NCBI RefSeq assembly: GCF_018866245.1
Contig: NZ_CP076458.1
Coordinates: 3,286,001-3,350,000 of the forward strand
Source of the DNA: Novisyntrophococcus fermenticellae
Lineage (GTDB): Bacteria > Bacillota > Clostridia > Lachnospirales > Lachnospiraceae
DNA: 64,000 nt
Reading direction: 5' to 3'
Shown piece by piece: positions 1 to 64,000 of this stretch (positions within the stretch are counted from its first letter, which is position 1; each line of letters opens with the position of its first letter). The position numbers and the translations under genes were made by a program. The notes beneath the pieces were generated by a model. It had not been told where the DNA came from. It saw nothing but the letters and a program-made list of their open reading frames with translations, and searched no databases.

Positions 1-69
1 CGATATTTACACTATTTTTTTATTAACATTCACAATCAGTGTATATATTATGTTTTTGCATGTTTGGGC

Positions 70-116
70 ATAAAAAACTCACCCTCAGGTTATATCTTTG
101 TAATCTAAGGATGAGT
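70..116 (-). terminator. Terminator of the pilus operon
   Basis: A stem of about 12 pairs (ACTCACCCTCAG against CTAAGGATGAGT, two mismatches) is followed on the minus strand by a run of T (the A-run at 71-76). It sits just after the last gene of the operon, which ends at 133. The sequence from 1 to 70 is AT-rich and I see nothing else in it. Confidence 0.6.
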
Positions 117-132
117 CTAAAAATATAATAAT

Positions 133-567
133 TTATATTTCAAATTTATTTAGTTCTGTTTTAATCATCCAATGCATGTGGAACTTATCTTCAAGCATTC
201 CATAATATCTTCCATCTTTAATCTGCGTATAGGGAATATCCACCGCTCCATTCTCACTCAGTAACTCAAAAATTTTTTTTGCTTTTTTAGCATCTTTACA
301 GCTTATGTTTAAAACCATGTTATTGCCCTGAAAAAATCCAAAGGTATCCGGTATATCATAAAATTCAACTGGTGTACCTGCAATGTTCAGACAGGTTCGC
401 ATAACACGCGATTTCATTTTTTCAGGTATCTGATTCACGGAAGAAAGCAGAACCTCCCCTTCTGCATAAGTCAGAAAGGATGGAACTTCCTGTTCGAATA
501 CTTTTGCATAAAATGTTACAGCATCTCGGCAGTTACCATCATAATTAATAGACAGACTAAATGACAT
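133..567 (-). CDS. VOC-superfamily protein (PhnB / glyoxalase-like)
   Basis: A 144-residue protein of the vicinal-oxygen-chelate fold, closest in pattern to PhnB-like proteins: N-terminal SFSLSINYDGNCRDAVTFYAKVF, a central region ending in NMVLNISCKD, and a C-terminal YGMLEDKFHMHWMI segment where metal or substrate would bind. Substrate is unknown. The second of two adjacent ATGs is chosen because AAGGAG lies six bases upstream; this ribosome site is inside the end of the upstream pilin gene. The TGA of the pilin overlaps the first ATG, so the gene is probably translationally coupled to the pilus operon. A longer reading frame runs to 609 but has no better start signal. A cytoplasmic enzyme-like protein is an odd passenger in a pilus operon. 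Confidence 0.8.
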   Translation of the reverse strand: MSFSLSINYDGNCRDAVTFYAKVFEQEVPSFLTYAEGEVLLSSVNQIPEKMKSRVMRTCLNIAGTPVEFYDIPDTFGFFQGNNMVLNISCKDAKKAKKIFELLSENGAVDIPYTQIKDGRYYGMLEDKFHMHWMIKTELNKFEI

Positions 568-1193
568 CATAAACTCCTTCTTATTCTCCATGCGGCCAGC
601 CCGATGCACCCAGACACAAAAAATGCGGCCAGCCAGAGTGAAAAATCTGTTTTATCCCCGGTCTTTGCGGCAGACACCTTTGCAGGAGCAGGTTTTGGCT
701 TCTCAGACACTTTTTTATACTTATTTATAAATTGGATTTTATCTGTCTTCTCCATCGTATTGTTTTGCACGGCCCAGATTTCAGCAGATAAGCTCCCATC
801 TTTACCGTTAACCACGCGCACAGTGACAGTATAAACCGTATCATCATATAGAAGCTCCCCGACACTGCCTGCCTGCTGATAAATCTTATACCTGTAATCT
901 CCCGGCACAGTATAGGTGATTGGTCCAAATTCTTCTTTTCCTGAATTCTTTATTCTTACGTTTGTCTGCCCGGGCAGGGGCGTATCTGTGTCTACAGCTT
1001 CTATATGAATCTGAAATTCAGTATCCATTTTTTTGTTTTCTTCTGATACCGCTGCTTCCATCGGAATAAAAACATCTATAGACTGTTCCTGTGCCTGCAC
1101 CTGCTGTGGGAACAACAGCTGCATTGATAGCAGTGTAAATAGCATTAGCGGAAAAACGTGTATAATTTTCTTATGGAATTCAGATATCCTCAT
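567..1193 (-). CDS. Minor / anchor pilin, FctB-like, with proline-rich tail
   Basis: A 208-residue secreted protein. It has an N-terminal signal segment (MRISEF to about residue 34, hydrophobic core VFPLMLFTLLSMQLLF), one FctA/Spy0128-type isopeptide domain ending in GPITYTVPGDYRYKIYQ and a strand VYTVTVRV, then a proline-rich stretch (EKPKPAPAK), a KTGD sorting motif, a hydrophobic helix and a basic tail. A proline-rich tail before the sorting signal is typical of the cell-wall anchor pilin at the base of streptococcal pili. The start could also be the GTG at 1205, but GGGGG then touches the start codon. ATG at 1193 has the better spacing. It follows the sortase gene by 30 bases and overlaps the VOC gene. 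Confidence 0.78.
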   Translation of the reverse strand: MRISEFHKKIIHVFPLMLFTLLSMQLLFPQQVQAQEQSIDVFIPMEAAVSEENKKMDTEFQIHIEAVDTDTPLPGQTNVRIKNSGKEEFGPITYTVPGDYRYKIYQQAGSVGELLYDDTVYTVTVRVVNGKDGSLSAEIWAVQNNTMEKTDKIQFINKYKKVSEKPKPAPAKVSAAKTGDKTDFSLWLAAFFVSGCIGLAAWRIRRSL

Positions 1194-1223
1194 CTTTTTA
1201 AACACCCCCTTCTGTGCATGCTT

Positions 1224-1976
1224 TTATCTCTTTAGCCATCCAAACACGACAACACGTCCATTTGTTTCCGCTTCGGAACAGGTTGATAATCCAATTAAAG
1301 AATCCCCTGCTTTAACATCTGTTTCCCGGTACTGCACCGCCCCTATCCGAATATACTCTAAAAATTCATTTAAATTTTCTCTGTTCTGTGAATCCGGATA
1401 AAATATCCTGCTGTCAAATGCATCCGTCTTCATACAGGCAAACAAATTAATTGTATAAGTGTCATCAGGCAAATACAGCGTGCCCGTTTTATGTTTTACA
1501 AAATAACTATTGTTTACAAACTTTACAATATCTCCAAACATGGCTCCATTAGCCATATGATGTCCATATACCAGGCTATAGCTGTCGGAAAAATCCGGCT
1601 GATTTCGGCTATCCAGAAAAACTGATCCGGAAAGTGAGAACTCTCCATACACATCTTTATTGATATACTCCATGTCTGTCTTGCCTTGTACAACAGGATA
1701 ATCAATATTTGTATCCTGGATTGTTATCCAGCCACAGACATCGGGATTTATCTTTCGGAGCTCATCCAGTGTCGGATTATTTCCACTGTTATCTGATGGC
1801 TTGAATCTCATAAGCTCATCATCCGCAAAAGCTCCTTTATATACCATAACCGTATCCCAGAGTGAATATCCACCATATAGCAGCAGTAGTAGTATCATAA
1901 CCGCTGCCGCAAAACTCAGCACCTTATTTCCTGCCCGCGCAATCACTGCCGCTGTTTTCAGTCCGATTGTTCTCAC
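1224..1976 (-). CDS. Class B sortase, pilus polymerase
   Basis: A 250-residue transpeptidase anchored by an N-terminal membrane helix (VLSFAAAVMILLLLLYGGYSLW). It carries the class B sortase signature NPDVCGWITIQDTNIDYPVVQG, the catalytic histidine in LVYGHHMANGAMF, the catalytic cysteine in LSTCSEAE and the arginine in NGRVVVFGW. It should cut the pilin sorting motifs (VPPTG, VTPTG, KTGD) in this operon and link pilins through a lysine; Streptococcus pyogenes pili are also built by a class B enzyme. The start is odd: the only in-frame start-like codon is a GTG that touches the GGGAG ribosome site, with a stop just upstream, so a non-ATG start is likely. It lies between backbone and anchor pilin genes. 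Confidence 0.88.
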   Translation of the reverse strand: MRTIGLKTAAVIARAGNKVLSFAAAVMILLLLLYGGYSLWDTVMVYKGAFADDELMRFKPSDNSGNNPTLDELRKINPDVCGWITIQDTNIDYPVVQGKTDMEYINKDVYGEFSLSGSVFLDSRNQPDFSDSYSLVYGHHMANGAMFGDIVKFVNNSYFVKHKTGTLYLPDDTYTINLFACMKTDAFDSRIFYPDSQNRENLNEFLEYIRIGAVQYRETDVKAGDSLIGLSTCSEAETNGRVVVFGWLKR

Positions 1977-2020
1977 CTCCCATCTCTGTTATTCGGTTTC
2001 TTTATTTTTTGAAATCAGTT

Positions 2021-3088
2021 TTAAAATTCTGAATGTCTTTTTCTTTTAAGAAAGACTGCTGAGAGTATGCCTGCTGCTGCGACCATCAGTACATATGGTG
2101 CAACTGTCATGATAACACCTGTCGGAGTTACAGTATCTTTGGTGTTGGTATATATAACGGCATCGTCTGCTCCCGCCGTAGTACCGGCGGCTGCCAGCTT
2201 ATCCGCACTGTCTGCCCCTGTAATAGCAGTAGTATATCCATCCTTGGAATAATTTGTTTCTTCTACTTTGTAGGTATCCGTTTTTGAAAGACCGAAAATT
2301 TCAGCGGTCTGACCATCTTTCAGCTTAAAAGCAGATGCTGTTCCAGAAGTCAGCGTGTAGTTCTCAGTACCAATAACCATATAATACTGTTCGCCTGCTG
2401 CCCCGTTTATCGTGATATTGAATTCAAACTCTTTATTCTTATCTCCCTGCGTACCTTCAACCTTTTTTGTGACCGTTAGATTATTCAGTGCGTTTGGGTC
2501 AGTCGGGTCAACCGGGTTAGTCGGATCTGTCGGATCCTTTCCGTAGCCATTTTCAAAAACACCGTCATCCTTTTGCTTATCATTTGCCAGATCAGTAAAA
2601 GTATATGCATAAGCATTGCCCTCAGCATCTATATACACATCAAAATGCTTGGTCTCTGTAGAATAGATAATACCTTCATAGCTGCCAGCCTTCTCTGTCA
2701 CATCATAACGATAGATTCCGGGTACCGTAAATTTTGAAGAATCAATGCTGATTTGCGTATTGCCTGCTGTTATAACCCCTTTACTGATGTCGGAAGCAGC
2801 AGGGGCAGATGCAATCTTGCCGGTTTCTCCTGAAAAAGATGCTCCCCCCTCCGGTCCTGCATAGATTGCAGCCTGATTCGAACCAGCTTCTACTGCAGTT
2901 CCGGGTACGATTTCAAATTCAAAAGTCGTATTCGGTGCATATACATTTTCTTCTTTTACGATGTCTTTTGTAATTGTTACACTCTTTACCTCACCACCAT
3001 CTGCATATGCAGTCGTTCCAAATGCAGTAATCACCATGGTTCCTGACATCAGCATTGCTGATAAAAACTTTAAACTTCTTTTTTTCAT
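2021..3088 (-). CDS. Backbone (major) pilin, FctA-like
   Basis: A 355-residue secreted pilin. Signal peptide at 1-29 (hydrophobic core LSAMLMSGTMVITAFGTTAYA); a first FctA/Spy0128-type domain to about residue 185; a PTDPTNPVDPTDP linker near 190-205; a second isopeptide-type domain starting LTVTKKVEGTQGDKNKEFEF, with the matching acidic strand TYKVEETNYS; then a VTPTG sorting motif near residue 320, a hydrophobic helix and KRKRH tail. The paired Lys and Glu strands suggest internal isopeptide bonds. Position three in the operon, directly before the sortase, fits the shaft subunit. The ATG at 3088 follows AGGATAGGG at short distance. Confidence 0.87.
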   Translation of the reverse strand: MKKRSLKFLSAMLMSGTMVITAFGTTAYADGGEVKSVTITKDIVKEENVYAPNTTFEFEIVPGTAVEAGSNQAAIYAGPEGGASFSGETGKIASAPAASDISKGVITAGNTQISIDSSKFTVPGIYRYDVTEKAGSYEGIIYSTETKHFDVYIDAEGNAYAYTFTDLANDKQKDDGVFENGYGKDPTDPTNPVDPTDPNALNNLTVTKKVEGTQGDKNKEFEFNITINGAAGEQYYMVIGTENYTLTSGTASAFKLKDGQTAEIFGLSKTDTYKVEETNYSKDGYTTAITGADSADKLAAAGTTAGADDAVIYTNTKDTVTPTGVIMTVAPYVLMVAAAGILSAVFLKRKRHSEF

Positions 3089-3159
3089 TATCCCTATCCT
3101 CTCTTTCTATATGTCTTATCTATACGGCAACGTTTCTGCAAATCTCTATGTTTTGTCAG

Positions 3160-3738
3160 CTACAAGTTGGAACGTCGGATTACGGTAATGACTTTCCCCT
3201 TTATTTCACGGGAATCTACAGCTCCAAAATAACGGCTGTCTTTTGCCCCTTCCCTGTAGTCGCATAAAACAAAGTACTGATTTTTCAAAAGCTTTACCGG
3301 ATAGCTAATCCCATCCTCATATCTGGGGGTACGATAGAATATGTTGTTTTCTATCACAACACTGTTATTAACCATTAATTCTGCGTTATCACCGATTTCT
3401 ACAGTGTCTCCTCCCTTTGCAACAATACGGCCGGTATATTGTTTCCCCTCTTTTTCAAATACAATGACATCATCACAGAGCAGATTTTTATCCAGGCGGT
3501 AATACAGTAGCAAATCTCCCGAGCTGATACGCGGTGACATATCATTGTTCTTCATGGGTGTCAGACCGAAAATCATACCAAAAAATATCCAGATTAACGC
3601 TGCCATAAGCATTGCCCGCAGAAGAAAGAACTGTATTTCCTTTTTCATGCCCTTTTGCACTCTTTCATTTTCATTCCCAGTCGGCTCCCGCACGCCTGGC
3701 TCTCCATGTTTTCCCATAGTTATAGGCATTCCTTTCAC
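3160..3738 (-). CDS. SipA-like pseudo-signal peptidase for pilus assembly
   Basis: A signal peptidase I fold protein (192 residues as drawn) with one membrane helix (about 36-60). The box that normally reads S-M-x-P-T reads D66-M-S-P-R, so the catalytic Ser is Asp. The box that normally holds the Lys (K-R-V-V-G-x-P-G-D) reads G103-R-I-V-A-K-G-G-D, so the catalytic Lys is Gly. The later conserved box (NQYFVLCDYREGAKDSRYFG) is kept. Streptococcus pyogenes SipA, needed for pilus polymerisation, carries the same Ser-to-Asp and Lys-to-Gly pair, so a non-enzymatic assembly role is likely. The start is unresolved: GTG 3738, ATG 3729, ATG 3717 and ATG 3648 are all possible. It sits between tip adhesin and backbone pilin, as sipA does in streptococci. 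Confidence 0.88.
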   Translation of the reverse strand: MKGMPITMGKHGEPGVREPTGNENERVQKGMKKEIQFFLLRAMLMAALIWIFFGMIFGLTPMKNNDMSPRISSGDLLLYYRLDKNLLCDDVIVFEKEGKQYTGRIVAKGGDTVEIGDNAELMVNNSVVIENNIFYRTPRYEDGISYPVKLLKNQYFVLCDYREGAKDSRYFGAVDSREIKGKVITVIRRSNL

Positions 3739-3749
3739 ACTGCCAGGCC

Positions 3750-6422
3750 TTAGCCCCTCCGTTTAGGTCTCCCAAGACTCAGCAGCAAAATTCCCAGTGC
3801 AGCAGAAAACATAATAAAGTATGGTTTTATTGTTCTTACAATGCCTGTCGGCGGAACGACCTCTTTTTTATTTGTGAACACCGCACTTGTATCTTCCGTC
3901 AGTGTACCTTCCAATTTCCCATCTGAGAAAACGCCATGATTTGAATAAACGCTTACACTATAGTCCTGGTTCTCCTCGCTTAGCACATAGTTACAGCTAT
4001 AAGGCAAAGTAAGTGCTATTGCTTCATCATCCTTTAAGGTAAATGTATATATACCATCTGCTGCCTGTAAAGTCTCTGTTTTTCCACTTTTTGTATACAT
4101 CAGATTCTGTTCATAAGGCAAGCCGCCATTTTTCAGTGTAAGTTTAAAGGTGAAAGATTTATTCCTGTCTCCCATATTTCCCTCTACCTGCTTTTCAATG
4201 GTGAACACTTGGCAGGCCGGTTTATAGGTGTTCGTAAAAAAGGCGGTGCCCGCCGCATCCTTTGCGATGATTCCGATACTGCCTTCAGAATTGGTGATCA
4301 CATGATACGCATGCCCTGGAAAAATATCAGCGCCCCTCTCGCTTACCTGGTAAGAAGTCCCCGGAGCCAGACCCTCAATTCTGAACTGGTAGCATTGCCT
4401 GTCGTCGTTCCAGGTAAACGCACTGAAATCAGCCGATATTGTTTCCTGATCGTTAAGGCTGTAATCAAATTTTAGATTTTCTGCCAGATAATTTCGTGCC
4501 GCCTCATCGTTTTCCAGTCCTTGAATTTTTTTCTCAATTACCAGAGCTCCTGAATGCAGCTGCATGACCGGTCTTGGATAGGTTTCTGTCTTTGTCTTTC
4601 CTTCATAAGTATACGTGACAGCAGCATCTCCGTTTGTAAATATACCGCCTTTACCTGCAGAGCTTTCTCCCGTTCCCGGATCTCCTGTATCCGGATAGAC
4701 ATTACCATTACTTCGATATGCTTCGTAAGCCGCTTCTGTCGGCTCAATATTGACATTGACCTGATAGGTATAGCCTTCCTTCAGTTGATAAGTATCCGGA
4801 AAATCCAGCACAATCTGTCTTGCATATTCGTCATATCTTGCAGTAATTGCCGCACCATCGAAGTTGACACCCGGTGAACCGGAAGCAATAGTATTTCCAT
4901 TCGAATCTTTTACAGAAACCGTCATCGTCTTTGGCGTCCCATCAATATTCCGTGTTACTTGGACACTGTTGCTTAAGGTATCTGTAATGGTTACATTGCT
5001 GCATAAAATCTTGGTAATAGAAGCCTGGATGTCATCAAATGCTGCCTTCAAAGAAGCCTCATCCGTACCTGCATAGAATTTATTATTGGATGCCGGTATT
5101 AATGTTGCAGCACCATTCAAATCCTTTAAGCGTTCATAATTATTCCTATTTCCTACCCCAACCGTATAAAAGTAATTTGCATTTAGATTTGCAACTTCTC
5201 TCTTTGCCGCATTCATAGATGCCTGATCAAATCCACTACCTTTTCCGGTCGTTTTGCCGCTATTGTCATAATAGAACGACGGATCCCCATCCGAGATGAA
5301 AATAACCGCCGTTAGGGCACCGTCTCTTTTTGTCAGCAACAGGTCTTTTGCTTTCATAATTCCAGCCTGATAATTCGTTCCGCCACCTGAAGCAGGCTTG
5401 GATTTTGTTATGATATTATTCGCATCGGATGTCCAGTCCTGAACTATATTAGCATCATTCCATGCTCCACCATTATAATCTCCACTGAATGACACAAGGG
5501 AATATCTTACATCAAGATCTTCATTTTGGGCTAACGTATTCGTAAAAGTATTGATTGCATTACCGGCAGCCTCTCGTCTTGCCGGATCCCGCCATCCTCC
5601 GATTGATTCATTCATACTTCCTGACTTATCTAAGACATAAATAACATCTAATTTTGATTTTGATGTCTGGCTTCCAACCGCTCCGGCAATTGTTAGTGTC
5701 AGGTCATAAGTGCCATCTTCTTTCTCTGTGACATATTTCTCATGTTTCGCACTCTTTTCTGTATCCTGTATAACGGTCGGTGATATCAGGAATTTCTGCT
5801 CAGTTTTTGCAGGCGCTGACACATCTGAGGCACTGCCGGAAGCTGCGGCCGGCTCGCTGGTATCGGATTTCCACGTTACTGCAAATATCGAAAAGCTGTC
5901 GGCCTTAAATTCGGCTTTTACGGTATCTCCCTCCAAACTTATTGTTCCCGTGGTATTTCCCAGTGCATCCGCTGCTGCCTGTATCGCCCCTCCTTGTTCA
6001 GGACCTAAAAGCTGTTGTACAGACAGTGTCTCCTGCTGAATTTCTTCGGGAAATAAACTGCGGTTTATTCCCAATTTTACCTCGGCAATACCATTTTCCG
6101 GTTCCACCTCATTCCCTGCGGTATCCCAAAATCCGATGTCTATTGCCATAAAATTATCGTATTTTATGCTAGATGCTTTCAATGCATCGGAGATCCTCGC
6201 ATACTCTGCTGACCCTTCCACCTTTTTTACACGCAAAGACACACCCTCCGGCAGTGCCTTGCTTTCCGCATAAGCCTTTACGGAAATCCCTTCCGGCTGT
6301 CCGTTCGAAATATATTCCGCTTTATCCTCTGCCAATGCAACAGTCACATTGCTTCCCACCACAGACAGCATCATAAGCAATATCATTAAAAATGCCAGGG
6401 GCCTTTTTATTCTTTTTTGCAT
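3750..6422 (-). CDS. Pilus tip adhesin with vWA domain
   Basis: An 890-residue surface protein and first gene of the pilus operon. Signal peptide 1-31; an N-terminal beta-rich region to about 190; a von Willebrand A domain about 255-475 with a full metal-binding MIDAS site (DKSGS at 265-269, T349 in SGGGTNYQAG, D378 in FISDGDP); Cna_B/FctA-type beta domains from about 625 to 850; a VPPTG sorting motif at 856-860, a hydrophobic helix and RPKRRG tail. vWA domains at the tip of sortase pili bind host or matrix ligands. The ATG at 6422 has GGGAGAG five bases upstream. The gene starts only 30 bases from the left repeat of the invertible segment, so its transcription should depend on that segment. 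Confidence 0.9.
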   Translation of the reverse strand: MQKRIKRPLAFLMILLMMLSVVGSNVTVALAEDKAEYISNGQPEGISVKAYAESKALPEGVSLRVKKVEGSAEYARISDALKASSIKYDNFMAIDIGFWDTAGNEVEPENGIAEVKLGINRSLFPEEIQQETLSVQQLLGPEQGGAIQAAADALGNTTGTISLEGDTVKAEFKADSFSIFAVTWKSDTSEPAAASGSASDVSAPAKTEQKFLISPTVIQDTEKSAKHEKYVTEKEDGTYDLTLTIAGAVGSQTSKSKLDVIYVLDKSGSMNESIGGWRDPARREAAGNAINTFTNTLAQNEDLDVRYSLVSFSGDYNGGAWNDANIVQDWTSDANNIITKSKPASGGGTNYQAGIMKAKDLLLTKRDGALTAVIFISDGDPSFYYDNSGKTTGKGSGFDQASMNAAKREVANLNANYFYTVGVGNRNNYERLKDLNGAATLIPASNNKFYAGTDEASLKAAFDDIQASITKILCSNVTITDTLSNSVQVTRNIDGTPKTMTVSVKDSNGNTIASGSPGVNFDGAAITARYDEYARQIVLDFPDTYQLKEGYTYQVNVNIEPTEAAYEAYRSNGNVYPDTGDPGTGESSAGKGGIFTNGDAAVTYTYEGKTKTETYPRPVMQLHSGALVIEKKIQGLENDEAARNYLAENLKFDYSLNDQETISADFSAFTWNDDRQCYQFRIEGLAPGTSYQVSERGADIFPGHAYHVITNSEGSIGIIAKDAAGTAFFTNTYKPACQVFTIEKQVEGNMGDRNKSFTFKLTLKNGGLPYEQNLMYTKSGKTETLQAADGIYTFTLKDDEAIALTLPYSCNYVLSEENQDYSVSVYSNHGVFSDGKLEGTLTEDTSAVFTNKKEVVPPTGIVRTIKPYFIMFSAALGILLLSLGRPKRRG

Positions 6423-6451
6423 TTCAGCTCTCCCTTCATCAATTTTCCCAC

Positions 6452-6483
6452 AACCACATAATTCACATTATGTGGTAACAAGC
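6452..6483. repeat. Left inverted repeat (32 bp) of invertible switch
   Basis: This 32-bp stretch is the exact reverse complement of 6716-6747. Inside it is a smaller palindrome at 6453-6476: ten-base arms ACCACATAAT and ATTATGTGGT around TCAC, the form expected for a tyrosine-recombinase crossover site with two bound monomers. Confidence 0.93.
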
Positions 6484-6565
6484 TGTGTAAAATCAATAAT
6501 CTGGTAGATTTTTTAAAAAAATATTTTTTAAAAATGGCTGTATACAAAAAAAGGCAAAAAGAAAT

Positions 6566-6598
6566 AAGGCCGTCTTTCCTCTTTTTTAAAACGGCTTT
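6566..6598 (-). terminator. Possible terminator inside the switch
   Basis: AAGGCCGT pairs with ACGGCTTT (eight pairs, one G-T) around a 17-base loop. On the minus strand it is followed by ATTTCTTTTTGCC. In the written orientation it would stop read-through from the recombinase gene into the pilus genes. In the inverted orientation it lies upstream of the promoter and would not interfere. Confidence 0.4.
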
Positions 6599-6655
6599 GT
6601 TTAGGTGTCTATATTTAAATTATACGGACAAATTTGCTGAAATCAGGAAAAATGA

Positions 6656-6684
6656 TTGACTTGTAAGGGTAGCTATGATAGTAT
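6656..6684 (+). promoter_or_regulatory. Switch promoter, facing away from pilus genes as written
   Basis: TTGACT, 17 bases, then TAGTAT preceded by the extended -10 dinucleotide TG (TGA-TAGTAT). It is the best promoter in the segment and reads rightward into the 3' end of the recombinase gene, as antisense. A weaker leftward pair (TTGATT at 6494-6499, 18 bases, CATAAT within the left repeat) also exists, so the off state is likely but not certain. Confidence 0.55.
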
Positions 6685-6715
6685 ACTATAATAAATAGGT
6701 ATGTATTTATCAGGT

Positions 6716-6747
6716 GCTTGTTACCACATAATGTGAATTATGTGGTT
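6716..6747. repeat. Right inverted repeat (32 bp) of invertible switch
   Basis: Exact reverse complement of 6452-6483, ending nine bases before the stop codon of the recombinase gene. It contains the same inner palindrome (ACCACATAAT, GTGA, ATTATGTGGT). Confidence 0.93.
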
Positions 6748-6755
6748 TTTTCTTT

Positions 6756-7700
6756 TTAAACCACGAGTCCCATCCGATTAATTTCGCGGACGTGCTCCGT
6801 TCCTGTCGAGATAGTGTATACGCGCGTTGTATCAATACTGCTGTGACCAAGAATATCCGCCAGATGCACGATGTTTTTTTCAAGTTCATAAAATATCCGT
6901 GCAAACAAATGTCGCAGATTGTGCGGAAATACTTTTGTCGGCTCCACACCGGCTATTTTACATAACCCCTTCATATCATGCCAGATATTAGAACGATCGA
7001 GTGGCTTTCCGGTCTTTGTACGGAAAATATATCCGGAGCATATGTTTTTTTCCAGGGCATAGCGTACCAGCGCTTTACGGAGCTTATCAGGAAGTAGGAT
7101 TACCCTGTGTTTTCCCTTACAGTTAATATCGGCACGCCCTTTTTGCGCCGCCTCTACTGTAATAAATTCCAGTTCAGAAACGCGGATACCGGTCGCACAG
7201 ATTGTCTCCATTATCATTGCAAGCCGGTAATTTTTTTCTTTTCTGGCAGCATCTACCAATCGACGGTATTCATCTTTCGTCAGTTCTCTTTGCTCATCTC
7301 TGAAAATACAGCGCTGACATTTGATCAAACGCACACGGCAGTTGTTCCATCCCCTATATTCCAGAAAACGATTGATAGCTACAAGCATGGAATTGACGCT
7401 GGATACCGCATACTTTTTCTCCAGATATTCCTTATACTCCATAACCTGCGTCTTACTGATTACTTTCTCTTCATTTACTCCGCCATTGGCAAATCGATAA
7501 AAAGCTAATATATCCCGGATATATTTTTTAATTGTATTTTTGCTTTTTTCCTCTTCTGCCAGCCATATTTTATAATCTTCTATCATTTGTAGATTCATTT
7601 TGTACGTATATTCCACTATTTTTTGCTCCTGTCTGCATTTATTGTAAAGTATATTATTTACAATACCTACGTTATCAATCCCTCCGTTTTCTTTTTTCAT
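6756..7700 (-). CDS. Tyrosine recombinase, putative pilus switch invertase
   Basis: A 314-residue phage-integrase-family recombinase. The N-terminal SAM-like core-binding domain is at about 35-120; the catalytic domain holds R173 (ATGIRVSEL), a Lys in CKGKHRV near 195-197, H260 and R263 (FPHNLRH), H286 (LGHSS) and the nucleophile Y295 (TTRVY). All active-site residues are present. Size and motif spacing fit XerC/D and FimB-type invertases rather than long phage integrases. It ends nine bases from an inverted repeat and is the obvious candidate to invert the segment upstream of the pilus operon. The ATG at 7700 has only a weak ribosome site; ATG at 7598 is an alternative. No other mobile-element genes are nearby. 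Confidence 0.88.
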   Translation of the reverse strand: MKKENGGIDNVGIVNNILYNKCRQEQKIVEYTYKMNLQMIEDYKIWLAEEEKSKNTIKKYIRDILAFYRFANGGVNEEKVISKTQVMEYKEYLEKKYAVSSVNSMLVAINRFLEYRGWNNCRVRLIKCQRCIFRDEQRELTKDEYRRLVDAARKEKNYRLAMIMETICATGIRVSELEFITVEAAQKGRADINCKGKHRVILLPDKLRKALVRYALEKNICSGYIFRTKTGKPLDRSNIWHDMKGLCKIAGVEPTKVFPHNLRHLFARIFYELEKNIVHLADILGHSSIDTTRVYTISTGTEHVREINRMGLVV

Positions 7701-7786
7701 CTTCCATTTATTCCCAGTATTAGTCCAATGATGGTTATTATACTCCTTCTTGAATAAACCGGAAATTTAGATTTTTTATCAAAAGA

Positions 7787-7848
7787 AAATCTTAGCGATT
7801 TGCACACATGAAAGTAAACTTCCCCATATACAAACTGCTAAGATTCAT
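7787..7848 (-). terminator. Terminator of spoVT
   Basis: Two 17-base arms (AATCTTAGC... and ...GCTAAGATT) pair at 14 positions. On the minus strand the stem is followed by TTTTCTTTT. It lies 22 bases after the spoVT stop. Confidence 0.55.
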
Positions 7849-7869
7849 ATAGCTGGTTTTATAATATTA

Positions 7870-8424
7870 CTACTGCTCCATCTGTTTTCCCAAAAACCCT
7901 GCTGCTACCTGTATTAAAACTTTTTCATTTTCTCCCAGTTTTGTTCCGGAATTTTTTCCACGGTCCATTAATATCACGGCACCAATGGCATCGCCAGAGG
8001 ATATGATGGGTACTACAATTTGAGAAATGCTGTTTTTATCATCTTCATCCGTCAATTGTATAAATGCGCTTTCCTTTTGCCCCGCCAGGACTGTTTTGCG
8101 TTCTGAAATTGCATCCTCCAGTTCTTTGCTGATATTTTTTCCTTCAAATTCCTTTTGTCCGGAGCCACTGGCAGTTATAATCTGATCATGATCGGTTACG
8201 CATACAAGATACCCGGTCAGCTGGGATAATACCTGTGCATACTCTTTTGCGAATTTTGCCATTTCACCCATTGGAGAGTATTTCTTTAATACAATTTCTC
8301 CTTCTTTTCCGGTAAAAATCTCCATTGGTTCCCCTTCACGGATTCTCATGGTTCTCCTGATTTCCTTTGGAATTACAATACGCCCCAAATCATCAATACG
8401 TCTGACAACACCTGTAGCTTTCAT
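7870..8424 (-). CDS. spoVT: Stage V sporulation regulator SpoVT
   Basis: A 184-residue AbrB-family transition regulator. Residues 1-50 are the swapped-hairpin DNA-binding domain (MKATGVVRRIDDLGRIVIPKEIRRTMRI). Residues about 55-180 form a GAF-like sensor domain (LTGYLVCVTDHDQIITASGSG, ISQIVVPIISSGDAIGAVILMD). SpoVT acts in the forespore and tunes sigma-G-dependent genes, so the gene points to a spore former. Length equals that of the Bacillus protein. It is a single gene with its own terminator and is not next to the mfd-pth genes it accompanies in some relatives. Confidence 0.93.
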   Translation of the reverse strand: MKATGVVRRIDDLGRIVIPKEIRRTMRIREGEPMEIFTGKEGEIVLKKYSPMGEMAKFAKEYAQVLSQLTGYLVCVTDHDQIITASGSGQKEFEGKNISKELEDAISERKTVLAGQKESAFIQLTDEDDKNSISQIVVPIISSGDAIGAVILMDRGKNSGTKLGENEKVLIQVAAGFLGKQMEQ

Positions 8425-8612
8425 ATATTATGCTCCTTTAATTCAAGTTTTTTCTTTATTACTTCTTTTATCTTCCTGATTCCCTGTTTCGATTCAATTT
8501 GATAGAGCTATTATTTGTAAGATTTGGATGAAATATACACTAAAATGGCAATCCCCCGGAAAACTGTCTGCATACAATTTTTCGGGGAAAGATTTTTTAT
8601 GATTTATACATG

Positions 8613-8651
8613 CAAAAAAAATGTCGACAACCAGACGCCGACATCTTTTTT
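8613..8651 (-). terminator. Terminator between spoVT promoter region and M15 gene
   Basis: ATGTCG pairs with CGACAT around an 11-base loop, with A-run on the left and T-run on the right, so it can act in both directions. It overlaps the stop codon of the M15 peptidase gene. The rest of 8425-8612 is the spoVT upstream region, in which I see no clear site. Confidence 0.5.
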
Positions 8652-9213
8652 ATATCTGATAATATTCCTCCAACGTCAGACCTGTAAGTGCAAGATACAG
8701 GGACAATGATTTTCCCACATAGCGTATATGCCATGGTTCGTAAGCGTAGCCTGTAATTTTCTCTTTTCCCTTGGGATATCTGAGAATAAATCCAAACATG
8801 GGTGCATAAACCGCAAGCCACTTTCCTTCCGGAGTCTCACCAAACTCCTCTTCCAGTTCATAATCCATTCCCGGCGATGAGACGTCCAGTGCCAGACCGG
8901 TCTGATGCTCGCTGGTCCCCGGCCGGGCCACGTACTGGTTCACTTCTTCAGCAGGAGATTCCTGCAGACGCTGCTGGTAAATTTGATTCTGCCGTTCAAA
9001 GGACCTATATCCGGATACCCCATACAGCAGATGACCAAAAGACTTTCCATATTCCAAAAGCCTTCCCGCTGCTTCGGCAGCCGCCTCGCAGAGCAGCCGC
9101 TTCTCTTCAAGCCTTTCCGCACAAAACGGAAATTCGCAGACAACCAGGCCATGCGGAATATAAGTGGCATCCAGCGGATGCTGTCGATTGACCAGACATG
9201 TATAATTCTGCAT
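8650..9213 (-). CDS. M15-family D-Ala-D-Ala carboxypeptidase (VanY-like)
   Basis: A 187-residue zinc peptidase of the VanY/DdcP type that trims the last D-alanine of peptidoglycan stem peptides. Visible motifs are GYRSFERQNQIYQQRL, the zinc motif SEHQTGLALDV (His and Asp ligands) and EPWHIRYVGK with the third ligand. The start at 9213 has GGGAGGGG six bases upstream; a longer frame to 9243 lacks a better site. I see no signal peptide or membrane helix at the N-terminus (MQNYTCLVNRQHPLD), which is unusual for an enzyme acting outside the membrane. It follows pncB by 72 bases in the same direction and may share its transcript. Confidence 0.85.
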   Translation of the reverse strand: MQNYTCLVNRQHPLDATYIPHGLVVCEFPFCAERLEEKRLLCEAAAEAAGRLLEYGKSFGHLLYGVSGYRSFERQNQIYQQRLQESPAEEVNQYVARPGTSEHQTGLALDVSSPGMDYELEEEFGETPEGKWLAVYAPMFGFILRYPKGKEKITGYAYEPWHIRYVGKSLSLYLALTGLTLEEYYQI

Positions 9214-9285
9214 AAAAATCCCCTCCCTTTCAAAAATACTCATAGGATATATATGAACGAAGGGGAACTTTTATGATTAAAATAT

Positions 9286-10755
9286 TTACTGATTTTCAAG
9301 AGCCTTCATGCTCATCTCTTCTAACAAATCCGTCTTAATCTTGTAAAGATTATCTGACAAATCCACATAGACAGTCTGTGGATTGACAAGACGTCTGGAT
9401 TCATCCCAGAGAGTCTCCTTCTCCCGGGTGCAGATATCCCGGATCTCCATTACCGATGGAGACGTATAGACACAGTTTCCCTTTTGAAATACAGGAAGCA
9501 GCAACTCTCTTAAGCGGTAAGTTCCGCCTTTCAATCTGGTTTTCTTCCATGTCTCAATAGGGTCAAACAAGATCATATCTTCCGATTCATCAAACTGCTC
9601 CCCTGCCAGGCAGATTAAATCTGCTCTGATTTTTCCGCTTTCAGTATCATAGATGCGGAAAATTGTCTTATCACAAGGATTGGTGACTTTCTCCGTATTT
9701 TCGGATAATTTAATTTTCGGGGTAAATTCATCCTCCCATGCGTTCTTAATCGCAGCAAGTTTATAGACACCGCCGAATGCAGGCCAGTCACCTGAGGTAA
9801 TCAGATTCGTACCAACTCCCCAGGAATTAATCTTTGCACCCTGTGTCTTCATACTGTCAATCAGATACTCATCCAGATCACTGGAGGCCGATATGATTGC
9901 ATCTTCAAATCCCTCTGCTGCCAGCATCTCGTACGCCTTTTTCGAGAGATATGCCAGATCACCGCTGTCAATACGAATCCCATAACCCTTCATCTCCATG
10001 CCTGCATCCCGCATCTCAGAGAAGACACGGATGGCATTCGGTATTCCGGATTCCAGAACATCATACGTATCCACAAGCAGGATACATGCCTTCGGATACA
10101 GTTCGGCATAAGTCTTAAACGCAGTGTATTCATCGGGAAAGCTCATAATCCAGCTATGTGCATGGGTTCCCTTCACCGGTACATCGAACATCTGTCCGGT
10201 CAGTACATTAGAGGTTCCGATGCATCCCCCAATCATGGCTGCCCTTGCACCGTAGATACCCGCATCCGGTCCCTGCGCCCGGCGGAGCCCGAATTCCATA
10301 ACGCCGTCACCTTGCGCTGCATAACAGACCCTTGATGCCTTAGTGGCAATCAGACACTGGTGATTGATAATATTCAGCAGCGCAGTCTCTACCAGCTGTG
10401 CCTCCATCACAGGAGCAATTACTTTAATCAGTGGTTCTCTGGGAAATATCACCGTTCCCTCAGGAATCGCATAGATATCACCGGTAAAATGAAGCCCTCT
10501 CAGATATTCCAGGAAATCCTCATCAAACATCTTAAGCTCCCGCAGGTAATCAATATCATCCGGGGAAAAATGAAGATTACGGACATACTCAATCACCTGC
10601 TCCAGGCCTGCCATAATCGCATAGGCACCATCACTGGGATTCTTCCTGTAAAACGCATCAAAAACAACAATCTGACTGGTAGGATTCTTGTAGTAACCCT
10701 GCATCATTGTCAGTTCGTATAAGTCTGTCAATAAGGTTAAATTCAGCGCTCTCAT
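9286..10755 (-). CDS. pncB: Nicotinate phosphoribosyltransferase
   Basis: A 489-residue enzyme that makes nicotinate mononucleotide from nicotinate and PRPP in NAD salvage. Family marks are NLTLLTDLYELTMMQGYYKN at the N-terminus, a central EFGLRRAQGPD with the conserved active-site histidine region (VPVKGTHAHSWIMSF), the phosphate-binding SSDLDEYLI and GVGTNLITSGD. The start at 10755 has GGAGG four bases upstream; the frame extends to 10839 without a good site. It is the long form common in Firmicutes. Confidence 0.95.
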   Translation of the reverse strand: MRALNLTLLTDLYELTMMQGYYKNPTSQIVVFDAFYRKNPSDGAYAIMAGLEQVIEYVRNLHFSPDDIDYLRELKMFDEDFLEYLRGLHFTGDIYAIPEGTVIFPREPLIKVIAPVMEAQLVETALLNIINHQCLIATKASRVCYAAQGDGVMEFGLRRAQGPDAGIYGARAAMIGGCIGTSNVLTGQMFDVPVKGTHAHSWIMSFPDEYTAFKTYAELYPKACILLVDTYDVLESGIPNAIRVFSEMRDAGMEMKGYGIRIDSGDLAYLSKKAYEMLAAEGFEDAIISASSDLDEYLIDSMKTQGAKINSWGVGTNLITSGDWPAFGGVYKLAAIKNAWEDEFTPKIKLSENTEKVTNPCDKTIFRIYDTESGKIRADLICLAGEQFDESEDMILFDPIETWKKTRLKGGTYRLRELLLPVFQKGNCVYTSPSVMEIRDICTREKETLWDESRRLVNPQTVYVDLSDNLYKIKTDLLEEMSMKALENQ

Positions 10756-10890
10756 AAAACCTCCATATTTATATCTTTTCATTATCTTTCCATAATTGCA
10801 GGAGAACCTGTTACCGTTCATTCCCAGAACTGTAACCAAATTTTACTTATTATAGCACTGACCAATCGAAAATACAACCAGGTTTATTTC

Positions 10891-11175
10891 CTATGCAGTA
10901 GCATATGGCTTTAATATCTCACTTAATGCAGTTGCACTGCTGGTATGACATCGTACAATCTCCGTGTTGCTTCTCCTGACCTCTTCCACAGCGGTCTTTA
11001 CCATCTTATGTGACACCGTGTTCGTAAACAGTACCAGCAAATCAGGTGAGCCAATCTGTTTGTCCAGATTTGCACTCATCTGTGTGAATACCTTAACCTT
11101 GCAGCGATGTTTCTTACAGATTTCTTTATACTTCATAACCATGCGGTCATGGCCGCCAACGATAACAACACTCAT
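10891..11175 (-). CDS. DUF2325 protein
   Basis: A 94-residue DUF2325 protein (MSVVIVGGHDRM, then SPDLLVLFTNTVSHKMVKTA) with a short Rossmann-like beta-alpha pattern. Function is not known. It is the third gene of a small unit with DUF3793 and flavodoxin genes next to the ferrous iron cluster, so a role in iron or redox handling is inferred from neighbours. It starts 34 bases after the flavodoxin gene. Confidence 0.82.
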   Translation of the reverse strand: MSVVIVGGHDRMVMKYKEICKKHRCKVKVFTQMSANLDKQIGSPDLLVLFTNTVSHKMVKTAVEEVRRSNTEIVRCHTSSATALSEILKPYATA

Positions 11176-11209
11176 AATTTTTCCTCCTATATGGCAGACA
11201 ATTCTTCTC

Positions 11210-11617
11210 CTAGCTTTTTACAGTTTCAATTGCCTCATCATCCGGTTCGTTATTACAAATCAGCCCTTCACCGCCTACGATTACGGCGCCCGCATCTTCC
11301 ATACGCTGTGCCCAGATACGCATCCATTCGCCATCGCCCCAATCATAGGAGCCAAAAAGTGCTATTTTTTTACCTGATGCAAATCCTTCCACTTCATTTA
11401 CAAATGGTTCTGCAATTGTATCCTCCAGCTCTTCTGCACCCATAGCCGGGCATCCCAGCGCGAATGCATCACACTCCTTCAGTTTTGAAGCATTGTAATC
11501 ATCCATTGATACTACCTCTACATCTTTTCCCGCTGCTTTAACGCCTTCTGCAATAGAATTTGCCATTGTCTCCGTGTTTCCTGTTCCGCTCCAATATGCA
11601 ACTACAATTTTACTCAA
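11210..11617 (-). CDS. Flavodoxin
   Basis: A 135-residue short-chain flavodoxin, a one-electron carrier with FMN that replaces ferredoxin when iron is scarce. The FMN phosphate loop is WSGTGNTETMA near residues 9-19; the second FMN loops are in GCPAMGAEELED and FGSYDWGDGEWM. It overlaps the DUF3793 gene by eight bases and sits in the iron cluster behind an inverted-repeat operator, which fits induction by low iron. Confidence 0.93.
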   Translation of the reverse strand: MSKIVVAYWSGTGNTETMANSIAEGVKAAGKDVEVVSMDDYNASKLKECDAFALGCPAMGAEELEDTIAEPFVNEVEGFASGKKIALFGSYDWGDGEWMRIWAQRMEDAGAVIVGGEGLICNNEPDDEAIETVKS

Positions 11618-12182
11618 ATCTCAGTCCTCCATTATTATTTTTATTTATCATATGCTCCATAATTCTGCTGACCGCTTCCTGCCTCACCTTGTGATATAGT
11701 GCAAAAGTCTGACGGGCCTTTTCTACATCTCCGTAAACTTTCCAGCAACCTGACAGCAGGTAGTTCTTCCCTTCAAATTCAATAAATCCCCGCACATCTT
11801 CCAACGGATATCCCAAGATGATTCCCAGTTCGTGGGGATACTCCATCTCCCCGTCAAGATAGCAGGATGCTCTTTCTCCAAGCCGTTCCAATACATCTTC
11901 CATCTGGAACGTCGGATATCCACAGGTCTGCAAAAACCTTTGAACTTCCTTTTGATTTAATACCGCTCTTATATTTTTCTCCCTATATAATAACCATGCA
12001 CATTTTTTCTTACCTTTATACAGGAAGTAAACTCCGACGTCCGAATCCCGGATCATTTCCTTGACCTCTTCCGTGTCTACGCCTTCAAGCATAAGCAAAT
12101 TTGCAGGTTTAATTCCTGCCAGAACAGGTGCACACTGTTCTGCAAGTCTTAGATTTTTTTCATATGCGCTCCTGCACGTCAT
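11610..12182 (-). CDS. DUF3793 protein
   Basis: A 190-residue protein of the DUF3793 family, common in Clostridia beside flavodoxin and Feo genes. The recognisable part is the C-terminal half (EYPHELGIILGYPLEDVRGFIEFEGKNYLLSGCWKVYGDVEKARQTF). It has no signal peptide or membrane helix. Biochemical role is unknown; I infer only a link to iron or flavodoxin. The ATG has GGAGAGGAG upstream and begins about 30 bases from an inverted-repeat operator at 12213-12228, so this three-gene unit probably has its own promoter. Confidence 0.82.
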   Translation of the reverse strand: MTCRSAYEKNLRLAEQCAPVLAGIKPANLLMLEGVDTEEVKEMIRDSDVGVYFLYKGKKKCAWLLYREKNIRAVLNQKEVQRFLQTCGYPTFQMEDVLERLGERASCYLDGEMEYPHELGIILGYPLEDVRGFIEFEGKNYLLSGCWKVYGDVEKARQTFALYHKVRQEAVSRIMEHMINKNNNGGLRFE

Positions 12183-12212
12183 AAATAATCTCCTCTCCGC
12201 CTGCAGTTTTGT

Positions 12213-12228
12213 GTTAGTCCAAACTAAC
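12213..12228. promoter_or_regulatory. Inverted-repeat operator, iron cluster site 3
   Basis: GTTAGT-CCAA-ACTAAC, a perfect six-base inverted repeat with four-base spacer, in front of the DUF3793-flavodoxin-DUF2325 unit. The same geometry occurs at 14727 and 15337. Confidence 0.65.
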
Positions 12229-12237
12229 CTTTGTTTT

Positions 12238-12292
12238 TAAAATAAAGGCAGCAAAACGTTACGATCATTTCTGTTGCCTTTATTTAAGCTTA
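12238..12292 (-). terminator. Terminator after the FeoB-associated gene
   Basis: AAATAAAGGCA pairs with TGCCTTTATTT across a loop of about 20 bases; on the minus strand the stem ends in TTTATTTTAAAAAC. It separates the feoA-feoB unit from the DUF3793 unit. Confidence 0.55.
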
Positions 12293-12294
12293 TG

Positions 12295-12468
12295 TCATTT
12301 ACCTTTATGCACGGATTCATTCATACCGGGGGAACAGCCATCACAGCCGCAGCTTCCTCCGCAGCTTGAGCAAGTCTTCCCCGATTTCTTATCTCTGACA
12401 ATCTTGCGAATTACCAGGGCTACCACCCCGGCCACTATAAGCAACACTATAATTGTTCCTGCATTCAT
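12295..12468 (-). CDS. FeoB-associated Cys-rich membrane protein
   Basis: A 57-residue protein: one membrane helix (IIVLLIVAGVVALVIRKIV), then a basic stretch and a cysteine cluster (CSSCGGSCGCDGC). Proteins of this shape are regularly encoded right after feoB and are named for that; the cysteines may bind metal or assist FeoB, but the role is not established. ATG at 12468 has GGGGG six bases upstream, so the longer frame to 12486 is rejected. Confidence 0.87.
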   Translation of the reverse strand: MNAGTIIVLLIVAGVVALVIRKIVRDKKSGKTCSSCGGSCGCDGCSPGMNESVHKGK

Positions 12469-12502
12469 AAAAATCCCCCTTTCCACGCCCGGCAGAGATG
12501 AA

Positions 12503-14686
12503 TCAAACAGCTCTGCCGGTATTTGCCTTAACCGTTGACTTCTTTTCTTCTTTATTCGGGCGGAACAGCAGATAAATAAAGAATATAATTACGATGAGTG
12601 CCGCAACTGTTCCAATCCTAAAACCGCCGCCTTCGAAGAGTGTTCCAATCTGGAAGATAACCATAGCTGCCAGGTAAGCCAGAATCGTCTGATAACCGAT
12701 TGCAAACCAGAACCACTTTGTATTATTCATCTCTCTCTTAATCGCACCCATTGCCGCAAAGCATGGAGCACATAACAGATTGAATACCAGGAAGGAATAT
12801 GCAGAAGCAGTTGTGAAGCTTCTGGCGAGCGTTCCCCATATTTCATCTCCGTTCTCAGCCACTTCAGCAAAACCATAGAGGATACCGAAGGTTCCTACTA
12901 CATTTTCCTTTGCTATCAGGCCACTGACAGCTGCAACCGCTGCTTTCCAGTTTCCCCATCCCAACGGGATAAAAATCCATGCAATGCCGCGTCCAATAAC
13001 TGCAAGCACCGAATTTTCCATATCTTCTACCATACCAAAGGAGCCATTTTCTATTCCAAAGCTCTGTGTAAACCAGATAAAGATTGTAGCAAGAAGGATT
13101 ACTGTTCCTGCTTTCTTGATAAAGGACCAGCCGCGTTCCCACATACTTCTCAAGATATTCACAACCGTTGGCATATGATAAGCCGGAAGTTCCATGACAA
13201 AAGGCGCCGGATCGCCTGCAAACATCTTTGTCTTCTTAAGAATAATTCCTGAACATATAATTGCCAGTACACCAACAATATATGCACTGGGAGCTACCCA
13301 CCATGCTCCATGAAACAAAGCTCCGGCAATCAATGCAATAATTGGCAGCTTGGCACCGCAGGGAATGAAGGTCGTTGTCATGATAGTCATCTTCCGGTCA
13401 CGATCATTTTCGATCGTTCTGGAAGCCATAATTCCCGGAACGCCGCATCCGGTACCTATCAGCATGGGAATAAATGATTTTCCGGAAAGTCCAAATTTAC
13501 GGAAGATACGATCCATGATAAACGCAACTCTTGCCATATAGCCGCATGCTTCCAGAAAACCAAGAAACGCAAACAGTACAAGCATCTGAGGAACGAATCC
13601 CAGCACCGCACCGACACCGGCGATGATTCCGTCTACAATCAGACTTTGCAGCCAGGGTGCACAATTAATCGCTTCAAGTCCCGAAGTTGCCAGAGCCGGT
13701 ATGCTTGGAATATGAAGAGAAGAGATGCCAAACAGATTCCAGCCGTCCGCAAAAACTCCATCATTCACCCAGTCTGTTGCCCAGGTTCCAACTGTCGTCA
13801 CAGATACATAATACACAAGTGCCATGACCACAAAGAATATCGGAAGACCCAGCCACCGGTTTGTGACAACGCGATCAATTTTATCTGAAGTAGTCAGTTT
13901 GTTTCGATTCTTCTTTATATATGATTTCTTAATTACTTCCCCTATGTACTCATACCGTTCGTTGGTAATGATACTTTCCGCATCATCATCCAGCTTATTT
14001 TCAATAACCGTAATGATGGATTCCACATTCGGAACGATCTTCATCGTATCCTTGATCTTTTCATCTCTCTCAAAAAGCTTGATTGCAAAGAAACGTCTCT
14101 GTTCCGGCGGGATATTGCTGTCCAACTGCCCCTGGATTTGATTCAACCCATCCTCAACAATTTTCTGGAAGCTATGAACAGGAACATGCTTACTCTTGTT
14201 CTTTGCCAGCTCCACGGCCTTATCGGCTGCTTCCTTAATTCCCTTTCCCTTTAATGCAGATATCTCGACGATCTGACATCCCAGTTGCCTGGAAAGGTCT
14301 TCTTTTTTTATTTTATCTCCGTTTTTCTCAACGACATCCATCATGTTGATGGCCATGACCACCGGAATTCCCAGCTCCATCAGCTGCGTACTAAGATATA
14401 AATTTCGCTCAAGGTTTGTTCCGTCTATAATATTAAGAATAGCATCCGGACGTTCTGTAATCAGATAGTTACGAGCGACCACTTCCTCCAGCGTATAGGG
14501 TGATAAAGAATAGATTCCCGGAAGATCCATGATGATTACATCTTTATGCCCTTTAAGTTTACCTTCCTTTTTTTCTACCGTTACACCCGGCCAGTTACCA
14601 ACAAATTGATTTGATCCGGTCAGCGCATTGAACAATGTCGTCTTTCCGGAATTGGGATTCCCGGCCAATGCAATTTTTACTGACAT
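12503..14686 (-). CDS. feoB: Ferrous iron transporter FeoB
   Basis: A 727-residue inner-membrane ferrous iron permease. The cytoplasmic GTPase domain holds G1 GNPNSGKTT at 9-17, the G3 DLPGIYSL and G4 NMMD; a helical linker follows to about 270; then come the membrane core with paired gate motifs (GFVPQMLVLFAFLGFLEACGYMAR, GTGCGVPGIMA, FIPCGAKLP) and the final helices. Normal length. Two feoA genes precede it and an operator-like repeat lies 41 bases upstream of its start. Confidence 0.97.
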   Translation of the reverse strand: MSVKIALAGNPNSGKTTLFNALTGSNQFVGNWPGVTVEKKEGKLKGHKDVIIMDLPGIYSLSPYTLEEVVARNYLITERPDAILNIIDGTNLERNLYLSTQLMELGIPVVMAINMMDVVEKNGDKIKKEDLSRQLGCQIVEISALKGKGIKEAADKAVELAKNKSKHVPVHSFQKIVEDGLNQIQGQLDSNIPPEQRRFFAIKLFERDEKIKDTMKIVPNVESIITVIENKLDDDAESIITNERYEYIGEVIKKSYIKKNRNKLTTSDKIDRVVTNRWLGLPIFFVVMALVYYVSVTTVGTWATDWVNDGVFADGWNLFGISSLHIPSIPALATSGLEAINCAPWLQSLIVDGIIAGVGAVLGFVPQMLVLFAFLGFLEACGYMARVAFIMDRIFRKFGLSGKSFIPMLIGTGCGVPGIMASRTIENDRDRKMTIMTTTFIPCGAKLPIIALIAGALFHGAWWVAPSAYIVGVLAIICSGIILKKTKMFAGDPAPFVMELPAYHMPTVVNILRSMWERGWSFIKKAGTVILLATIFIWFTQSFGIENGSFGMVEDMENSVLAVIGRGIAWIFIPLGWGNWKAAVAAVSGLIAKENVVGTFGILYGFAEVAENGDEIWGTLARSFTTASAYSFLVFNLLCAPCFAAMGAIKREMNNTKWFWFAIGYQTILAYLAAMVIFQIGTLFEGGGFRIGTVAALIVIIFFIYLLFRPNKEEKKSTVKANTGRAV

Positions 14687-14726
14687 TTCATTTTCCTCCT
14701 CATTCTTTCTCGTTTACACAAGAAAA

Positions 14727-14742
14727 GTTAGATTTCTCTAAC
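14727..14742. promoter_or_regulatory. Inverted-repeat operator, iron cluster site 2
   Basis: GTTAGA-TTTC-TCTAAC, a perfect six-base inverted repeat with four-base spacer, between feoA and feoB. Same geometry as the sites at 12213 and 15337. Confidence 0.62.
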
Positions 14743-14782
14743 CCTGTTTCAAAATCAGTTACAGTTCAGCCATAGGCAAAAA

Positions 14783-15004
14783 TCATTTCACTTCAATCAT
14801 CTCCGCATCTGCTTTACGTAAAGACAACTCGTATCCTCGTACATTGACCTCTATCGGGTCACCCAGGGGCGCCACCTTTCGAACATAAACTTCTGTTCCT
14901 TTTGTGATCCCCATGTCCATAATCCGTCGCTTTACAGCGCCTTCTCCATGAAGTTTCACAACAGAAACAGTCTGACCAACCTTTACCTGTTTAAGTGTTT
15001 CCAT
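14783..15004 (-). CDS. feoA: FeoA domain protein (second copy)
   Basis: A 73-residue SH3-like FeoA protein (VKVGQTVSVVKLHGEGAVKRRIMDMGITKGTEVYVRKVAPLGDPIEVNVRGYELSLRK). It is a cytoplasmic partner needed for FeoB transport activity. The conserved RRIMDMG and PLGDPIE motifs are intact. It lies between another feoA copy and feoB in one direction. Confidence 0.93.
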   Translation of the reverse strand: METLKQVKVGQTVSVVKLHGEGAVKRRIMDMGITKGTEVYVRKVAPLGDPIEVNVRGYELSLRKADAEMIEVK

Positions 15005-15076
15005 CTTTGATACTCCTCCTTTTATCAGCCATGCAGGCTTGCATCCAATCGCTTTATTGAAAATAGAATATAGATT

Positions 15077-15289
15077 TTAAATGATAATTTTATTAGCCAT
15101 CTCTTTACTGATAGCAACTCTGGAGTCTTTGACATTGACAATCACATTCCCACTTATAATAGAAATGACCGTCACCTCACCACCAGCCACAAATCCTAAG
15201 TTCTCCAGATGTCTCCTGATTTCACTCTTACCGCCAACTCTGACAATCCTGTTGGACATACCCGCTGTAGCCATACTCAAAGGCATCAC
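15077..15289 (-). CDS. feoA: FeoA domain protein (first copy)
   Basis: A 70-residue FeoA-fold protein, more divergent than the next copy: SNRIVRVGGKSEIRRHLENLGFVAGGEVTVISIISGNVIVNVKDSRVAISKEMANKI. Two consecutive FeoA proteins before FeoB are common in Clostridia and may form a mixed complex with FeoB. The gene is first in the operon and lies directly behind the promoter and operator at 15335-15363. Two ATGs are adjacent; which one is used is open. Confidence 0.9.
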   Translation of the reverse strand: MMPLSMATAGMSNRIVRVGGKSEIRRHLENLGFVAGGEVTVISIISGNVIVNVKDSRVAISKEMANKIII

Positions 15290-15334
15290 ATCATCACTCC
15301 TTTCCCAAAAAGTTACCCTTATCTAACTACCTAA

Positions 15335-15363
15335 AGGTTAGCACATGCTAACCTGATTGTCAA
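15335..15363 (-). promoter_or_regulatory. feo promoter with overlapping iron-type operator (site 1)
   Basis: On the minus strand TTGACA (15358-15363) is followed after 17 bases by TAACCT. The spacer is filled by the palindrome AGGTTAGCACATGCTAACCT (15335-15354, eight-base arms, four-base spacer). A repressor on this palindrome would block polymerase. The half sites GTTAG/CTAAC resemble DtxR/IdeR iron boxes, but the spacing is wider. Confidence 0.68.
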
Positions 15364-15405
15364 TATAAAAATTTGTATTTTAGCTTACTTTTTCTGCGAT
15401 TTTTA

Positions 15406-15434
15406 TTGACGATTTCTAAGGAAAGGTATATGAT
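15406..15434 (+). promoter_or_regulatory. Promoter of the P-type ATPase gene
   Basis: TTGACG, 17 bases, TATGAT. It reads away from the feo promoter, and the start point would fall at the edge of the operator at 15441-15460. Confidence 0.7.
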
Positions 15435-15440
15435 ATGAAT

Positions 15441-15460
15441 ATATGAACAATCATTCATAT
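15441..15460. promoter_or_regulatory. SmtB/ArsR-type metal operator
   Basis: ATATGAACAATCATTCATAT: seven-base inverted arms ATATGAA/TTCATAT around six bases. This closely matches the operator form bound by SmtB/ArsR-family metal sensors such as CadC, CzrA and ZiaR. It lies just after the -10 box and before the ribosome site, a place for repression lifted by zinc or cadmium. No ArsR-family gene is in the window. Confidence 0.7.
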
Positions 15461-15491
15461 GTTTGATCGAGTTATTAGTGGAGGACATCGT

Positions 15492-17735
15492 ATGACAAAG
15501 AAAGTATACACTATAGAAAATCTGGACTGTGCAAATTGTGCTGCTGCTGTAGAGCGGAAAATCAATGCCCTTCCAGATGTACAGGAAGCAATCCTGACGT
15601 TTGCAACAAAGCAGCTTCGAATAACTGCAGAGGATCCTGATTCATTATTGGAGACGATTCGGGCAACAGCTTTAAGTGTGGAGCCCGGCGTAGAAATCTA
15701 TCCCAGAAATCGTTCTTCCTCGCATGTTCATACGGATACCGGATGTTCACATGAACATGAGAACTGCTGCAGTGAACATACGCACACACAGGCATGTGAC
15801 AATTGCAGCGAAGAAGAACACAAATATAACCACGCGTCCGGTGACGCTTACGACCGCGAAGATATGGTATCTGCACCACCCCGCACAGGAATTCTGAACG
15901 CTGAAAACCGCAGAGAATTTATAGAAGTGGGGCTTGGAATCATTCTGTTTGCCTCCGCTTTTCTGGTAAGATACTTAGGCTTTGATTTTGTATCCATCGC
16001 TCTGTTTGCTCTGGCTTATATCGACCTTGGCGGCAAGATTGTATGGACTGCCGTTAAAAACCTGACCAAAGGCAAGGTTTTTGATGAAAATTTTCTGATG
16101 AGTATTGCAACACTTGGGGCATTTACAATCCAGGAATACGCCGAAGCCACAGGTGTTATGCTTTTTTACCGTATTGGTGAATTATTTGAAGATATAGCTG
16201 TGGAGCGCAGCCGCTCACAGATTATGGATGCTGTGGATATGCGTCCTGAAGTAGTCACAAGAGTCGAGCCAGGAGGGTTGCACACCATTCCCTCTGCAGA
16301 TGCAAAAGTCGGAGATATCCTGCAGATAAAGCCTGGCGACCGGATTCCGCTGGATGGGGTTATCACAGACGGTCAGAGCAGGATTGACACCTCACCTGTA
16401 ACCGGCGAATCTGTTCCGGTCAGCGCAGTCCCCGGGGATTCTGTTATTTCTGGCTGCATTAACACCTCTGGTCTTTTAAAAATACGTGTTGAAAAGGTCC
16501 TGGAGGAATCCATGGTGACAAAAATTCTGGATTCTGTGGAAAATGCCGCTGCCAGCAAGCCACAGATTGAGCGCTTTATCTCCAGATTTGCACGGATTTA
16601 TACTCCTTTTGTTGTTGCACTGGCTCTTGGTACAGCGATTATCCCCTCTTTGATTACCGGTGACTGGAACTACTGGGTTTATACAGCACTTACCTTTTTG
16701 GTAATCAGCTGTCCCTGTGCGTTGGTTTTAAGTGTTCCTCTGGCCTTTTTCTCCGGCATCGGGGCAGGATCCAGGAAGGGAATCTTATTTAAAGGCGGAG
16801 TATCACTTGAAGCGATGAACAATGTAAAAACTGTAGTGATGGATAAAACCGGTACGATTACAAAGGGGAATTTTGTTCTCCACGAAGCTGTGCCGACGAA
16901 AGGCACCTCAACCGCCGGACTTTTATCTCTCTGTGCTTCCGGCGAATCAACATCCACGCATCCGATTGCCCACAGCATTGTCTCTGCTGCAAAAAGTGCA
17001 AATCTTAATATCCCGGAACCACACTCCGTGGAAGAGATTGCGGGACATGGTGTTCGTGCGGTGCTGGCAGAAGGAGAACTTCTCTGCGGAAACAGAAAGC
17101 TTATGGAGCAATTCGGCATTCAGATTACCTCCGGAGAGGAAATGTATGGTACAGAAGTCTTTGCAGCACTGAATGGAACCTATATTGGTCATCTGGTTAT
17201 TTCCGATACAATTAAGGAAGATGCAAGGCCGGCGGTGAATGCGCTGCATAAGCTGGGAATCAAGACAGCTATGCTTACCGGAGATACCTCAGAGAAGGCA
17301 GAATCTGTTGCGGAGGAAACAGGAATCGATGAGGTTTATGCAAAGTTGCTTCCACAGGACAAAGTCTCCCAGCTTAGCAAGATTCGCGCGGCGAGCGGGG
17401 AAGTAATGTTCGTCGGCGATGGCATTAACGATGCTCCGGTTCTGGCGGGCGCAGATGTGGGCGCAGCTATGGGAAGCGGAGCCGATGCGGCAATCGAAGC
17501 AGCCGATGTCGTATTCATGACTTCCAGCATGGAGGCAATTCCGCAGTCTTTGGACATTGCAAGGGCTTCCAGCAGGATTGCACGGCAGAACGTGGTATTT
17601 GCCTTAATTATAAAAGTGCTTGTCATGATTCTCGGTCTGTTTGGTTTTGCCAACATGTGGATGGCTGTCTTCGCAGATACCGGAGTGGCTATGCTCTGTG
17701 TATTGAACTCAATACGGATTTTATATAAGAAGTAA
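15492..17735 (+). CDS. Zn/Cd/Pb-type heavy-metal P1B-ATPase
   Basis: A 747-residue metal exporter. The N-terminal HMA domain binds metal through LDCANC (C13, C16). A His/Cys-rich linker at about 75-115 (HVHTDTGCSHEHENCCSEHTHTQACDNC) probably also binds metal. Then come membrane helices with the SCPCAL transport motif, the phosphorylated DKTGT, GDGINDAP and, in the last helix pair, ADTG, whose Asp marks the Zn/Cd/Pb subgroup. ATG at 15492 has GGAGG seven bases upstream; an earlier in-frame ATG at 15459 overlaps the operator and lacks a ribosome site. The operator upstream supports induction by toxic metal. Confidence 0.94.
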   Translation: MTKKVYTIENLDCANCAAAVERKINALPDVQEAILTFATKQLRITAEDPDSLLETIRATALSVEPGVEIYPRNRSSSHVHTDTGCSHEHENCCSEHTHTQACDNCSEEEHKYNHASGDAYDREDMVSAPPRTGILNAENRREFIEVGLGIILFASAFLVRYLGFDFVSIALFALAYIDLGGKIVWTAVKNLTKGKVFDENFLMSIATLGAFTIQEYAEATGVMLFYRIGELFEDIAVERSRSQIMDAVDMRPEVVTRVEPGGLHTIPSADAKVGDILQIKPGDRIPLDGVITDGQSRIDTSPVTGESVPVSAVPGDSVISGCINTSGLLKIRVEKVLEESMVTKILDSVENAAASKPQIERFISRFARIYTPFVVALALGTAIIPSLITGDWNYWVYTALTFLVISCPCALVLSVPLAFFSGIGAGSRKGILFKGGVSLEAMNNVKTVVMDKTGTITKGNFVLHEAVPTKGTSTAGLLSLCASGESTSTHPIAHSIVSAAKSANLNIPEPHSVEEIAGHGVRAVLAEGELLCGNRKLMEQFGIQITSGEEMYGTEVFAALNGTYIGHLVISDTIKEDARPAVNALHKLGIKTAMLTGDTSEKAESVAEETGIDEVYAKLLPQDKVSQLSKIRAASGEVMFVGDGINDAPVLAGADVGAAMGSGADAAIEAADVVFMTSSMEAIPQSLDIARASSRIARQNVVFALIIKVLVMILGLFGFANMWMAVFADTGVAMLCVLNSIRILYKK

Positions 17736-17742
17736 GTTCGTG

Positions 17743-17771
17743 TTGTAATTAAAGAAAAAATTGGGTATAAT
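17743..17771 (+). promoter_or_regulatory. Promoter of the DUF4143 ATPase gene
   Basis: TTGTAA, 17 bases, TATAAT. It begins eight bases after the ATPase stop codon and 22 bases separate it from the next ATG, with GAGGTG as ribosome site. Confidence 0.6.
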
Positions 17772-17793
17772 AAGTGTGAGGTGATAGCACTTT

Positions 17794-19107
17794 ATGGAAC
17801 GTAAAATAATAAAAAAACTTCTATTATGGAAAAACAGTCTGAAACGTATGCCCCTGATTATCTATGGTGCAAGGCAGGTTGGTAAAACCTATACGGCTTT
17901 ATCTTTTGGGAAACAAAATTATAAAAATACCGTTTATTTTAACATGGAGGATTCTGCGGAAATCACCTCTATCTTTGAACGTGACCTGAAACCTGAGCGC
18001 ATTATCAGGGAATTATCAGCAATCAGTGGTCAATCAATTTTCAAAGGGGATACATTAATTATCTTCGATGAGATTCAGGCTTGTGAGCGTGCTTTGACTT
18101 CTTTGAAGTATTTTTGTGAAAATGCACCGGAATACCATATTATTGCTGCAGGCAGTCTACTGGGTGTAGCCATAAACCGAGGGAAATACTCATTTCCCGT
18201 AGGCAAAGTAGATATGATGAACATGTACCCGATGGACTTCGAAGAATTTCTTTGGGCAACCAAAAATGAACAATTGTGTGAATTAATTAAGAAGTCTTAT
18301 TCCACCTTCACACCGCTTTCTATTCATGATACAGCAATGGATATGTATAAAACCTACCTGGTAGTGGGAGGCATGCCCAGAGCCGTCCTGGAATATGTGG
18401 ACACAAACGACTTTGATTTTGTATTGGCGGCGCAAAAAAATCTCAATGATGCGTATATTGCTGATATGGCCAAATATACTACTCCACAGGAAACTACAAA
18501 AATCATGGCAGCCTGGAACAGTGTACCCGCACAGCTTGCAAAAGAAAACCATAAGTTTCAATATAAAGTGATTAAATCAGGAGCCCGGGCCTATGAATAC
18601 GAAACACCCATTGATTGGCTGAGTTCAGCCGGAATCATCAACAAGTGCATCCGGATTACTGAGGGTAGAATGCCACTTTCTGCCTATGCAGATAATGCAT
18701 CTTTCAAGATATATATGATGGATGTCGGGCTACTCTGTTCCAAATTCGGGATTCCTGCTAACATCATTGCTAATAGCCCACACAGTTTTGATGGTTTTAA
18801 AGGGGCTTTAGCCGAAAATTATATTATGCAAGTCCTGGTGACGAGTGGATTCAAACCATTTTATTGGAGTTCTCAAGGTAAAGCCGAGGTTGATTTTATC
18901 TTTCAGGATAAACAAGGACGTATCATCCCGCTGGAAGGGAAGTCTGCTGAAAATGTACGCTCAAAGAGCCTGAGAACCTTTGTATCACAGTATAACCCTC
19001 CCTATTCGATAAGGGTATCAGCAAAAAACTTTGGGTTCGAGAATCAGATTAAAAGTATCCCTTTATATGCTTTATTCTGCCTTAATCCGGATGGGGGCAA
19101 TGAATAG
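17794..19107 (+). CDS. AAA ATPase with DUF4143 domain
   Basis: A 437-residue protein of the widespread DUF4143 ATPase family. Walker A is GARQVGKT near 25-32; Walker B is LIIFDEIQ near 90; residues about 200-390 form the DUF4143 part, which has a nuclease-like fold pattern (KPFYWSSQGKAEVDFIFQDKQGRIIPLEGKS). Function is not settled; the genes are often solitary and variable between strains. It has its own promoter and no partner gene. Confidence 0.88.
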   Translation: MERKIIKKLLLWKNSLKRMPLIIYGARQVGKTYTALSFGKQNYKNTVYFNMEDSAEITSIFERDLKPERIIRELSAISGQSIFKGDTLIIFDEIQACERALTSLKYFCENAPEYHIIAAGSLLGVAINRGKYSFPVGKVDMMNMYPMDFEEFLWATKNEQLCELIKKSYSTFTPLSIHDTAMDMYKTYLVVGGMPRAVLEYVDTNDFDFVLAAQKNLNDAYIADMAKYTTPQETTKIMAAWNSVPAQLAKENHKFQYKVIKSGARAYEYETPIDWLSSAGIINKCIRITEGRMPLSAYADNASFKIYMMDVGLLCSKFGIPANIIANSPHSFDGFKGALAENYIMQVLVTSGFKPFYWSSQGKAEVDFIFQDKQGRIIPLEGKSAENVRSKSLRTFVSQYNPPYSIRVSAKNFGFENQIKSIPLYALFCLNPDGGNE

Positions 19108-19147
19108 TGGATAAATTTATAAGCGAACAGGGAGCAATTTCATATGG

Positions 19148-19330
19148 TTATTCCTGACGTAAGAATTCTGTAACGCTTAAACCTGTTTCTTCCTTAAAGC
19201 ATTTATAAAAATACTTTGCAACCGCATACGGGATCTCCTCTTTGGACGACTTCTGCTGTGCAGTAAATTTTGAGCCATCTCAATGCGATAGTGCCGCAAA
19301 AACTCGGAAAAGGAATCTTATCATAGCCAG
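19148..19330 (-). pseudogene. Remnant of an AraC-family regulator
   Basis: In different minus-strand frames this stretch encodes pieces of an AraC C-terminal DNA-binding domain: DSFSEFLRHYRIEMAQNLLHS, then after a frame change KEEIPYAVAKYFYKCFKE followed by ETGLSVTEFLRQE and a stop at 19148. A second frame change lies near 19320 (PGYDK before DSFSEF). The sensor half is gone. It is the decayed end of a regulator gene. The rest of 19108-19498 is AT-rich and holds only the lgt terminator. Confidence 0.7.
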
Positions 19331-19416
19331 GATGAAGGTTTTAAACAAGGTAAGATTTTAAGTTTGTGGTTAAATTTTAGGATTAATTTTAAAAGAAGTG
19401 TAATATTTTAAGATAG

Positions 19417-19441
19417 AAAAACGACACAGCTAACGCTGTGC
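19417..19441 (-). terminator. Terminator of lgt
   Basis: CACAGC-TAAC-GCTGTG hairpin followed on the minus strand by CGTTTTT. A second hairpin at about 19479-19496 (GCCACCC/GGGTAGC) with T-run on the plus strand could stop transcription from the other side. Confidence 0.6.
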
Positions 19442-19498
19442 CGCCTCTGGAGAACATTCTTATATTGTTTTATGTGTGCCACCCTGTGGGGTAGCTTT

Positions 19499-20287
19499 TT
19501 ATTCTTTTTTATCTTCGTTATGCACAGCTTCCGTCTTTTTACTTCTTCCTCTCACCACAAAAAGTATAATTCCGGCCGCAAACATAAAGATTGAGATAAA
19601 TTGTGATGTGGACAGTGCTCCCACGGTCCCGCGTATCAAATCTCCTCTGAAATATTCCAGGATAAATCGTCCGCCACTGTAGAGGATCAGATACAAAGCA
19701 GTAACCTGTCCGTCTGCCTTTTTCCGCTTATGAAACCATATCAGGAACACAAACAGCAAAAAATCCAGTCCGCTGGATATCAGCTGTGTGGGAACCAGAG
19801 ATACGTTGTTGGGGGCAAAATCTGAGCTGTGAAAAGTAATTCCATAATTGGATTTTGTCTCTACTCCGTAACAGCATCCGGCAAAAAAGCAGCCGATTCT
19901 TCCAATTGCCTGTGCCAACGCAACGCTGGGCAATGCCAGATCAAAATATTTCCAGGGCTCCAGCTTATACTTTCTGCAGAATAACCATGCTCCCAGGATT
20001 CCTCCTATAATACCTCCATATACCACCCAACCGTCTCCAAAGTTGCGAATAATAATCATCGGATCCTTCATAATCTGAGGCAATATGGTCAGACAATATA
20101 AAATCTTAGAGCCCGCAAATCCAAAGATCAGGCACCAGATAACCAGGTCAAAAATCTTTTCTGAATCCAGACCCTGCTTCTTCGCCCGCCTTTCAGCAAC
20201 AACATATGCTGCGATAATACCAATTGCAATCATCAGACCATACGTATGCACGGTAAACGGTCCGATGGAAAATAAATCATTATACAT
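19499..20287 (-). CDS. lgt: Prolipoprotein diacylglyceryl transferase
   Basis: A 262-residue membrane enzyme that adds diacylglycerol to the lipobox cysteine of prelipoproteins, the first step of lipoprotein maturation. Visible are the N-terminal SIGPFTVHTYGLMIAIG helix with the conserved His-Gly, the Lgt signature GRIGCFFAGCCYG and the late arginine motif GGRFILEYFRGD. Several lipoproteins in this window (PrsA-like, TrpX-like, sugar-binding) would be substrates. ATG at 20287 has GGAGGAG three bases upstream. It is transcribed away from the threonine aldolase gene. Confidence 0.96.
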   Translation of the reverse strand: MYNDLFSIGPFTVHTYGLMIAIGIIAAYVVAERRAKKQGLDSEKIFDLVIWCLIFGFAGSKILYCLTILPQIMKDPMIIIRNFGDGWVVYGGIIGGILGAWLFCRKYKLEPWKYFDLALPSVALAQAIGRIGCFFAGCCYGVETKSNYGITFHSSDFAPNNVSLVPTQLISSGLDFLLFVFLIWFHKRKKADGQVTALYLILYSGGRFILEYFRGDLIRGTVGALSTSQFISIFMFAAGIILFVVRGRSKKTEAVHNEDKKE

Positions 20288-20452
20288 GAACTCCTCCTGT
20301 GTCTTTTCTGTTACAATAAATCGAAACAATCAATATAGCAATTATATCTTATAATAAATAAAAAAACAATGAAGTTCACAGTTTTTATACATTTTCATTT
20401 CTCAATGTGCTAAAATGATGATACTGAAGTTAAGCAGAGAGGAATATGATTT

Positions 20453-21487
20453 ATGATTCATTTTGAGTGTGACTATACGGAAGGCTGTCATTCTTCTATC
20501 TTGAAAAAATTAATTGAAACCAATGAGGAGCAGACCTGCGGTTACGGCCTGGACGGACATTGTGAACACGCACGTGCTCTGATTTGTGATTTATGTGAGG
20601 CTCCCGACGCCGACGTGCACTTTCTGGTGGGCGGTACGCAGACCAATACCACGGTCATTGCCTCTATCCTGCGCCCGCATCAGGGCGTGTTATGTGCCGG
20701 TACCGGGCATATTAATGTGCATGAGACCGGTGCTATAGAGGCAACAGGACATAAAGTTCTGCCCTTGCCAAGTCAAAATGGTAAGATAACCGCATCTCAA
20801 ATTCAGGCTGCCTATGATGAGCACTGGAATGACAGTGACCATGAACACATCGTACAACCCGGGATGGTTTATGTTTCACAATCAACAGAGAATGGAACTA
20901 TCTACTCAAAAGCTGAGCTTACCTGTCTCCATGAAACCTGTCAAAGATGTGGACTCCCTCTCTTTTTGGACGGTGCACGTCTGGGCTATGCCATGGAGTC
21001 CCCTGAAAACGATTTGCATATGTCCGATCTGGCCAACCTGTGTGATGTCTTTTATATCGGAGGAACAAAGGTCGGTGCCTTGTTCGGAGAGGCTGTAGTA
21101 ATTACCAATCCTGATTTGAAACAGGACTTTCGCTATCTTCTCAAACAGCACGGAGGAATGCTTGCAAAAGGGCGTCTGCTGGGCATTCAGTTTGAGACTC
21201 TGCTGGAAGGAGGCTCGGACAGTCTTTATTTTCAGATTTCAAAGCATGCAGTAGATCTGGCGCTTCAATTAAAAGCATCCCTTTTGGAAAAAGGGTATAA
21301 GTTATACTATGATTCCTTTACAAATCAGCAGTACCCTATCCTTTCCAATGAGGTAATGGAACGCCTCTCAAAGGAATTTTCATTTTCTACCTGGTGCAAA
21401 GTGGATGAAGGGCATACCGCAGTACGCTTCTGTACCAGCTGGGCTACCAGACCGGAGGCAGTGGAAAAGCTGCTTGATACTTTATAA
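20453..21487 (+). CDS. Threonine aldolase family PLP enzyme
   Basis: A 344-residue fold-type I PLP enzyme of the beta-eliminating lyase/threonine aldolase family, which cleaves L-threonine or allo-threonine to glycine and acetaldehyde. Marks are ECDYTEGCHSSILKKL, GGTQTNTTVIASIL (phosphate loop), HETGAIEATGHK with the PLP-stacking His, LDGARLGYAM with the PLP Asp, and GGTKVGALFGE with the Schiff-base Lys. Length is normal. Substrate range within the family is not visible. Confidence 0.9.
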   Translation: MIHFECDYTEGCHSSILKKLIETNEEQTCGYGLDGHCEHARALICDLCEAPDADVHFLVGGTQTNTTVIASILRPHQGVLCAGTGHINVHETGAIEATGHKVLPLPSQNGKITASQIQAAYDEHWNDSDHEHIVQPGMVYVSQSTENGTIYSKAELTCLHETCQRCGLPLFLDGARLGYAMESPENDLHMSDLANLCDVFYIGGTKVGALFGEAVVITNPDLKQDFRYLLKQHGGMLAKGRLLGIQFETLLEGGSDSLYFQISKHAVDLALQLKASLLEKGYKLYYDSFTNQQYPILSNEVMERLSKEFSFSTWCKVDEGHTAVRFCTSWATRPEAVEKLLDTL

Positions 21488-21502
21488 TCTAGGCGTTGTT
21501 CT

Positions 21503-21553
21503 AAAAGGATGGGCAAAAGTATCGATTTAGATACTTCCGCCCATCCTTTTTAT
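21503..21553. terminator. Bidirectional terminator
   Basis: AAAGGATGGGC pairs with GCCCATCCTTT, and AGTATC with GATACT inside. A-run and T-run on the two sides let it end both the threonine aldolase transcript and the converging permease transcript. Confidence 0.85.
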
Positions 21554-21613
21554 ACCAAAGTATGCAAGGAAAGCTGCCAGTGGCAGGTTTTCTGTATTCT
21601 CAAAATTAGTTTT

Positions 21614-22873
21614 TTATACCTCCTGATCATTCGTCAGATGCAGTTTGTCCAGAACATAGAAGGTCAGAGACAAAAGCATGCCGACCACACATGCCAGTAC
21701 CATGCCCGTCAGCGAAACGCTTCCAAAGTTCACCGTTATGCCGGATAGTCCGATTACGAAGATTACAGAAGTTAATGTAAGATTTCTGGACTTTCCATAG
21801 TCCACTTGGGAATCTACCAGGATGCGGAGTCCTGAAGTCCCGATCATCCCATATAGCAGGATAGAGATGCCTCCGATAACCGGTCCCGGTATCGTACTTA
21901 TCATCGTGGCCAGCTTTCCACAGCAGGAAGCCAGGATAGACAGAACAGCCGCTCCGCCGATTACCTGTACGCTGTAAACGCCGGTAATCGCCATGACTCC
22001 TATGTTTTCTCCATAGGTTGTGGTCGGCACCGAACCAACCAAGCCAGACAGGGTAGTCGAAAAGTAATCTCCAAAGAGCGTACTATGAAGTCCTGGTTTT
22101 TTTATTAAGTCTCTGCCTACAATTTTACCGGTTACGACCTGATGTCCAATGTGCTCAGAGGTTACCACGAGTATCACCGGAAGAATGGTTATGACAGCAC
22201 TGGCATTGAATTTGGCCATTTGGAAATGCGGCAATGCAAACCAGTGTGCTTTTACTACCTCGCTAAAGTCCAGTATTCCACACAACGCGGCGGCAACGTA
22301 TCCGGCGATAATCGCAATCAATATTGGAATGACCGACAGAAACCCGCGAAATAAAATTTGTCCGAATACCGCAACCCCGAGTGTTACCAGAAATACCACA
22401 ACATTCTTCATATCAATTTTATCTACGCCCACCAGCCCGGCATTTTTAGCGGCCGAACCGGCCAGTTCCAGGCCAATCAATGCTACTACCGGACCCATGG
22501 CGGCAGGCGGAAGGACGATATCAATCCAGTCTGTCCCGAATTTATAGATAACAAACGCCAGAATACATCCCACAATTCCTACTACAACAAATCCTCCCTG
22601 CGCATATTCAAACCCATATTTTGAAATTACAATGCCAGCCGGAGCCAGGAATGCAAAACTGGAGCCCAGATAAGCGGGTGATCTCCCTTTAGTTACAAAG
22701 ATAAAAATCAAGGTACCGATACCATTCATAAAAAGTACAATAGCGGGATTAATCCCCAGGACAAACGGCACCAGAACCGAAGCACCAAACATTGCGAACA
22801 TATGCTGAATGCTCAGCGGTACCAGCAGCTTTGCCGGAACCTTCTCCTCTACCTGTATTACTCTCTTTTCCAC
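21614..22873 (-). CDS. uraA: Uracil permease (NCS2 family)
   Basis: A 419-residue nucleobase-proton symporter with about 14 membrane helices. It has the NCS2 start PLSIQHMFAMFGASVLVP, the conserved pore His-Glu region (VTSEHIGHQVVTGK) and the signature GLVGSVPTTTYGENIGVMAITGVYSVQV, which fits the uracil rather than xanthine branch. GTG at 22873 with AAGGAG 11 bases upstream gives a protein of family length; the ATG at 22906 has no ribosome site. It is last in the line mfd-prsA-like-methyltransferase. Confidence 0.9.
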   Translation of the reverse strand: MEKRVIQVEEKVPAKLLVPLSIQHMFAMFGASVLVPFVLGINPAIVLFMNGIGTLIFIFVTKGRSPAYLGSSFAFLAPAGIVISKYGFEYAQGGFVVVGIVGCILAFVIYKFGTDWIDIVLPPAAMGPVVALIGLELAGSAAKNAGLVGVDKIDMKNVVVFLVTLGVAVFGQILFRGFLSVIPILIAIIAGYVAAALCGILDFSEVVKAHWFALPHFQMAKFNASAVITILPVILVVTSEHIGHQVVTGKIVGRDLIKKPGLHSTLFGDYFSTTLSGLVGSVPTTTYGENIGVMAITGVYSVQVIGGAAVLSILASCCGKLATMISTIPGPVIGGISILLYGMIGTSGLRILVDSQVDYGKSRNLTLTSVIFVIGLSGITVNFGSVSLTGMVLACVVGMLLSLTFYVLDKLHLTNDQEV

Positions 22874-22960
22874 TCTCTTTTGTTCTCCTTTTCTTCTCGA
22901 TTGCATGAAAATAGGGTGTCGGACAACTTTTCAGTCATCCTGACATCCCCATTTTACCCG

Positions 22961-23836
22961 CTATTTATTCAGCATGGATACCAGGCGGCGGATATATTCG
23001 GGATCCGTACCACAACACCCGCCAACCACAGTGGCACCGGCCTCCACAAGCCTGACCATCTGTCTTGCGAATTCAGAAGCACTCATATTATAAACCGCTT
23101 CCCCTTTTTCATTGATAACAGGCATGCCTGCATTTGGCTTCGCAATCACAGGTATTCTGGCAATCCTCTTCATAGATGCCACCACTGCCTCCATCTGATC
23201 CGGACCCATCGAACAATTAATTCCGACGGCCGCCGCACCCATCTCCTGAAGACTCTCCATGGCTTCTATCGCGTTTCCACCGAAAAAACCGGATCCATCG
23301 GATTCTACTGTCATGGAGCACATGACCGGCAGGTCACAGACAGCCTGGGCCGCATCCAGAGCTACGATCATCTCCTCCACCGACAACATCGTCTCAGCCA
23401 CAAGTAAGTCCACGCCGGCATTGGCGAGGGCAGTAATCTGTTCTTTATAGGCGTCAAGAAGTTCCTCATAAGTGATTCCCCCGTCGGGATCTATGCGCTT
23501 TCCCGTGGTAGTAAAATCTCCTGCTATATAGGCATTTCCACCCACTGCCTTTTTGGAAATTTCCACCAGACGTGTATTCAATTCTTCCACGCGGTCAGCC
23601 ATCCCGAAGCTGCCAAGACTGATTCTGTTGGCAGAAAAGGTGGGAGCATACACGACCTGCGAGCCTGCCTCAACATAATCCTTTTGTAATCTCATCAGTA
23701 CATCCGCATGATCCAGAGCCCAGCACTCTGTGCTGACTCCTTTTGGCATGCCGGCTTTGGTGAGGTTGGAGCCCGTTGCCCCATCCAGAATCAGAAAGCC
23801 CTGCCCTGTCAATTGTGCGAATTCCCGATTATTCAT
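22961..23836 (-). CDS. Homocysteine S-methyltransferase family protein
   Basis: A 291-residue TIM barrel matching the homocysteine-binding domain of methionine synthase. Zinc ligands are the Cys in VGINCSMGP and the pair in VGGCCGTDP. The start ILDGATGSNLTKAGMP and PTFSANR motif are typical. Such stand-alone modules methylate homocysteine with S-methylmethionine or work with a separate corrinoid partner; the methyl donor cannot be read here. It overlaps the PrsA-like gene by four bases (ATGA), so translation is coupled although the two functions look unrelated. Confidence 0.9.
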   Translation of the reverse strand: MNNREFAQLTGQGFLILDGATGSNLTKAGMPKGVSTECWALDHADVLMRLQKDYVEAGSQVVYAPTFSANRISLGSFGMADRVEELNTRLVEISKKAVGGNAYIAGDFTTTGKRIDPDGGITYEELLDAYKEQITALANAGVDLLVAETMLSVEEMIVALDAAQAVCDLPVMCSMTVESDGSGFFGGNAIEAMESLQEMGAAAVGINCSMGPDQMEAVVASMKRIARIPVIAKPNAGMPVINEKGEAVYNMSASEFARQMVRLVEAGATVVGGCCGTDPEYIRRLVSMLNK

Positions 23837-24987
23837 TTGGATTCCTCCTGTGATGAGCTGGCGGCCGCGCTGTCTACGGACGTACTGCTGCTGCCTGTAG
23901 AGGAACTGTTAGTACTGCCGTCCGTTGTTTCCGCCTGCTTAAATGTATAAACATCCTTATCGGTTACTTTCAATCTGTCCCATGCCTTTGTCTTCTTGGT
24001 TTCAGCCTTTTTCAGCCATTCATCCAGCAAAGCATTCCATTGGTCCTGCTTCTTTGACTGCACAAGCTGTTCCTTCTTTGATGCGGTTTTTTCCTCATCA
24101 AACGTCTTGTCCAGGCGGAGTACATAATAGCCATTCCCACCTGTACCCTCCAGTACTTCAGGATTGACCTCACCGTCTTTCAGTTTTGCAGCCGCAGTTT
24201 TCAGAACTTCGTCGGTACTGGTATCATCACTTCCATAACTGCGTGCAGCAGCCGACAGACTTTCGTCAACCTCCTTAGCCAATGCATCCATATCAGCTGA
24301 CGCTGTATCCCCGCTGGCCATGACCTTGTCCAGAACATCCTGTGCAAGCTTCATTTTTTCTTCCTTTTCCTTGTCCGTCAGCTCTTTTACATTGCCATCT
24401 TTATCCTTTTCTGTTCCGGTGGTAGAAACCATCACGGAGGTAATACTCGTCTGAGCCGCCTCCTCGTCGCTTACTTCAACCTCCATGCCTGCCTGAGCCA
24501 CAGCTGACACCTTGGCCTGATATGCATACAGTTGAAGGACTTCTGAAATATCTTTCTTTGTCACACCCAGTTTTTCCAGAACCTTCTTATCGTTGCTCTC
24601 CAGAAATTTTTCTGCGGCTGCATCAGCCCCATCTGTTTCCTCCTGGCTGAGTGACACATCATATTCTCCCGCATGGCTCCTTATCAGATACATCTTTTCG
24701 ATGCTCCCTAACATATCACTTTTAAATGAATCCCCGTATGTTCCGTTCTCAGTGGCCGTACTGAAGATACTGCCGGCACTCTGACCGAACATAGCATAAT
24801 AACTCAGCATGCTGGCCTGTTGAAAACGAAGCAGGAAATTAGCCGTTCCGACATTCACAGACTCTCCATCAATAACAATCGCTTCTTCACTGCCGTCAAG
24901 GGCAGACTTACCGCATCCGGATAAAGAAGCTGTAACAAGGGATATTGCCAACAAGCCACATGCTATCTTAGCAGACAAATTTCTCAT
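23833..24987 (-). CDS. PrsA/SurA-like foldase lipoprotein
   Basis: A 384-residue lipoprotein: signal sequence with lipobox LSGC (Cys about 26), a SurA-N-like helical region (IVIDGESVNVGTANFLLRFQQ, then SQEETDGADAAAEKFLESNDKKVLEKLGVTKKDISEVLQ), an interrupted parvulin-like region (LSAAARSYGSDD... LKDGEVNPEVLEGTGGNGYYVLRLDKTFDE) and a Ser/Thr-rich tail. It should help fold secreted proteins at the outer membrane face. Whether the peptidyl-prolyl isomerase site is active cannot be judged by eye. It follows mfd by 61 bases. Confidence 0.82.
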   Translation of the reverse strand: MRNLSAKIACGLLAISLVTASLSGCGKSALDGSEEAIVIDGESVNVGTANFLLRFQQASMLSYYAMFGQSAGSIFSTATENGTYGDSFKSDMLGSIEKMYLIRSHAGEYDVSLSQEETDGADAAAEKFLESNDKKVLEKLGVTKKDISEVLQLYAYQAKVSAVAQAGMEVEVSDEEAAQTSITSVMVSTTGTEKDKDGNVKELTDKEKEEKMKLAQDVLDKVMASGDTASADMDALAKEVDESLSAAARSYGSDDTSTDEVLKTAAAKLKDGEVNPEVLEGTGGNGYYVLRLDKTFDEEKTASKKEQLVQSKKQDQWNALLDEWLKKAETKKTKAWDRLKVTDKDVYTFKQAETTDGSTNSSSTGSSSTSVDSAAASSSQEESK

Positions 24988-25048
24988 AAGTTCCTCCGAT
25001 CATCTTTCTGTTAATACTCTTAAGTTCTAATTATATCCGTTTTCAGCA

Positions 25049-28000
25049 TCAAGAGCAACAATTTTTTAATAATTCAACAACCTTCAGACAGCGATCCAAA
25101 TAGAAGATATTCTCTTCCCTTTTTTTTCTTCCGGGCTCCAGCAAAAAATAAGGTCTGCTGACCATCTTAAAATTCAATTCGCCCCTAAACTGTTCCAAAA
25201 CCGCAGGTATTCCCTGAGGATTCAGCTTTGCTCTTTCATGCATCGTTATCTTTACTGTATTGCCTGTCTGTTTCAACTCAACGATATAGACCTGGTGGGC
25301 TGCCGCTTTGAGCCTGGCAACCGCTAACAGGTTCTGCACAGATCTGGGCGGTTCTCCAAAACGATCCATCAGTTCCTCCAGCATATCCTCATATTCCATA
25401 TCATTTTCGATACCCGCTATCCTCTTATAGATATCCAGCTTTTGAAATTCATTTGTGATGTAATCCTCCGGAATGTAAGCATCCAGTTCCAAATCCACGG
25501 TTGTTTCAAAGTCTTCCTGTACAGCAATACCCTTGGCTTCTTTTACCGCTTCACTTAGCATCTTACAATATAAATCATATCCGATTGCTTCCATGTGCCC
25601 ATGCTGCTGTGCACCAAGCAAATTCCCTGCACCGCGGAGCTCCAGATCCCGCATTGCAATCTTAAAGCCACTGCCAAGCTCCGTAAATTCACGAATTGCA
25701 TGAAGACGCTTTTCCGCAATTTCCTTTAGCATCTTATCCCGCTTGTACATAAGAAACGCATAGGACGTCCGGTTTGACCTACCCACACGGCCTCTTAACT
25801 GATATAGCTGCGACAGGCCCATTTTATCTGCATCATGAATAATCATCGTATTCACATTCGAGATATCCAGACCGGTTTCAATGATTGTCGTGGTCACAAG
25901 CACATCTATTTCGCCATTGATAAAACGGTACATGATTCTTTCCAGTTCCCGTTCCTTCATCTGTCCATGGGCAAATCCCACATTTGCCTCCGGTACCAGA
26001 GCTGCAATCCGGTTGGTAAGTTCCATAATATCATTCACTCTGTTATAAACATAATAAACCTGACCGTCTCGCGCCAGCTCCCGGCTGATGGCCTCTCTTA
26101 CCATCTCTTCGTTGAACTCCAGCACATAGGTCTGAATCGGAATACGGTCCTGAGGCGGTTCTTCCAGTACGCTCATATCACGGATTCCAATCAGGCTCAT
26201 ATGCAGTGTCCTTGGAATCGGTGTAGCTGTCAGCGTCAGCACATCCACATCCTTTTTCAGGTTCTTGATTCTTTCTTTATGCGTTACACCAAAGCGCTGT
26301 TCTTCATCCACAATCAAAAGACCCAGACTTTTAAATTCCACATCCTTAGACAGTACCCTGTGTGTACCAATCAGAATATCCACAAATCCCTTTTTCAAGT
26401 CCTGAATCGTCTTTTTCTGCTCCGCAGGTGTTCGGAATCTGCAGAGGAGGTCAACACGTACAGGAAAATCCTTCATTCTCTGTAAAAATGTATTATAATG
26501 CTGTTGAGCCAATATGGTAGTAGGGACCAGAAATACAACCTGTTTGCTGTCCTGAACGGCTTTAAATGCTGCACGAATGGCAATTTCTGTTTTGCCATAC
26601 CCTACATCCCCGCAAATAAGCCGGTCCATAATCTTATGGCTCTCCATATCATGTTTTACCGCATCAATAGCTATCAACTGGTCATCCGTCTCCTCAAAAG
26701 GAAACATTTCTTCAAATTCTCTTTGCCAGACGGTGTCCGGTCCGAAGGAATATCCTTCTGTCTGCTGCCGGGTAGCATATAAAGCCACCAGTTCCTTTGC
26801 AATATTCCTGACAGCCCCGCGCACTCTGGTTTTCGTTTTGTTCCATTCCTGGCCCCCAAGCCTGTTCAATTTGGGTTGTTTCGCATCCGCTCCGGAATAT
26901 TTCTGAAGCACATCCAGCTGCGTTGCCTGGACATACAGATTACTGCCGCCTGAGTATTCAATCTTCATGTAATCTTTTACCACATGATCGACTTCCACCT
27001 TTTCAATTCCCCGGTATATACCCAATCCATGATTCTCATGGACCACAAAATCCCCGACAGACAGCTCCGCAAAATCCTGTATTTTTTTTCCACTGTATTC
27101 TTTCTTTTTTCTGCGTTTTCTGGCTTCTTTTCCAAATATATCCGTCTCGGTAATCAATACAAATTTCTGCATAGGATACTCAAAACCACGGCGGGCACTT
27201 CCATGGAGCACCATAACTTCACCCGGCTGCAGCATCCGATCCTTATCTTCGCTAAAAAATGCAGGGGTTCCTTCATTTTGTATTTCTTCTGCAAGTCTTG
27301 ATGCGCGAGTCCTTGAAGGAGATAGCAAAACCATCCGGTATCCAATACGTTTCCAGTTCTGTAAATCTTTAATCAGCAATGGAAACTGATTGTTATATGC
27401 ATTGACCGACTTCACTGTAACAGATAAGGTCCGCCGGATTTCCCAGTCATTTTTCATGGGCTCCATCAGGCTCACACCTACCGTATTTCGCCGATTCAGT
27501 TCATATGCCAGCCGCTCCGGTGTCTGCAGCTCCGGGATTTCCCTGCTATCCACCAGATTTTTCTCCATCCGTTGATTCATACATTCACAGAATTCATCTG
27601 AGATAGCCTTTGCACTCTCCATGATTCGGTTGGGTTCATCCATAAAGACTACAGTACCTTCCGGCAGATAGTCGAAAAAGGTATCCACAAGATACTTTTT
27701 TAAATCTTCACCCTCTTTTACCACAATCTCTGCCGCAGGATAGACGGTGATGCTGTCCAGATTCTCAATTGAGCGCTGGCTTTGCAAATCAAAGCTGCGG
27801 ATGGAATCCACCTCATCGCCCCAAAGTTCAATCCGATAGGGATAGTCTTCTGTAAGTGGATAGATATCGAGAATTCCTCCGCGAATGGAGAACTGCCCTG
27901 CCGCCTCCACCTGTGAACATCGCTCATATCCCATTAAAACCAATTTTTCTTTCCAGCTGTCCAAATCCAGAGCAGAGTCATTCTGCAGATGAAGAATATG

Positions 28001-28402
28001 TTTTTTGAGCATGCGAAGAGGCAGAAGGTAGTCCATACATCCGCCTGTACTAGTGATGATGGTCACTTCCTTCCGCTCCAGAATCGCCTGTATCACACGC
28101 ATTCTCTGCCGTGTCAGCAGGTTTCCCTGTATATCCGCCTGATAGAAGATGAGATCCCTGGCAGGATACAGCAGGACATCCGGATCATATAACCGGTAGT
28201 CCTCGTATAGTTCCTTGGCCTTTAATTCATTTTCCCCAATAATCAGACGGCAGGATATGTCACCTGACAACCCTGCAATCACATGGGCCTTTTGTGACTC
28301 CAGACACCCGGTGACTATCGAAAGACCTTGACTGTTTTTTAGACTTTGCTTTAGCTCCGGAAAACCTGCCACGTCTTCCAGCGGCTGCATCAATGCTTTC
28401 AT
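25049..28402 (-). CDS. mfd: Transcription-repair coupling factor Mfd
   Basis: A 1117-residue translocase that removes RNA polymerase stalled at DNA damage and recruits UvrA. Domains in order: UvrB-like N-terminal region (1-340), CarD/RID polymerase-binding domain (about 450-530, [20 protein letters not shown]), SF2 motor with Walker [11 protein letters not shown] and DEEQRFG box, helicase C motifs ([45 protein letters not shown]) and a C-terminal TRCF domain. Length is normal. It begins six bases after pth, an arrangement typical of Firmicutes. Confidence 0.98.
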
Positions 28403-28408
28403 AAAAAC

Positions 28409-29014
28409 CTATTCCTTTTCTGCATCATTTTCCACCTTTGGCTCGGATACTTTACAGTTATATCGATTCATGGCACCATCGATATCCTCCTGCAAAACCA
28501 GTTCCAACGCATCAGCCGTATGGCATATGGCTTCGTCCACCCGTTTTCTCTCATCCTTTGAAAACGGACTCAATACAAAATCGGCCAGATCCCAGTTTTT
28601 GGGCTTTTCACCCACGCCGATACGAATTCTTTTGAACTTGTCTGTGCCCAGCAAGGTGATAATACTTTTAATTCCATTGTGTCCCCCGGCACTTCCTTTT
28701 TTACGCACCCGGATATAGCCGGGTTCCAGGCTTATATCATCGTAAATGACAACCAGCTCTTCCTCCGGATCCACTTTATAATACTGTACCAGCTCTGCCA
28801 CTGCTTCGCCACTCAAATTCATATAGGTCAGTGGTTTTGCCAAAATCACCTTCTGTCCGGCAATCATTCCTTTGCCATACATAGATTTATGCTTTACACC
28901 CGAAGAGGGAATCCGATATTGATCCACCAGATAATCAATCGTATCAAATCCTACGTTATGCCTGGTACCCTCATACTGTCTTGTGGGATTACCCAGTCCT
29001 ACTACAATATACAT
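28409..29014 (-). CDS. pth: Peptidyl-tRNA hydrolase
   Basis: A 201-residue enzyme that frees tRNA from abortive peptidyl-tRNA. All family motifs are present: VVGLGNPTRQYEGTRHNVGF with the catalytic His, KPLTYMNLSGEAV with the key Asn, YDDISLEPG with the Asp, and KKGSAGGHNGIKSI. ATG at 29014 has AGGAG six bases upstream. A short charged C-terminal tail is extra. It is directly followed by mfd. Confidence 0.97.
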   Translation of the reverse strand: MYIVVGLGNPTRQYEGTRHNVGFDTIDYLVDQYRIPSSGVKHKSMYGKGMIAGQKVILAKPLTYMNLSGEAVAELVQYYKVDPEEELVVIYDDISLEPGYIRVRKKGSAGGHNGIKSIITLLGTDKFKRIRIGVGEKPKNWDLADFVLSPFSKDERKRVDEAICHTADALELVLQEDIDGAMNRYNCKVSEPKVENDAEKE

Positions 29015-29034
29015 GTCATTCTCCTGTTTTATGA

Positions 29035-29997
29035 TCAATTAAAGTATACCATCTCTGATTTTGGGGGATCGCAGGGCTTAATCTCGCTGGCATACAAAAC
29101 CGGTCCTTCCTCACGGTAGGTATCCACATACTCCCATCCCACTTCTGCTGTAACCATAACCCACTGTCCCATCACCAGCTTTTTTGCATCGGGGCTTTTA
29201 CAGATATATCCGATAAATGTGGTATCGTCCGCACAGCAGGTCATCGCCATACGACCCGGAACAAAAAATCCGGCGGCAACATCCCTGCTTTTTAATACCA
29301 TACCCTTAAATTTCACAGTTTTACCTTCATAGCGCTCCGGATGATCGCCCGCATCCACATAAAAGATTCCATAGTCTACATCATCAATCAGGACCGGATT
29401 GTCCTCCAGGTCATAAGGCAGCGAGTCTTCAAAGATATCGGTCAGCTCACCGGACTGATCCTCGAACAGAATCTCGGCCCCAGGGTTCACTACCTTGATA
29501 CTTCTGCGGAAATTGGCCAACGGAAGGTCTGCCGTACAGCGGTTAAACATCACCATGTCGGCATTTTTCACCATTTCCATAAAAATGGATTTCATATTGT
29601 TCATATAAAGCTGAAAACTACTTCCATCTACTGTTACGATATGCTGGACAATTCCCCAACCCTTGGGCATCTCCATCTCTTCCAGCCTCTTTACGCTCCA
29701 AAGCGGATTATATTCCAGAATAATCCTGTCCGGCTTATACTTCATTTCAAAAGTTTTCAAAAGGTCCGGTGTAAAATCCTCAGGGTTTTCCACGACTTCC
29801 AGTATTGTATGATGCTTTTTCAGCAGACTCGTGTCATACTCCTCTTCCCCTTCCTCACAGGCAATCAAAAGAGTCGGTTCTTCAATCTGAAAATACTCCT
29901 GCTGAACCGTAAAATTAATAAAGGAAGTTTTACCTCCTTCCAGAAATCCGGTAATCAGATAAATGGGAATATCTATTTCATTTTCATTTGGCTGCAT
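29035..29997 (-). CDS. CobW-like GTPase fused to a TIGR03943/DUF1980-like domain
   Basis: A 320-residue protein. Residues about 10-190 are a CobW/G3E-type NTPase with P-loop GFLEGGKTS and base-specificity-like segment MFNRCTADL; the CxCC metal motif of true CobW proteins is replaced by ACEEGEEE. Residues about 200-320 (FYVDAGDHPERYEGKTVKFKGMVLKSRDVAAGFFVPGRMAMTCCADD) resemble the OB-like domain of TIGR03943/DUF1980 proteins, found next to CobW genes and permeases. It lies 20 bases behind a full CobW GTPase gene. Role is unknown; metal delivery is inferred from family and neighbour. Confidence 0.78.
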   Translation of the reverse strand: MQPNENEIDIPIYLITGFLEGGKTSFINFTVQQEYFQIEEPTLLIACEEGEEEYDTSLLKKHHTILEVVENPEDFTPDLLKTFEMKYKPDRIILEYNPLWSVKRLEEMEMPKGWGIVQHIVTVDGSSFQLYMNNMKSIFMEMVKNADMVMFNRCTADLPLANFRRSIKVVNPGAEILFEDQSGELTDIFEDSLPYDLEDNPVLIDDVDYGIFYVDAGDHPERYEGKTVKFKGMVLKSRDVAAGFFVPGRMAMTCCADDTTFIGYICKSPDAKKLVMGQWVMVTAEVGWEYVDTYREEGPVLYASEIKPCDPPKSEMVYFN

Positions 29998-30017
29998 CAT
30001 CGTCCTCTTTCTTTTAA

Positions 30018-31067
30018 TTATAGTAACAATCCAAAAACTTCTTCAAGTTTATCTTCTGCCAGTTTGGACCCGATAACACAGATTCTTCCTGTATATTCGG
30101 GAGAACCTTCCCTGACATCCGCTTCACCCGGAACCATATCAAAATAAATCCATTGGCCGTTTTTACCTTCTACCATTCCTTTTGCACGAAGTACAACTCC
30201 AAAGTTCTCATTCTCTGACAGATCATTCAAAATTGTCCTTATCTGGTTCTCGTCGAACTTTTTAATTGTCTCACGCCCCCAGCTTGTAAATACTTCATCT
30301 GCATGGTGGTGATGGTCATGGTGCTCATGGTCATGGTCATGACATCCACAGGTGCAGTCATCATCATGTTCATGATGATGATCGTGATGGCAGCCACAGT
30401 CTTCCTCATGATGATGGTCGTGGTGGTCATGGTCCTGTTCTTCTTCTACATGAGAGAGGTCAATCTTTACGCCTTCCATGGTATCCAGAAGTTTTTTCCC
30501 GTCCAGTTCTTCCACCGGTGTTGTAATAATGGTTGCATCCGGATTCAATTCTCTTAAGACTTTCAGGGCGTCCTCAATCTTTTCTTCCGTTGCCTTGTCT
30601 GTATCCGTACGGCTCAGGATAATCGTACTGGCGGCCTGTACCTGGTTTTTAAAAAATTCTCCAAAGTTTCTAAGATACATCTTGCATTTATTCACATCCA
30701 CAACGGTTGTGGCACAATTCAGTTCCACCTCTGCACCAACGCTGACTCCCTCCACTGCATGGATGACATCGGAGAGTTTACCTACACCTGATGGCTCAAT
30801 AATAATGCGGTCCGGGTGATATTTTTCGATTACATCTGTCAGGGCGGTTCCAAAGTCTCCAACGAGGGAGCAGCAGATACAGCCGGAATTCATCTCTTTA
30901 ATTTCGATTCCGGCTTCTTTCAGAAATCCACCGTCAATACCGATTTCTCCAAACTCATTCTCTATCAGGACCACTTGCTGACCCTTTAGGGCATTCGCCA
31001 GTAATTTCTTGATTAACGTGGTTTTACCAGCTCCTAAAAAGCCGGATATTATATCAATTTTAGTCAT
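30018..31067 (-). CDS. CobW/ZNG-type metallochaperone GTPase with His-rich loop
   Basis: A 349-residue G3E GTPase. P-loop GFLGAGKTT at 9-17, metal motif CICC (MNSGCICCSLVGDF), Walker B region RIIIEPSGVG, specificity motif SRTDTDK, and a C-terminal CobW_C domain (about 265-349). Between the domains, about 205-262, is a run of His, Asp, Glu and Cys (EDCGCHHDHHHEHDDDCTC and similar) that must bind several metal ions. Proteins of this class hand zinc or another metal to client enzymes. A TTTACT-17-TATAAT promoter can be seen near 31150-31185 and a hairpin near 31121-31143 lies in its leader. Confidence 0.88.
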   Translation of the reverse strand: MTKIDIISGFLGAGKTTLIKKLLANALKGQQVVLIENEFGEIGIDGGFLKEAGIEIKEMNSGCICCSLVGDFGTALTDVIEKYHPDRIIIEPSGVGKLSDVIHAVEGVSVGAEVELNCATTVVDVNKCKMYLRNFGEFFKNQVQAASTIILSRTDTDKATEEKIEDALKVLRELNPDATIITTPVEELDGKKLLDTMEGVKIDLSHVEEEQDHDHHDHHHEEDCGCHHDHHHEHDDDCTCGCHDHDHEHHDHHHHADEVFTSWGRETIKKFDENQIRTILNDLSENENFGVVLRAKGMVEGKNGQWIYFDMVPGEADVREGSPEYTGRICVIGSKLAEDKLEEVFGLLL

Positions 31068-31248
31068 AATACAGACTCCTTTCGTATTTTGAAGTTTATA
31101 TGCACCTCAAGGGACGGAAGATTGACTTCCGCCCCATACGTTGTTATTATACCCTCATTTTAAATGGAAGTAAACACACTTTTTGGGTCAATTTTTTACA
31201 GACAGGCGCTAACTTTTACTATGGTTTTTTGTAAGGGCGACATTGAAA

Positions 31249-31302
31249 ATGAAGGAATAAGAATCACGAGTCTTAACCCGGTATTCTTATCCCTTCATTT
31301 GA
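31249..31302 (-). terminator. Terminator of the small HPr-like gene
   Basis: AATGAAGGAATAAGAAT pairs with ATTCTTATCCCTTCATT (one mismatch in 17) around about 20 bases; the minus strand continues with TTTTCAATGT. Confidence 0.7.
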
Positions 31303-31323
31303 CTTATGACTCCGCCTCCTTTT

Positions 31324-31557
31324 TCAGCCGTTCATCATAAAGTTCAGTAAGCGGTCTACATCCTCTTTCTCGGAAGCAATGATCTCCAGTTCGGGAATCT
31401 CACCACAGGAAAAGATATTTGCCAGTGATACGTACTGGCTCAGTTTGGATTTCAGATTCAGCCTGTCGCCCTCTCCGGTAACAAGCTCTACACGTCCAAC
31501 GCAACTGTCTACAACCTGAAAAAACTTATCAATGTCTTTAATATTTGAAACTTTCAT
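31324..31557 (-). CDS. Small HPr-like protein
   Basis: A 77-residue acidic protein: MKVSNIKDIDKFFQVVD, GRVELVTGEGDRLNLKSKLSQYVSLANIFS, then IPELEIIASEKEDVDRLLNFMMNG. The beta-alpha pattern and the ANIFS-ELEIIASEKEDVDRLL end resemble HPr of the phosphotransferase system, but the phosphorylated His of HPr is absent. Function unknown. ATG at 31557 has GGGGG seven bases upstream. The longer open frame to 31851 runs into the T-box region and is rejected. Confidence 0.7.
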   Translation of the reverse strand: MKVSNIKDIDKFFQVVDSCVGRVELVTGEGDRLNLKSKLSQYVSLANIFSCGEIPELEIIASEKEDVDRLLNFMMNG

Positions 31558-31655
31558 CTGATATCCCCCTTTGATAATATTTTGGCTGATTTCAGTATAC
31601 TCTATTCTCAGAAAAAAGAAAAGTCCATACTTACCTAATTTCCTGCATAAAACTG

Positions 31656-31684
31656 TTGACAAAATCAAGATTCTATAATATTGT
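31656..31684 (+). promoter_or_regulatory. Promoter of the T-box operon
   Basis: TTGACA, 17 bases, TATTGT. A TATAAT at 31674-31679 is too close to this -35 box (12 bases) to pair with it. Confidence 0.55.
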
Positions 31685-31689
31685 AATAC

Positions 31690-31966
31690 TATAAATCTTG
31701 AAACCGTTGAGAAAGACGAGTAAGCTTTAAGTGAAATCAAAGAGAGCAGCAGGCGGTGGAATTGCTGTATGGAGCGTATTGCTGAATGGACTTTTGAGGG
31801 CAGCCTGAAATCTTGAGAGTAGGCGCTGTCGGGAACCAAACCCGTTATCAATAAGGAACGTATGAAAGTACGTGTAAAGTGGACGATTCGTCAATTTGAG
31901 TGGTACCGCGGTGATAATAGTGTATATTATTAGCGTCTCAGGCATAGTGCTTGAGGCGTTTTTTGA
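31690..31966 (+). ncRNA. T-box riboswitch, tryptophan type
   Basis: A full T-box leader: GAGTA and AGAGAGC elements of stem I, a distal GGTGGAATTGC region, a specifier candidate TGG (31787-31789, in CTGAATGGACTTTTGAG), and the T-box bulge GAGTGGTACCGCGG (31898-31911) whose TGGT pairs with the tRNA acceptor end. A terminator follows at 31933-31966. Uncharged tRNA-Trp should stabilise the antiterminator and allow transcription of the three transporter genes. The TGG specifier fits the trpXYZ-like genes downstream. Confidence 0.88.
31933..31966 (+). terminator. T-box regulated terminator
   Basis: GCGTCTCAG pairs with TTGAGGCG (one G-T) and is followed by TTTTTTG. It competes with the antiterminator that contains the T-box. 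Confidence 0.85.
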
Positions 31967-31994
31967 TACCAAAATATAAAAAAGGAGTAAGAAT

Positions 31995-33032
31995 ATGAAA
32001 AAGAAAGTAACGGCGGCAGTTTTAGGGATAAGTATGTTGGCAGCAGCATTCGCAGGATGTGGCAATGGCGGAAGTACTTCCGCATCAGGTTCCAAGGCAG
32101 GCAGCGAGGAAAAGAAGATGTATACCATAGGAATCAGTCAGTTTGCGGAGCATGGTTCTCTGGATAATTGCCGGGAGGGATTTATTGAAGGATTAAAGGA
32201 AGAAGGATTTGAAGAAGGCAAAAACTTAACGATTAAGTTAAGTAATGCAGATGCTGATCCAGGCACTGCAAACCAGATTGCAGCAAGCATGGTAGCGGAT
32301 AAGGTGGATTTAATCTGCGCAATTGCTACACCAAGTGCTCAGGCCGCCTACAATGCAGCGATGGAAAAGAATATTCCTGTCATCTATACTGCAGTTACGA
32401 ATCCGGTGGCGGCAGAACTTGCCACAGCGGATCAAAAACCAGTTGGTAATGTTACAGGGACCAGCGATGAGCTTCCAATTGAGGCACAGCTAAAGATGAT
32501 CCGTGAAATTCTTCCGGATGCCAAAACAATTGGTATATTATATACCACCAGTGAAGCAAATTCTGTATCAAGCATTGAAAAATATGAAAAACTGGCCGGG
32601 GATTACGGGTTTACGATTGAAAAAGCAGGTATTACAAATACCTCTGAAATCCAGCTTGCGGCGGCAGATCTTTTGGGAAAAGTGGATTGTCTGACGAATT
32701 TGACAGATAATACAGTAGTAAGCGCACTTCCCACAGTACTCGGAATGGCAGACGAAAAAGAGATTCCGGTATTTGGAAGTGAAATTGAGCAGGTAAAAAT
32801 CGGTTGTCTGGCAGCCGAAGGGATTGAATACGTAAAATTAGGTATTGAGACAGGAAAGATGGCCGCCAAGGTGTTAAAAGGAGAGGCAAAGGCTTCCGAC
32901 CTGAAGTTTGAATCGATTACGGAAAGCAGTCTTTACGTAAATGAGAAAGTAGCTGATAATATGGGAATTCAGGTTCCGGATACTATGAAAGAACGTGCGG
33001 TGGAATCATTTACCGAAATAACCGAAAAGTAA
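31995..33032 (+). CDS. ABC transporter substrate-binding lipoprotein (TrpX-like)
   Basis: A 345-residue lipoprotein: lipobox AFAGC at about 18-22, then a two-domain periplasmic-binding fold (YTIGISQFAEHGSLDNCREGFIEGLKEEGFEEGKN; TGTSDELPIEAQLKMIREILPDAKTIGILYTTSEANS). This is the ABC_sub_bind family (PF04392 type), whose T-box-Trp members are known as TrpX. It should capture tryptophan or a precursor outside the membrane. AAGGAG precedes the ATG. Confidence 0.9.
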   Translation: MKKKVTAAVLGISMLAAAFAGCGNGGSTSASGSKAGSEEKKMYTIGISQFAEHGSLDNCREGFIEGLKEEGFEEGKNLTIKLSNADADPGTANQIAASMVADKVDLICAIATPSAQAAYNAAMEKNIPVIYTAVTNPVAAELATADQKPVGNVTGTSDELPIEAQLKMIREILPDAKTIGILYTTSEANSVSSIEKYEKLAGDYGFTIEKAGITNTSEIQLAAADLLGKVDCLTNLTDNTVVSALPTVLGMADEKEIPVFGSEIEQVKIGCLAAEGIEYVKLGIETGKMAAKVLKGEAKASDLKFESITESSLYVNEKVADNMGIQVPDTMKERAVESFTEITEK

Positions 33033-33056
33033 AGGTGGTATGGAAGGAGTTTTGAG

Positions 33057-33938
33057 ATGGATTTTCTGATTAGTGTTTTTGAGCAGGGCCTTATATATGG
33101 CATTATGGCCTTGGGCGTGTATATTACTTACAAGATTCTGGATTTTCCGGATTTGAGTGTGGACGGTACATTCCCACTAGGTGCTGCCGTGACCGCAGCA
33201 TTCATTAAGGCCGGGATGAATCCATATCTGACCCTTCTGGTTTCGTTTGCAGCGGGTGTGGCCGCAGGGATATGTACCGGATTGATTCATGTCAAATGCA
33301 GGGTACGGGATTTGCTGTCAGGCATTATCGTGATGACGGGACTGTACACAATTAATCTTTATATTGCAGGAACAAATAATGTCCCCTTATTTTCCGAGGA
33401 AACCATATTCAGAAATGGTATGATTAACAGGATTTTCGGAGAAAATGTTCCGATGTGGCTGAATACACTTATTATTCTAATCATTGTGATAATCTGTAAG
33501 ATTCTGCTGGATCTTTACATGAAGTCCCAATCGGGATTTCTTCTGCGGGCTGTGGGAGATAACGATGTAATTGTGACATCTCTGGCCAAGGATAAGGGAA
33601 ATGTGAAAATCTTAGGGCTTGCGATTGCAAATGGTCTGGTAGCCTTAAGTGGCTGTGTATTTGCCCAGCAGTCCCGTGTGTTTGATATATCGATGGGAAC
33701 CGGTGCTCTTGTTATCGGTTTAGCCAGTGTTATCATCGGGTTCAGCTTTTTCAGACAGATGCCCTTTGTCAAGACCACAACAGCAGTAATCATAGGTTCT
33801 ATATTCTACAAGGCTTGTGTGGCTCTTGCATTGAAGTTTGCAGGTGCCACAGCTACAAAGCTTATTACGGCGGTATTATTCCTGGCGATTCTGGTTGCCA
33901 GTATGGAAAGGAAAAGAAAGGTGAAGTCGAATGCTTGA
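33057..33938 (+). CDS. ABC transporter permease (TrpY-like)
   Basis: A 293-residue integral membrane protein with about eight or nine helices, in the branched-chain amino acid permease fold (ILDFPDLSVDGTFPLGAAVTAAFI, LRAVGDNDVIVTSLAKDKGNVKILGLAIANGLVALSGCVFAQQ). It forms the channel for the TrpX-like binding protein, 24 bases behind it. Its stop overlaps the ATPase start by eight bases. Confidence 0.9.
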   Translation: MDFLISVFEQGLIYGIMALGVYITYKILDFPDLSVDGTFPLGAAVTAAFIKAGMNPYLTLLVSFAAGVAAGICTGLIHVKCRVRDLLSGIIVMTGLYTINLYIAGTNNVPLFSEETIFRNGMINRIFGENVPMWLNTLIILIIVIICKILLDLYMKSQSGFLLRAVGDNDVIVTSLAKDKGNVKILGLAIANGLVALSGCVFAQQSRVFDISMGTGALVIGLASVIIGFSFFRQMPFVKTTTAVIIGSIFYKACVALALKFAGATATKLITAVLFLAILVASMERKRKVKSNA

Positions 33939-34704
33939 ACTAAAACACATCCATAAGTACTATAATCCGGGCACAATTAATGAAATGTGTCTGTTTGATG
34001 ATTTTAACATGATAATCCCGGATGGACAGTTTGTATCCGTGGTGGGAAGCAACGGCTCCGGAAAAACCTCTCTTCTGAATATTATCTGTGGGAGCATAGA
34101 CCTGGATTTGGGCAGCGTCATGATTGATGGAAAGGATATTGCCAGGGAGAAGGAGTACAGGCGGAATCATTATATTGGGAGAGTATTCCAGAATCCGGCT
34201 ATGGGAACCTGTCCAAATATGACTATAGCTGAGAATATGTCATTGGCGGATAATAAAGGGAAGCTATATGGTCTGCATCCCGGAAAGAATAAATCACGTA
34301 TGAATTTTTACCAGGAGAGTCTTAAAATGCTGGGACTTGGGCTGGAAGATAAAATGGATGTAAAAGTAGGCGTCCTGTCGGGTGGACAGAGGCAGGCCAT
34401 GGCACTTTTGATGTCTACGCTGACACCTGTCCGATTTCTGATTCTGGATGAACACACGGCTGCACTGGATCCCAAAACCGCAGAGCTTATTATGGAGCTG
34501 ACAGATAAGATTGTAAAAGAAAAAAACCTGACCACAATTATGGTAACACATAATCTGCGGTATGCAGTAGCGTATGGAAACCGCCTGGTGATGATGCATC
34601 AGGGGAATGCGGTTATGGACTATACAGGAGATGAGAAGAAGGCGGTTCAAATCGATCAGATACTGGAAAAGTTCAATGAAATCAGTATTGAATGTGGAAA
34701 TTAA
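33931..34704 (+). CDS. ABC transporter ATPase (TrpZ-like)
   Basis: A 257-residue ABC ATPase: Walker A GSNGSGKT near 39-46, Q-loop in RVFQNPAMG, signature LSGGQRQA, Walker B FLILDEHTAALD, and H-loop VTHNL. It powers the importer and is translationally coupled to the permease gene. The operon ends here. Confidence 0.93.
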   Translation: MLELKHIHKYYNPGTINEMCLFDDFNMIIPDGQFVSVVGSNGSGKTSLLNIICGSIDLDLGSVMIDGKDIAREKEYRRNHYIGRVFQNPAMGTCPNMTIAENMSLADNKGKLYGLHPGKNKSRMNFYQESLKMLGLGLEDKMDVKVGVLSGGQRQAMALLMSTLTPVRFLILDEHTAALDPKTAELIMELTDKIVKEKNLTTIMVTHNLRYAVAYGNRLVMMHQGNAVMDYTGDEKKAVQIDQILEKFNEISIECGN

Positions 34705-34709
34705 AAATT

Positions 34710-34737
34710 CTGGCGCATGGTGTACACCATGCGCCAG
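34710..34737 (-). terminator. Perfect 28-bp palindrome, terminator
   Basis: The 28 bases are their own reverse complement (each arm begins CTGGCGCATGG). On the minus strand the stem is followed by AATTTTTAATTTC, so it can end the converging Gfo/Idh transcript; on the plus strand it follows the ABC ATPase gene by six bases. Confidence 0.7.
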
Positions 34738-34756
34738 TCTGTAATATTCTTAAGCT

Positions 34757-35836
34757 TTAGTCAAAATACACTGCTTTTCCAGTCTTTGCAGATTCATAAA
34801 TTGCTTCCAAAATCCGAGTAACCACAATTGCCTGCTCCGGTTTTACAACAAGCTCCTTGCCACATACAACCGCCTCATAGAACACTGTCTGTTCTATATC
34901 AGAATCTTTCTCAGCCTCACCATCGAAAAAAGCGACTCCATCTGCGTCAAGGGCAGGCTTCTCCACACACTGTTTGTTATATTGAACACGGTTAATGCGC
35001 AGGCCGTCTTTCATATCCGCTCCGGCTTTTACACCGCACAGGCTTGTCTTCGCTTCATCAGCATCCAACGTATTCAGTGCCCAGGAGGACTCCAGATGAA
35101 TGGTTGCTCCGTTCTTCATCTTAATGAATCCAAACGCTGAATCTTCAACTGTAAATTTCTCGGGATCCCATTCACCAAACGCATTACCTGTCTCTTTTTG
35201 ATCTCCGAGCTTATGATATACAGAGCCCATCACCGATTCCGGTTCATAGTTATCCATCATCCACAACGTAAGATCAAGTGCATGTGTACCAATATCAATT
35301 AATGGTCCTCCGCCTTGCTCTTCTTCATTCAAGAACACACCCCAGGTAGGAACTGCGCGTCTTCTTAAAGCATGCGCCTTTGCATAGTAAATCTCGCCCA
35401 GATCACCGTTCTCACACGCCCGTTTCAGATATGTGGAATCCGCGCGATATCTGTTCTGATAACCGATTGTAAGAATTCTCCCTGTTTCTCTGGCCGTATC
35501 AAGCATTAACTTTGCATCCGCATAGGTCTTGGCCATAGGTTTTTCGCACATAACATGCTTACCCGCCTTCATGGCGGCAACAGAGATAAAGCTATGGGAT
35601 TTATTTGGTGTCAATACATAAACAGCCTCTATTCCCTCTTCTTTTAGAAGTTGCGTATAGTCCGTAAATATTTTGGAATCCTGAGTCCCGTACTCCTCTT
35701 TTGCCTTTTCTGCTCTTTCTTTTACAAGGTCACAAAATGCCAGAATTTCAAAATTACCATTTTTTTTAATTGCAGGAAGATGCTTTCCGTTTGCAATACC
35801 GCCGCATCCAACAATACCGATTTTCAGTTTTCTCAT
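34757..35836 (-). CDS. Gfo/Idh/MocA family oxidoreductase
   Basis: A 359-residue NAD(P)-dependent sugar or cyclitol dehydrogenase. Rossmann fold at the N-terminus (IGIVGCGGIANGKHLPAI), the CEKPMAKT motif with the catalytic Lys, and GGGPLIDIGTHALDLTLWMM with the conserved Asp and His. Substrate unknown. ATG at 35836 with GGGAG eight bases upstream. It is the last gene of a minus-strand run of five catabolic genes that also holds a second oxidoreductase and three TIM-barrel isomerases. Confidence 0.9.
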   Translation of the reverse strand: MRKLKIGIVGCGGIANGKHLPAIKKNGNFEILAFCDLVKERAEKAKEEYGTQDSKIFTDYTQLLKEEGIEAVYVLTPNKSHSFISVAAMKAGKHVMCEKPMAKTYADAKLMLDTARETGRILTIGYQNRYRADSTYLKRACENGDLGEIYYAKAHALRRRAVPTWGVFLNEEEQGGGPLIDIGTHALDLTLWMMDNYEPESVMGSVYHKLGDQKETGNAFGEWDPEKFTVEDSAFGFIKMKNGATIHLESSWALNTLDADEAKTSLCGVKAGADMKDGLRINRVQYNKQCVEKPALDADGVAFFDGEAEKDSDIEQTVFYEAVVCGKELVVKPEQAIVVTRILEAIYESAKTGKAVYFD

Positions 35837-35863
35837 ATCAGTTTCTCCCATCTTTGTCTCTTT

Positions 35864-36742
35864 TTATTTCATCCAGGGGCACGGAGCAAAACTGCCTCCT
35901 CTGCACCACTTAAGGTATTCCACACCATGTATCTGAGAAGTCAGTTCCCAGTCACCTCTGTAAATCGGATCATGGTAGCCCTCTATACAGATATCACCTT
36001 CATAACCGCCTTTTTGCAAAATGGATATTATATCCGTCCAATTGCTGTCACCATATCCTGGCGTACGATGATAGACAAATTCTTTCGCCCCATAGATGCC
36101 GTATTTCCTGATGGCATCATAATCTATGGTGGCATCCTTTCCGTGAATATGTACTACCTTTTTCACCCAGTCCTTTAATTGTGCAACCGGGTCGATCAGC
36201 TGGACCATCTGATGTGTCGGTTCCCATTCCAGTCCAAAATTGTCATCCGGTACTTCATGAAACATCATTTCCCAGGCTCTGGGATTAAATCCGATATTAC
36301 ATGTGGCCTTCTCATAGCTGCCGCCCATCGGGCAGTTCTCAATACCCAGTTTCAGGTTCTTGTCTGCCGCCCTTTTTGCCAGTTCCCGGAATACCTCACC
36401 AAATTTGGAAATTGATTCTTCAACCGGTCTTCCTTCATATGCCCCCGCAAATGTATTGACATTGGAAGCGCCAAAATATTCTGCAGAATCGATCACGTAC
36501 TCCAATGCTTTTTTATGGTCTTCGTACTGTATGGGATTACAATAAAGACCAATGCTTGAAATCGGAATATCCCTGTCCCCTATAATTTCCTTCACCTGCT
36601 CTGCCAGTTTCTTCAGATTCGTGTCTTCCAGAGACATGTGAAATGTCAGTTCAAAAGTTTCAAATCCTTGATCCACCATATGGGGCAGCCAATCTACTGC
36701 TTTAACACCCGGCACACAGGTTCCTATCTTTATTTCCCTCAT
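35864..36742 (-). CDS. Sugar phosphate isomerase/epimerase (xylose-isomerase-like TIM barrel)
   Basis: A 292-residue AP-endonuclease-2-type TIM barrel (IGTCVPGVKAVDWLPHMVDQGFETFELTF; LGIENCPMGGSYEKATCNIGFNPRAWEMM; FGLEWEPTHQM; VVHIHGKDA; GDICIEGYHDP). The Glu, Asp/Glu and His residues of the metal site are kept. It may epimerise or cleave a keto-sugar made by the neighbouring oxidoreductases. ATG at 36742 lies one base after the previous gene; AAGGAGAGGA is upstream. Confidence 0.88.
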   Translation of the reverse strand: MREIKIGTCVPGVKAVDWLPHMVDQGFETFELTFHMSLEDTNLKKLAEQVKEIIGDRDIPISSIGLYCNPIQYEDHKKALEYVIDSAEYFGASNVNTFAGAYEGRPVEESISKFGEVFRELAKRAADKNLKLGIENCPMGGSYEKATCNIGFNPRAWEMMFHEVPDDNFGLEWEPTHQMVQLIDPVAQLKDWVKKVVHIHGKDATIDYDAIRKYGIYGAKEFVYHRTPGYGDSNWTDIISILQKGGYEGDICIEGYHDPIYRGDWELTSQIHGVEYLKWCRGGSFAPCPWMK

Positions 36743-36743
36743 A

Positions 36744-37514
36744 TCATTCCTCTCCTTTATGATGATCTTCCAGGTATTCAATACTCAGCCTCATGTCCTC
36801 CATAGGAGAATTCAGCAGATGTTCGTCCTGTTCCACAATCACCCATTCGGCACCGGATTCCACAGCAGCGGTCAATAATCCCTGAACATCCTGTACTCCC
36901 TGCCCCAGTGCCGTAAACTCTACCGGTTTTGTACCTGTAAAATCCTTCAGGTGCACAACCGGACATCTGTTTTTATATTTTCTGATATAAGCTGCGGGAT
37001 CTTCCCCTGATGCTTTCACCCAGCAGGTATCAATCTCTGTCTGCAATACTTCTCTCGGAAATGCCTGGTATAAAGCATCCAAAACATACATTCCTTCTTC
37101 TGTCTTCTGAAACTCAAAGTCATGATTGTGATATAGCAAAGTAATATCGTACTTTCCGCATTCACCGGCTATTTCGGGTATATTGTCCAGCATCTCACTG
37201 TATGCTTTTGTACCGTATCTTTCTTCCTCCGTCAAATAGGGGATTGCGATATACTTACAGCCAATGCATGCATAGGCCGCCACGGTTCCCGGCAAATCCG
37301 ACTTAAGCTGGTCATACGGAACATGTGCAGAAATCGGATTCAGTCCAATCTCCTTTAGGCAGTCCCTGATTTTCTCAGGTGCATGGCCATAAAGACCTGC
37401 CAGTTCCACTCCATCATAACCCATACTTTTCACTTTCCGCATGGTCTGTACAAAATCCGCTTCCGCTTCTTTCCTGATTGAAAACACCTGTAAACCAATT
37501 GGTAACTTAGACAT
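36744..37514 (-). CDS. Sugar phosphate isomerase/epimerase (TIM barrel)
   Basis: A 256-residue, shorter member of the same fold (IGLQVFSIRKEAEADFVQTMRKVKSMGYDGVELAG; LYHNHDFEF; EIDTCWVKASGEDPAAYIRKYKNRCPVVHLKDF; GAEWVIVEQDE). The YHNHDFE and DTCWV motifs are close to those of inosose dehydratase/isomerase-like and keto-sugar lyase-like proteins. ATG at 37514 has GGTGGGGTG upstream. Confidence 0.88.
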   Translation of the reverse strand: MSKLPIGLQVFSIRKEAEADFVQTMRKVKSMGYDGVELAGLYGHAPEKIRDCLKEIGLNPISAHVPYDQLKSDLPGTVAAYACIGCKYIAIPYLTEEERYGTKAYSEMLDNIPEIAGECGKYDITLLYHNHDFEFQKTEEGMYVLDALYQAFPREVLQTEIDTCWVKASGEDPAAYIRKYKNRCPVVHLKDFTGTKPVEFTALGQGVQDVQGLLTAAVESGAEWVIVEQDEHLLNSPMEDMRLSIEYLEDHHKGEE

Positions 37515-37537
37515 AAGCATCACCCCACCTTGTTCTG

Positions 37538-38581
37538 TCATTTCTCAAAATCCAGCACCTGATTTTGTCTGGCTGCTTCGAAAATAGCTTCCATCAGTTT
37601 CATCACACGCATCACTTCCGGCAGTTTTATCCTGGACTCTTCCTTTTTCTCAATCACTGCCATTACATTCCGGTAGAAATCTCTGATATCGCTTTTCACA
37701 ACAGGCAGTTCGGTTCTGTGGATGGTATCCTCCCTGCGGGGAGCCATGGTTTTGGTTAATCCCGCTGCGGTTCTCACCGGAACCACATCTTCCTCATTCA
37801 CACCTGCTGCACATATGATTTCACCTGATAAATCCCAATCCTTAATAATCGCCGTTCCATTCTGCCCGAGCATATACCATCGGGGCAATGCTATAAAGTT
37901 ACTGGTTCCGACTTCTACCAGAACCTCTACTTTATTTTCAAATGTAAGAATTGCAGTGAATCCGTCATCCACCAGCTGATTCGTTACATTGGTGACCGAA
38001 GCATAAACTTTTTTCAGCTTTACGTCCTTCATCAGCATCAAAATCTGATCCAGAAGATGTACCCCCCAATCCAGAATCATACCACCGCCATGTTCCTTCT
38101 CCTGTCTCCAGTCACCCGGAATTCCTCTCGAACCGTGAACCCTGGATTCTATGCGGTATATCTCTCCCAGTCTGTTCTCATCATAGATTTTCTTCAACGT
38201 CAGAAAATCTTCATCCCAACGACGGTTCTGATGTACCGTAAGGTACATACCTGTTTCCGCTGAGACATCCATCATCTCCTGAAGATCCTGTGAAGACAGA
38301 GTAACAGGTTTTTCTGATACCACATGTTTACCCGCTCTCATGGCCTGTATAGCAAGAGGTTTATGCAAATCATTCGGAGTTGCTACAAGTACCAGCTCTG
38401 TCTCTTTATCGCCTAAAAGCTCTTCCAGACTGTTATATACATGAAGTCCGCACTCCCTGGCAAACTCCACACGCTCTTTTTTTATATCATAGATTCCTGC
38501 TATCTCCAGACCTTCAATATCTGCAATCGTTTCTCTATGCCAATTGGCCATTCCGCCAAAACCGATCATTCCTATCTTCAT
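37538..38581 (-). CDS. Gfo/Idh/MocA family oxidoreductase
   Basis: A 347-residue dehydrogenase: IGMIGFGGMANWHRETIADI nucleotide fold, VSEKPVTLSSQDL with the catalytic Lys, HGGGMILDWGVHLLDQILMLM with Asp and His. It is clearly a paralogue, not a duplicate, of the enzyme at 34757. Two such enzymes in one cluster would allow oxidation of one sugar and reduction of another with the same cofactor. It precedes the small TIM-barrel gene by 23 bases. Confidence 0.9.
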   Translation of the reverse strand: MKIGMIGFGGMANWHRETIADIEGLEIAGIYDIKKERVEFARECGLHVYNSLEELLGDKETELVLVATPNDLHKPLAIQAMRAGKHVVSEKPVTLSSQDLQEMMDVSAETGMYLTVHQNRRWDEDFLTLKKIYDENRLGEIYRIESRVHGSRGIPGDWRQEKEHGGGMILDWGVHLLDQILMLMKDVKLKKVYASVTNVTNQLVDDGFTAILTFENKVEVLVEVGTSNFIALPRWYMLGQNGTAIIKDWDLSGEIICAAGVNEEDVVPVRTAAGLTKTMAPRREDTIHRTELPVVKSDIRDFYRNVMAVIEKKEESRIKLPEVMRVMKLMEAIFEAARQNQVLDFEK

Positions 38582-38643
38582 GATTCTCCTGTCATCTTGC
38601 GGTTCTCCGCAACCCTTCTGTCAAATGTGTGTGTTACAATTCT

Positions 38644-39615
38644 TTATGCCCAGTACATAGCTCCCCTGTCTTCGTACAGAAGAACATTCTTCAGACACTG
38701 GATTGCTTTTTGCAGCCCTTCATTCCCGGACATCAGACTATCTTCATGTTCGATACTGATTGCATAATCATATCCCGCCAGGCGCAGCTCGGAAATAATT
38801 GCTTTCCAGTATTCCTCACCATGACCATATCCTACGGATCTGAAAATCCAGGAACGGTTTATCTCATCACTATAGTGCCCGGTATCCAACACACCATTCA
38901 AGTTTGTGTTTGCCGTATCAATCTTTGTATCCTTCGCATGGAAATGGAAAAGCGCCCCGGCCTTGCCCAGTTCCCTGATGCACACACAGGGATCCATTCC
39001 CTGCCAGATCAGATGGCTCGGATCAAAGTTCGCTCCGATTTCAGGACCTACAGCCTCCCGGAGTCTTAACAGGGTTTTCGTATTATATACACAGAACCCA
39101 GGATGAAGTTCCAATGCGATTTTATGGATACCATGCTCCTTTGCAAAAGCAACCTTCTGCTTCCAGTAAGGAATCAATACCTCATTCCACTGATAATCGA
39201 GGACTCTCTGAAAATCATCCGGCCACGGACAGGTAACCCAGTTCGGCTCCTGATCCTGACTGCTGCCGCCCGGGCATCCTGAAAATGCATTTACCACCGG
39301 TACTCCCAGTTTTTCTGCCAGTAAAATCGCATTCGTCAGGTCATGATCAAATTTCTCCGCCACATCTTTCTGTGGATGAACCGGATTCCCATGACTACTC
39401 ATAGCACTGATTTCCAGGTTATGCCTTGCAATTGTATCCTGGAATTCCTTTAATTTTGCATCATCATTCAACAGTACTTCCGGATCACAGTGTGCCTTTC
39501 CCGGAAATCCTCCGCATCCGATTTCCACCATCTGCACACCGCTCTTTTCCAGATACGCACATGCATCCTCCAGACCCATGTCCCCTAATACTACTGTAAA
39601 CACACCTAGTTTCAT
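38644..39615 (-). CDS. Sugar phosphate isomerase/epimerase (TIM barrel), first gene of cluster
   Basis: A 323-residue TIM barrel (LGVFTVVLGDMGLEDACAYLEKSGVQMVEIGCGGFPGKAHCDP; KIALELHPGFCVYNTKTLLRLREAVGPEIGANFDPSHLIWQGMDP; LFHFHAKDTKIDT; YAISIEHEDSLM). Glu, Asp, His and Glu metal ligands are visible. It has a His-rich start not shared with the two other barrels. An AraC regulator lies upstream; 39616-39733 probably holds the cluster promoter, though I see no clear boxes. Confidence 0.88.
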   Translation of the reverse strand: MKLGVFTVVLGDMGLEDACAYLEKSGVQMVEIGCGGFPGKAHCDPEVLLNDDAKLKEFQDTIARHNLEISAMSSHGNPVHPQKDVAEKFDHDLTNAILLAEKLGVPVVNAFSGCPGGSSQDQEPNWVTCPWPDDFQRVLDYQWNEVLIPYWKQKVAFAKEHGIHKIALELHPGFCVYNTKTLLRLREAVGPEIGANFDPSHLIWQGMDPCVCIRELGKAGALFHFHAKDTKIDTANTNLNGVLDTGHYSDEINRSWIFRSVGYGHGEEYWKAIISELRLAGYDYAISIEHEDSLMSGNEGLQKAIQCLKNVLLYEDRGAMYWA

Positions 39616-39733
39616 AACATACCTCCATTATATATAAGAATCAAATAATTGTGCTCCCGCAACTCTGCTATCATCATATATAAATTCAAAAAATAATTCT
39701 AGCAAACCATTGCTATATATACATACAATCCTG

Positions 39734-40588
39734 CTATCTCGTCGCGGCAGAAATATAGGATAATTGTCTTTCCCAGACCTCAGATGGTGCATATCCATAC
39801 TTTTTCTTAAATAATCTCCCAAAATTGTTATAATCCCGAAATCCTACAATTTCGGCAATCTCGGCGACATTCAGTTCCTTCTGCTGCAATAGAAAATATG
39901 CCTTTTCGAGACGGACTTCGTTAATATATTTAAGCGGACTTAATCCCATGCTCTCTTTAAACAGATGACAGAACCTTGGCTCACTTAAATGTATAACACG
40001 GGCTAAATCTTTATTGCTTAATTGTTCGGTATAATTATTTTGTATATATTGAAATACAATATTAAGGCGTTCCAGATTTCTGTTTCTTTTTAACTGTTCC
40101 TGATCGGATATGCTTTCTACCACATAAAAGCGCATAAGATAAGTCAGCAGCTCATAGATTGCAGCCTTGACCGCCAGTTTATAACCCAATTCTTTTAAAC
40201 TGTCCTCCTTACGAATGGTAAAGAGCAGGTTTTTAATCTTTTCATCTGCCGGGATCAACGTCTGAAAAATCATGTTATGATTTACAATCTCCTCTGAAAA
40301 TTTGTCCAATTCAAAGATAATAACCAATGCATCAAATGTCTCTGTCTTTGTTGTGCCCGTATGCAGTTCATTACTATTGATGATAATCAGATTTCCAGGC
40401 TCCCCATGAACAGGCTTGTGGTTACAGTAAAAATCTGCCTCACCATTTAAAACATAGTGCATCTCTATCTGTTCATGCCAGTGCTCCTGGAAAATAGAGC
40501 GAACCTCTCTGATATTATTTTCAAAAATCTGGACAGGAAACTCCTTATCCTGTATGATTTTTTTTTCATATAAATTAATTTCATTCAT
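39734..40588 (-). CDS. AraC-family regulator with cupin sensor
   Basis: A 284-residue activator. N-terminal cupin-type sugar sensor (HWHEQIEMHYVLNGEADFYCNHKPVHGEPGNLIIINSNELHT), C-terminal double helix-turn-helix (LAREVIHLSEPRFCHLFKESMGLSPLKYINEVRLEKAYFLLQQ... VAEIAEIVGFRDYNNFGRLFKKKYGYAPSEV). It is directly upstream of and co-oriented with the oxidoreductase/TIM-barrel cluster, so it is the likely regulator. ATG at 40588 is preferred over an upstream start; its ribosome site (GGTGG) is weak. Confidence 0.9.
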   Translation of the reverse strand: MNEINLYEKKIIQDKEFPVQIFENNIREVRSIFQEHWHEQIEMHYVLNGEADFYCNHKPVHGEPGNLIIINSNELHTGTTKTETFDALVIIFELDKFSEEIVNHNMIFQTLIPADEKIKNLLFTIRKEDSLKELGYKLAVKAAIYELLTYLMRFYVVESISDQEQLKRNRNLERLNIVFQYIQNNYTEQLSNKDLARVIHLSEPRFCHLFKESMGLSPLKYINEVRLEKAYFLLQQKELNVAEIAEIVGFRDYNNFGRLFKKKYGYAPSEVWERQLSYISAATR

Positions 40589-40673
40589 AGTATTTATTAC
40601 CACCACGCGAATTGTAATCCTTCTGAGAATATGTTACACTCTTAACCATAAATTTATTCAGAAAGGAATCATT

Positions 40674-41468
40674 ATGTCTTATCAACCGCCGAATACTTCT
40701 GACGGAAGTACTCCCATCTATGGTATTACCGGGAGCACTGTGAAGCTGATCGCCATGGCCTGTATGCTAATCGATCACTTTTCCGCAATATTTATAGAAT
40801 CCCCTCTCTATCAGGATTCCCTGAGACTTTCGAGTACGCAGGAACCTCTGGAAAGTTATATGGCTTCTCATGCCGCGGCCGTCACTATAAATTCTCTCCT
40901 GCGTTCAGCAGGCAGAATTGCATTTCCACTGTTTGCTTTCCTTTTGGTGGAAGGCTTCCTTCACACGCGCAGCAAAGTAAAATACTGCCGGAATCTTTTT
41001 CTGATGGCCCTCCTGTCCGAAATTCCTTTTGATCTGGCATTCTATGGACAGTGGAACCCTTCCAGCCAGAATACCCTGTTCACTCTGACACTTGGCCTTC
41101 TGACTATCTGGGCAATTTCTGAGGCTGAAAAGCTCAGTCATAACAGATTCCTTACCACAATATACACCTTGCTGATCTCCCTGACCGGCTGCACAGCCGC
41201 CTGGCTTATGCACTCCGACTATGAGATGTATGGGATTTTGGCCATTGTTCTCTTTTACCTGTTCCGATTCAGGAGAACTATGGGATCTTTTCTGGCCTGT
41301 TCCGCCCTTACCCTCCTGGGTTTGGGAGAAGCGTTCTGTTTCTTCTCCCTGATACCGATTCAAAGATATAATGGCGCCCGGGGGCTTAGCCTGAAATATG
41401 CATTTTATTTCTTTTACCCCCTACACCTTCTGGTGCTCTATTTTCTCACCTTTTTATTTAGAATCTAA
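40674..41468 (+). CDS. TraX-family membrane protein
   Basis: A 264-residue protein with about eight membrane helices and the TraX pattern (GSTVKLIAMACMLIDHFSAIF; RIAFPLFAFLLVEGFLHTRSKVKYCRNLFLMALLSEIPFDLAF). TraX proteins acetylate pilin in F plasmids, but chromosomal homologues in Firmicutes are common and unassigned. ATG at 40674 has AAAGGA six bases upstream. Its 3' end overlaps the converging glgB gene by 11 bases. Confidence 0.85.
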   Translation: MSYQPPNTSDGSTPIYGITGSTVKLIAMACMLIDHFSAIFIESPLYQDSLRLSSTQEPLESYMASHAAAVTINSLLRSAGRIAFPLFAFLLVEGFLHTRSKVKYCRNLFLMALLSEIPFDLAFYGQWNPSSQNTLFTLTLGLLTIWAISEAEKLSHNRFLTTIYTLLISLTGCTAAWLMHSDYEMYGILAIVLFYLFRFRRTMGSFLACSALTLLGLGEAFCFFSLIPIQRYNGARGLSLKYAFYFFYPLHLLVLYFLTFLFRI

Positions 41469-43410
41469 ACACCGCCACACCATAAGCGGGAAGGGGAAAT
41501 CCAATGGAAAACGGCCTTCCATCACATGGTTTTGCCACAGCCCGATAGATTAACGGACGCTCACACGCATTTCCACCATACTTAATGTCCGAGCTGTCCA
41601 GTATCAGACGGTATTGTTTTCTCTTAGGAACTCCAACCCGGTAATCCGGCCTTTCCACAGGAGTAAAGTTACAGATAAATATCAGATTCTCCTTTCCAGT
41701 GGGTGAGATTCGAATAAAGCTGAAGATACTCCTTTCTCCATCATTCGCATTGACCCACTCAAATCCTTCCGGCGTGTCATTGGCATACAAAGCAGGATAT
41801 CTGGTATAGAGGTGAAGCAAATCCCGCACATAAGCCTGCAGATGCTCGTGGGGCTTCTCGGCCAGCAGATACCAGTCGAGCTCCCGCTCCTCCGACCATT
41901 CCTGAAGCTGCCCGAAATCCTGCCCCATGAACAACAGCTTCTTGCCCGGATGTCCGATCATAAAGCCGTATCCTGCCATCAGATTCTTATACTTATCATC
42001 CCCCACTCCGGGCATCTTGCTGAGCATGGAGCACTTTAGATGTACCACCTCATCATGAGAAAGCACCAGTACATAATTTTCACCAAATGCATAGGTCAGG
42101 GAAAATGTCATACTGTTATGATTATATTTACGATATACCGGGTCCAGCTTCATGTACTCCAGGAAGTCATGCATCCACCCCATGTTCCATTTGAAACTGA
42201 ATCCCAGTCCTCCATCGTGGACATCCCCCGTCACCTTAGGCCATGTGGTAGACTCCTCTGCAATCATGACAACCCCTTTATTTCTGCCGGTTACTAGGGA
42301 GTTCAGGTGCTTAAAAAATTCTACAGCCTCCAGGTTCTGATTTCCGCCGTACCGGTTTGGAAGCCATTGTCCTTCGGATTTCCCATAATCCAGATACAGC
42401 ATGGATGCCACCGCATCCACCCGCAGACCATCTATATGGTATTCCTCAATCCAATACAGCGCATTGGCAAGAAGAAAATTCTTGACCTCAGGGCGTTCAT
42501 AATTAAAAATCTTTGTGCCCCAGTCAGGATGTTCCCCTTTTCGCGGATCCTCATATTCGTAGACTGCTGTCCCGTCAAACTCCGCAAGACCATGTTCATC
42601 TTTCGGAAAATGCGCAGGTACCCAATCCAAAATTACACCGATTTTGTTCTTATGCAGATAATCTACCAGATATTTAAACTGTTTCGGGGTTCCGTACCGG
42701 GAGGTCGGTGCATAGTATCCGGTCACCTGATAGCCCCAGGAACCGTCAAACGGATGTTCCGCAATCCCCATAAGTTCTACATGGGTATATCCCATATCCT
42801 TTATGTACGCTGTAAGCGATTCCGCAAGATACTCATAATCATAGAATCCCTCCGGATTTTCCTCACTGAAGGGATGCTTCTTCCACGAACCGGGATGCAG
42901 CTCATAGATGGACATGGGCGCTATGTCGGGATTGGACTCTTTCCTTTTTTTCAGCCATGCAGCATCCCCCCACCTGTAGCCGCCGATATCGGCCACCCGG
43001 GATGCATTTCCAGGCCGCTTCTCTGCTGCAAAGGCATAAGGATCTGCTTTATACAGCAATTTTCCTTTCCGGCTCATAATACAATATTTGTAAAGATCAC
43101 CTTCTTTTGCCGCCGAAATAAAGCCTTCATAGACTCCTTCCTCCGACACTTTTTTCATGGGGTTCATCTTTTCATCCCATCCATTGAATTCTCCAATTAC
43201 GGAAACTGATTCAGCGTTTGGTGCCCATACTGTAAACCAGACTCCATCCTTTCCCTCCAGGCTCCCCGGGTGTGCCCCCATCTTTCGATAGAGGTCATAG
43301 TGCGTAGCCTGTCCAAACAGGTACTGATCCAATTCACTGAACCGGGGTAATTCCCTTTCCTCTTCCCCTGATATCTGTTTGTCCTTTTGTTTTACCCTTT
43401 TTCCCGCCAT
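41458..43410 (-). CDS. glgB: 1,4-alpha-glucan branching enzyme
   Basis: A 650-residue GH13 glycogen branching enzyme that makes alpha-1,6 branches. CBM48 domain at about 45-140 (GVWFTVWAPNAESVSVIGEFNGW), GH13 barrel with DWVPAHFPKDEHGLAEFDGT, nucleophile in GLRVDAVASMLYLDYG, acid/base Glu in VVMIAEESTTWP, and the third Asp in LSHDEVVH; C-terminal beta domain. ATG at 43410 has AAGGAAGG upstream; the frame to 43440 has no better start. glgP is elsewhere (60165) and no glgA or glgC is in view. Confidence 0.96.
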   Translation of the reverse strand: MAGKRVKQKDKQISGEEERELPRFSELDQYLFGQATHYDLYRKMGAHPGSLEGKDGVWFTVWAPNAESVSVIGEFNGWDEKMNPMKKVSEEGVYEGFISAAKEGDLYKYCIMSRKGKLLYKADPYAFAAEKRPGNASRVADIGGYRWGDAAWLKKRKESNPDIAPMSIYELHPGSWKKHPFSEENPEGFYDYEYLAESLTAYIKDMGYTHVELMGIAEHPFDGSWGYQVTGYYAPTSRYGTPKQFKYLVDYLHKNKIGVILDWVPAHFPKDEHGLAEFDGTAVYEYEDPRKGEHPDWGTKIFNYERPEVKNFLLANALYWIEEYHIDGLRVDAVASMLYLDYGKSEGQWLPNRYGGNQNLEAVEFFKHLNSLVTGRNKGVVMIAEESTTWPKVTGDVHDGGLGFSFKWNMGWMHDFLEYMKLDPVYRKYNHNSMTFSLTYAFGENYVLVLSHDEVVHLKCSMLSKMPGVGDDKYKNLMAGYGFMIGHPGKKLLFMGQDFGQLQEWSEERELDWYLLAEKPHEHLQAYVRDLLHLYTRYPALYANDTPEGFEWVNANDGERSIFSFIRISPTGKENLIFICNFTPVERPDYRVGVPKRKQYRLILDSSDIKYGGNACERPLIYRAVAKPCDGRPFSIGFPLPAYGVAVFRF

Positions 43411-43518
43411 ATGAGCTGCCTTCCTTTCCTCATCTATCAAGCATATAGTAACATAGAAAACATATACAAGCTATTACTTTCTTACACGGTGTATTTAAAA
43501 ATTTTTCCGGCATGACGC

Positions 43519-43549
43519 AAAAAAAGCCCTGCATAATCTATGCAAGGCC
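43519..43549 (-). terminator. Terminator of the NlpC/P60-3D gene
   Basis: GCC-TGCAT-AATCT-ATGCA-GGC hairpin with, on the minus strand, a following run of T (AAAAAAA at 43519-43525 on plus). It lies about 70 bases after the gene. Confidence 0.72.
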
Positions 43550-43617
43550 TCTCTGCAATTCAATACGGTTCTGCCAGGTTTGAATCTGCACGGCCGAACT
43601 GTAAAATTTCTTAAAAG

Positions 43618-45150
43618 TTAATTTTGAACATACACATCCGCATACTGAACACCAAATTGTGTAGCCTCCGCGTGGCTGTTCATAAAGATATCAATATGTC
43701 CATATGGTGTTCCTCTGTCTTCCACAGTAAACACCTGGCCTCCGATGTTCAGCCTGGTAGCAAAATCCACACCACCCACAGCTACCGTTGTTCCCTGTGA
43801 CGGCATCACTCCGCTTGCTGTCGGCCCGCCCGACCAGTGCCCACAGCAGATTTCACAATTGCAATATGCCGTAAGCTTAAATCTGCCCAGGTATCGGCCA
43901 TTGGGCTTAACCCCACTGTTACCCGATAGCAGGCTGGCAGCCGGTACTGCATTCTCATCATTAATAATTCGCACAGCCCAGGGAACCTTATTATAATCCA
44001 CATCCGATATTACGATTCCCGTCCTGCTGCTCTGTGCATTAATCGCTTTGCCATTGCCCATATAGATGAGTACATGATAAATTGTACCATCATCTCTGGC
44101 ATAAAAAAGCAAATCACCCGGCTGTGCTTCCGATGGAGATATTCTTGTTCCATAATTTGCCTGTTCCCCGGATGTACGCGGCAGTGAGTATCCAAATTGT
44201 CTGTATATCTGCATCACATATCCGGAACAGTCGGCGCCGTCTGTAAGGCTTACACCGCCCCATACATATGGATTCCCAAGAAAACTCTGTGAAAATTCCA
44301 GGACTGACTGACGAAGGCTGCCGGCAATATCCACATCCTTTACCGTATCTGTGGAATATGCATACGCTTTATTCTCCCATGGACGAACCAGGCTCTCCGC
44401 CAGAGAGAACCTATTCTCTCCGACAGCCTCTATCTGATTCAGAGCCTCTTCATCCATCATCAGGTACTCGCGTTTCACAAATCCCCTTGCTTCTCCCGAC
44501 TCTACAAAAATCCATTCCTGATCCTTATCCGCAATGATAAAACAAAGCCCCCCACGCTCAAGTCTGCCCACAGCCCTGGATTTTTCGTCTTTTTCTTCCC
44601 GTATACTTACAAACGAGTCCACTTTTGCCAGTGCATAATCCTTTGGGATTGTATGTAGGAGAATCGGTGTGACAGAGGCACTGCCAACATTCAGTCTAAT
44701 TGGCGTACGATCTGAATTATCTGTCGTAGTTTGTTCATTCGGCACCGGTGTCGGGGACGGTGCCTCGGTAGGTGCTGGCGTCGGAGTTTCTGTTGCTTCC
44801 GGCGTTGGAGATGGCGTTGCCTCCGGCGTTGGTGTTGCTTCCGGCGTTGGTGTCGGTGTCGGTGTTACCTCCGGTGTTGGTGTCGGGGTCACTGTAGGTA
44901 TCGGAGACGGTGCCGGTGTTACCTCCGGCGTTGGCGTCGGGGATGGCGTTGACGGTATATCAGAATTACCCTCTCCATTCAAATCATCGCCGGTATCTGC
45001 TGACCGCTCTTCAGAAATGCTCTCATATGTAGTATTAGGTGCACTTAATGCAGAAAGTGGATTAGCTATAATGACCACAGCACTTAATACAATAGATGTA
45101 ACCAGAATCTTTTGTCTGGAAATCTTCTTATTTACATCTTTTCTAATCAT
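43618..45150 (-). CDS. Secreted NlpC/P60 peptidase with SH3 and C-terminal 3D domain
   Basis: A 510-residue cell wall hydrolase. Signal peptide 1-37; a Pro/Thr/Glu repeat linker 67-135 (units of PTPTPE); a bacterial SH3 domain about 174-232; an NlpC/P60 domain 280-395 with C308 (GADCSGY), H359 (IYHVLIYMG) and a polar third residue; and a 3D domain 423-508 ([23 protein letters not shown]). NlpC/P60 cleaves D-Glu-diamino acid bonds in peptidoglycan; 3D domains occur in RpfB/YabE-like wall lytic enzymes. It overlaps tatD by eight bases, taking the place of the 3D-domain gene yabE downstream of tatD in Bacillus. Confidence 0.92.
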
Positions 45151-45919
45151 TGGTTTCTCCTAAAAATAACTTTTTTGCATTGTTTTCAGTTACTGCAATG
45201 ACTTCCTCGTAATCAATCTCCTTGATTTCTGAAATCATCTGCGCAATATATGTTAAATTTAAAGAGGTATTTCTCTTCCCGCGGTAAGGAACCGGAGTCA
45301 GATACGGACTGTCTGTCTCAAGCAAAATTCTGTCCAAAGGAGTATAAGCTGTCACCTCTTTTAATTTTCTCGCGTTCTTAAAAGTTACAACGCCTCCAAT
45401 TCCTATATAAAATCCCATGTCGATATATTCCCTTGCCATCTCTTTGGGATATGAGAAACAGTGGCAGACGCCGCCGATTTCCTCTGCATGCATTCGCTTT
45501 ATGGCATCCAGTGTATCTGCTGCCGCATCCCTGCTATGGATAATAACAGGCAGTCCTTCTTCTCTTGCCAGTTGCATCTGGCGTTCAAACCAGTAAATCT
45601 GCCTTTGATGCTGTTCTTTATCCCAGTAATAATCCAATCCGATTTCTCCGACAGCAACCGCTTTTTCCATCCTGCAAAACGTACGGATTTTGTCCATCAC
45701 AGCTTCATCCATATCTCCCGTTTCATCCGGATGTAATCCGAAAGCCCCGAATACGAAAGGATACTGCTCCATCAATTTTCTTGTCTTATCAAGGCTCTCC
45801 AAAGCGGCACATACATTGATGATACACCCAACCCCATGATTATCCATGGATTTCAGCAAGGCATCTCTGTCTTCATCAAAAGCTCCATCATCGTAATGTG
45901 CATGCGTCTCAAAAATCAT
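45143..45919 (-). CDS. tatD: TatD-family metal-dependent hydrolase
   Basis: A 258-residue TIM-barrel nuclease. Metal ligands are seen in [11 protein letters not shown] (HxH), GEIGLDYYW (Glu), IHSRDA (His), CHCFSYP (His) and ETDSPYL (Asp). TatD proteins are 3'-5' exonucleases of DNA or RNA and often repair-linked. In many Firmicutes the gene follows metG; here a plus-strand sugar uptake operon lies between them. Confidence 0.94.
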
Positions 45920-46081
45920 AATATCCCTCTTAAGTCATTCCTAATATTTCCATTATAGGGCCTGGGCCCATTTCCGTCAACAGTAAATAGTAAATTTACA
46001 CAACCAATAGAGAAGACATATTTGTAATTTGGCAAATGTGTGTTAGAATGTCATTAGCAGTTTATAAAAAGGGGTATGGTA

Positions 46082-47116
46082 ATGGTAACAATTAAGGAAA
46101 TTGCAAATACGCTTGGCCTCAGCACGACAACAGTGTCCAACGTAATTCATGGAAAGACAAAAGAAGTGTCCGAGGATACAATAGAACGGGTAAAAGAAAT
46201 ACTGAAAAAATATGAATATGTTCCCAATATCAATGCCAGAAATCTGGCCAAAAATAATTCCAGAATTATTGGAATAGCACTAAAATCAAGAAAAGGGCAT
46301 TTTATTGGAAAGAACTACATCAAGGATGCGTTTACTTCAGAACTTGTTGGTGCCATTGAGCGTGCCGTAAAAGATGCCGGATATTTTTTAATGATTTATA
46401 TTTCTGATAATATTGCAGAGACTCTCAGTTATATCTCTACATGGAATGTGGATGGCTTAATTTTGCTGGGTATGATGAATGAGGATTGTTCGAAAATCAA
46501 AAAAAAATACAAAAAACCTATGGTTTTTGTGGATACATATTTCTATCAGGAAGCCAGGGAATTCTGCAATGTAGGGCTGGAAGACAAAGAGGGCTCTTAT
46601 CAGATTACAAAATATGTCATCAGCCAGGGACATAAGAAGATAGCATTTGTATCGGATGTCTGTATTGCGGTAGAAGCAATGAGATATGACGGCTATCAGA
46701 AAGCTATGGAGGAAGCCGGGCTGGAATGCTCTGAGGCGGATATTATTTACATTTCCGAAGAAGATGTAAAATCAGAGGCAAAAGAAAAAACAGGCCTGCA
46801 GTCCATTCTGGAAGCATGCAGAAAATATACGGCATTTGTCTGTTCAACTGATTTTCATGCATCTGCGGTCATCAGTTATCTGTATGACCATGGGATAAAA
46901 GTACCGGAGGATGTTTCCGTAACAGGATTTGATGATAATTATTACAGCAAGTTTGTGAGGCCGAGGCTGACCACTGTACACCAGGATCCCGAACAAAAAG
47001 GCAGGATTGCAGTTGAAATGCTGATACAGCAGCTTAAGGGGAGTGAGCCGGAGAAAAAAAACGTTATTTTGCCTATAGAATTAAAGATACGAGACAGTGT
47101 AAAACGAATTCTATAA
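46082..47116 (+). CDS. LacI-family transcriptional regulator
   Basis: A 344-residue repressor: helix-turn-helix and hinge 1-60 (VTIKEIANTLGLSTTTVSNVIHGKTKEVSEDTIERVKEILKKYEYVPNINARNLAKNNS), then a sugar-binding domain (ISQGHKKIAFVSDV; PEDVSVTGFDDNYYSKFVRPRLTTVHQDPEQKGRIAVEML). It is placed directly before a sugar ABC importer with paired operators and is its likely repressor. The second ATG is chosen because AAAGGGG lies seven bases before it. Confidence 0.93.
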   Translation: MVTIKEIANTLGLSTTTVSNVIHGKTKEVSEDTIERVKEILKKYEYVPNINARNLAKNNSRIIGIALKSRKGHFIGKNYIKDAFTSELVGAIERAVKDAGYFLMIYISDNIAETLSYISTWNVDGLILLGMMNEDCSKIKKKYKKPMVFVDTYFYQEAREFCNVGLEDKEGSYQITKYVISQGHKKIAFVSDVCIAVEAMRYDGYQKAMEEAGLECSEADIIYISEEDVKSEAKEKTGLQSILEACRKYTAFVCSTDFHASAVISYLYDHGIKVPEDVSVTGFDDNYYSKFVRPRLTTVHQDPEQKGRIAVEMLIQQLKGSEPEKKNVILPIELKIRDSVKRIL

Positions 47117-47128
47117 AAAAAATTGAGC

Positions 47129-47170
47129 AAAGTGCATAAGCCTGCAGTGGAAAAGGCTTATGCACTTTTT
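47129..47170. terminator. Bidirectional terminator after lacI-type gene
   Basis: AAAGTGCATAAGCCT pairs perfectly with AGGCTTATGCACTTT (15 bp) and is flanked by A and T runs. The arm sequence TGCATAAG resembles half of the downstream operator. Confidence 0.82.
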
Positions 47171-47235
47171 ATGTATTGTGTAAAATGCATAAATAAAATT
47201 TGACATTCAAACAATAAAAATGCACATAACCGTTT

Positions 47236-47250
47236 CCTTTTGCGCATAAG
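47236..47250. promoter_or_regulatory. LacI-type operator O1
   Basis: CCTTTTGCGCATAAG, near-palindromic around the central GCGC as in LacI-family operators. It lies just upstream of the -10 box TATAAT (47254-47259), whose -35 box is weak. Exact reverse complement of O2 at 47332. Confidence 0.75.
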
Positions 47251-47331
47251 TTATATAATATTTCAGAATAAGTATACAAAACGCTCTTGAAAAGGCGGGT
47301 GAAGTGTGGTAGCATACATGTCGAGAAGTAC

Positions 47332-47346
47332 CTTATGCGCAAAAGG
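47332..47346. promoter_or_regulatory. LacI-type operator O2
   Basis: CTTATGCGCAAAAGG, the exact reverse complement of O1, 96 bases away centre to centre and inside the leader, 38 bases before the first transporter gene. The distance is near nine helical turns, which suits DNA looping. Confidence 0.75.
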
Positions 47347-47383
47347 TAATCTATAGTAAAGCCTAAATTAAGGAGGATGTACT

Positions 47384-48688
47384 ATGAAAAAGAAAATGAT
47401 TTCAGCCTTATTAGCAGCATTGATGGGCGCCACGCTTCTGGCAGGCTGTGGAGCAGAAGGTAAAAACACCGATAAAAGTGATAGTGTTTCGAAAGGCTCC
47501 GCCGATGCAATCCGTATCGTGAACGGAAAGATTGAGATTGATAAAGCATTAAAAGCATATGCAAAAGATTACGAAGAAAGAACAGGCCAGAAAGTTGTAA
47601 TCGAATCCCTCGGAGGTGGTGCTGATATACAGGGAACGCTAAAGTCATATAAGGCCTCAGATAATATGCCAGACTTATTTGTTATCGGCGGACGGGGGGA
47701 TTTTGCAAACTGGAAGGATTACGTGGCAGATTTAGGAGATTGTAAATGGGCATCTGAGACAAACTTTGCTTTTAAAGGTGATGACGGAAAAGTGGTAGGC
47801 TTTCCCTATGCGGTGGAAGGATATGGAATTACTTATAATGCGGATATTTTGAAGAAAGCCGGAGTAGATCCCACGTCTCTTACAAATTACGATGCATTCA
47901 AAAATGCTTTTGAGACTATTGATGCAAAGAAGGATGAACTCGGCCTGTCAGCCGTTTGCTCCGTGGCAGCGGAGTCTGGCCAGATGTACTGGTCAACGGG
48001 CAACCATCTGTTTGGATACTATCTGTCCGGCGGGCTAAAAAGAGAAGATAATCAGTATTTTGACGAAATGCTAAAAGGTAAGCTTGACACAGACAGAGCG
48101 GCTCAGTTTGCAGATTTCTTCAAGCTGTTATGCGATTATTCCGACAAGCAGGTATTAATTTCCGGCACTTACGATGATCAGCTTGCTTTATTTGCACAGG
48201 GAAAGTCCGCATTTATTACAGAGGGGAATTGGATTGATCCATCCCTTCCTGACTACGATGCAACCTTTGACTGTGGTATCGCACCGCTTGCCTTTACAAA
48301 GGAAGATATGACAAGTGTTTTGGCCGACTCTCCGTCATGGTGGTGTGCATACAAAGACGGCAAGAATCTGGACGCTGTAAAGGCATTCCTGGATGACCTT
48401 GCACTTTCAGAAGAGGGGCAGAAATGCCTGATTACAGACTGCGGCATGATTTCCCCTTACAACAACAGTACAATAAAACCGGAGGCACCGCTTGCAAAGA
48501 GCCTGCAGGCCTATGTCGACGGGGGAAATACTTCTTCCTGGGCGTGGTCCAACATGCCGGAAGGTATCGCCCAGAAAGCCACAGGAGTTGTATTTGAATC
48601 CTACGCAAAGGGTGACATTGATAAAGATACATTTGTAAAAACATTACAGTCTACAATTGCAGATTATGTAGCTCAGTCCCAGCAATGA
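47384..48688 (+). CDS. Carbohydrate ABC transporter substrate-binding lipoprotein
   Basis: A 434-residue lipoprotein of solute-binding family 1. Lipobox LLAGC near residue 22; then IRIVNGKIEIDKALKAYAKDYEERTGQKVVIESLGGG, GFPYAVEGYGITYNADILKKAG, ITEGNWIDPSLPDYDATFDCGIAPLAF and PSWWCAYKDGKNLDAVKAFLDDL. The fold binds oligosaccharides for MsmEFG-type importers; the sugar cannot be told. AAGGAGG lies seven bases upstream of the ATG. Confidence 0.93.
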   Translation: MKKKMISALLAALMGATLLAGCGAEGKNTDKSDSVSKGSADAIRIVNGKIEIDKALKAYAKDYEERTGQKVVIESLGGGADIQGTLKSYKASDNMPDLFVIGGRGDFANWKDYVADLGDCKWASETNFAFKGDDGKVVGFPYAVEGYGITYNADILKKAGVDPTSLTNYDAFKNAFETIDAKKDELGLSAVCSVAAESGQMYWSTGNHLFGYYLSGGLKREDNQYFDEMLKGKLDTDRAAQFADFFKLLCDYSDKQVLISGTYDDQLALFAQGKSAFITEGNWIDPSLPDYDATFDCGIAPLAFTKEDMTSVLADSPSWWCAYKDGKNLDAVKAFLDDLALSEEGQKCLITDCGMISPYNNSTIKPEAPLAKSLQAYVDGGNTSSWAWSNMPEGIAQKATGVVFESYAKGDIDKDTFVKTLQSTIADYVAQSQQ

Positions 48689-48698
48689 TTTTTTAGTC

Positions 48699-48736
48699 AA
48701 CAGATACGGGCGGCCGTTTTCGCCCGTATCTGTTTT
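48699..48736 (+). terminator. Attenuating hairpin between binding-protein and permease genes
   Basis: AACAGATACGGGCG pairs with CGCCCGTATCTGTT (about 14 bp, eight-base loop) followed by TTCTG. It probably ends part of the transcripts and protects the 3' end, giving more binding protein than permease. Confidence 0.75.
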
Positions 48737-48792
48737 CTGACAGAAGAGGGACATATTTCAGTTCTTGTTACATATAGAAGGGAGAAATCCGT

Positions 48793-49827
48793 ATGAATAA
48801 AAAGAAACCGGCAGCCATAGGTCTGTTGGCCGTTGGTATTGCTGCAGCGGTGGCTGCACTATACATGGATATTACCAAAGCAGATAACAATTTTCGGGGG
48901 CCTTTGCTGATCATTGGTCTGACTTTGCTAATTATGGGAATCTACTTTTTCCCTACAAGGAAACACAGAAAAATAATTAATGCATTATTTTTACTACCAT
49001 TAGTATTTACATTTGCAGTGACCGTATTAATTCCATTTGCATCAGGTATTTTTTATTCATTAACAGACTGGAATGGAATTGACTATACTAAGTTTGTGGG
49101 CTTTTCAAATTATATAACAATGTTTAAATCTATGGATTATTTGTATTCACTGCTTATTACAGTGATTTTCACAGTTATTAATATGATTTTTGTTAACATC
49201 TTTGCATTTTCCCTGGCACTGTTATGTACATCCAAGCTGAAGTTAAAAGGCTTTTACCAGGCGGCATATTTCCTGCCAAATCTGATCGGCGGTATCGTAT
49301 TGGGATATGTATGGCAGTTTATCTTTAATAAAGTCCTTACCGTGGCTATCGCAGGATCAGACTCTATGCTGACAGATCCCAATCTGGCCTTTGTTGCAAT
49401 ATTGATTGTGAGCACCTGGCAATACGCAGGGTATATCATGATGATTTATGTAACAGGACTGACAGGAGTTCCCAAAGATATACTGGAGGCATCTAATGTG
49501 GATGGTGCCGGTGCGGCAACCACACTTTTTAAAATAAAGATGCCCATGATAGCTAATACGTTTACCGTATGTATTTTTTTAACACTGGTGAACTCCTTTA
49601 AGCAGTTTGACCTGAACCTGGCTATCACAAATGGTGCACCGGCCAGAGTTTTAGGAGATAAGATTATCCAGTCCACAGAATTCCTGGCATTGAACATTTA
49701 CAATACGGCAATCGGAAAGAATAAATATGCTTTAGGGCAGACAAAGGCAGTTGTATTCTTTGTTATACTGGCAATTATATCGTTGACTCAGGTATCTATC
49801 AGTAAAAAGCGGGAGGTTGAGATGTAA
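48793..49827 (+). CDS. Sugar ABC transporter permease (MsmF/MalF type)
   Basis: A 344-residue permease with about eight helices: two N-terminal helices before the core (GLLAVGIAAAVAALYM, LLIIGLTLLIMGIYFF), then the MalF-type core with the EAA loop GVPKDILEASNVDGAGAATTLFKIKMPMI. The first two helices are an extension over the six-helix core. Its stop shares bases with the next start (ATGA overlap near 49827). Confidence 0.93.
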   Translation: MNKKKPAAIGLLAVGIAAAVAALYMDITKADNNFRGPLLIIGLTLLIMGIYFFPTRKHRKIINALFLLPLVFTFAVTVLIPFASGIFYSLTDWNGIDYTKFVGFSNYITMFKSMDYLYSLLITVIFTVINMIFVNIFAFSLALLCTSKLKLKGFYQAAYFLPNLIGGIVLGYVWQFIFNKVLTVAIAGSDSMLTDPNLAFVAILIVSTWQYAGYIMMIYVTGLTGVPKDILEASNVDGAGAATTLFKIKMPMIANTFTVCIFLTLVNSFKQFDLNLAITNGAPARVLGDKIIQSTEFLALNIYNTAIGKNKYALGQTKAVVFFVILAIISLTQVSISKKREVEM

Positions 49828-50684
49828 TGAGAGCACAGAAAAGAAAAAGATTAATTACAGAAATCGTTGCTTTTATAATTGCAATTATTGTCTTAATACC
49901 ATTTTTTCTGGTGATTATCAACTCCGCAAAATCCAGTGCGGATATTGTTACCAGTCCGATTGCCATACCCGCAAACTGGGGACAGATGCTGGAAAACATG
50001 AAAAATGTTATCAATAATCAGAACTTCAGTTACTGGTCATCTTTTGGCAGTTCTCTGATTATCACGGTGGTATCACTGGCTCTTTTGACCGTTACATCCA
50101 GTATGGCCGCATGGGTCCTTTGCAGAAATAAGACAAGGTGGTCTAACTTTATTTTTATGATGTTTGTATCTGCCATGGTTATTCCTTTTCAGGTAGTTAT
50201 GCTTCCGCTTTTATCAACGTTCAGGGGGATTTCAGATTTTACGGGCGTTCAAATGCTAAGCAGTTATAAGGGGATTATCTTCGCATATCTGGGATTCGGT
50301 GGCGCGATGTCCGTCTTTATTTTACATGGATTTATCAAGAATATACCGTATGAACTGGAAGAAGCCGCACTGATTGACGGGTGTACGCCGGAGAGGACAT
50401 TTTTTAATATTATATTCCCATTACTGAAGCCGGTACAGGTTACCATATTAATTCTGAATGGCCTGTGGATATGGAATGACTTCCTGCTTCCATCTCTGAT
50501 GCTTGGACTGAACGGAAGAATCAAGACTTTGCCTGTAGCTGTGACAAGTTTCGTTGGTTCCTATGTAAAACAGTGGGACTTGATTCTGACAGCGGCATTC
50601 CTTGCTATGATACCGATTATTATATTGTTCCTGTTTGCTCAGAAACAAATTATTCAGGGAATGGTAGAAGGTGCAATAAAATAA
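49827..50684 (+). CDS. Sugar ABC transporter permease (MsmG/MalG type)
   Basis: A 285-residue permease with six helices and the EAA loop IPYELEEAALIDGCTPERTFFNIIFPLLKP. With the MsmF-type protein it forms the channel. No ATPase gene is in the operon, so a shared ATPase of the MsmK type elsewhere in the genome should drive it. Confidence 0.94.
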   Translation: MRAQKRKRLITEIVAFIIAIIVLIPFFLVIINSAKSSADIVTSPIAIPANWGQMLENMKNVINNQNFSYWSSFGSSLIITVVSLALLTVTSSMAAWVLCRNKTRWSNFIFMMFVSAMVIPFQVVMLPLLSTFRGISDFTGVQMLSSYKGIIFAYLGFGGAMSVFILHGFIKNIPYELEEAALIDGCTPERTFFNIIFPLLKPVQVTILILNGLWIWNDFLLPSLMLGLNGRIKTLPVAVTSFVGSYVKQWDLILTAAFLAMIPIIILFLFAQKQIIQGMVEGAIK

Positions 50685-50700
50685 CTGATAATCCGATTTT

Positions 50701-50753
50701 AAAACAACCAGACCTCTGCCCGGCTATACCGGATCAAAGATCTGGTTGTTTTT
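50701..50753 (+). terminator. Terminator of the sugar transporter operon
   Basis: AAAACAACCAGA pairs with TCTGGTTGTTTT (12 bp) around a 28-base loop and continues with T-run. Confidence 0.75.
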
Positions 50754-50771
50754 ATAGTACACCAAAGAACG

Positions 50772-50855
50772 ACTAGTATAGCCGATCATAAATACCTTGC
50801 TGCTTCACTGGTCTGAATTGAATCAGCAAGGTATTTAAATGTCACCTATACTAGT
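50772..50855 (-). terminator. Nested double inverted repeat at the end of metG
   Basis: Outer arms ACTAGTATAG and CTATACTAGT (10 bp, 50772-50781 and 50846-50855) enclose inner arms AAATACCTTGCTG and CAGCAAGGTATTT (13 bp, 50790-50802 and 50824-50836). The outer right arm covers the metG stop codon. It is probably the metG terminator, although no clear T-run follows on the minus strand. Confidence 0.6.
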
Positions 50856-52797
50856 TGATTTCTGCTCCTGCCGGCATGTCCTTCTCAGGAATCATAAGGG
50901 ACAGTTTCCCTTCCTCGTCTTCTGCACACAGAAGCATTCCTTCTGACAATACACCAGCCAGCTTCGCCGGTTTCAGGTTTACAAGAACCATAACCTTTTT
51001 GCCTACCATCTCTTCGGGTGTATAATCTGCTTTTATTCCTGACACAATCTGCTTTATCTGACTTCCTATCTTAACTTGTGAGCAGAGCAGCTTTCTTGAC
51101 TTTTTAACCGCTTCACAGGCAATAATTTCACCCACCTGAAACTGCATTTCCCCAAATTTTTCAAATGTTATCTCTTCCTTTGGTTCAATGTCAATGAGTG
51201 TTTCTTCCTGTTCTTTACAAGCCTTGGGCTTCATGGCTTCAACTTTCTCAAGTACTTCTTTCGCATCCAGTCTCTGAAAGAGAATTTCCGGTTTTTCGGT
51301 TACCTTATATTCAGTAACATACAGTCCAAAATCTGACAATTCATCATATGAGCGCCGGGATGCATTTAATTGTTCCAATATGCGGGCAGTAGTAGCTGGC
51401 ATAAAAGGCTCCAGAAGGTTTGCTCCAATACAGATTCCTTCCACAAGATTGTACAACACTGTGGATAACCGCTCCTCCTTCGATTCCTCCTTCGCCAAAA
51501 CCCATGGCACCGTTTCATCAATATACTTATTACATCGCTTGAACAGGTTAAAGATCTCTGTGAGCGCATCTGCAGCCCTTAAGCCTTCCATCTTTTCAGA
51601 CACCTTGTCCCGGGTACCCGTAATCACTGTTTTGAACTCTGTATCTATTTCTTCTGAAATATCATAGTTCCGGATAACTCCTTCAAAATACTTATTAGAC
51701 ATAGATATCGTACGGTTCACCAGATTGCCCAGGGTATTTGCAAGTTCAGAGTTCATCCTCTCCACCATCAGCTCCCAGGTTATCACTCCGTCATTCTCGA
51801 AAGGCATCTCATGGAGTACAAAGTAACGTACCGCATCCACCCCGAACAGAGAGACCAGATCATCCGCATAGATCACATTTCCCTTCGATTTGCTCATCTT
51901 TCCATCCCCCTGCAAAAGCCAGGGATGGCCAAATACCTGCTTCGGCAGAGGAAGATCTAACGCCATAAGGAAAATAGGCCAATAGATGGTATGAAAACGT
52001 ATGATGTCCTTTCCAATCAGATGAAGATCTGCGGGCCATAGATTCTCAAACTGCTTTGTACTGTTTCCGTCACAGTCGTATCCAATTCCCGTAATATAAT
52101 TTGTTAATGCATCCAGCCATACGTAAACCACATGCTTAGGATCAAAAGTAACCGGAATTCCCCATGTAAAGGAAGTACGGGATACGCAGAGATCCTGGAG
52201 TCCCGGCAAAAGAAAATTATTCATCATCTCATTCTTCCTGGAAACCGGCTGGATAAATTCCGGATGCGTATTAATATGGTCAATCAGCCTCTGAGCATAT
52301 TTGCTCATCTTAAAGAAATACGCCTCCTCTTTTGCAGGTGTAACTTCACCTCCACAGTCCGGACACTTGCCGTCCACTAACTGCGACTCGGTAAAAAAGG
52401 ATTCGCAGGGTGTGCAGTACATGCCCTCATAGTATCCTTTATAGATATCTCCCTGGTCATAGAGCTTTTTAAATATCTTCTGAACCTGGGCTTCATGGTC
52501 TGCATCCGTCGTACGGATAAATTTATCATAAGAGGTATCCATCATATCCCAGATATGTTTAACTTCGCCTGCTATCTCATCTACCAGTTCTTTCGGTGTA
52601 ATTCCCAATTCATCTGCCTTTAACTCTATCTTCTGGCCATGCTCATCTGTTCCTGTCTGGAAAAACACATCATATCCCTGCTGCCTTTTAAATCTGGCAA
52701 TGCTGTCAGCCAAAACGATTTCGTAAGTATTGCCGATATGTGGTTTACCGGATGTATATGCAATTGCGGTGGTTATATAATATTTTTGATCTTTCAC
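50851..52797 (-). CDS. metG: Methionyl-tRNA synthetase
   Basis: A 648-residue class I synthetase. HIGH-type motif in SGKPHIGNTYE, a zinc knuckle CTPCESFFTESQLVDGKCPDCGG, KMSKSKGN signature, anticodon-binding helices, and a C-terminal tRNA-binding OB domain about 535-648 (FGEMQFQVGEIIACEAVKKSRKLLCSQVKIG). The fused tRNA-binding domain is usual for the long Firmicute form. In relatives it is followed by tatD; here it is separated from tatD by a plus-strand operon. Confidence 0.97.
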   Translation of the reverse strand: MKDQKYYITTAIAYTSGKPHIGNTYEIVLADSIARFKRQQGYDVFFQTGTDEHGQKIELKADELGITPKELVDEIAGEVKHIWDMMDTSYDKFIRTTDADHEAQVQKIFKKLYDQGDIYKGYYEGMYCTPCESFFTESQLVDGKCPDCGGEVTPAKEEAYFFKMSKYAQRLIDHINTHPEFIQPVSRKNEMMNNFLLPGLQDLCVSRTSFTWGIPVTFDPKHVVYVWLDALTNYITGIGYDCDGNSTKQFENLWPADLHLIGKDIIRFHTIYWPIFLMALDLPLPKQVFGHPWLLQGDGKMSKSKGNVIYADDLVSLFGVDAVRYFVLHEMPFENDGVITWELMVERMNSELANTLGNLVNRTISMSNKYFEGVIRNYDISEEIDTEFKTVITGTRDKVSEKMEGLRAADALTEIFNLFKRCNKYIDETVPWVLAKEESKEERLSTVLYNLVEGICIGANLLEPFMPATTARILEQLNASRRSYDELSDFGLYVTEYKVTEKPEILFQRLDAKEVLEKVEAMKPKACKEQEETLIDIEPKEEITFEKFGEMQFQVGEIIACEAVKKSRKLLCSQVKIGSQIKQIVSGIKADYTPEEMVGKKVMVLVNLKPAKLAGVLSEGMLLCAEDEEGKLSLMIPEKDMPAGAEIN

Positions 52798-52917
52798 TTT
52801 CTCGTCTCCTTAAAATCTTCTCACATCTGCAAGTGAGAATTTCCAATTCTATGATACATAATAGCATAACCACTTTCATTTGGAAAGAGTCACCATGCAT
52901 TTTATATGTTTTGTTTC

Positions 52918-52969
52918 TTGACATAATCAGAAGAGTATTGTATGATAGTCTTAATAACTATTACTATTA
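52918..52969 (+). promoter_or_regulatory. Promoter and operator of the PerR-type gene
   Basis: TTGACA, 17 bases, TATGAT (52918-52946), then after five bases the 18-bp near-palindrome TAATAACTATTACTATTA (52952-52969). The same arrangement is found before the reverse rubrerythrin gene, which suggests autoregulation. Confidence 0.72.
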
Positions 52970-52985
52970 TCGGAAAGGAGGTTAT

Positions 52986-53384
52986 ATGCAAGCGTTAAAA
53001 TATAGCAGGCAACGTGAATCCATTAAAGAACTACTGATGGCCCGGCACGATCACCCTACTGCTGATATGATTTATACCGATATACGTGAAATCTATCCGA
53101 ATATCAGTCTTGGAACCGTTTACCGAAATCTTTCTCTGTTATCCGATATAGGAGAGATAAAAAAGATTACGACCGGTGATGGTGCAGACCGTTACGACGC
53201 TGATACACACCCCCACAATCATTTTATCTGCAGGCTGTGCAAAAACGTGATGGACCTGAAGATGGAAGACATTGGTTATATAAAAAAATCTGCATCAAAA
53301 GATTTTGATGGAATTATTGAAGATTATTCCGTCATTTTCTATGGAATATGTGCTTTATGTAAGGATTGCCATAAAGAACACTGA
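52986..53384 (+). CDS. Fur-family regulator, PerR type
   Basis: A 132-residue metal-dependent repressor. Winged helix 1-75 (RQRESIKELLMARHDHPTADMIYTDIREIYPNISLGTVYRNLSLLSD), then a regulatory metal site in DRYDADTHPHNHFIC and VMDL: the Asp in RYD and the Asp in VMDL match PerR rather than Fur. Structural zinc is held by CRLC and CALCKDC. PerR senses peroxide by metal-catalysed His oxidation. ATG at 52986 has AAAGGAGG four bases upstream. It precedes two rubrerythrin genes, typical PerR targets. Confidence 0.9.
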   Translation: MQALKYSRQRESIKELLMARHDHPTADMIYTDIREIYPNISLGTVYRNLSLLSDIGEIKKITTGDGADRYDADTHPHNHFICRLCKNVMDLKMEDIGYIKKSASKDFDGIIEDYSVIFYGICALCKDCHKEH

Positions 53385-53402
53385 AAAGATTTAAAAACTC
53401 AC

Positions 53403-53454
53403 TTGACAAACTATATGTTTGCGTGTATCATTAAATCAGTAACAATTACTAATA
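53403..53454 (+). promoter_or_regulatory. Promoter and operator of reverse rubrerythrin
   Basis: TTGACA, 17 bases, TATCAT (53403-53431), then after five bases CAGTAACAATTACTAATA (53437-53454), 14 of 18 identical to the motif at 52952. Position just past the -10 box fits repression. Confidence 0.72.
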
Positions 53455-53517
53455 TTGTTTTCCAAGGATTTCCTGATATCAGGAATAAAAAAATAAAAAG
53501 CAAGAAAGGATGAAACC

Positions 53518-54060
53518 ATGAAGAAATTTGTATGTAGTGTATGCGGTTATGTTTATGAAGGAGAGTCTGCACCGGAGCAATGTCCGATCTGTAAAGCACC
53601 GGCTTCTAAGTTTGTTGAGCAAAGCGGCGAGATGACATGGGCTTCCGAGCATGTTGTAGGCGTTGCTGCTGATGTTCCGGATGATATCAAAAAAGACTTG
53701 AGAGCAAACTTTGAGGGCGAATGTTCAGAAGTTGGTATGTATCTTGCCATGTCTCGTGTTGCTCATCGTGAAGGATATCCTGAAATCGGTCTATATTGGG
53801 AAAAAGCAGCTTTAGAAGAGGCTGAACATGCTGCAAAATTTGCAGAACTGTTAGGTGAAGTTGTAACAGACAGTACAAAGAAAAACCTGGAGATGCGTGT
53901 AGAAGCGGAAAATGGTGCTACTGCCGGCAAGACAGATCTTGCAAAACGTGCAAAAGCTGCTAATCTGGATGCAATCCATGATACCGTACATGAGATGGCA
54001 AGAGATGAGGCCCGTCATGGTAAAGCATTTGCAGGATTATTAAAACGTTATTTCGAATAA
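53518..54060 (+). CDS. Reverse rubrerythrin
   Basis: A 180-residue peroxide reductase. The rubredoxin-like FeS4 domain is at the N-terminus ([20 protein letters not shown]), followed by a di-iron four-helix bundle with ExxH-type motifs ([43 protein letters not shown]). The swapped order defines reverse rubrerythrins of anaerobes, which reduce peroxide to water with NADH-derived electrons. Promoter and operator lie just upstream; AGAAAGGA precedes the ATG. Confidence 0.95.
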
Positions 54061-54119
54061 GAAAAAGAAAATACAAAAGACACATAAACAGTTACAGTTT
54101 TCACTTATAGGAGGTACTC

Positions 54120-54656
54120 ATGTCACAATACAAAGGGACTAAAACAGAACAAAATTTAATGGATGCTTTTTCAGGTGAATCCCAGGCACGCAATAAATAT
54201 ACATTCTATGCTTCAGCCGCCAAAAAAGCCGGCTATGAGCAGCTTGCAGCACTGTATCAGGAAACTGCTGATCAGGAAAAAGAACACGCAAAGATGTGGT
54301 TTAAGGAGTTTCACGGTATCGGTGATATCGAGGAAAATCTGAAGGATGCTGCTGCCGGTGAGAACTACGAATGGACGGATATGTATGCCCGTATGGCAAA
54401 GGAAGCCCGCGAAGAGGGATTTAAAGCACTGGCCGCTAAATTTGAAGGAGTTGCAAAGGTTGAAGCTGCTCATGAAAGACGTTACAATAAGCTGTTGGAG
54501 TCCTATCTTAATGATAAAACCTTTAAAGAGGATGCTCCACTCGGCTGGAAATGCCGTAACTGCGGTTATATTTACGAAGGAGAAAATGCTCCAGAAGTAT
54601 GTCCGGTATGCGCCCATCCCAAGGCTTACTTCGAACGTAAAGTTGAGAATTATTAA
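54120..54656 (+). CDS. Rubrerythrin
   Basis: A 178-residue classical rubrerythrin: di-iron bundle first ([50 protein letters not shown]), rubredoxin domain last ([22 protein letters not shown]). It complements the reverse form as a peroxidase. It is 60 bases after the reverse rubrerythrin gene, with AGGAGG before the ATG, and ends at a strong terminator. Confidence 0.96.
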
Positions 54657-54698
54657 GTAATCGGTATCCCATATAATAAATTCCCCTTAAACATATAT

Positions 54699-54729
54699 CA
54701 CCCGGATGCTAAACATCCGGGTGTTTTTT
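54699..54729 (+). terminator. Terminator of the rubrerythrin genes
   Basis: CACCCGGATG-CTAAA-CATCCGGGTG hairpin followed by TTTTTT. Confidence 0.9.
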
Positions 54730-54808
54730 CATACTTTCGGTTGCTTAGTTTTGAGAGAAGTCTTATACTAGAGAAGATATTTAGAATCAGAAAGGAATGG
54801 GAGCAAAG

Positions 54809-55342
54809 ATGGAAAAGCAAACAGGATTCATCCATATTTACTGTGGCGATGGAAAAGGCAAAACAACCTGTGGCATGGGTTTGTGTACCAGAGCAGCGGG
54901 TTATGGATATAAAGTATTGATCTATCAGTTCATGAAAGACAACAGGACAAGCGAAAGAAAGGTTCTGGAAGCTCTGGATAACGTCACATTTATTGATGGT
55001 CTGGAGTCTGAAAAATTCAGTTTTCGGTTGTCATCGGAAGAAAAAGCCGAGCGAAAAACATATTATGAGTCTCAGTTCAAAGATATCATCCAACTGGCTG
55101 AATCAGGCTGCTACGACATTCTTTTTCTTGACGAGATCCTTTATGCAATTGGTTCAAAACTGTTTGACGAGACACTTCTTTTGGACTTTCTTTGCCGTAA
55201 ACCACCTCATCTGGAAGTCATACTTACCGGACAAAATCCCAGCCAGGCTTTGATAGATGCAGCCGATTATGTTTCTTTCATACAAAAAGTAAAACACCCT
55301 TTTGATAAAGGAATTCCTGCAAGAAAAGGAATCGAACGATAA
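54809..55342 (+). CDS. cobO: Cob(I)alamin adenosyltransferase, CobO/BtuR type
   Basis: A 177-residue P-loop adenosyltransferase that makes the Co-adenosyl bond of coenzyme B12. It has the P-loop YCGDGKGKTTCGMGLCTRAAGYG and conserved LFLDEI, EVILTGQNPSQALIDAADY. ATG at 54809 has GGGAG five bases upstream; an ATG at 54797 is the less likely start. It stands alone between two terminators. Confidence 0.93.
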   Translation: MEKQTGFIHIYCGDGKGKTTCGMGLCTRAAGYGYKVLIYQFMKDNRTSERKVLEALDNVTFIDGLESEKFSFRLSSEEKAERKTYYESQFKDIIQLAESGCYDILFLDEILYAIGSKLFDETLLLDFLCRKPPHLEVILTGQNPSQALIDAADYVSFIQKVKHPFDKGIPARKGIER

Positions 55343-55368
55343 GCTTTATCTTTGAAATAAACGAGGAG

Positions 55369-55400
55369 TACCCAGATATCTTAGATATCTGGGTATTATT
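55369..55400 (+). terminator. Terminator of cobO
   Basis: TACCCAGATATC-TTA-GATATCTGGGTA hairpin, then TTATTATG. The region to 55583 holds nothing else I can recognise. Confidence 0.82.
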
Positions 55401-55583
55401 ATGAAAAATTTTATGTATTGTAACTTACAACACATTGCCTTCGTTCATCTCTGAACTGTATATAGCATACCATCGTTTTGTGAACACAATGTGAATAAAA
55501 GGTGTCTTGTTTATTAATCATGCTTATTTTCTTCTGATATTCTTCCACTTTATTGTGCACTACATACTATTGTCAATGTCTAA

Positions 55584-56498
55584 TCATTCAAACCAGGACT
55601 TTATTTGTTTCCAAAGACCCTCAAACCAACTCCCAATTTGTGCAAAAAATCCATCTACCTCCTTCTGGTTGATGTTCAGGTCAACATCCAGCTTGCTCAG
55701 TTTATCGTATAAACCTTTGGCCTGTTCTTTCAGGCTGTCAATATTAAGGTCCAGTTTGGATATTTTCTCCATCAGAAGACGAATCTGCTGAATCTGATCG
55801 TCGGTCAAAGTGACTTCCAGCTTATCGGCCGTTTCCTCTATTTTTTCTTCTATCTTTTCCGGATTCTTAATCTCCTCTGCAACTACCGCATTTTTAACAG
55901 CACCAATCAGTTCCTCAGCCTTATCCTGATCACCGATTTCCTCTGCAATCTGGCTTGTAGTCACAAGTTCATCCGTAGCTGTATCCACGTTGTCGGAATC
56001 AAGTGTTTTTCCGGTCATCTTAGAATATGCTTCCATCGCGCCTACCAAAGCCGCTGTTCCGGAAATGTTGAATGGTCCTGCAACTGTTATATCCGCATCT
56101 TTAAGCCCTGCAGTAGCCAAAGCATTCTGGTACATGACCTTCGTACAATATGTAATATTCTTTGTAGTTACCTGAAGTCCGTTTCCTGACTCTTTCTCAA
56201 TCACTTTTACAGAAGAAAGTGCCCGGCTGCCAATCACACTGGCACTTAAATAAGCGTCCAGGTACTTGTGCTCATCCGCGTTCGTAACAGTTACTACAGT
56301 ATAATTTTCCAAATCCTCTTCTTTAACATCCAGCAGTTCCAGCACCTTCGTCTTTTCATCTTCCTTCAGATCAGCTCCAAGGGCCAGATATGGTTTGTCG
56401 GCTATACTGTCTGCCGCCGCCGGAACACAGATAGTGGTAAGAACAGTAAGGGCAGATATAAATACTGCCATTCCTTTTTTAAACATCTTTTTTCTCAT
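55584..56498 (-). CDS. DUF1002 secreted protein (YpuA-like)
   Basis: A 304-residue exported protein: signal peptide 1-30 (FKKGMAVFISALTVLTTICVPAAADS), then a DUF1002 domain (KPYLALGADLKEDEKTKVLELLDVKEEDL; YTVVTVTNADEHKYLDAYLSASVIGSRALSSVKV; GPFNISGTAALVGAMEAYSKMTGK). The C-terminal 100 residues are helical, probably coiled coil (EKIEETADKLEVTLTDDQIQQIRLLMEKI). Function is unknown; YpuA is linked to the cell envelope. Confidence 0.88.
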   Translation of the reverse strand: MRKKMFKKGMAVFISALTVLTTICVPAAADSIADKPYLALGADLKEDEKTKVLELLDVKEEDLENYTVVTVTNADEHKYLDAYLSASVIGSRALSSVKVIEKESGNGLQVTTKNITYCTKVMYQNALATAGLKDADITVAGPFNISGTAALVGAMEAYSKMTGKTLDSDNVDTATDELVTTSQIAEEIGDQDKAEELIGAVKNAVVAEEIKNPEKIEEKIEETADKLEVTLTDDQIQQIRLLMEKISKLDLNIDSLKEQAKGLYDKLSKLDVDLNINQKEVDGFFAQIGSWFEGLWKQIKSWFE

Positions 56499-56709
56499 AT
56501 ATAATATCCCCTTTGCTTGATGGTCTGATTATAACACATTCCGGACAGCTGTGCATTCCTGTTTTCATTTGACATAAAATCTTATGATTTTGTTCATGAT
56601 TTCTTTACAGGATGAACACGGAAAGAACACAATTGTCTCGTATACTAACATCATAAGATAAATCAATGCAATGCAATGATTATTTTATAAAAAATTTTCT
56701 TTTTCATAC

Positions 56710-56778
56710 GCCGATGAAAATCGGCACTCCTTCCTTTAGTAAATATATACAAAGAAGCTGCCACTGGCAGCTTCTTTT
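56710..56778. terminator. Two hairpins in the 56.5-56.8 kb gap
   Basis: GCCGAT-GAAA-ATCGGC at 56710-56725 and the stronger AAAGAAGCTGCC-ACT-GGCAGCTTCTTT at 56751-56777, flanked by A and T runs. The second is probably the rsmA terminator and can work both ways. Apart from these, 56499-56811 is AT-rich and holds only the upstream region of the DUF1002 gene and possibly a 14-codon frame that I do not call. Confidence 0.7.
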
Positions 56779-56811
56779 GCATTCTTTGACCTATAGCTTT
56801 CTGTAAATCCT

Positions 56812-57687
56812 TCACTCTGACAATAACACATCTGACAGAAGTGCAAATTGTTCCAAATTTAATGTCTCTCCCCGCACCGATGCCGGGAAACCGCATTTTG
56901 CAATTGCTCTGGCTGCCTGTTCCTTTGTATAAGGCAATTCTGCAGAATTCGCAATTCCATTAACCAGTGTCTTTCTTCTCTGGTTAAAGGATGCACGGAT
57001 CAGACGGAACATCAGCTTTTCATCTCTTAGCTGTACCGGAGATTTATCATGTAACTTCAGACAAATTACCGCACTCCCCACTTTAGGGCGGGGAATAAAG
57101 CAGTTTGGAGGTACATATGCCGCAATATAGGGCTGTGCATAGTATTGTACTGCCAGTGACAGTGCCCCATATTCTTTTGTCCCCGGTCCCACCTGCATCC
57201 GCCCGGCTACTTCTTTTTGCACCATAACTGTAATAGACTCCAGAGGTACATGATTTTCAAACAAACCCATGATAATTGGTGTCGTAATATAGTATGGCAG
57301 GTTTGCCACAACTTTTATCGGTTTCCCGGCATTTCTCTCCTGTGCCAGAGCACTTAAATCAACTTTCAGAATGTCTTCGTTCAATACGGTTACATTGTCA
57401 TATTCTCTTAATGTATCCTTTAGGATCGGTATCAAATTCTGGTCAATTTCTACAGCATATACCTCTCTGGCAGACGATGCCAGATACTGCGTCATAGTTC
57501 CAATCCCCGGACCGATCTCAACCACAAAGTCATCGGACCCTATCCCGGCCGCAGCTATGATTTTATCTAAAACATGCGTATCAATCAGAAAATTTTGTCC
57601 AAATTTCTTCTGAAAATTAAAACCATACTTCTGCAGTACGGCTATGGTGTTTTGGGGATCTCCTAAGGTAGGAAGAGGTCTTTCCAT
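56812..57687 (-). CDS. rsmA: 16S rRNA dimethyladenosine transferase RsmA (KsgA)
   Basis: A 291-residue methyltransferase that dimethylates two adjacent adenines at the 3' end of 16S rRNA. Motifs: KKFGQNFLID, VVEIGPGIGTMTQYLA (SAM loop), VEIDQNLIPIL, VVANLPYYITTPI with the catalytic NLPY, and a C-terminal helical domain (FRLIRASFNQRRKTLVN). ATG at 57687 has AAGGAG seven bases upstream. In many Firmicutes it ends the metG-tatD-rnmV-rsmA row; here the row is dispersed and rnmV is not seen. Confidence 0.97.
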   Translation of the reverse strand: MERPLPTLGDPQNTIAVLQKYGFNFQKKFGQNFLIDTHVLDKIIAAAGIGSDDFVVEIGPGIGTMTQYLASSAREVYAVEIDQNLIPILKDTLREYDNVTVLNEDILKVDLSALAQERNAGKPIKVVANLPYYITTPIIMGLFENHVPLESITVMVQKEVAGRMQVGPGTKEYGALSLAVQYYAQPYIAAYVPPNCFIPRPKVGSAVICLKLHDKSPVQLRDEKLMFRLIRASFNQRRKTLVNGIANSAELPYTKEQAARAIAKCGFPASVRGETLNLEQFALLSDVLLSE

Positions 57688-57746
57688 ATATATTCTCCTT
57701 AATTGGTTAAAGGGACAAAAGCTTTTCCACTTTGTCCCCTTTATCA

Positions 57747-60089
57747 TTAAATATCAAAATCTTTCTCATACAGGATAATTCTATTCTGGTCATCAGTACG
57801 TTTACCCGACATTTTCCGGCCAAACCTTCTGGTTCCTCTTCCGGCTCTGGCAATCGCTTTATCAACCATCGATTTTACCTTGCTTATGGTCATAGGTTCA
57901 TTCTCAGTCTGATTATTGCCAATCAGAGTGTAAAGTGCCAGAACTCCCATCTCATCCATCTTATAACCACTTTCTCTGGCATAAGTTCTTGCGAAAGTAA
58001 CCAGTTCATCATTGGTAAATACAGGAATAGATATAACCGTCTCAAATTTTTTCGCAAATTCTGGGTTGTTGCGGAGCAATCCACGCATACTGGTCTTTTC
58101 ATCCTCTAAAATCACAATCATACTGTCCGTCCTGAATTCCATTGCCTTATTTAGTTTCTGTATGATGTTGGGATATAAGAGTCCGGCACGCTCAATCAGA
58201 AGAAATCCTCCTGACATCTTTGAAACCACCGCCGCAGGATCCTTTTTATTCAAATCGGAGGCATCAATGCAGGCATACTTAGCTGCCGGCAGCCCCAAAT
58301 CCTTGCAGATTGAGATAATTACACCCATTGATAACCGGGTTTTACCCGTCCCATATCCGCCCATAATGGCAATGTTTCCATGCTTGGACGTTTTCTCGCT
58401 TGCATGTTCATATACCCCTGAAAGTGCCTCCAGGATCTGCTGATCTATGCCGGGAACCTTGGCAAAATATGAAAAAATCCGCTTCTGCTCATCCGTAAAC
58501 CGATCCGGATTTCCCTCGTTCAAAATCCTGATTCTGCGCTCCTCTGGAGTTTCTTCATGGAGTACTTCTTCGATAGACATCGGTACCGTATTTCCCGATG
58601 CCCCAAGACGCTTTGTCTCACTTTCTATATGTTCAGGAAGTATCTCCCGGGTTGCATCAGGTGCGTTCTCGCGAACCGGATCATAACGTTTTGTTCCGTC
58701 TCCCTCATCCGATTCTTCTACTCTTTCAATATCCGGCACCACAATGGTATTCAAAGACTCCTCATATGCACCATGGGGGGAATCCTGTATCATACTGCTC
58801 AAATCCGGCAATATCTGAGTTGTTGCATTACCAGTCTCTTTCTCCCCGGACTGTTTCAAAGCCGGTTCTTCTTCCTGTCCTTTGAAATCCCCGGTTGACA
58901 GTTCCTCAGAAAACTGACCCGCCGTTTCCTTCAGCAGAGCTTCCAAATCAAGCTCTTCTTCCGGTAAATTTTCCTGTGGTATTTTTTTATCCAGTTCAAC
59001 TGTATATTCTGAATCATCGGAATATTTCTGCTTTCCGGATTCTGCCCTGGTCAGTATCTTCCCGGAGGATTCCGGTTCTATCCGGGCTTCCGCCTCCATC
59101 AGCTCCGGTTCCAGATCCTGTACAATGATTTCACCGGTATCTCCTCTGGATGCAGCAGCGTCCTTCTGCTGTTCCTCCTGGGGCAGCTTCAGTCCGGAAA
59201 ACACCTCCTGAATACTCTTGGCAAGCTGTTCCTTCAAATCCACCGTCTTACCCAAAAACTCGGGCGAATTCACCGGCATGTAATCCAGTCCGGCTTCTCT
59301 GCCGGATTCTTCCAGCTTTGCCCTGTCATTATTAGCCTCCTGCGTAATGGCGGCTCCCGCACTGTCCATCTTCCGTAGCAGTTCTGCCGTGCTTTCCTTT
59401 GGCCGTTTTTTTACATTCTCCGGCGTTTTTCCCGCAGATGCCGCAGGTACTGTCTGTGGTATTACAGTTGCCTTCTTTCTGATCTCACTGTTATACTTCT
59501 GTTGCTGTGAAGGTGACAGAGGTTCATACTGCATCTTAAGCTGCATGGCCTTCATCACATATCTGCCTTCGGCGAACCAGAGAATCAGGTCATCGCAGGT
59601 CTCCACACACTTATCCTGCTTGCCTGCCTGACTATATAATCTTGCCAGCTCATATGCCCAGCGTTCTGTATATTCTCTTTCCCTGTAATCCTCAAGAATT
59701 GCTATCTGATCATCCAGAGGAGCGCGCTGCGCCTTATATATTTTATACTTTAATATGAATCTGGAGTTATCATTGGGGGCTGCATCCACAAATTGCGAAT
59801 AATAGTCGGCTGCGTTTTCCGTCTCCCCAAGTTTCAGCGAAATCTCCACCAGGCGATACAATACCATCTTTCCAACCACGGAACGGCTGTGTGCCAGTAA
59901 CAGAATCTCTTTACAGCGTTCATACTTTTTATTCACTTCATAAATATCAGCAACCATGCCGAGCGTCTTTATGCTCTTTACACGCCGCCAGTCGATACTG
60001 TCTGCAATCTGTAAAGCGCCTTGATAATCCTGCTTTTCCACCAGACTGGTCAGATCGTCTAACTTCATGCGATATTCTGTTTTATCCAA
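57747..60089 (-). CDS. TPR protein with C-terminal CbxX/CfxQ-like AAA domain
   Basis: A protein of about 780 residues with no assigned function. Residues about 1-200 are TPR-like helical repeats; about 200-520 is low-complexity and acidic; about 570-700 is an AAA domain of the CbxX/CfxQ type. Walker A is GGYGTGKT (about 577-584). The Walker B segment reads FLLIERAG where the family has FIDEA, and the position of the Arg finger reads AKKF rather than SRF, so ATP hydrolysis may be lost. The most likely start is TTG at 60089, eight bases after GAGG; a GTG at 60098 overlaps that site. It lies between glgP and rsmA in the same direction. Confidence 0.8.
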   Translation of the reverse strand: MDKTEYRMKLDDLTSLVEKQDYQGALQIADSIDWRRVKSIKTLGMVADIYEVNKKYERCKEILLLAHSRSVVGKMVLYRLVEISLKLGETENAADYYSQFVDAAPNDNSRFILKYKIYKAQRAPLDDQIAILEDYREREYTERWAYELARLYSQAGKQDKCVETCDDLILWFAEGRYVMKAMQLKMQYEPLSPSQQQKYNSEIRKKATVIPQTVPAASAGKTPENVKKRPKESTAELLRKMDSAGAAITQEANNDRAKLEESGREAGLDYMPVNSPEFLGKTVDLKEQLAKSIQEVFSGLKLPQEEQQKDAAASRGDTGEIIVQDLEPELMEAEARIEPESSGKILTRAESGKQKYSDDSEYTVELDKKIPQENLPEEELDLEALLKETAGQFSEELSTGDFKGQEEEPALKQSGEKETGNATTQILPDLSSMIQDSPHGAYEESLNTIVVPDIERVEESDEGDGTKRYDPVRENAPDATREILPEHIESETKRLGASGNTVPMSIEEVLHEETPEERRIRILNEGNPDRFTDEQKRIFSYFAKVPGIDQQILEALSGVYEHASEKTSKHGNIAIMGGYGTGKTRLSMGVIISICKDLGLPAAKYACIDASDLNKKDPAAVVSKMSGGFLLIERAGLLYPNIIQKLNKAMEFRTDSMIVILEDEKTSMRGLLRNNPEFAKKFETVISIPVFTNDELVTFARTYARESGYKMDEMGVLALYTLIGNNQTENEPMTISKVKSMVDKAIARAGRGTRRFGRKMSGKRTDDQNRIILYEKDFDI

Positions 60090-60164
60090 CGTATTCACCT
60101 CGAAATTTATTCTCCCCAGAGTTGTTCATAGTTGAACTAATTTTAACACAACGATATCCCCTTG

Positions 60165-62708
60165 TCAAAATGTGATTTTATCCAAATGCCAGATTTCATC
60201 CACATACTGGGTAATCGTACGGTCAGAGGTAAATTTTCCTGATTTTGCAACATTTAAAATTGCCGTTTTTGCCCATCCGGTTTTATCCCTGTATCTGCTT
60301 TCTACCTGTTCCCCGGCAACTGTATAAGCCTTAAAGTCTCCCATAATAAAATACATATCTGCCGAAGCCCCGTTCCGGCTGTACAAAAGAGAATCATGAA
60401 TATCCCGGAAGCAGTTTGTATCTCCATTGGAATATGTTCCACTGACCAGCTGGTCCACCACTTGGCGAAGCCCCGGGTCATGATTATAGTAGTCCATAGG
60501 GTTATAGCCGCCATGGTTTTCATAATTGATAACTTCCTCTGCGGAAAGGCCGAAAATTACTGCGTTTGCTTTTCCTACCTCCTCCACGATTTCCACATTG
60601 GCACCATCCATGGTCCCTACTGTCAGTGCACCGTTCAGCATAAATTTCATGTTTCCCGTACCAGAGGCTTCCTTGCTGGCTGTAGAAATCTGTTCTGATA
60701 CATCCGCAGCAGCAAAAATCAGTTCCGCATTACTTACACGATAATCTTCTATGAATACAACCTTAATCCTCCCATTGATGGCAGGATCATTGTTCACCAC
60801 ATCTCCCACGCTGTTGATCAGCTTAATAATCGATTTTGCACGTTCATAGCCCGCACTCGCCTTGGCTCCGAATATAAATGTCCTGGGATAGAACGGCAAA
60901 TCCCGATTTTCCTTCAATTTATTGTAAAGATACATCACATGAAGGATATTCAATAGCTGACGCTTGTATTCATGAAGACGTTTTACCTGAACATCAAAAA
61001 TCGAATTGGGGTCCACCTCAATCTGATTGTGTTCCATAATGTATTTTGCCAGACGAACTTTATTCTGAAATTTAATATCCATAAATTCCTTCTGCGCCTT
61101 TGCATCGTCAGCTAAATCCTCCAGCTTTTCAATCACCGGAAGCCTGGTAATCCACTCCTTCCCCACATGAGCAGTCACCCAATCTGCCAGAAGTGGATTT
61201 CCGTGCAGAAGAAAACGTCTTTGGGTAATACCGTTGGTTTTATTATTAAATTTATCCGGCATCATTTCATAAAAGTCTTTCAGCTCCTGATTCTTCAGAA
61301 TATCTGTATGGATCCTGGCTACGCCATTAACAGAGAAGCTGCCCGCTATGGCAAGATGCGCCATACGAATCTGTCCGTTATAGATGATCGCCATCTTTGC
61401 GACTTTGTTTTCATTTCCCGGATACAGAGCACGAATCTGTTCCACAAACCGGCGGTTAATCTCCTCCACAATCTGATAAACCCTGGGAAGCAGGCGTGAA
61501 AAGAGATCTACGGGCCATTTTTCCAACGCTTCTGACATGATCGTGTGGTTTGTATAGGCACAAGTATGTGTGGTCACATCCCAGGCTGCATCCCAGGTCA
61601 GCCCCTCCTCATCCATAAGGATGCGCATCAGCTCCGGCACTGCTACCGTCGGATGCGTATCATTTAACTGGAACACTACTTTTTTATATAAATCTCTCAA
61701 ATCATTGTGCTTCTTTTTATACTTCTTCACTGCGGTCTGCAGACTGGCGGAAATGAAGAAATACTGTTGTTTCAGCCGTAGTTCTTTTCCAGCCATATGG
61801 TTGTCATTCGGGTACAGCACTTCTACGATTGTCCTGGCCAGATTCTCCTGCTCCACAGCTTTATGATAATCGCCTTTGTCAAATGAATCCAGCTGAAAAT
61901 CATTGACAGCCTCAGCATCCCAGATGCGCAGCGTATTTACTATGCCATTGTCATAACCAACAATGGGCATGTCATAGGGGATAGCGCGTACAGATTGATA
62001 GCCTTCCTGAACAAATTCATTTCTGCCGGTTTTTTCACTGTACTGCACCCGCACATAACCGCCAAATTTTACCTCTTTTGCGTACTCCGGGCGGCGCAGT
62101 TCAAACGGGTTTCCGTCTCTTAACCAGTTATCCGGCACCTCCACCTGGTATCCATCCTTTATCTGCTGCTTAAACATGCCATAGCGGTATCGGATTCCAC
62201 AGCCATATGCCGGATATCCCAGTGTTGCCAGTGAATCCAGGAAGCAGGCTGCAAGGCGGCCAAGACCGCCATTGCCCAGGGCAGGATCCGGTTCCTGGTC
62301 CTCGATGGCGTTTAAATCAAGTCCCAATTCCTCCAAAGCTTCTTTAACCTCTTCATAGGCCGTCAGATTAATTAGATTATTACCTAACGCACGCCCCATG
62401 AGGAATTCCATGGAAAGGTAATAAACGATCTTGGGATCTTCCTCTGTGATTCGTTCCTGTGTCTTCATCCAGTTATCAATGATGACATCTTTCACCGCAT
62501 AGGATACAGCCTGAAATATCTGCTGAGGCGTTGCCTCTTCCAAGGGCCTGCGATACAAATTTTTTATATTCTCTACGACTGTTCTTTTAAAAGTCTTCTT
62601 TTTAAATTCAAGATATAACAAATTTACTTTCCTCCCTGTTCTCCCGGCTTCCTCTGCGTCAGTAATCCCCTTGGCTGTCTGCGGGTTTTTCTGGTATGAT
62701 GTTTGCAT
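60165..62708 (-). CDS. glgP: Glycogen/starch phosphorylase
   Basis: An 847-residue PLP enzyme that releases glucose-1-phosphate from alpha-1,4-glucans. It has DPALGNGGLGRLAACFLDS, the substrate loop GCGIRYRYGMFKQQI, phosphate and PLP motifs FIEDYRVSNAELIFAAADVSEQIS, and EASGTGNMKFMLNGALTVGTMDGANVEI with the PLP Lys. Length is normal. The ribosome site before ATG 62708 is weak (GTAGGT). The gene follows ileS by about 30 bases. Confidence 0.97.
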   Translation of the reverse strand: MQTSYQKNPQTAKGITDAEEAGRTGRKVNLLYLEFKKKTFKRTVVENIKNLYRRPLEEATPQQIFQAVSYAVKDVIIDNWMKTQERITEEDPKIVYYLSMEFLMGRALGNNLINLTAYEEVKEALEELGLDLNAIEDQEPDPALGNGGLGRLAACFLDSLATLGYPAYGCGIRYRYGMFKQQIKDGYQVEVPDNWLRDGNPFELRRPEYAKEVKFGGYVRVQYSEKTGRNEFVQEGYQSVRAIPYDMPIVGYDNGIVNTLRIWDAEAVNDFQLDSFDKGDYHKAVEQENLARTIVEVLYPNDNHMAGKELRLKQQYFFISASLQTAVKKYKKKHNDLRDLYKKVVFQLNDTHPTVAVPELMRILMDEEGLTWDAAWDVTTHTCAYTNHTIMSEALEKWPVDLFSRLLPRVYQIVEEINRRFVEQIRALYPGNENKVAKMAIIYNGQIRMAHLAIAGSFSVNGVARIHTDILKNQELKDFYEMMPDKFNNKTNGITQRRFLLHGNPLLADWVTAHVGKEWITRLPVIEKLEDLADDAKAQKEFMDIKFQNKVRLAKYIMEHNQIEVDPNSIFDVQVKRLHEYKRQLLNILHVMYLYNKLKENRDLPFYPRTFIFGAKASAGYERAKSIIKLINSVGDVVNNDPAINGRIKVVFIEDYRVSNAELIFAAADVSEQISTASKEASGTGNMKFMLNGALTVGTMDGANVEIVEEVGKANAVIFGLSAEEVINYENHGGYNPMDYYNHDPGLRQVVDQLVSGTYSNGDTNCFRDIHDSLLYSRNGASADMYFIMGDFKAYTVAGEQVESRYRDKTGWAKTAILNVAKSGKFTSDRTITQYVDEIWHLDKITF

Positions 62709-62737
62709 ACCTACGAATTGTTACGCACTTCGTGGTA

Positions 62738-64000
62738 TCATACTCTCTTTACGGCTAAAGTTACCCTTTCCGTGTTAATATTCCATTCTTTTTCAAATCC
62801 TTCGGTCCGGTCCGTGATTAGCTCCTCCGCCAGTACCTCTGAGGCTATCAGATTTCCATGCTTTTCAACAATTCCTTTGATTACCTGATTGTCTTTCACA
62901 TAAACGCGGATTTTATCCATCACCTCGAATCCGGCTTCTTTACGCATGGTCTGAATTTTACTGATAATCTCCCGTACAAAACCTTCTTCAACCAGTTCAG
63001 GTGTCAGATTCGTATCCAGAACAACGGTAACTCCATTATCTGTCTCACTGTAATAACCCTCCATCTGTGCGGTCTCAATCAGCAGGTCCTCCTGTAATAA
63101 TATGACAGAAGTTCCTTCAATATTAAGAACCAGCTGCCCTGAGCTTTTTATCTCGCGCATGGCTTCATTGCCGTCAACACTGGAAAGGGCTGTACGGATA
63201 CCATTTAAAAGTTTTCCGAATTTGGGGCCTACAGTCTTTAGCTGTGGTTTAAAGCTATAGGTGATAAACTCCGAAATTTCATCGGTAAATACCACTTCCT
63301 TGATGTTCAGCTCCTCCTGAATAATCTCTTTGTAAAAGTCTGTCAGGGACCAGCAGCTCTTCACATACATCCTGCTGATTGGCTGGCGGTTTTTCATATT
63401 CGCAGTGTTTCTGCAGGCACGTCCCATAACAACGATTTCCAACAGATGCTCCATATTATCCTCCAGCTCACGGTCAATCCACTCCTCATGAATCCGCGGG
63501 TAATCGCAGAGATGGATGCTTTCCGGTGCAGTTTTATCAACGCTGCAAACCAGATTCCGGTAGATATCCTCCGTCATGAATGGAATCATGGGCGCTGCTG
63601 CCTTGCAAAATTCAACAAGTGCAGTATATAAAGTCATATAAGCATTGATTTTATCCTGCTCCATACCTTTTGCCCAGAAACGTTCACGGCTTCTTCTGAC
63701 ATACCAGTTACTCATGTCATCCACAAAGGACTGCAGGGTTCTTGCGGCTTCTGTGATTCGATAATTGAACAGGTCTTCATCCACCTCTTTAATCGTGGAG
63801 TTCAGGCGGGATAAAAGCCACTTATCCATAACCGACAGTTTCTCATACTCTAACCGGTATTTTGATGCATCGAATGAATCGATATTGGCATACAACACAA
63901 AGAATGCATATGTGTTCCACAAAGTTCCCATAAACTTTCGCGAATATTCGGAAACTGCTTTCCCGTGGAAACGGTTCGGCAGCCACGGAGCACTGTTTAT
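62738..64000 (-). CDS. ileS: Isoleucyl-tRNA synthetase, C-terminal part (runs off the window)
   Basis: A 420-codon fragment open at the right edge, continuing past 64000. It covers the end of the catalytic core (NSAPWLPNRFHGKAVSEYSRKFMGTLWNTYAFFVLYANID) and the anticodon-binding domain (LSVMDKWLLSRLNSTIKEVDEDLFNYRITEAARTLQSFVDDMSNWYVRRSRERFW) plus the C-terminal extension typical of the eukaryote-like IleS form. The frame contains an internal ATG at 63931, which is not the start. No zinc finger of the short bacterial form is visible at the end. Confidence 0.94.
   Translation of the reverse strand: MNSAPWLPNRFHGKAVSEYSRKFMGTLWNTYAFFVLYANIDSFDASKYRLEYEKLSVMDKWLLSRLNSTIKEVDEDLFNYRITEAARTLQSFVDDMSNWYVRRSRERFWAKGMEQDKINAYMTLYTALVEFCKAAAPMIPFMTEDIYRNLVCSVDKTAPESIHLCDYPRIHEEWIDRELEDNMEHLLEIVVMGRACRNTANMKNRQPISRMYVKSCWSLTDFYKEIIQEELNIKEVVFTDEISEFITYSFKPQLKTVGPKFGKLLNGIRTALSSVDGNEAMREIKSSGQLVLNIEGTSVILLQEDLLIETAQMEGYYSETDNGVTVVLDTNLTPELVEEGFVREIISKIQTMRKEAGFEVMDKIRVYVKDNQVIKGIVEKHGNLIASEVLAEELITDRTEGFEKEWNINTERVTLAVKRV

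Follow-up and report, generated by a model that had tools for sequence, protein, structure and literature searches.

A predicted invertible-promoter switch upstream of a sortase-B pilus operon, and its relatives with dif-like sites across the class Clostridia

The window analyzed here is the whole 64,000-nucleotide stretch of Novisyntrophococcus fermenticellae contig NZ_CP076458.1 (positions 3,286,001 to 3,350,000), from a bacterium whose family is associated with the gut. Near its beginning, the minus strand carries an operon of five genes encoding a von Willebrand factor A (VWA) tip protein, a signal peptidase I, an FctA-type backbone pilin, a class B sortase, and an FctA-type minor pilin (Table 1). 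All five genes are intact ORFs, the sortase and the signal peptidase score above the cut-offs of their models, and the set has the composition of an FCT-like sortase-B operon, which we take to resemble the streptococcal FCT region. The sortase pilus operon named in the initial annotation is therefore real, with its tip, peptidase, backbone, sortase, and minor pilin each identified by domain models.

Upstream of the tip gene are two inverted repeats of 32 nt each, 100% complementary and 232 nt apart, as had been annotated. The pair occurs only once in the 3.42-Mb genome, and its repeat score of 32 compares with a best score of 11 in same-length mononucleotide shuffles (83 comparable regions). 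The operon-side repeat ends 29 bp before the ATG of the tip gene, with the ribosome-binding site AAGGGAGAG in between, which agrees with the earlier placement of the repeats just upstream of the adhesin gene. On the other side, the distance from the repeat to the stop of a tyrosine recombinase gene (6756) is eight bases (6748-6755) and not nine as first stated. Both arms contain the hexamer TTCACA as the putative crossover region, and each site is dif-like in consisting of two half-sites round this central hexamer. No structured RNA of a known family was found in positions 5900-8700 of the window. An imperfect 28-nt inverted repeat at 7788-7845, with the recombinase gene on one side and a spoVT-like gene on the other, is probably a shared terminator.

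Table 1. Features of the pilus operon, the repeat-bounded segment, and the recombinase gene in the window.
Feature	Coordinates	Strand	Basis or remarks
Minor or base pilin (FctA-type)	567..1205	-	Domain matches
Class B pilus sortase	1224..1976	-	201.6 bits, cut-off 153.75
Pilus backbone: FctA, DUF7601, QVPTGV-class sortase B signal	2021..3088	-	Domain matches
Signal peptidase I	3160..3738	-	92.7 bits, cut-off 47
Tip adhesin: VWA, DUF7604, DUF7601; VPPTG sorting-type motif	3750..6422	-	ORF, domains
Ribosome-binding site of tip gene	6428..6436	-	Sequence
Operon-side inverted repeat, putative recombination site	6452..6483		Core CATAA-TTCACA-TTATG at 6457-6472
Putative invertible segment, 232 bp between arms	6484..6715		Inversion suggested by relatives
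Terminator-like hairpin within the segment (predicted)	6566..6598		Scored 10.5 in operon direction
Sigma-A-like promoter TTGACT-17-TAGTAT, extended -10 (TG)	6656..6684	+	Consensus match; towards recombinase
Recombinase-side inverted repeat, putative recombination site	6716..6747		Same core, minus strand, 6742-6727
Recombinase-side site as terminator-like hairpin	6723..6756	+	Read-out direction of OFF promoter; termination predicted
Tyrosine recombinase, 314 aa, Xer-like (core-binding and catalytic domains)	6756..7700	-	ORF, Pfam/NCBIfam, alignment, PDB matches

The recombinase gene is complete, as previously described, with an intact ORF and with R173, K197, H260, R263, H286, and Y295 unchanged across an alignment of eight recombinases (all of these but K197 had been listed in the initial annotation). 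Its product matches Pfam Phage_integrase (4.6e-26) together with an N-terminal SAM-like domain. The top NCBIfam matches are XerA, XerD, and XerC, each under its curated cut-off (137.6 bits against 220, 121.6 against 329.6, and 102.9 against 335.15, respectively), and the closest solved structures in the PDB are XerC-like, XerA, and XerD proteins. Membership in the FimB/FimE group was rejected, as the protein reaches only 22.8 bits against the NCBIfam tyrosine-type DNA invertase model PRK09870 (FimB/FimE-type), whose cut-off is 221.

The segment between the repeats holds the good promoter claimed earlier, a consensus match with a TG extension scoring 11.8 bits against 8.6 for the best opposite-strand site and 7.4 for the shuffle mean, by an approximate matrix; by count alone, promoter-like sites are not enriched in positions 5500-8000 (10 found vs. 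7.3 +/- 2.8 in shuffles). Both promoter and terminator calls are consensus-based. This promoter is directed away from the pilus operon, so that the assembly is predicted to show the pilus OFF state; neither the promoter direction nor the predicted state had been given in the initial annotation. Because only 29 bp lie between the repeat and the ATG, transcription of the operon must start in, or cross, the segment. In the direction in which the OFF promoter would read out, the recombinase-side site is predicted to form a hairpin with a 10-bp stem (-11.7 kcal/mol) followed by TTTTTCTTTT.

To place this arrangement among its relatives, we searched 397 genomes of the window's family with a profile of eight recombinases (E <= 1e-50, at most six candidates scored per genome), and found relatives in at least 86 of them (at least 150 matches). 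A first set of 88 loci was made up of 80 of the 150 matches, mostly the best-scoring, seven further loci, and the window; five had too little downstream sequence, which left 83. A repeat pair scoring at least 14 and starting no more than about 120 nt from the recombinase stop was present in 76 of the 83 loci, compared to none in 83 mononucleotide shuffles. L024, counted among the seven misses, has repeats that were overlooked because its reading frame is interrupted. A class-level search gave 101 matches in 65 of 391 genomes; the window's own genome and one member of its family were covered by both searches. The second set was taken from 80 of these 101 matches, none from the window's family; four were too short and 76 were examined. 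The window switch belongs to a large cassette family. Relatives of the recombinase are also found on 16 IMG/VR contigs (44-62% over the aligned stretch), and at least two dif-like sites at >=9/10 are present in seven of the 12 contigs having any downstream sequence. The cassette may thus travel on mobile elements. Some of the IMG/VR loci with a recombinase and dif-like pairs (L143-L158, classed as viral) lie beside resolvase, ParB-like, or methylase-like genes.

Recombination sites were anchored on CATAA-N6-TTATG with the centre ignored, and both sites of a pair were required at >=8/10. In the first set, both sites were found in 70 of the 83 loci (13 dropped), and the central hexamer is identical between the arms in 68/70 in inverted register and in 0/70 in direct register, the two exceptions (L124 and L135) having poor right-hand sites. 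The second set gave the same picture, with both sites in 65 of 76 loci, identical hexamers in 62 of the 65, and none in direct register. The loci without a recognizable site pair (13/83 and 11/76 respectively) include some with variant cores. Hexamers match in 18 of 2366 pairs of first-set loci from different genomes, against 2 of 34 within-genome pairs (hand count), and avoidance of shared hexamers within one genome is not borne out. The first set has 52 distinct centres and no palindromic one, compared to about 4.1 expected from column frequencies, and none of the 62 in the second is palindromic, compared to 3.3; over both sets, there are 0/130 palindromic centres vs. 7.7 expected (Poisson 4.6e-4), or 0/85 distinct centres vs. 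5.0 (0.007). Crossover by tyrosine recombinases such as Cre, FLP, and Xer needs identical centres, and a palindromic centre would abolish directionality. A hexamer that is identical between arms, variable between loci, and non-palindromic is as would be expected of a strand-exchange region. L080 has three tandem site copies (89 nt) in its recombinase-side arm. The variant core CAGAA-N6-TTCTG, found in L135, L167, L281, and L282, suggests that there are subgroups of the recombinase whose specificity has shifted.

Both orientations are found among related segments. In the orthologous Blautia MAG loci L020 and L022, the flanks are collinear at 90% and 82%, and the segment aligns inverted only, at 84%; the promoter points towards the operon in L022 and away from it in L020. 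When the two sets are taken together, 64 pairs of segments can be aligned at E <= 1e-10. Promoters were called for 61 of these pairs, and promoter direction agrees with sequence orientation in all 61 (39 same, 22 inverted). The recombinase gene is collinear in 22/22 inverted pairs, which share members and are not independent, and the downstream flank, alignable in only seven of the 22, is collinear in all seven. The window segment itself aligns weakly, and in the same orientation, with that of the same-genus locus L015. The inversion switch proposed at the outset is therefore supported both by the arm-identical, locus-variable hexamers and by the related segments lying in either orientation beside a collinear recombinase. 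Among the 76 orientation calls in the first set, 53 are OFF, 11 ON, and 12 ambiguous; the 62 in the second set comprise 38 OFF, 21 ON, and 3 ambiguous (p 0.036). The first set thus has a real excess of OFF and the second a modest one, and assemblies show the majority state only.

The terminator-like property of the recombinase-side site is also found beyond the window. In the outward direction from the segment, a tract of at least five T in eight follows the site hairpin on the recombinase side in 39/68 first-set loci and on the operon side in 6/68 (Fisher 1.4e-9). The corresponding counts are 39/62 and 7/62 in the second set, and 78/130 and 13/130 in both sets together. As a control, only 21% of 648 stretches after other stop codons reach this T-tract level, compared to 26 of the 35 sites lying wholly past the stop, so A-rich sequence after stop codons is insufficient as an explanation. 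The recombinase-side site is thus predicted often to double as a terminator-like hairpin, although, as the site hairpins average only -6.9 in energy across the loci (range -12.8 to 0.0), this role will not hold at every locus. Within the segments, terminator-like sites are more numerous than expected on either strand (27 and 24, compared to an expectation of about 5 for each). Their orientation shows no consistent relation to that of the promoter, and a promoter-terminator opposition is unsupported.

With all of this, we consider it very probable that the window contains an invertible-promoter phase switch for the sortase-B pilus. In this mechanism, the adjacent tyrosine recombinase would bind the two dif-like sites, one in each inverted repeat, and strand exchange within the identical 6-bp centre TTCACA would flip the 232-bp segment. 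In the OFF state, the promoter would fire at the recombinase gene, with the transcript likely stopped at the recombinase-side repeat by the hairpin and T-tract. In the ON state, inversion would have brought the promoter close to the operon-side repeat, from where it would transcribe the tip gene. By arithmetic, inversion would put the -10 box at 6520-6515 on the minus strand and the transcription start at about 6508, some 86 nt ahead of the ATG.

The anatomy could also have been inherited by a decayed or locked switch that no longer flips in this strain, the recombinase being silent or inactive and the pilus permanently OFF. The single orientation in the assembly of the window genome and the family-wide dominance of OFF calls would fit such a state; however, the recombinase ORF is intact with all catalytic residues present, the arms are perfect over 32 bp, and the ORFs from tip to minor pilin are intact, and we regard a locked switch as very unlikely. 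The repeats might instead be non-recombining transcription terminators or regulator-binding palindromes next to a recombinase left by an unrelated mobile element, given that each arm forms a hairpin, the recombinase-side one with a T-tract, and that recombinase relatives occur on IMG/VR contigs. Neither role needs an identical asymmetric hexamer in both arms, as seen in 68/70 and 62/65 loci, or would account for segments found inverted among relatives; simple terminator or operator palindromes were rejected on these two grounds, and the probability of this explanation as a whole is close to negligible.

Because the sites are dif-like, we also considered that the switch flips chiefly by the host chromosomal XerC/XerD instead of the product of the adjacent gene. 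The sites share the plan of dif, with an 11-mer, a central hexamer, and an 11-mer, and the core CATAA-N6-TTATG matches many of the proteobacterial dif sites listed in PMC2731167. However, here two inverted sites lie about 270 bp apart, the two half-sites resemble each other, which fits a single enzyme better than a pair, and a single dedicated recombinase, far below the XerC/XerD cut-offs, adjoins the sites in essentially every sampled locus (partly by construction, as loci were found via the recombinase). A search for the host chromosomal dif with two patterns gave one poor match with one and none with the other. Flipping mainly by XerC/XerD appears highly improbable to us, and a switch operated by its own recombinase remains the preferred reading.

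A recombinase, repeats, and a tip/peptidase/backbone/sortase-B gene set are joined at six loci in six genera, of which L131 is predicted ON, and the window, L083, L132, L059, and L167 are predicted OFF. Sortase similarity to the window is 63% in L131, 58% in L083, 39% in L132, and 37% in L059. The window recombinase is closest to that of L075 (55%) and not to the pilus-linked recombinases, which suggests that switch and target may reassort. Most sortase-B pili are without this switch. A sortase-B profile gave 69 matches in 61 of the 397 genomes of the family, and among 15 sortase-B loci with their surroundings, the cassette stands beside the operon in one (L167) and is absent from 13, while in L178 it lies about 14 kb upstream with other genes between. 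With the cassette absent from 13 of the 14 other loci and remote in L178, this pilus type can evidently do without it. For G168, the coordinates place the recombinase about 12 kb from the sortase. The first downstream genes at 66 loci most commonly have polysaccharide-synthesis, surface-protein, or signal-peptidase Pfam domains, each in 2-5 members only, and also include unrelated functions.

Several other arrangements were seen near such targets. Two sortase-B pilus operons, L171 and L180, are preceded by a divergent tyrosine recombinase that matches the profile at E about 1e-8 and lies some 330 bp upstream from the tip gene. Neither has dif-like pairs, and the two may represent a second type of switch. 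The sortase-B cluster of L179 has a lone dif-like site with the window hexamer (TGTGAA/TTCACA), which lies at 8853 in the oriented locus and some 260 nt upstream from a large gene; no family recombinase was found nearby. L174 carries within its sortase-B cluster a 28-bp inverted repeat pair of different sequence, 154 nt apart (9311-9521 of the oriented locus). In the polysaccharide or adhesin loci L019, L020, L022, and L024, a gene with EDLTGRRFGRLTV/CRCDCG repeats lies within the switched region or close to it. That of L022 has a weak AP2 match (E 4e-4, below cut-off), and the gene may possibly encode a switched regulator.

The present cassette family is probably the same as the group 139 invertons (invertase group 35) of Jin et al. 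(2025; PMC11892184), in which, as here, a tyrosine recombinase stands beside nearly every inverton and segment lengths are similar (about 200-230 bp between arms in the example given). According to that paper, 32 of the 33 group 139 invertons are from the class Clostridia, and flipping is evidenced by reads, orientation shifts being described for Clostridium sp. D5 and Intestinimonas; searching its main text gave no mention of sortase, pilus, or pili. The nearest Gram-positive case is SZO08560 of Streptococcus zooepidemicus, where an invertible promoter lies between the adjacent recombinase SZO08550 and an LPXTG surface-protein gene (PMC2654543). Five reads in the reverse orientation are reported there, and the reverse transcript enters the recombinase strand; its repeats are, however, the 10-bp GTAGACTTTA, which is not dif-like, and the target is one surface protein and no pilus operon (PMC2654543).

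The initial annotation had compared the layout to FimB/FimE- and RecV-type switches, and the likeness of layout holds, while FimB/FimE membership (above) and RecV-type sites do not. E. coli fimS, as described, is likewise an invertible promoter for a pilus with the recombinases FimB and FimE nearby, but the pilus there is of the chaperone-usher type, and the window recombinase fails the invertase model and has an N-terminal core-binding domain. The cwpV and flagellar switches of C. difficile share with the window the clostridial host, a tyrosine recombinase (RecV), and a short segment, and intrinsic termination has been proposed for cwpV; by these accounts, recV is not close to cwpV, whose promoter lies outside the segment (PMC2784873, PMC5386303). 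RecV-type sites were rejected for the window, as the flagellar-switch repeats AAGTT(A/G)CTAT(A/T)TTACAAAAAA (PMC5386303) are not dif-like and differ by eye from its core. Phase-variable sortase-dependent pili are also described in the gut commensal Bifidobacterium breve, but are switched by replication slippage and not by inversion (PMC9187656). In searches of the open-licence PMC literature, we found no report of a clostridial sortase pilus governed by an invertible promoter.

A broader reading, on which we are evenly divided, is that a Xer-derived lineage has spread through the class Clostridia as a plug-in phase-switch cassette. In such a cassette, the palindromic arms of a dif-like site would serve for enzyme binding, a non-palindromic crossover hexamer private to the switch would ensure that the segment is inverted and not lost, and an intrinsic terminator at the recombinase-side site would halt the OFF promoter before antisense entry into the recombinase gene; in the window, the cassette would have captured a sortase-B pilus operon. 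What is new about the window switch itself is the combination of dif-like sites with pair-private hexamers, a dedicated Xer-like enzyme, and a putative terminator borne by the site. The switch and its family predict phase variation by DNA inversion for the sortase-B pilus of a Lachnospiraceae-type bacterium. They also predict that polysaccharide, adhesin, and other loci across the class are switched in this way by a dedicated recombinase that has a recognizable site. Simple, testable design rules are offered by the lack of palindromic hexamers and by the terminator role predicted for the recombinase-side site. With the site rule of CATAA-N6-TTATG beside the recombinase stop, it should be possible to locate such switches in any genome or metagenome and to read their orientation off assemblies, so that colonization studies could score ON and OFF states directly.
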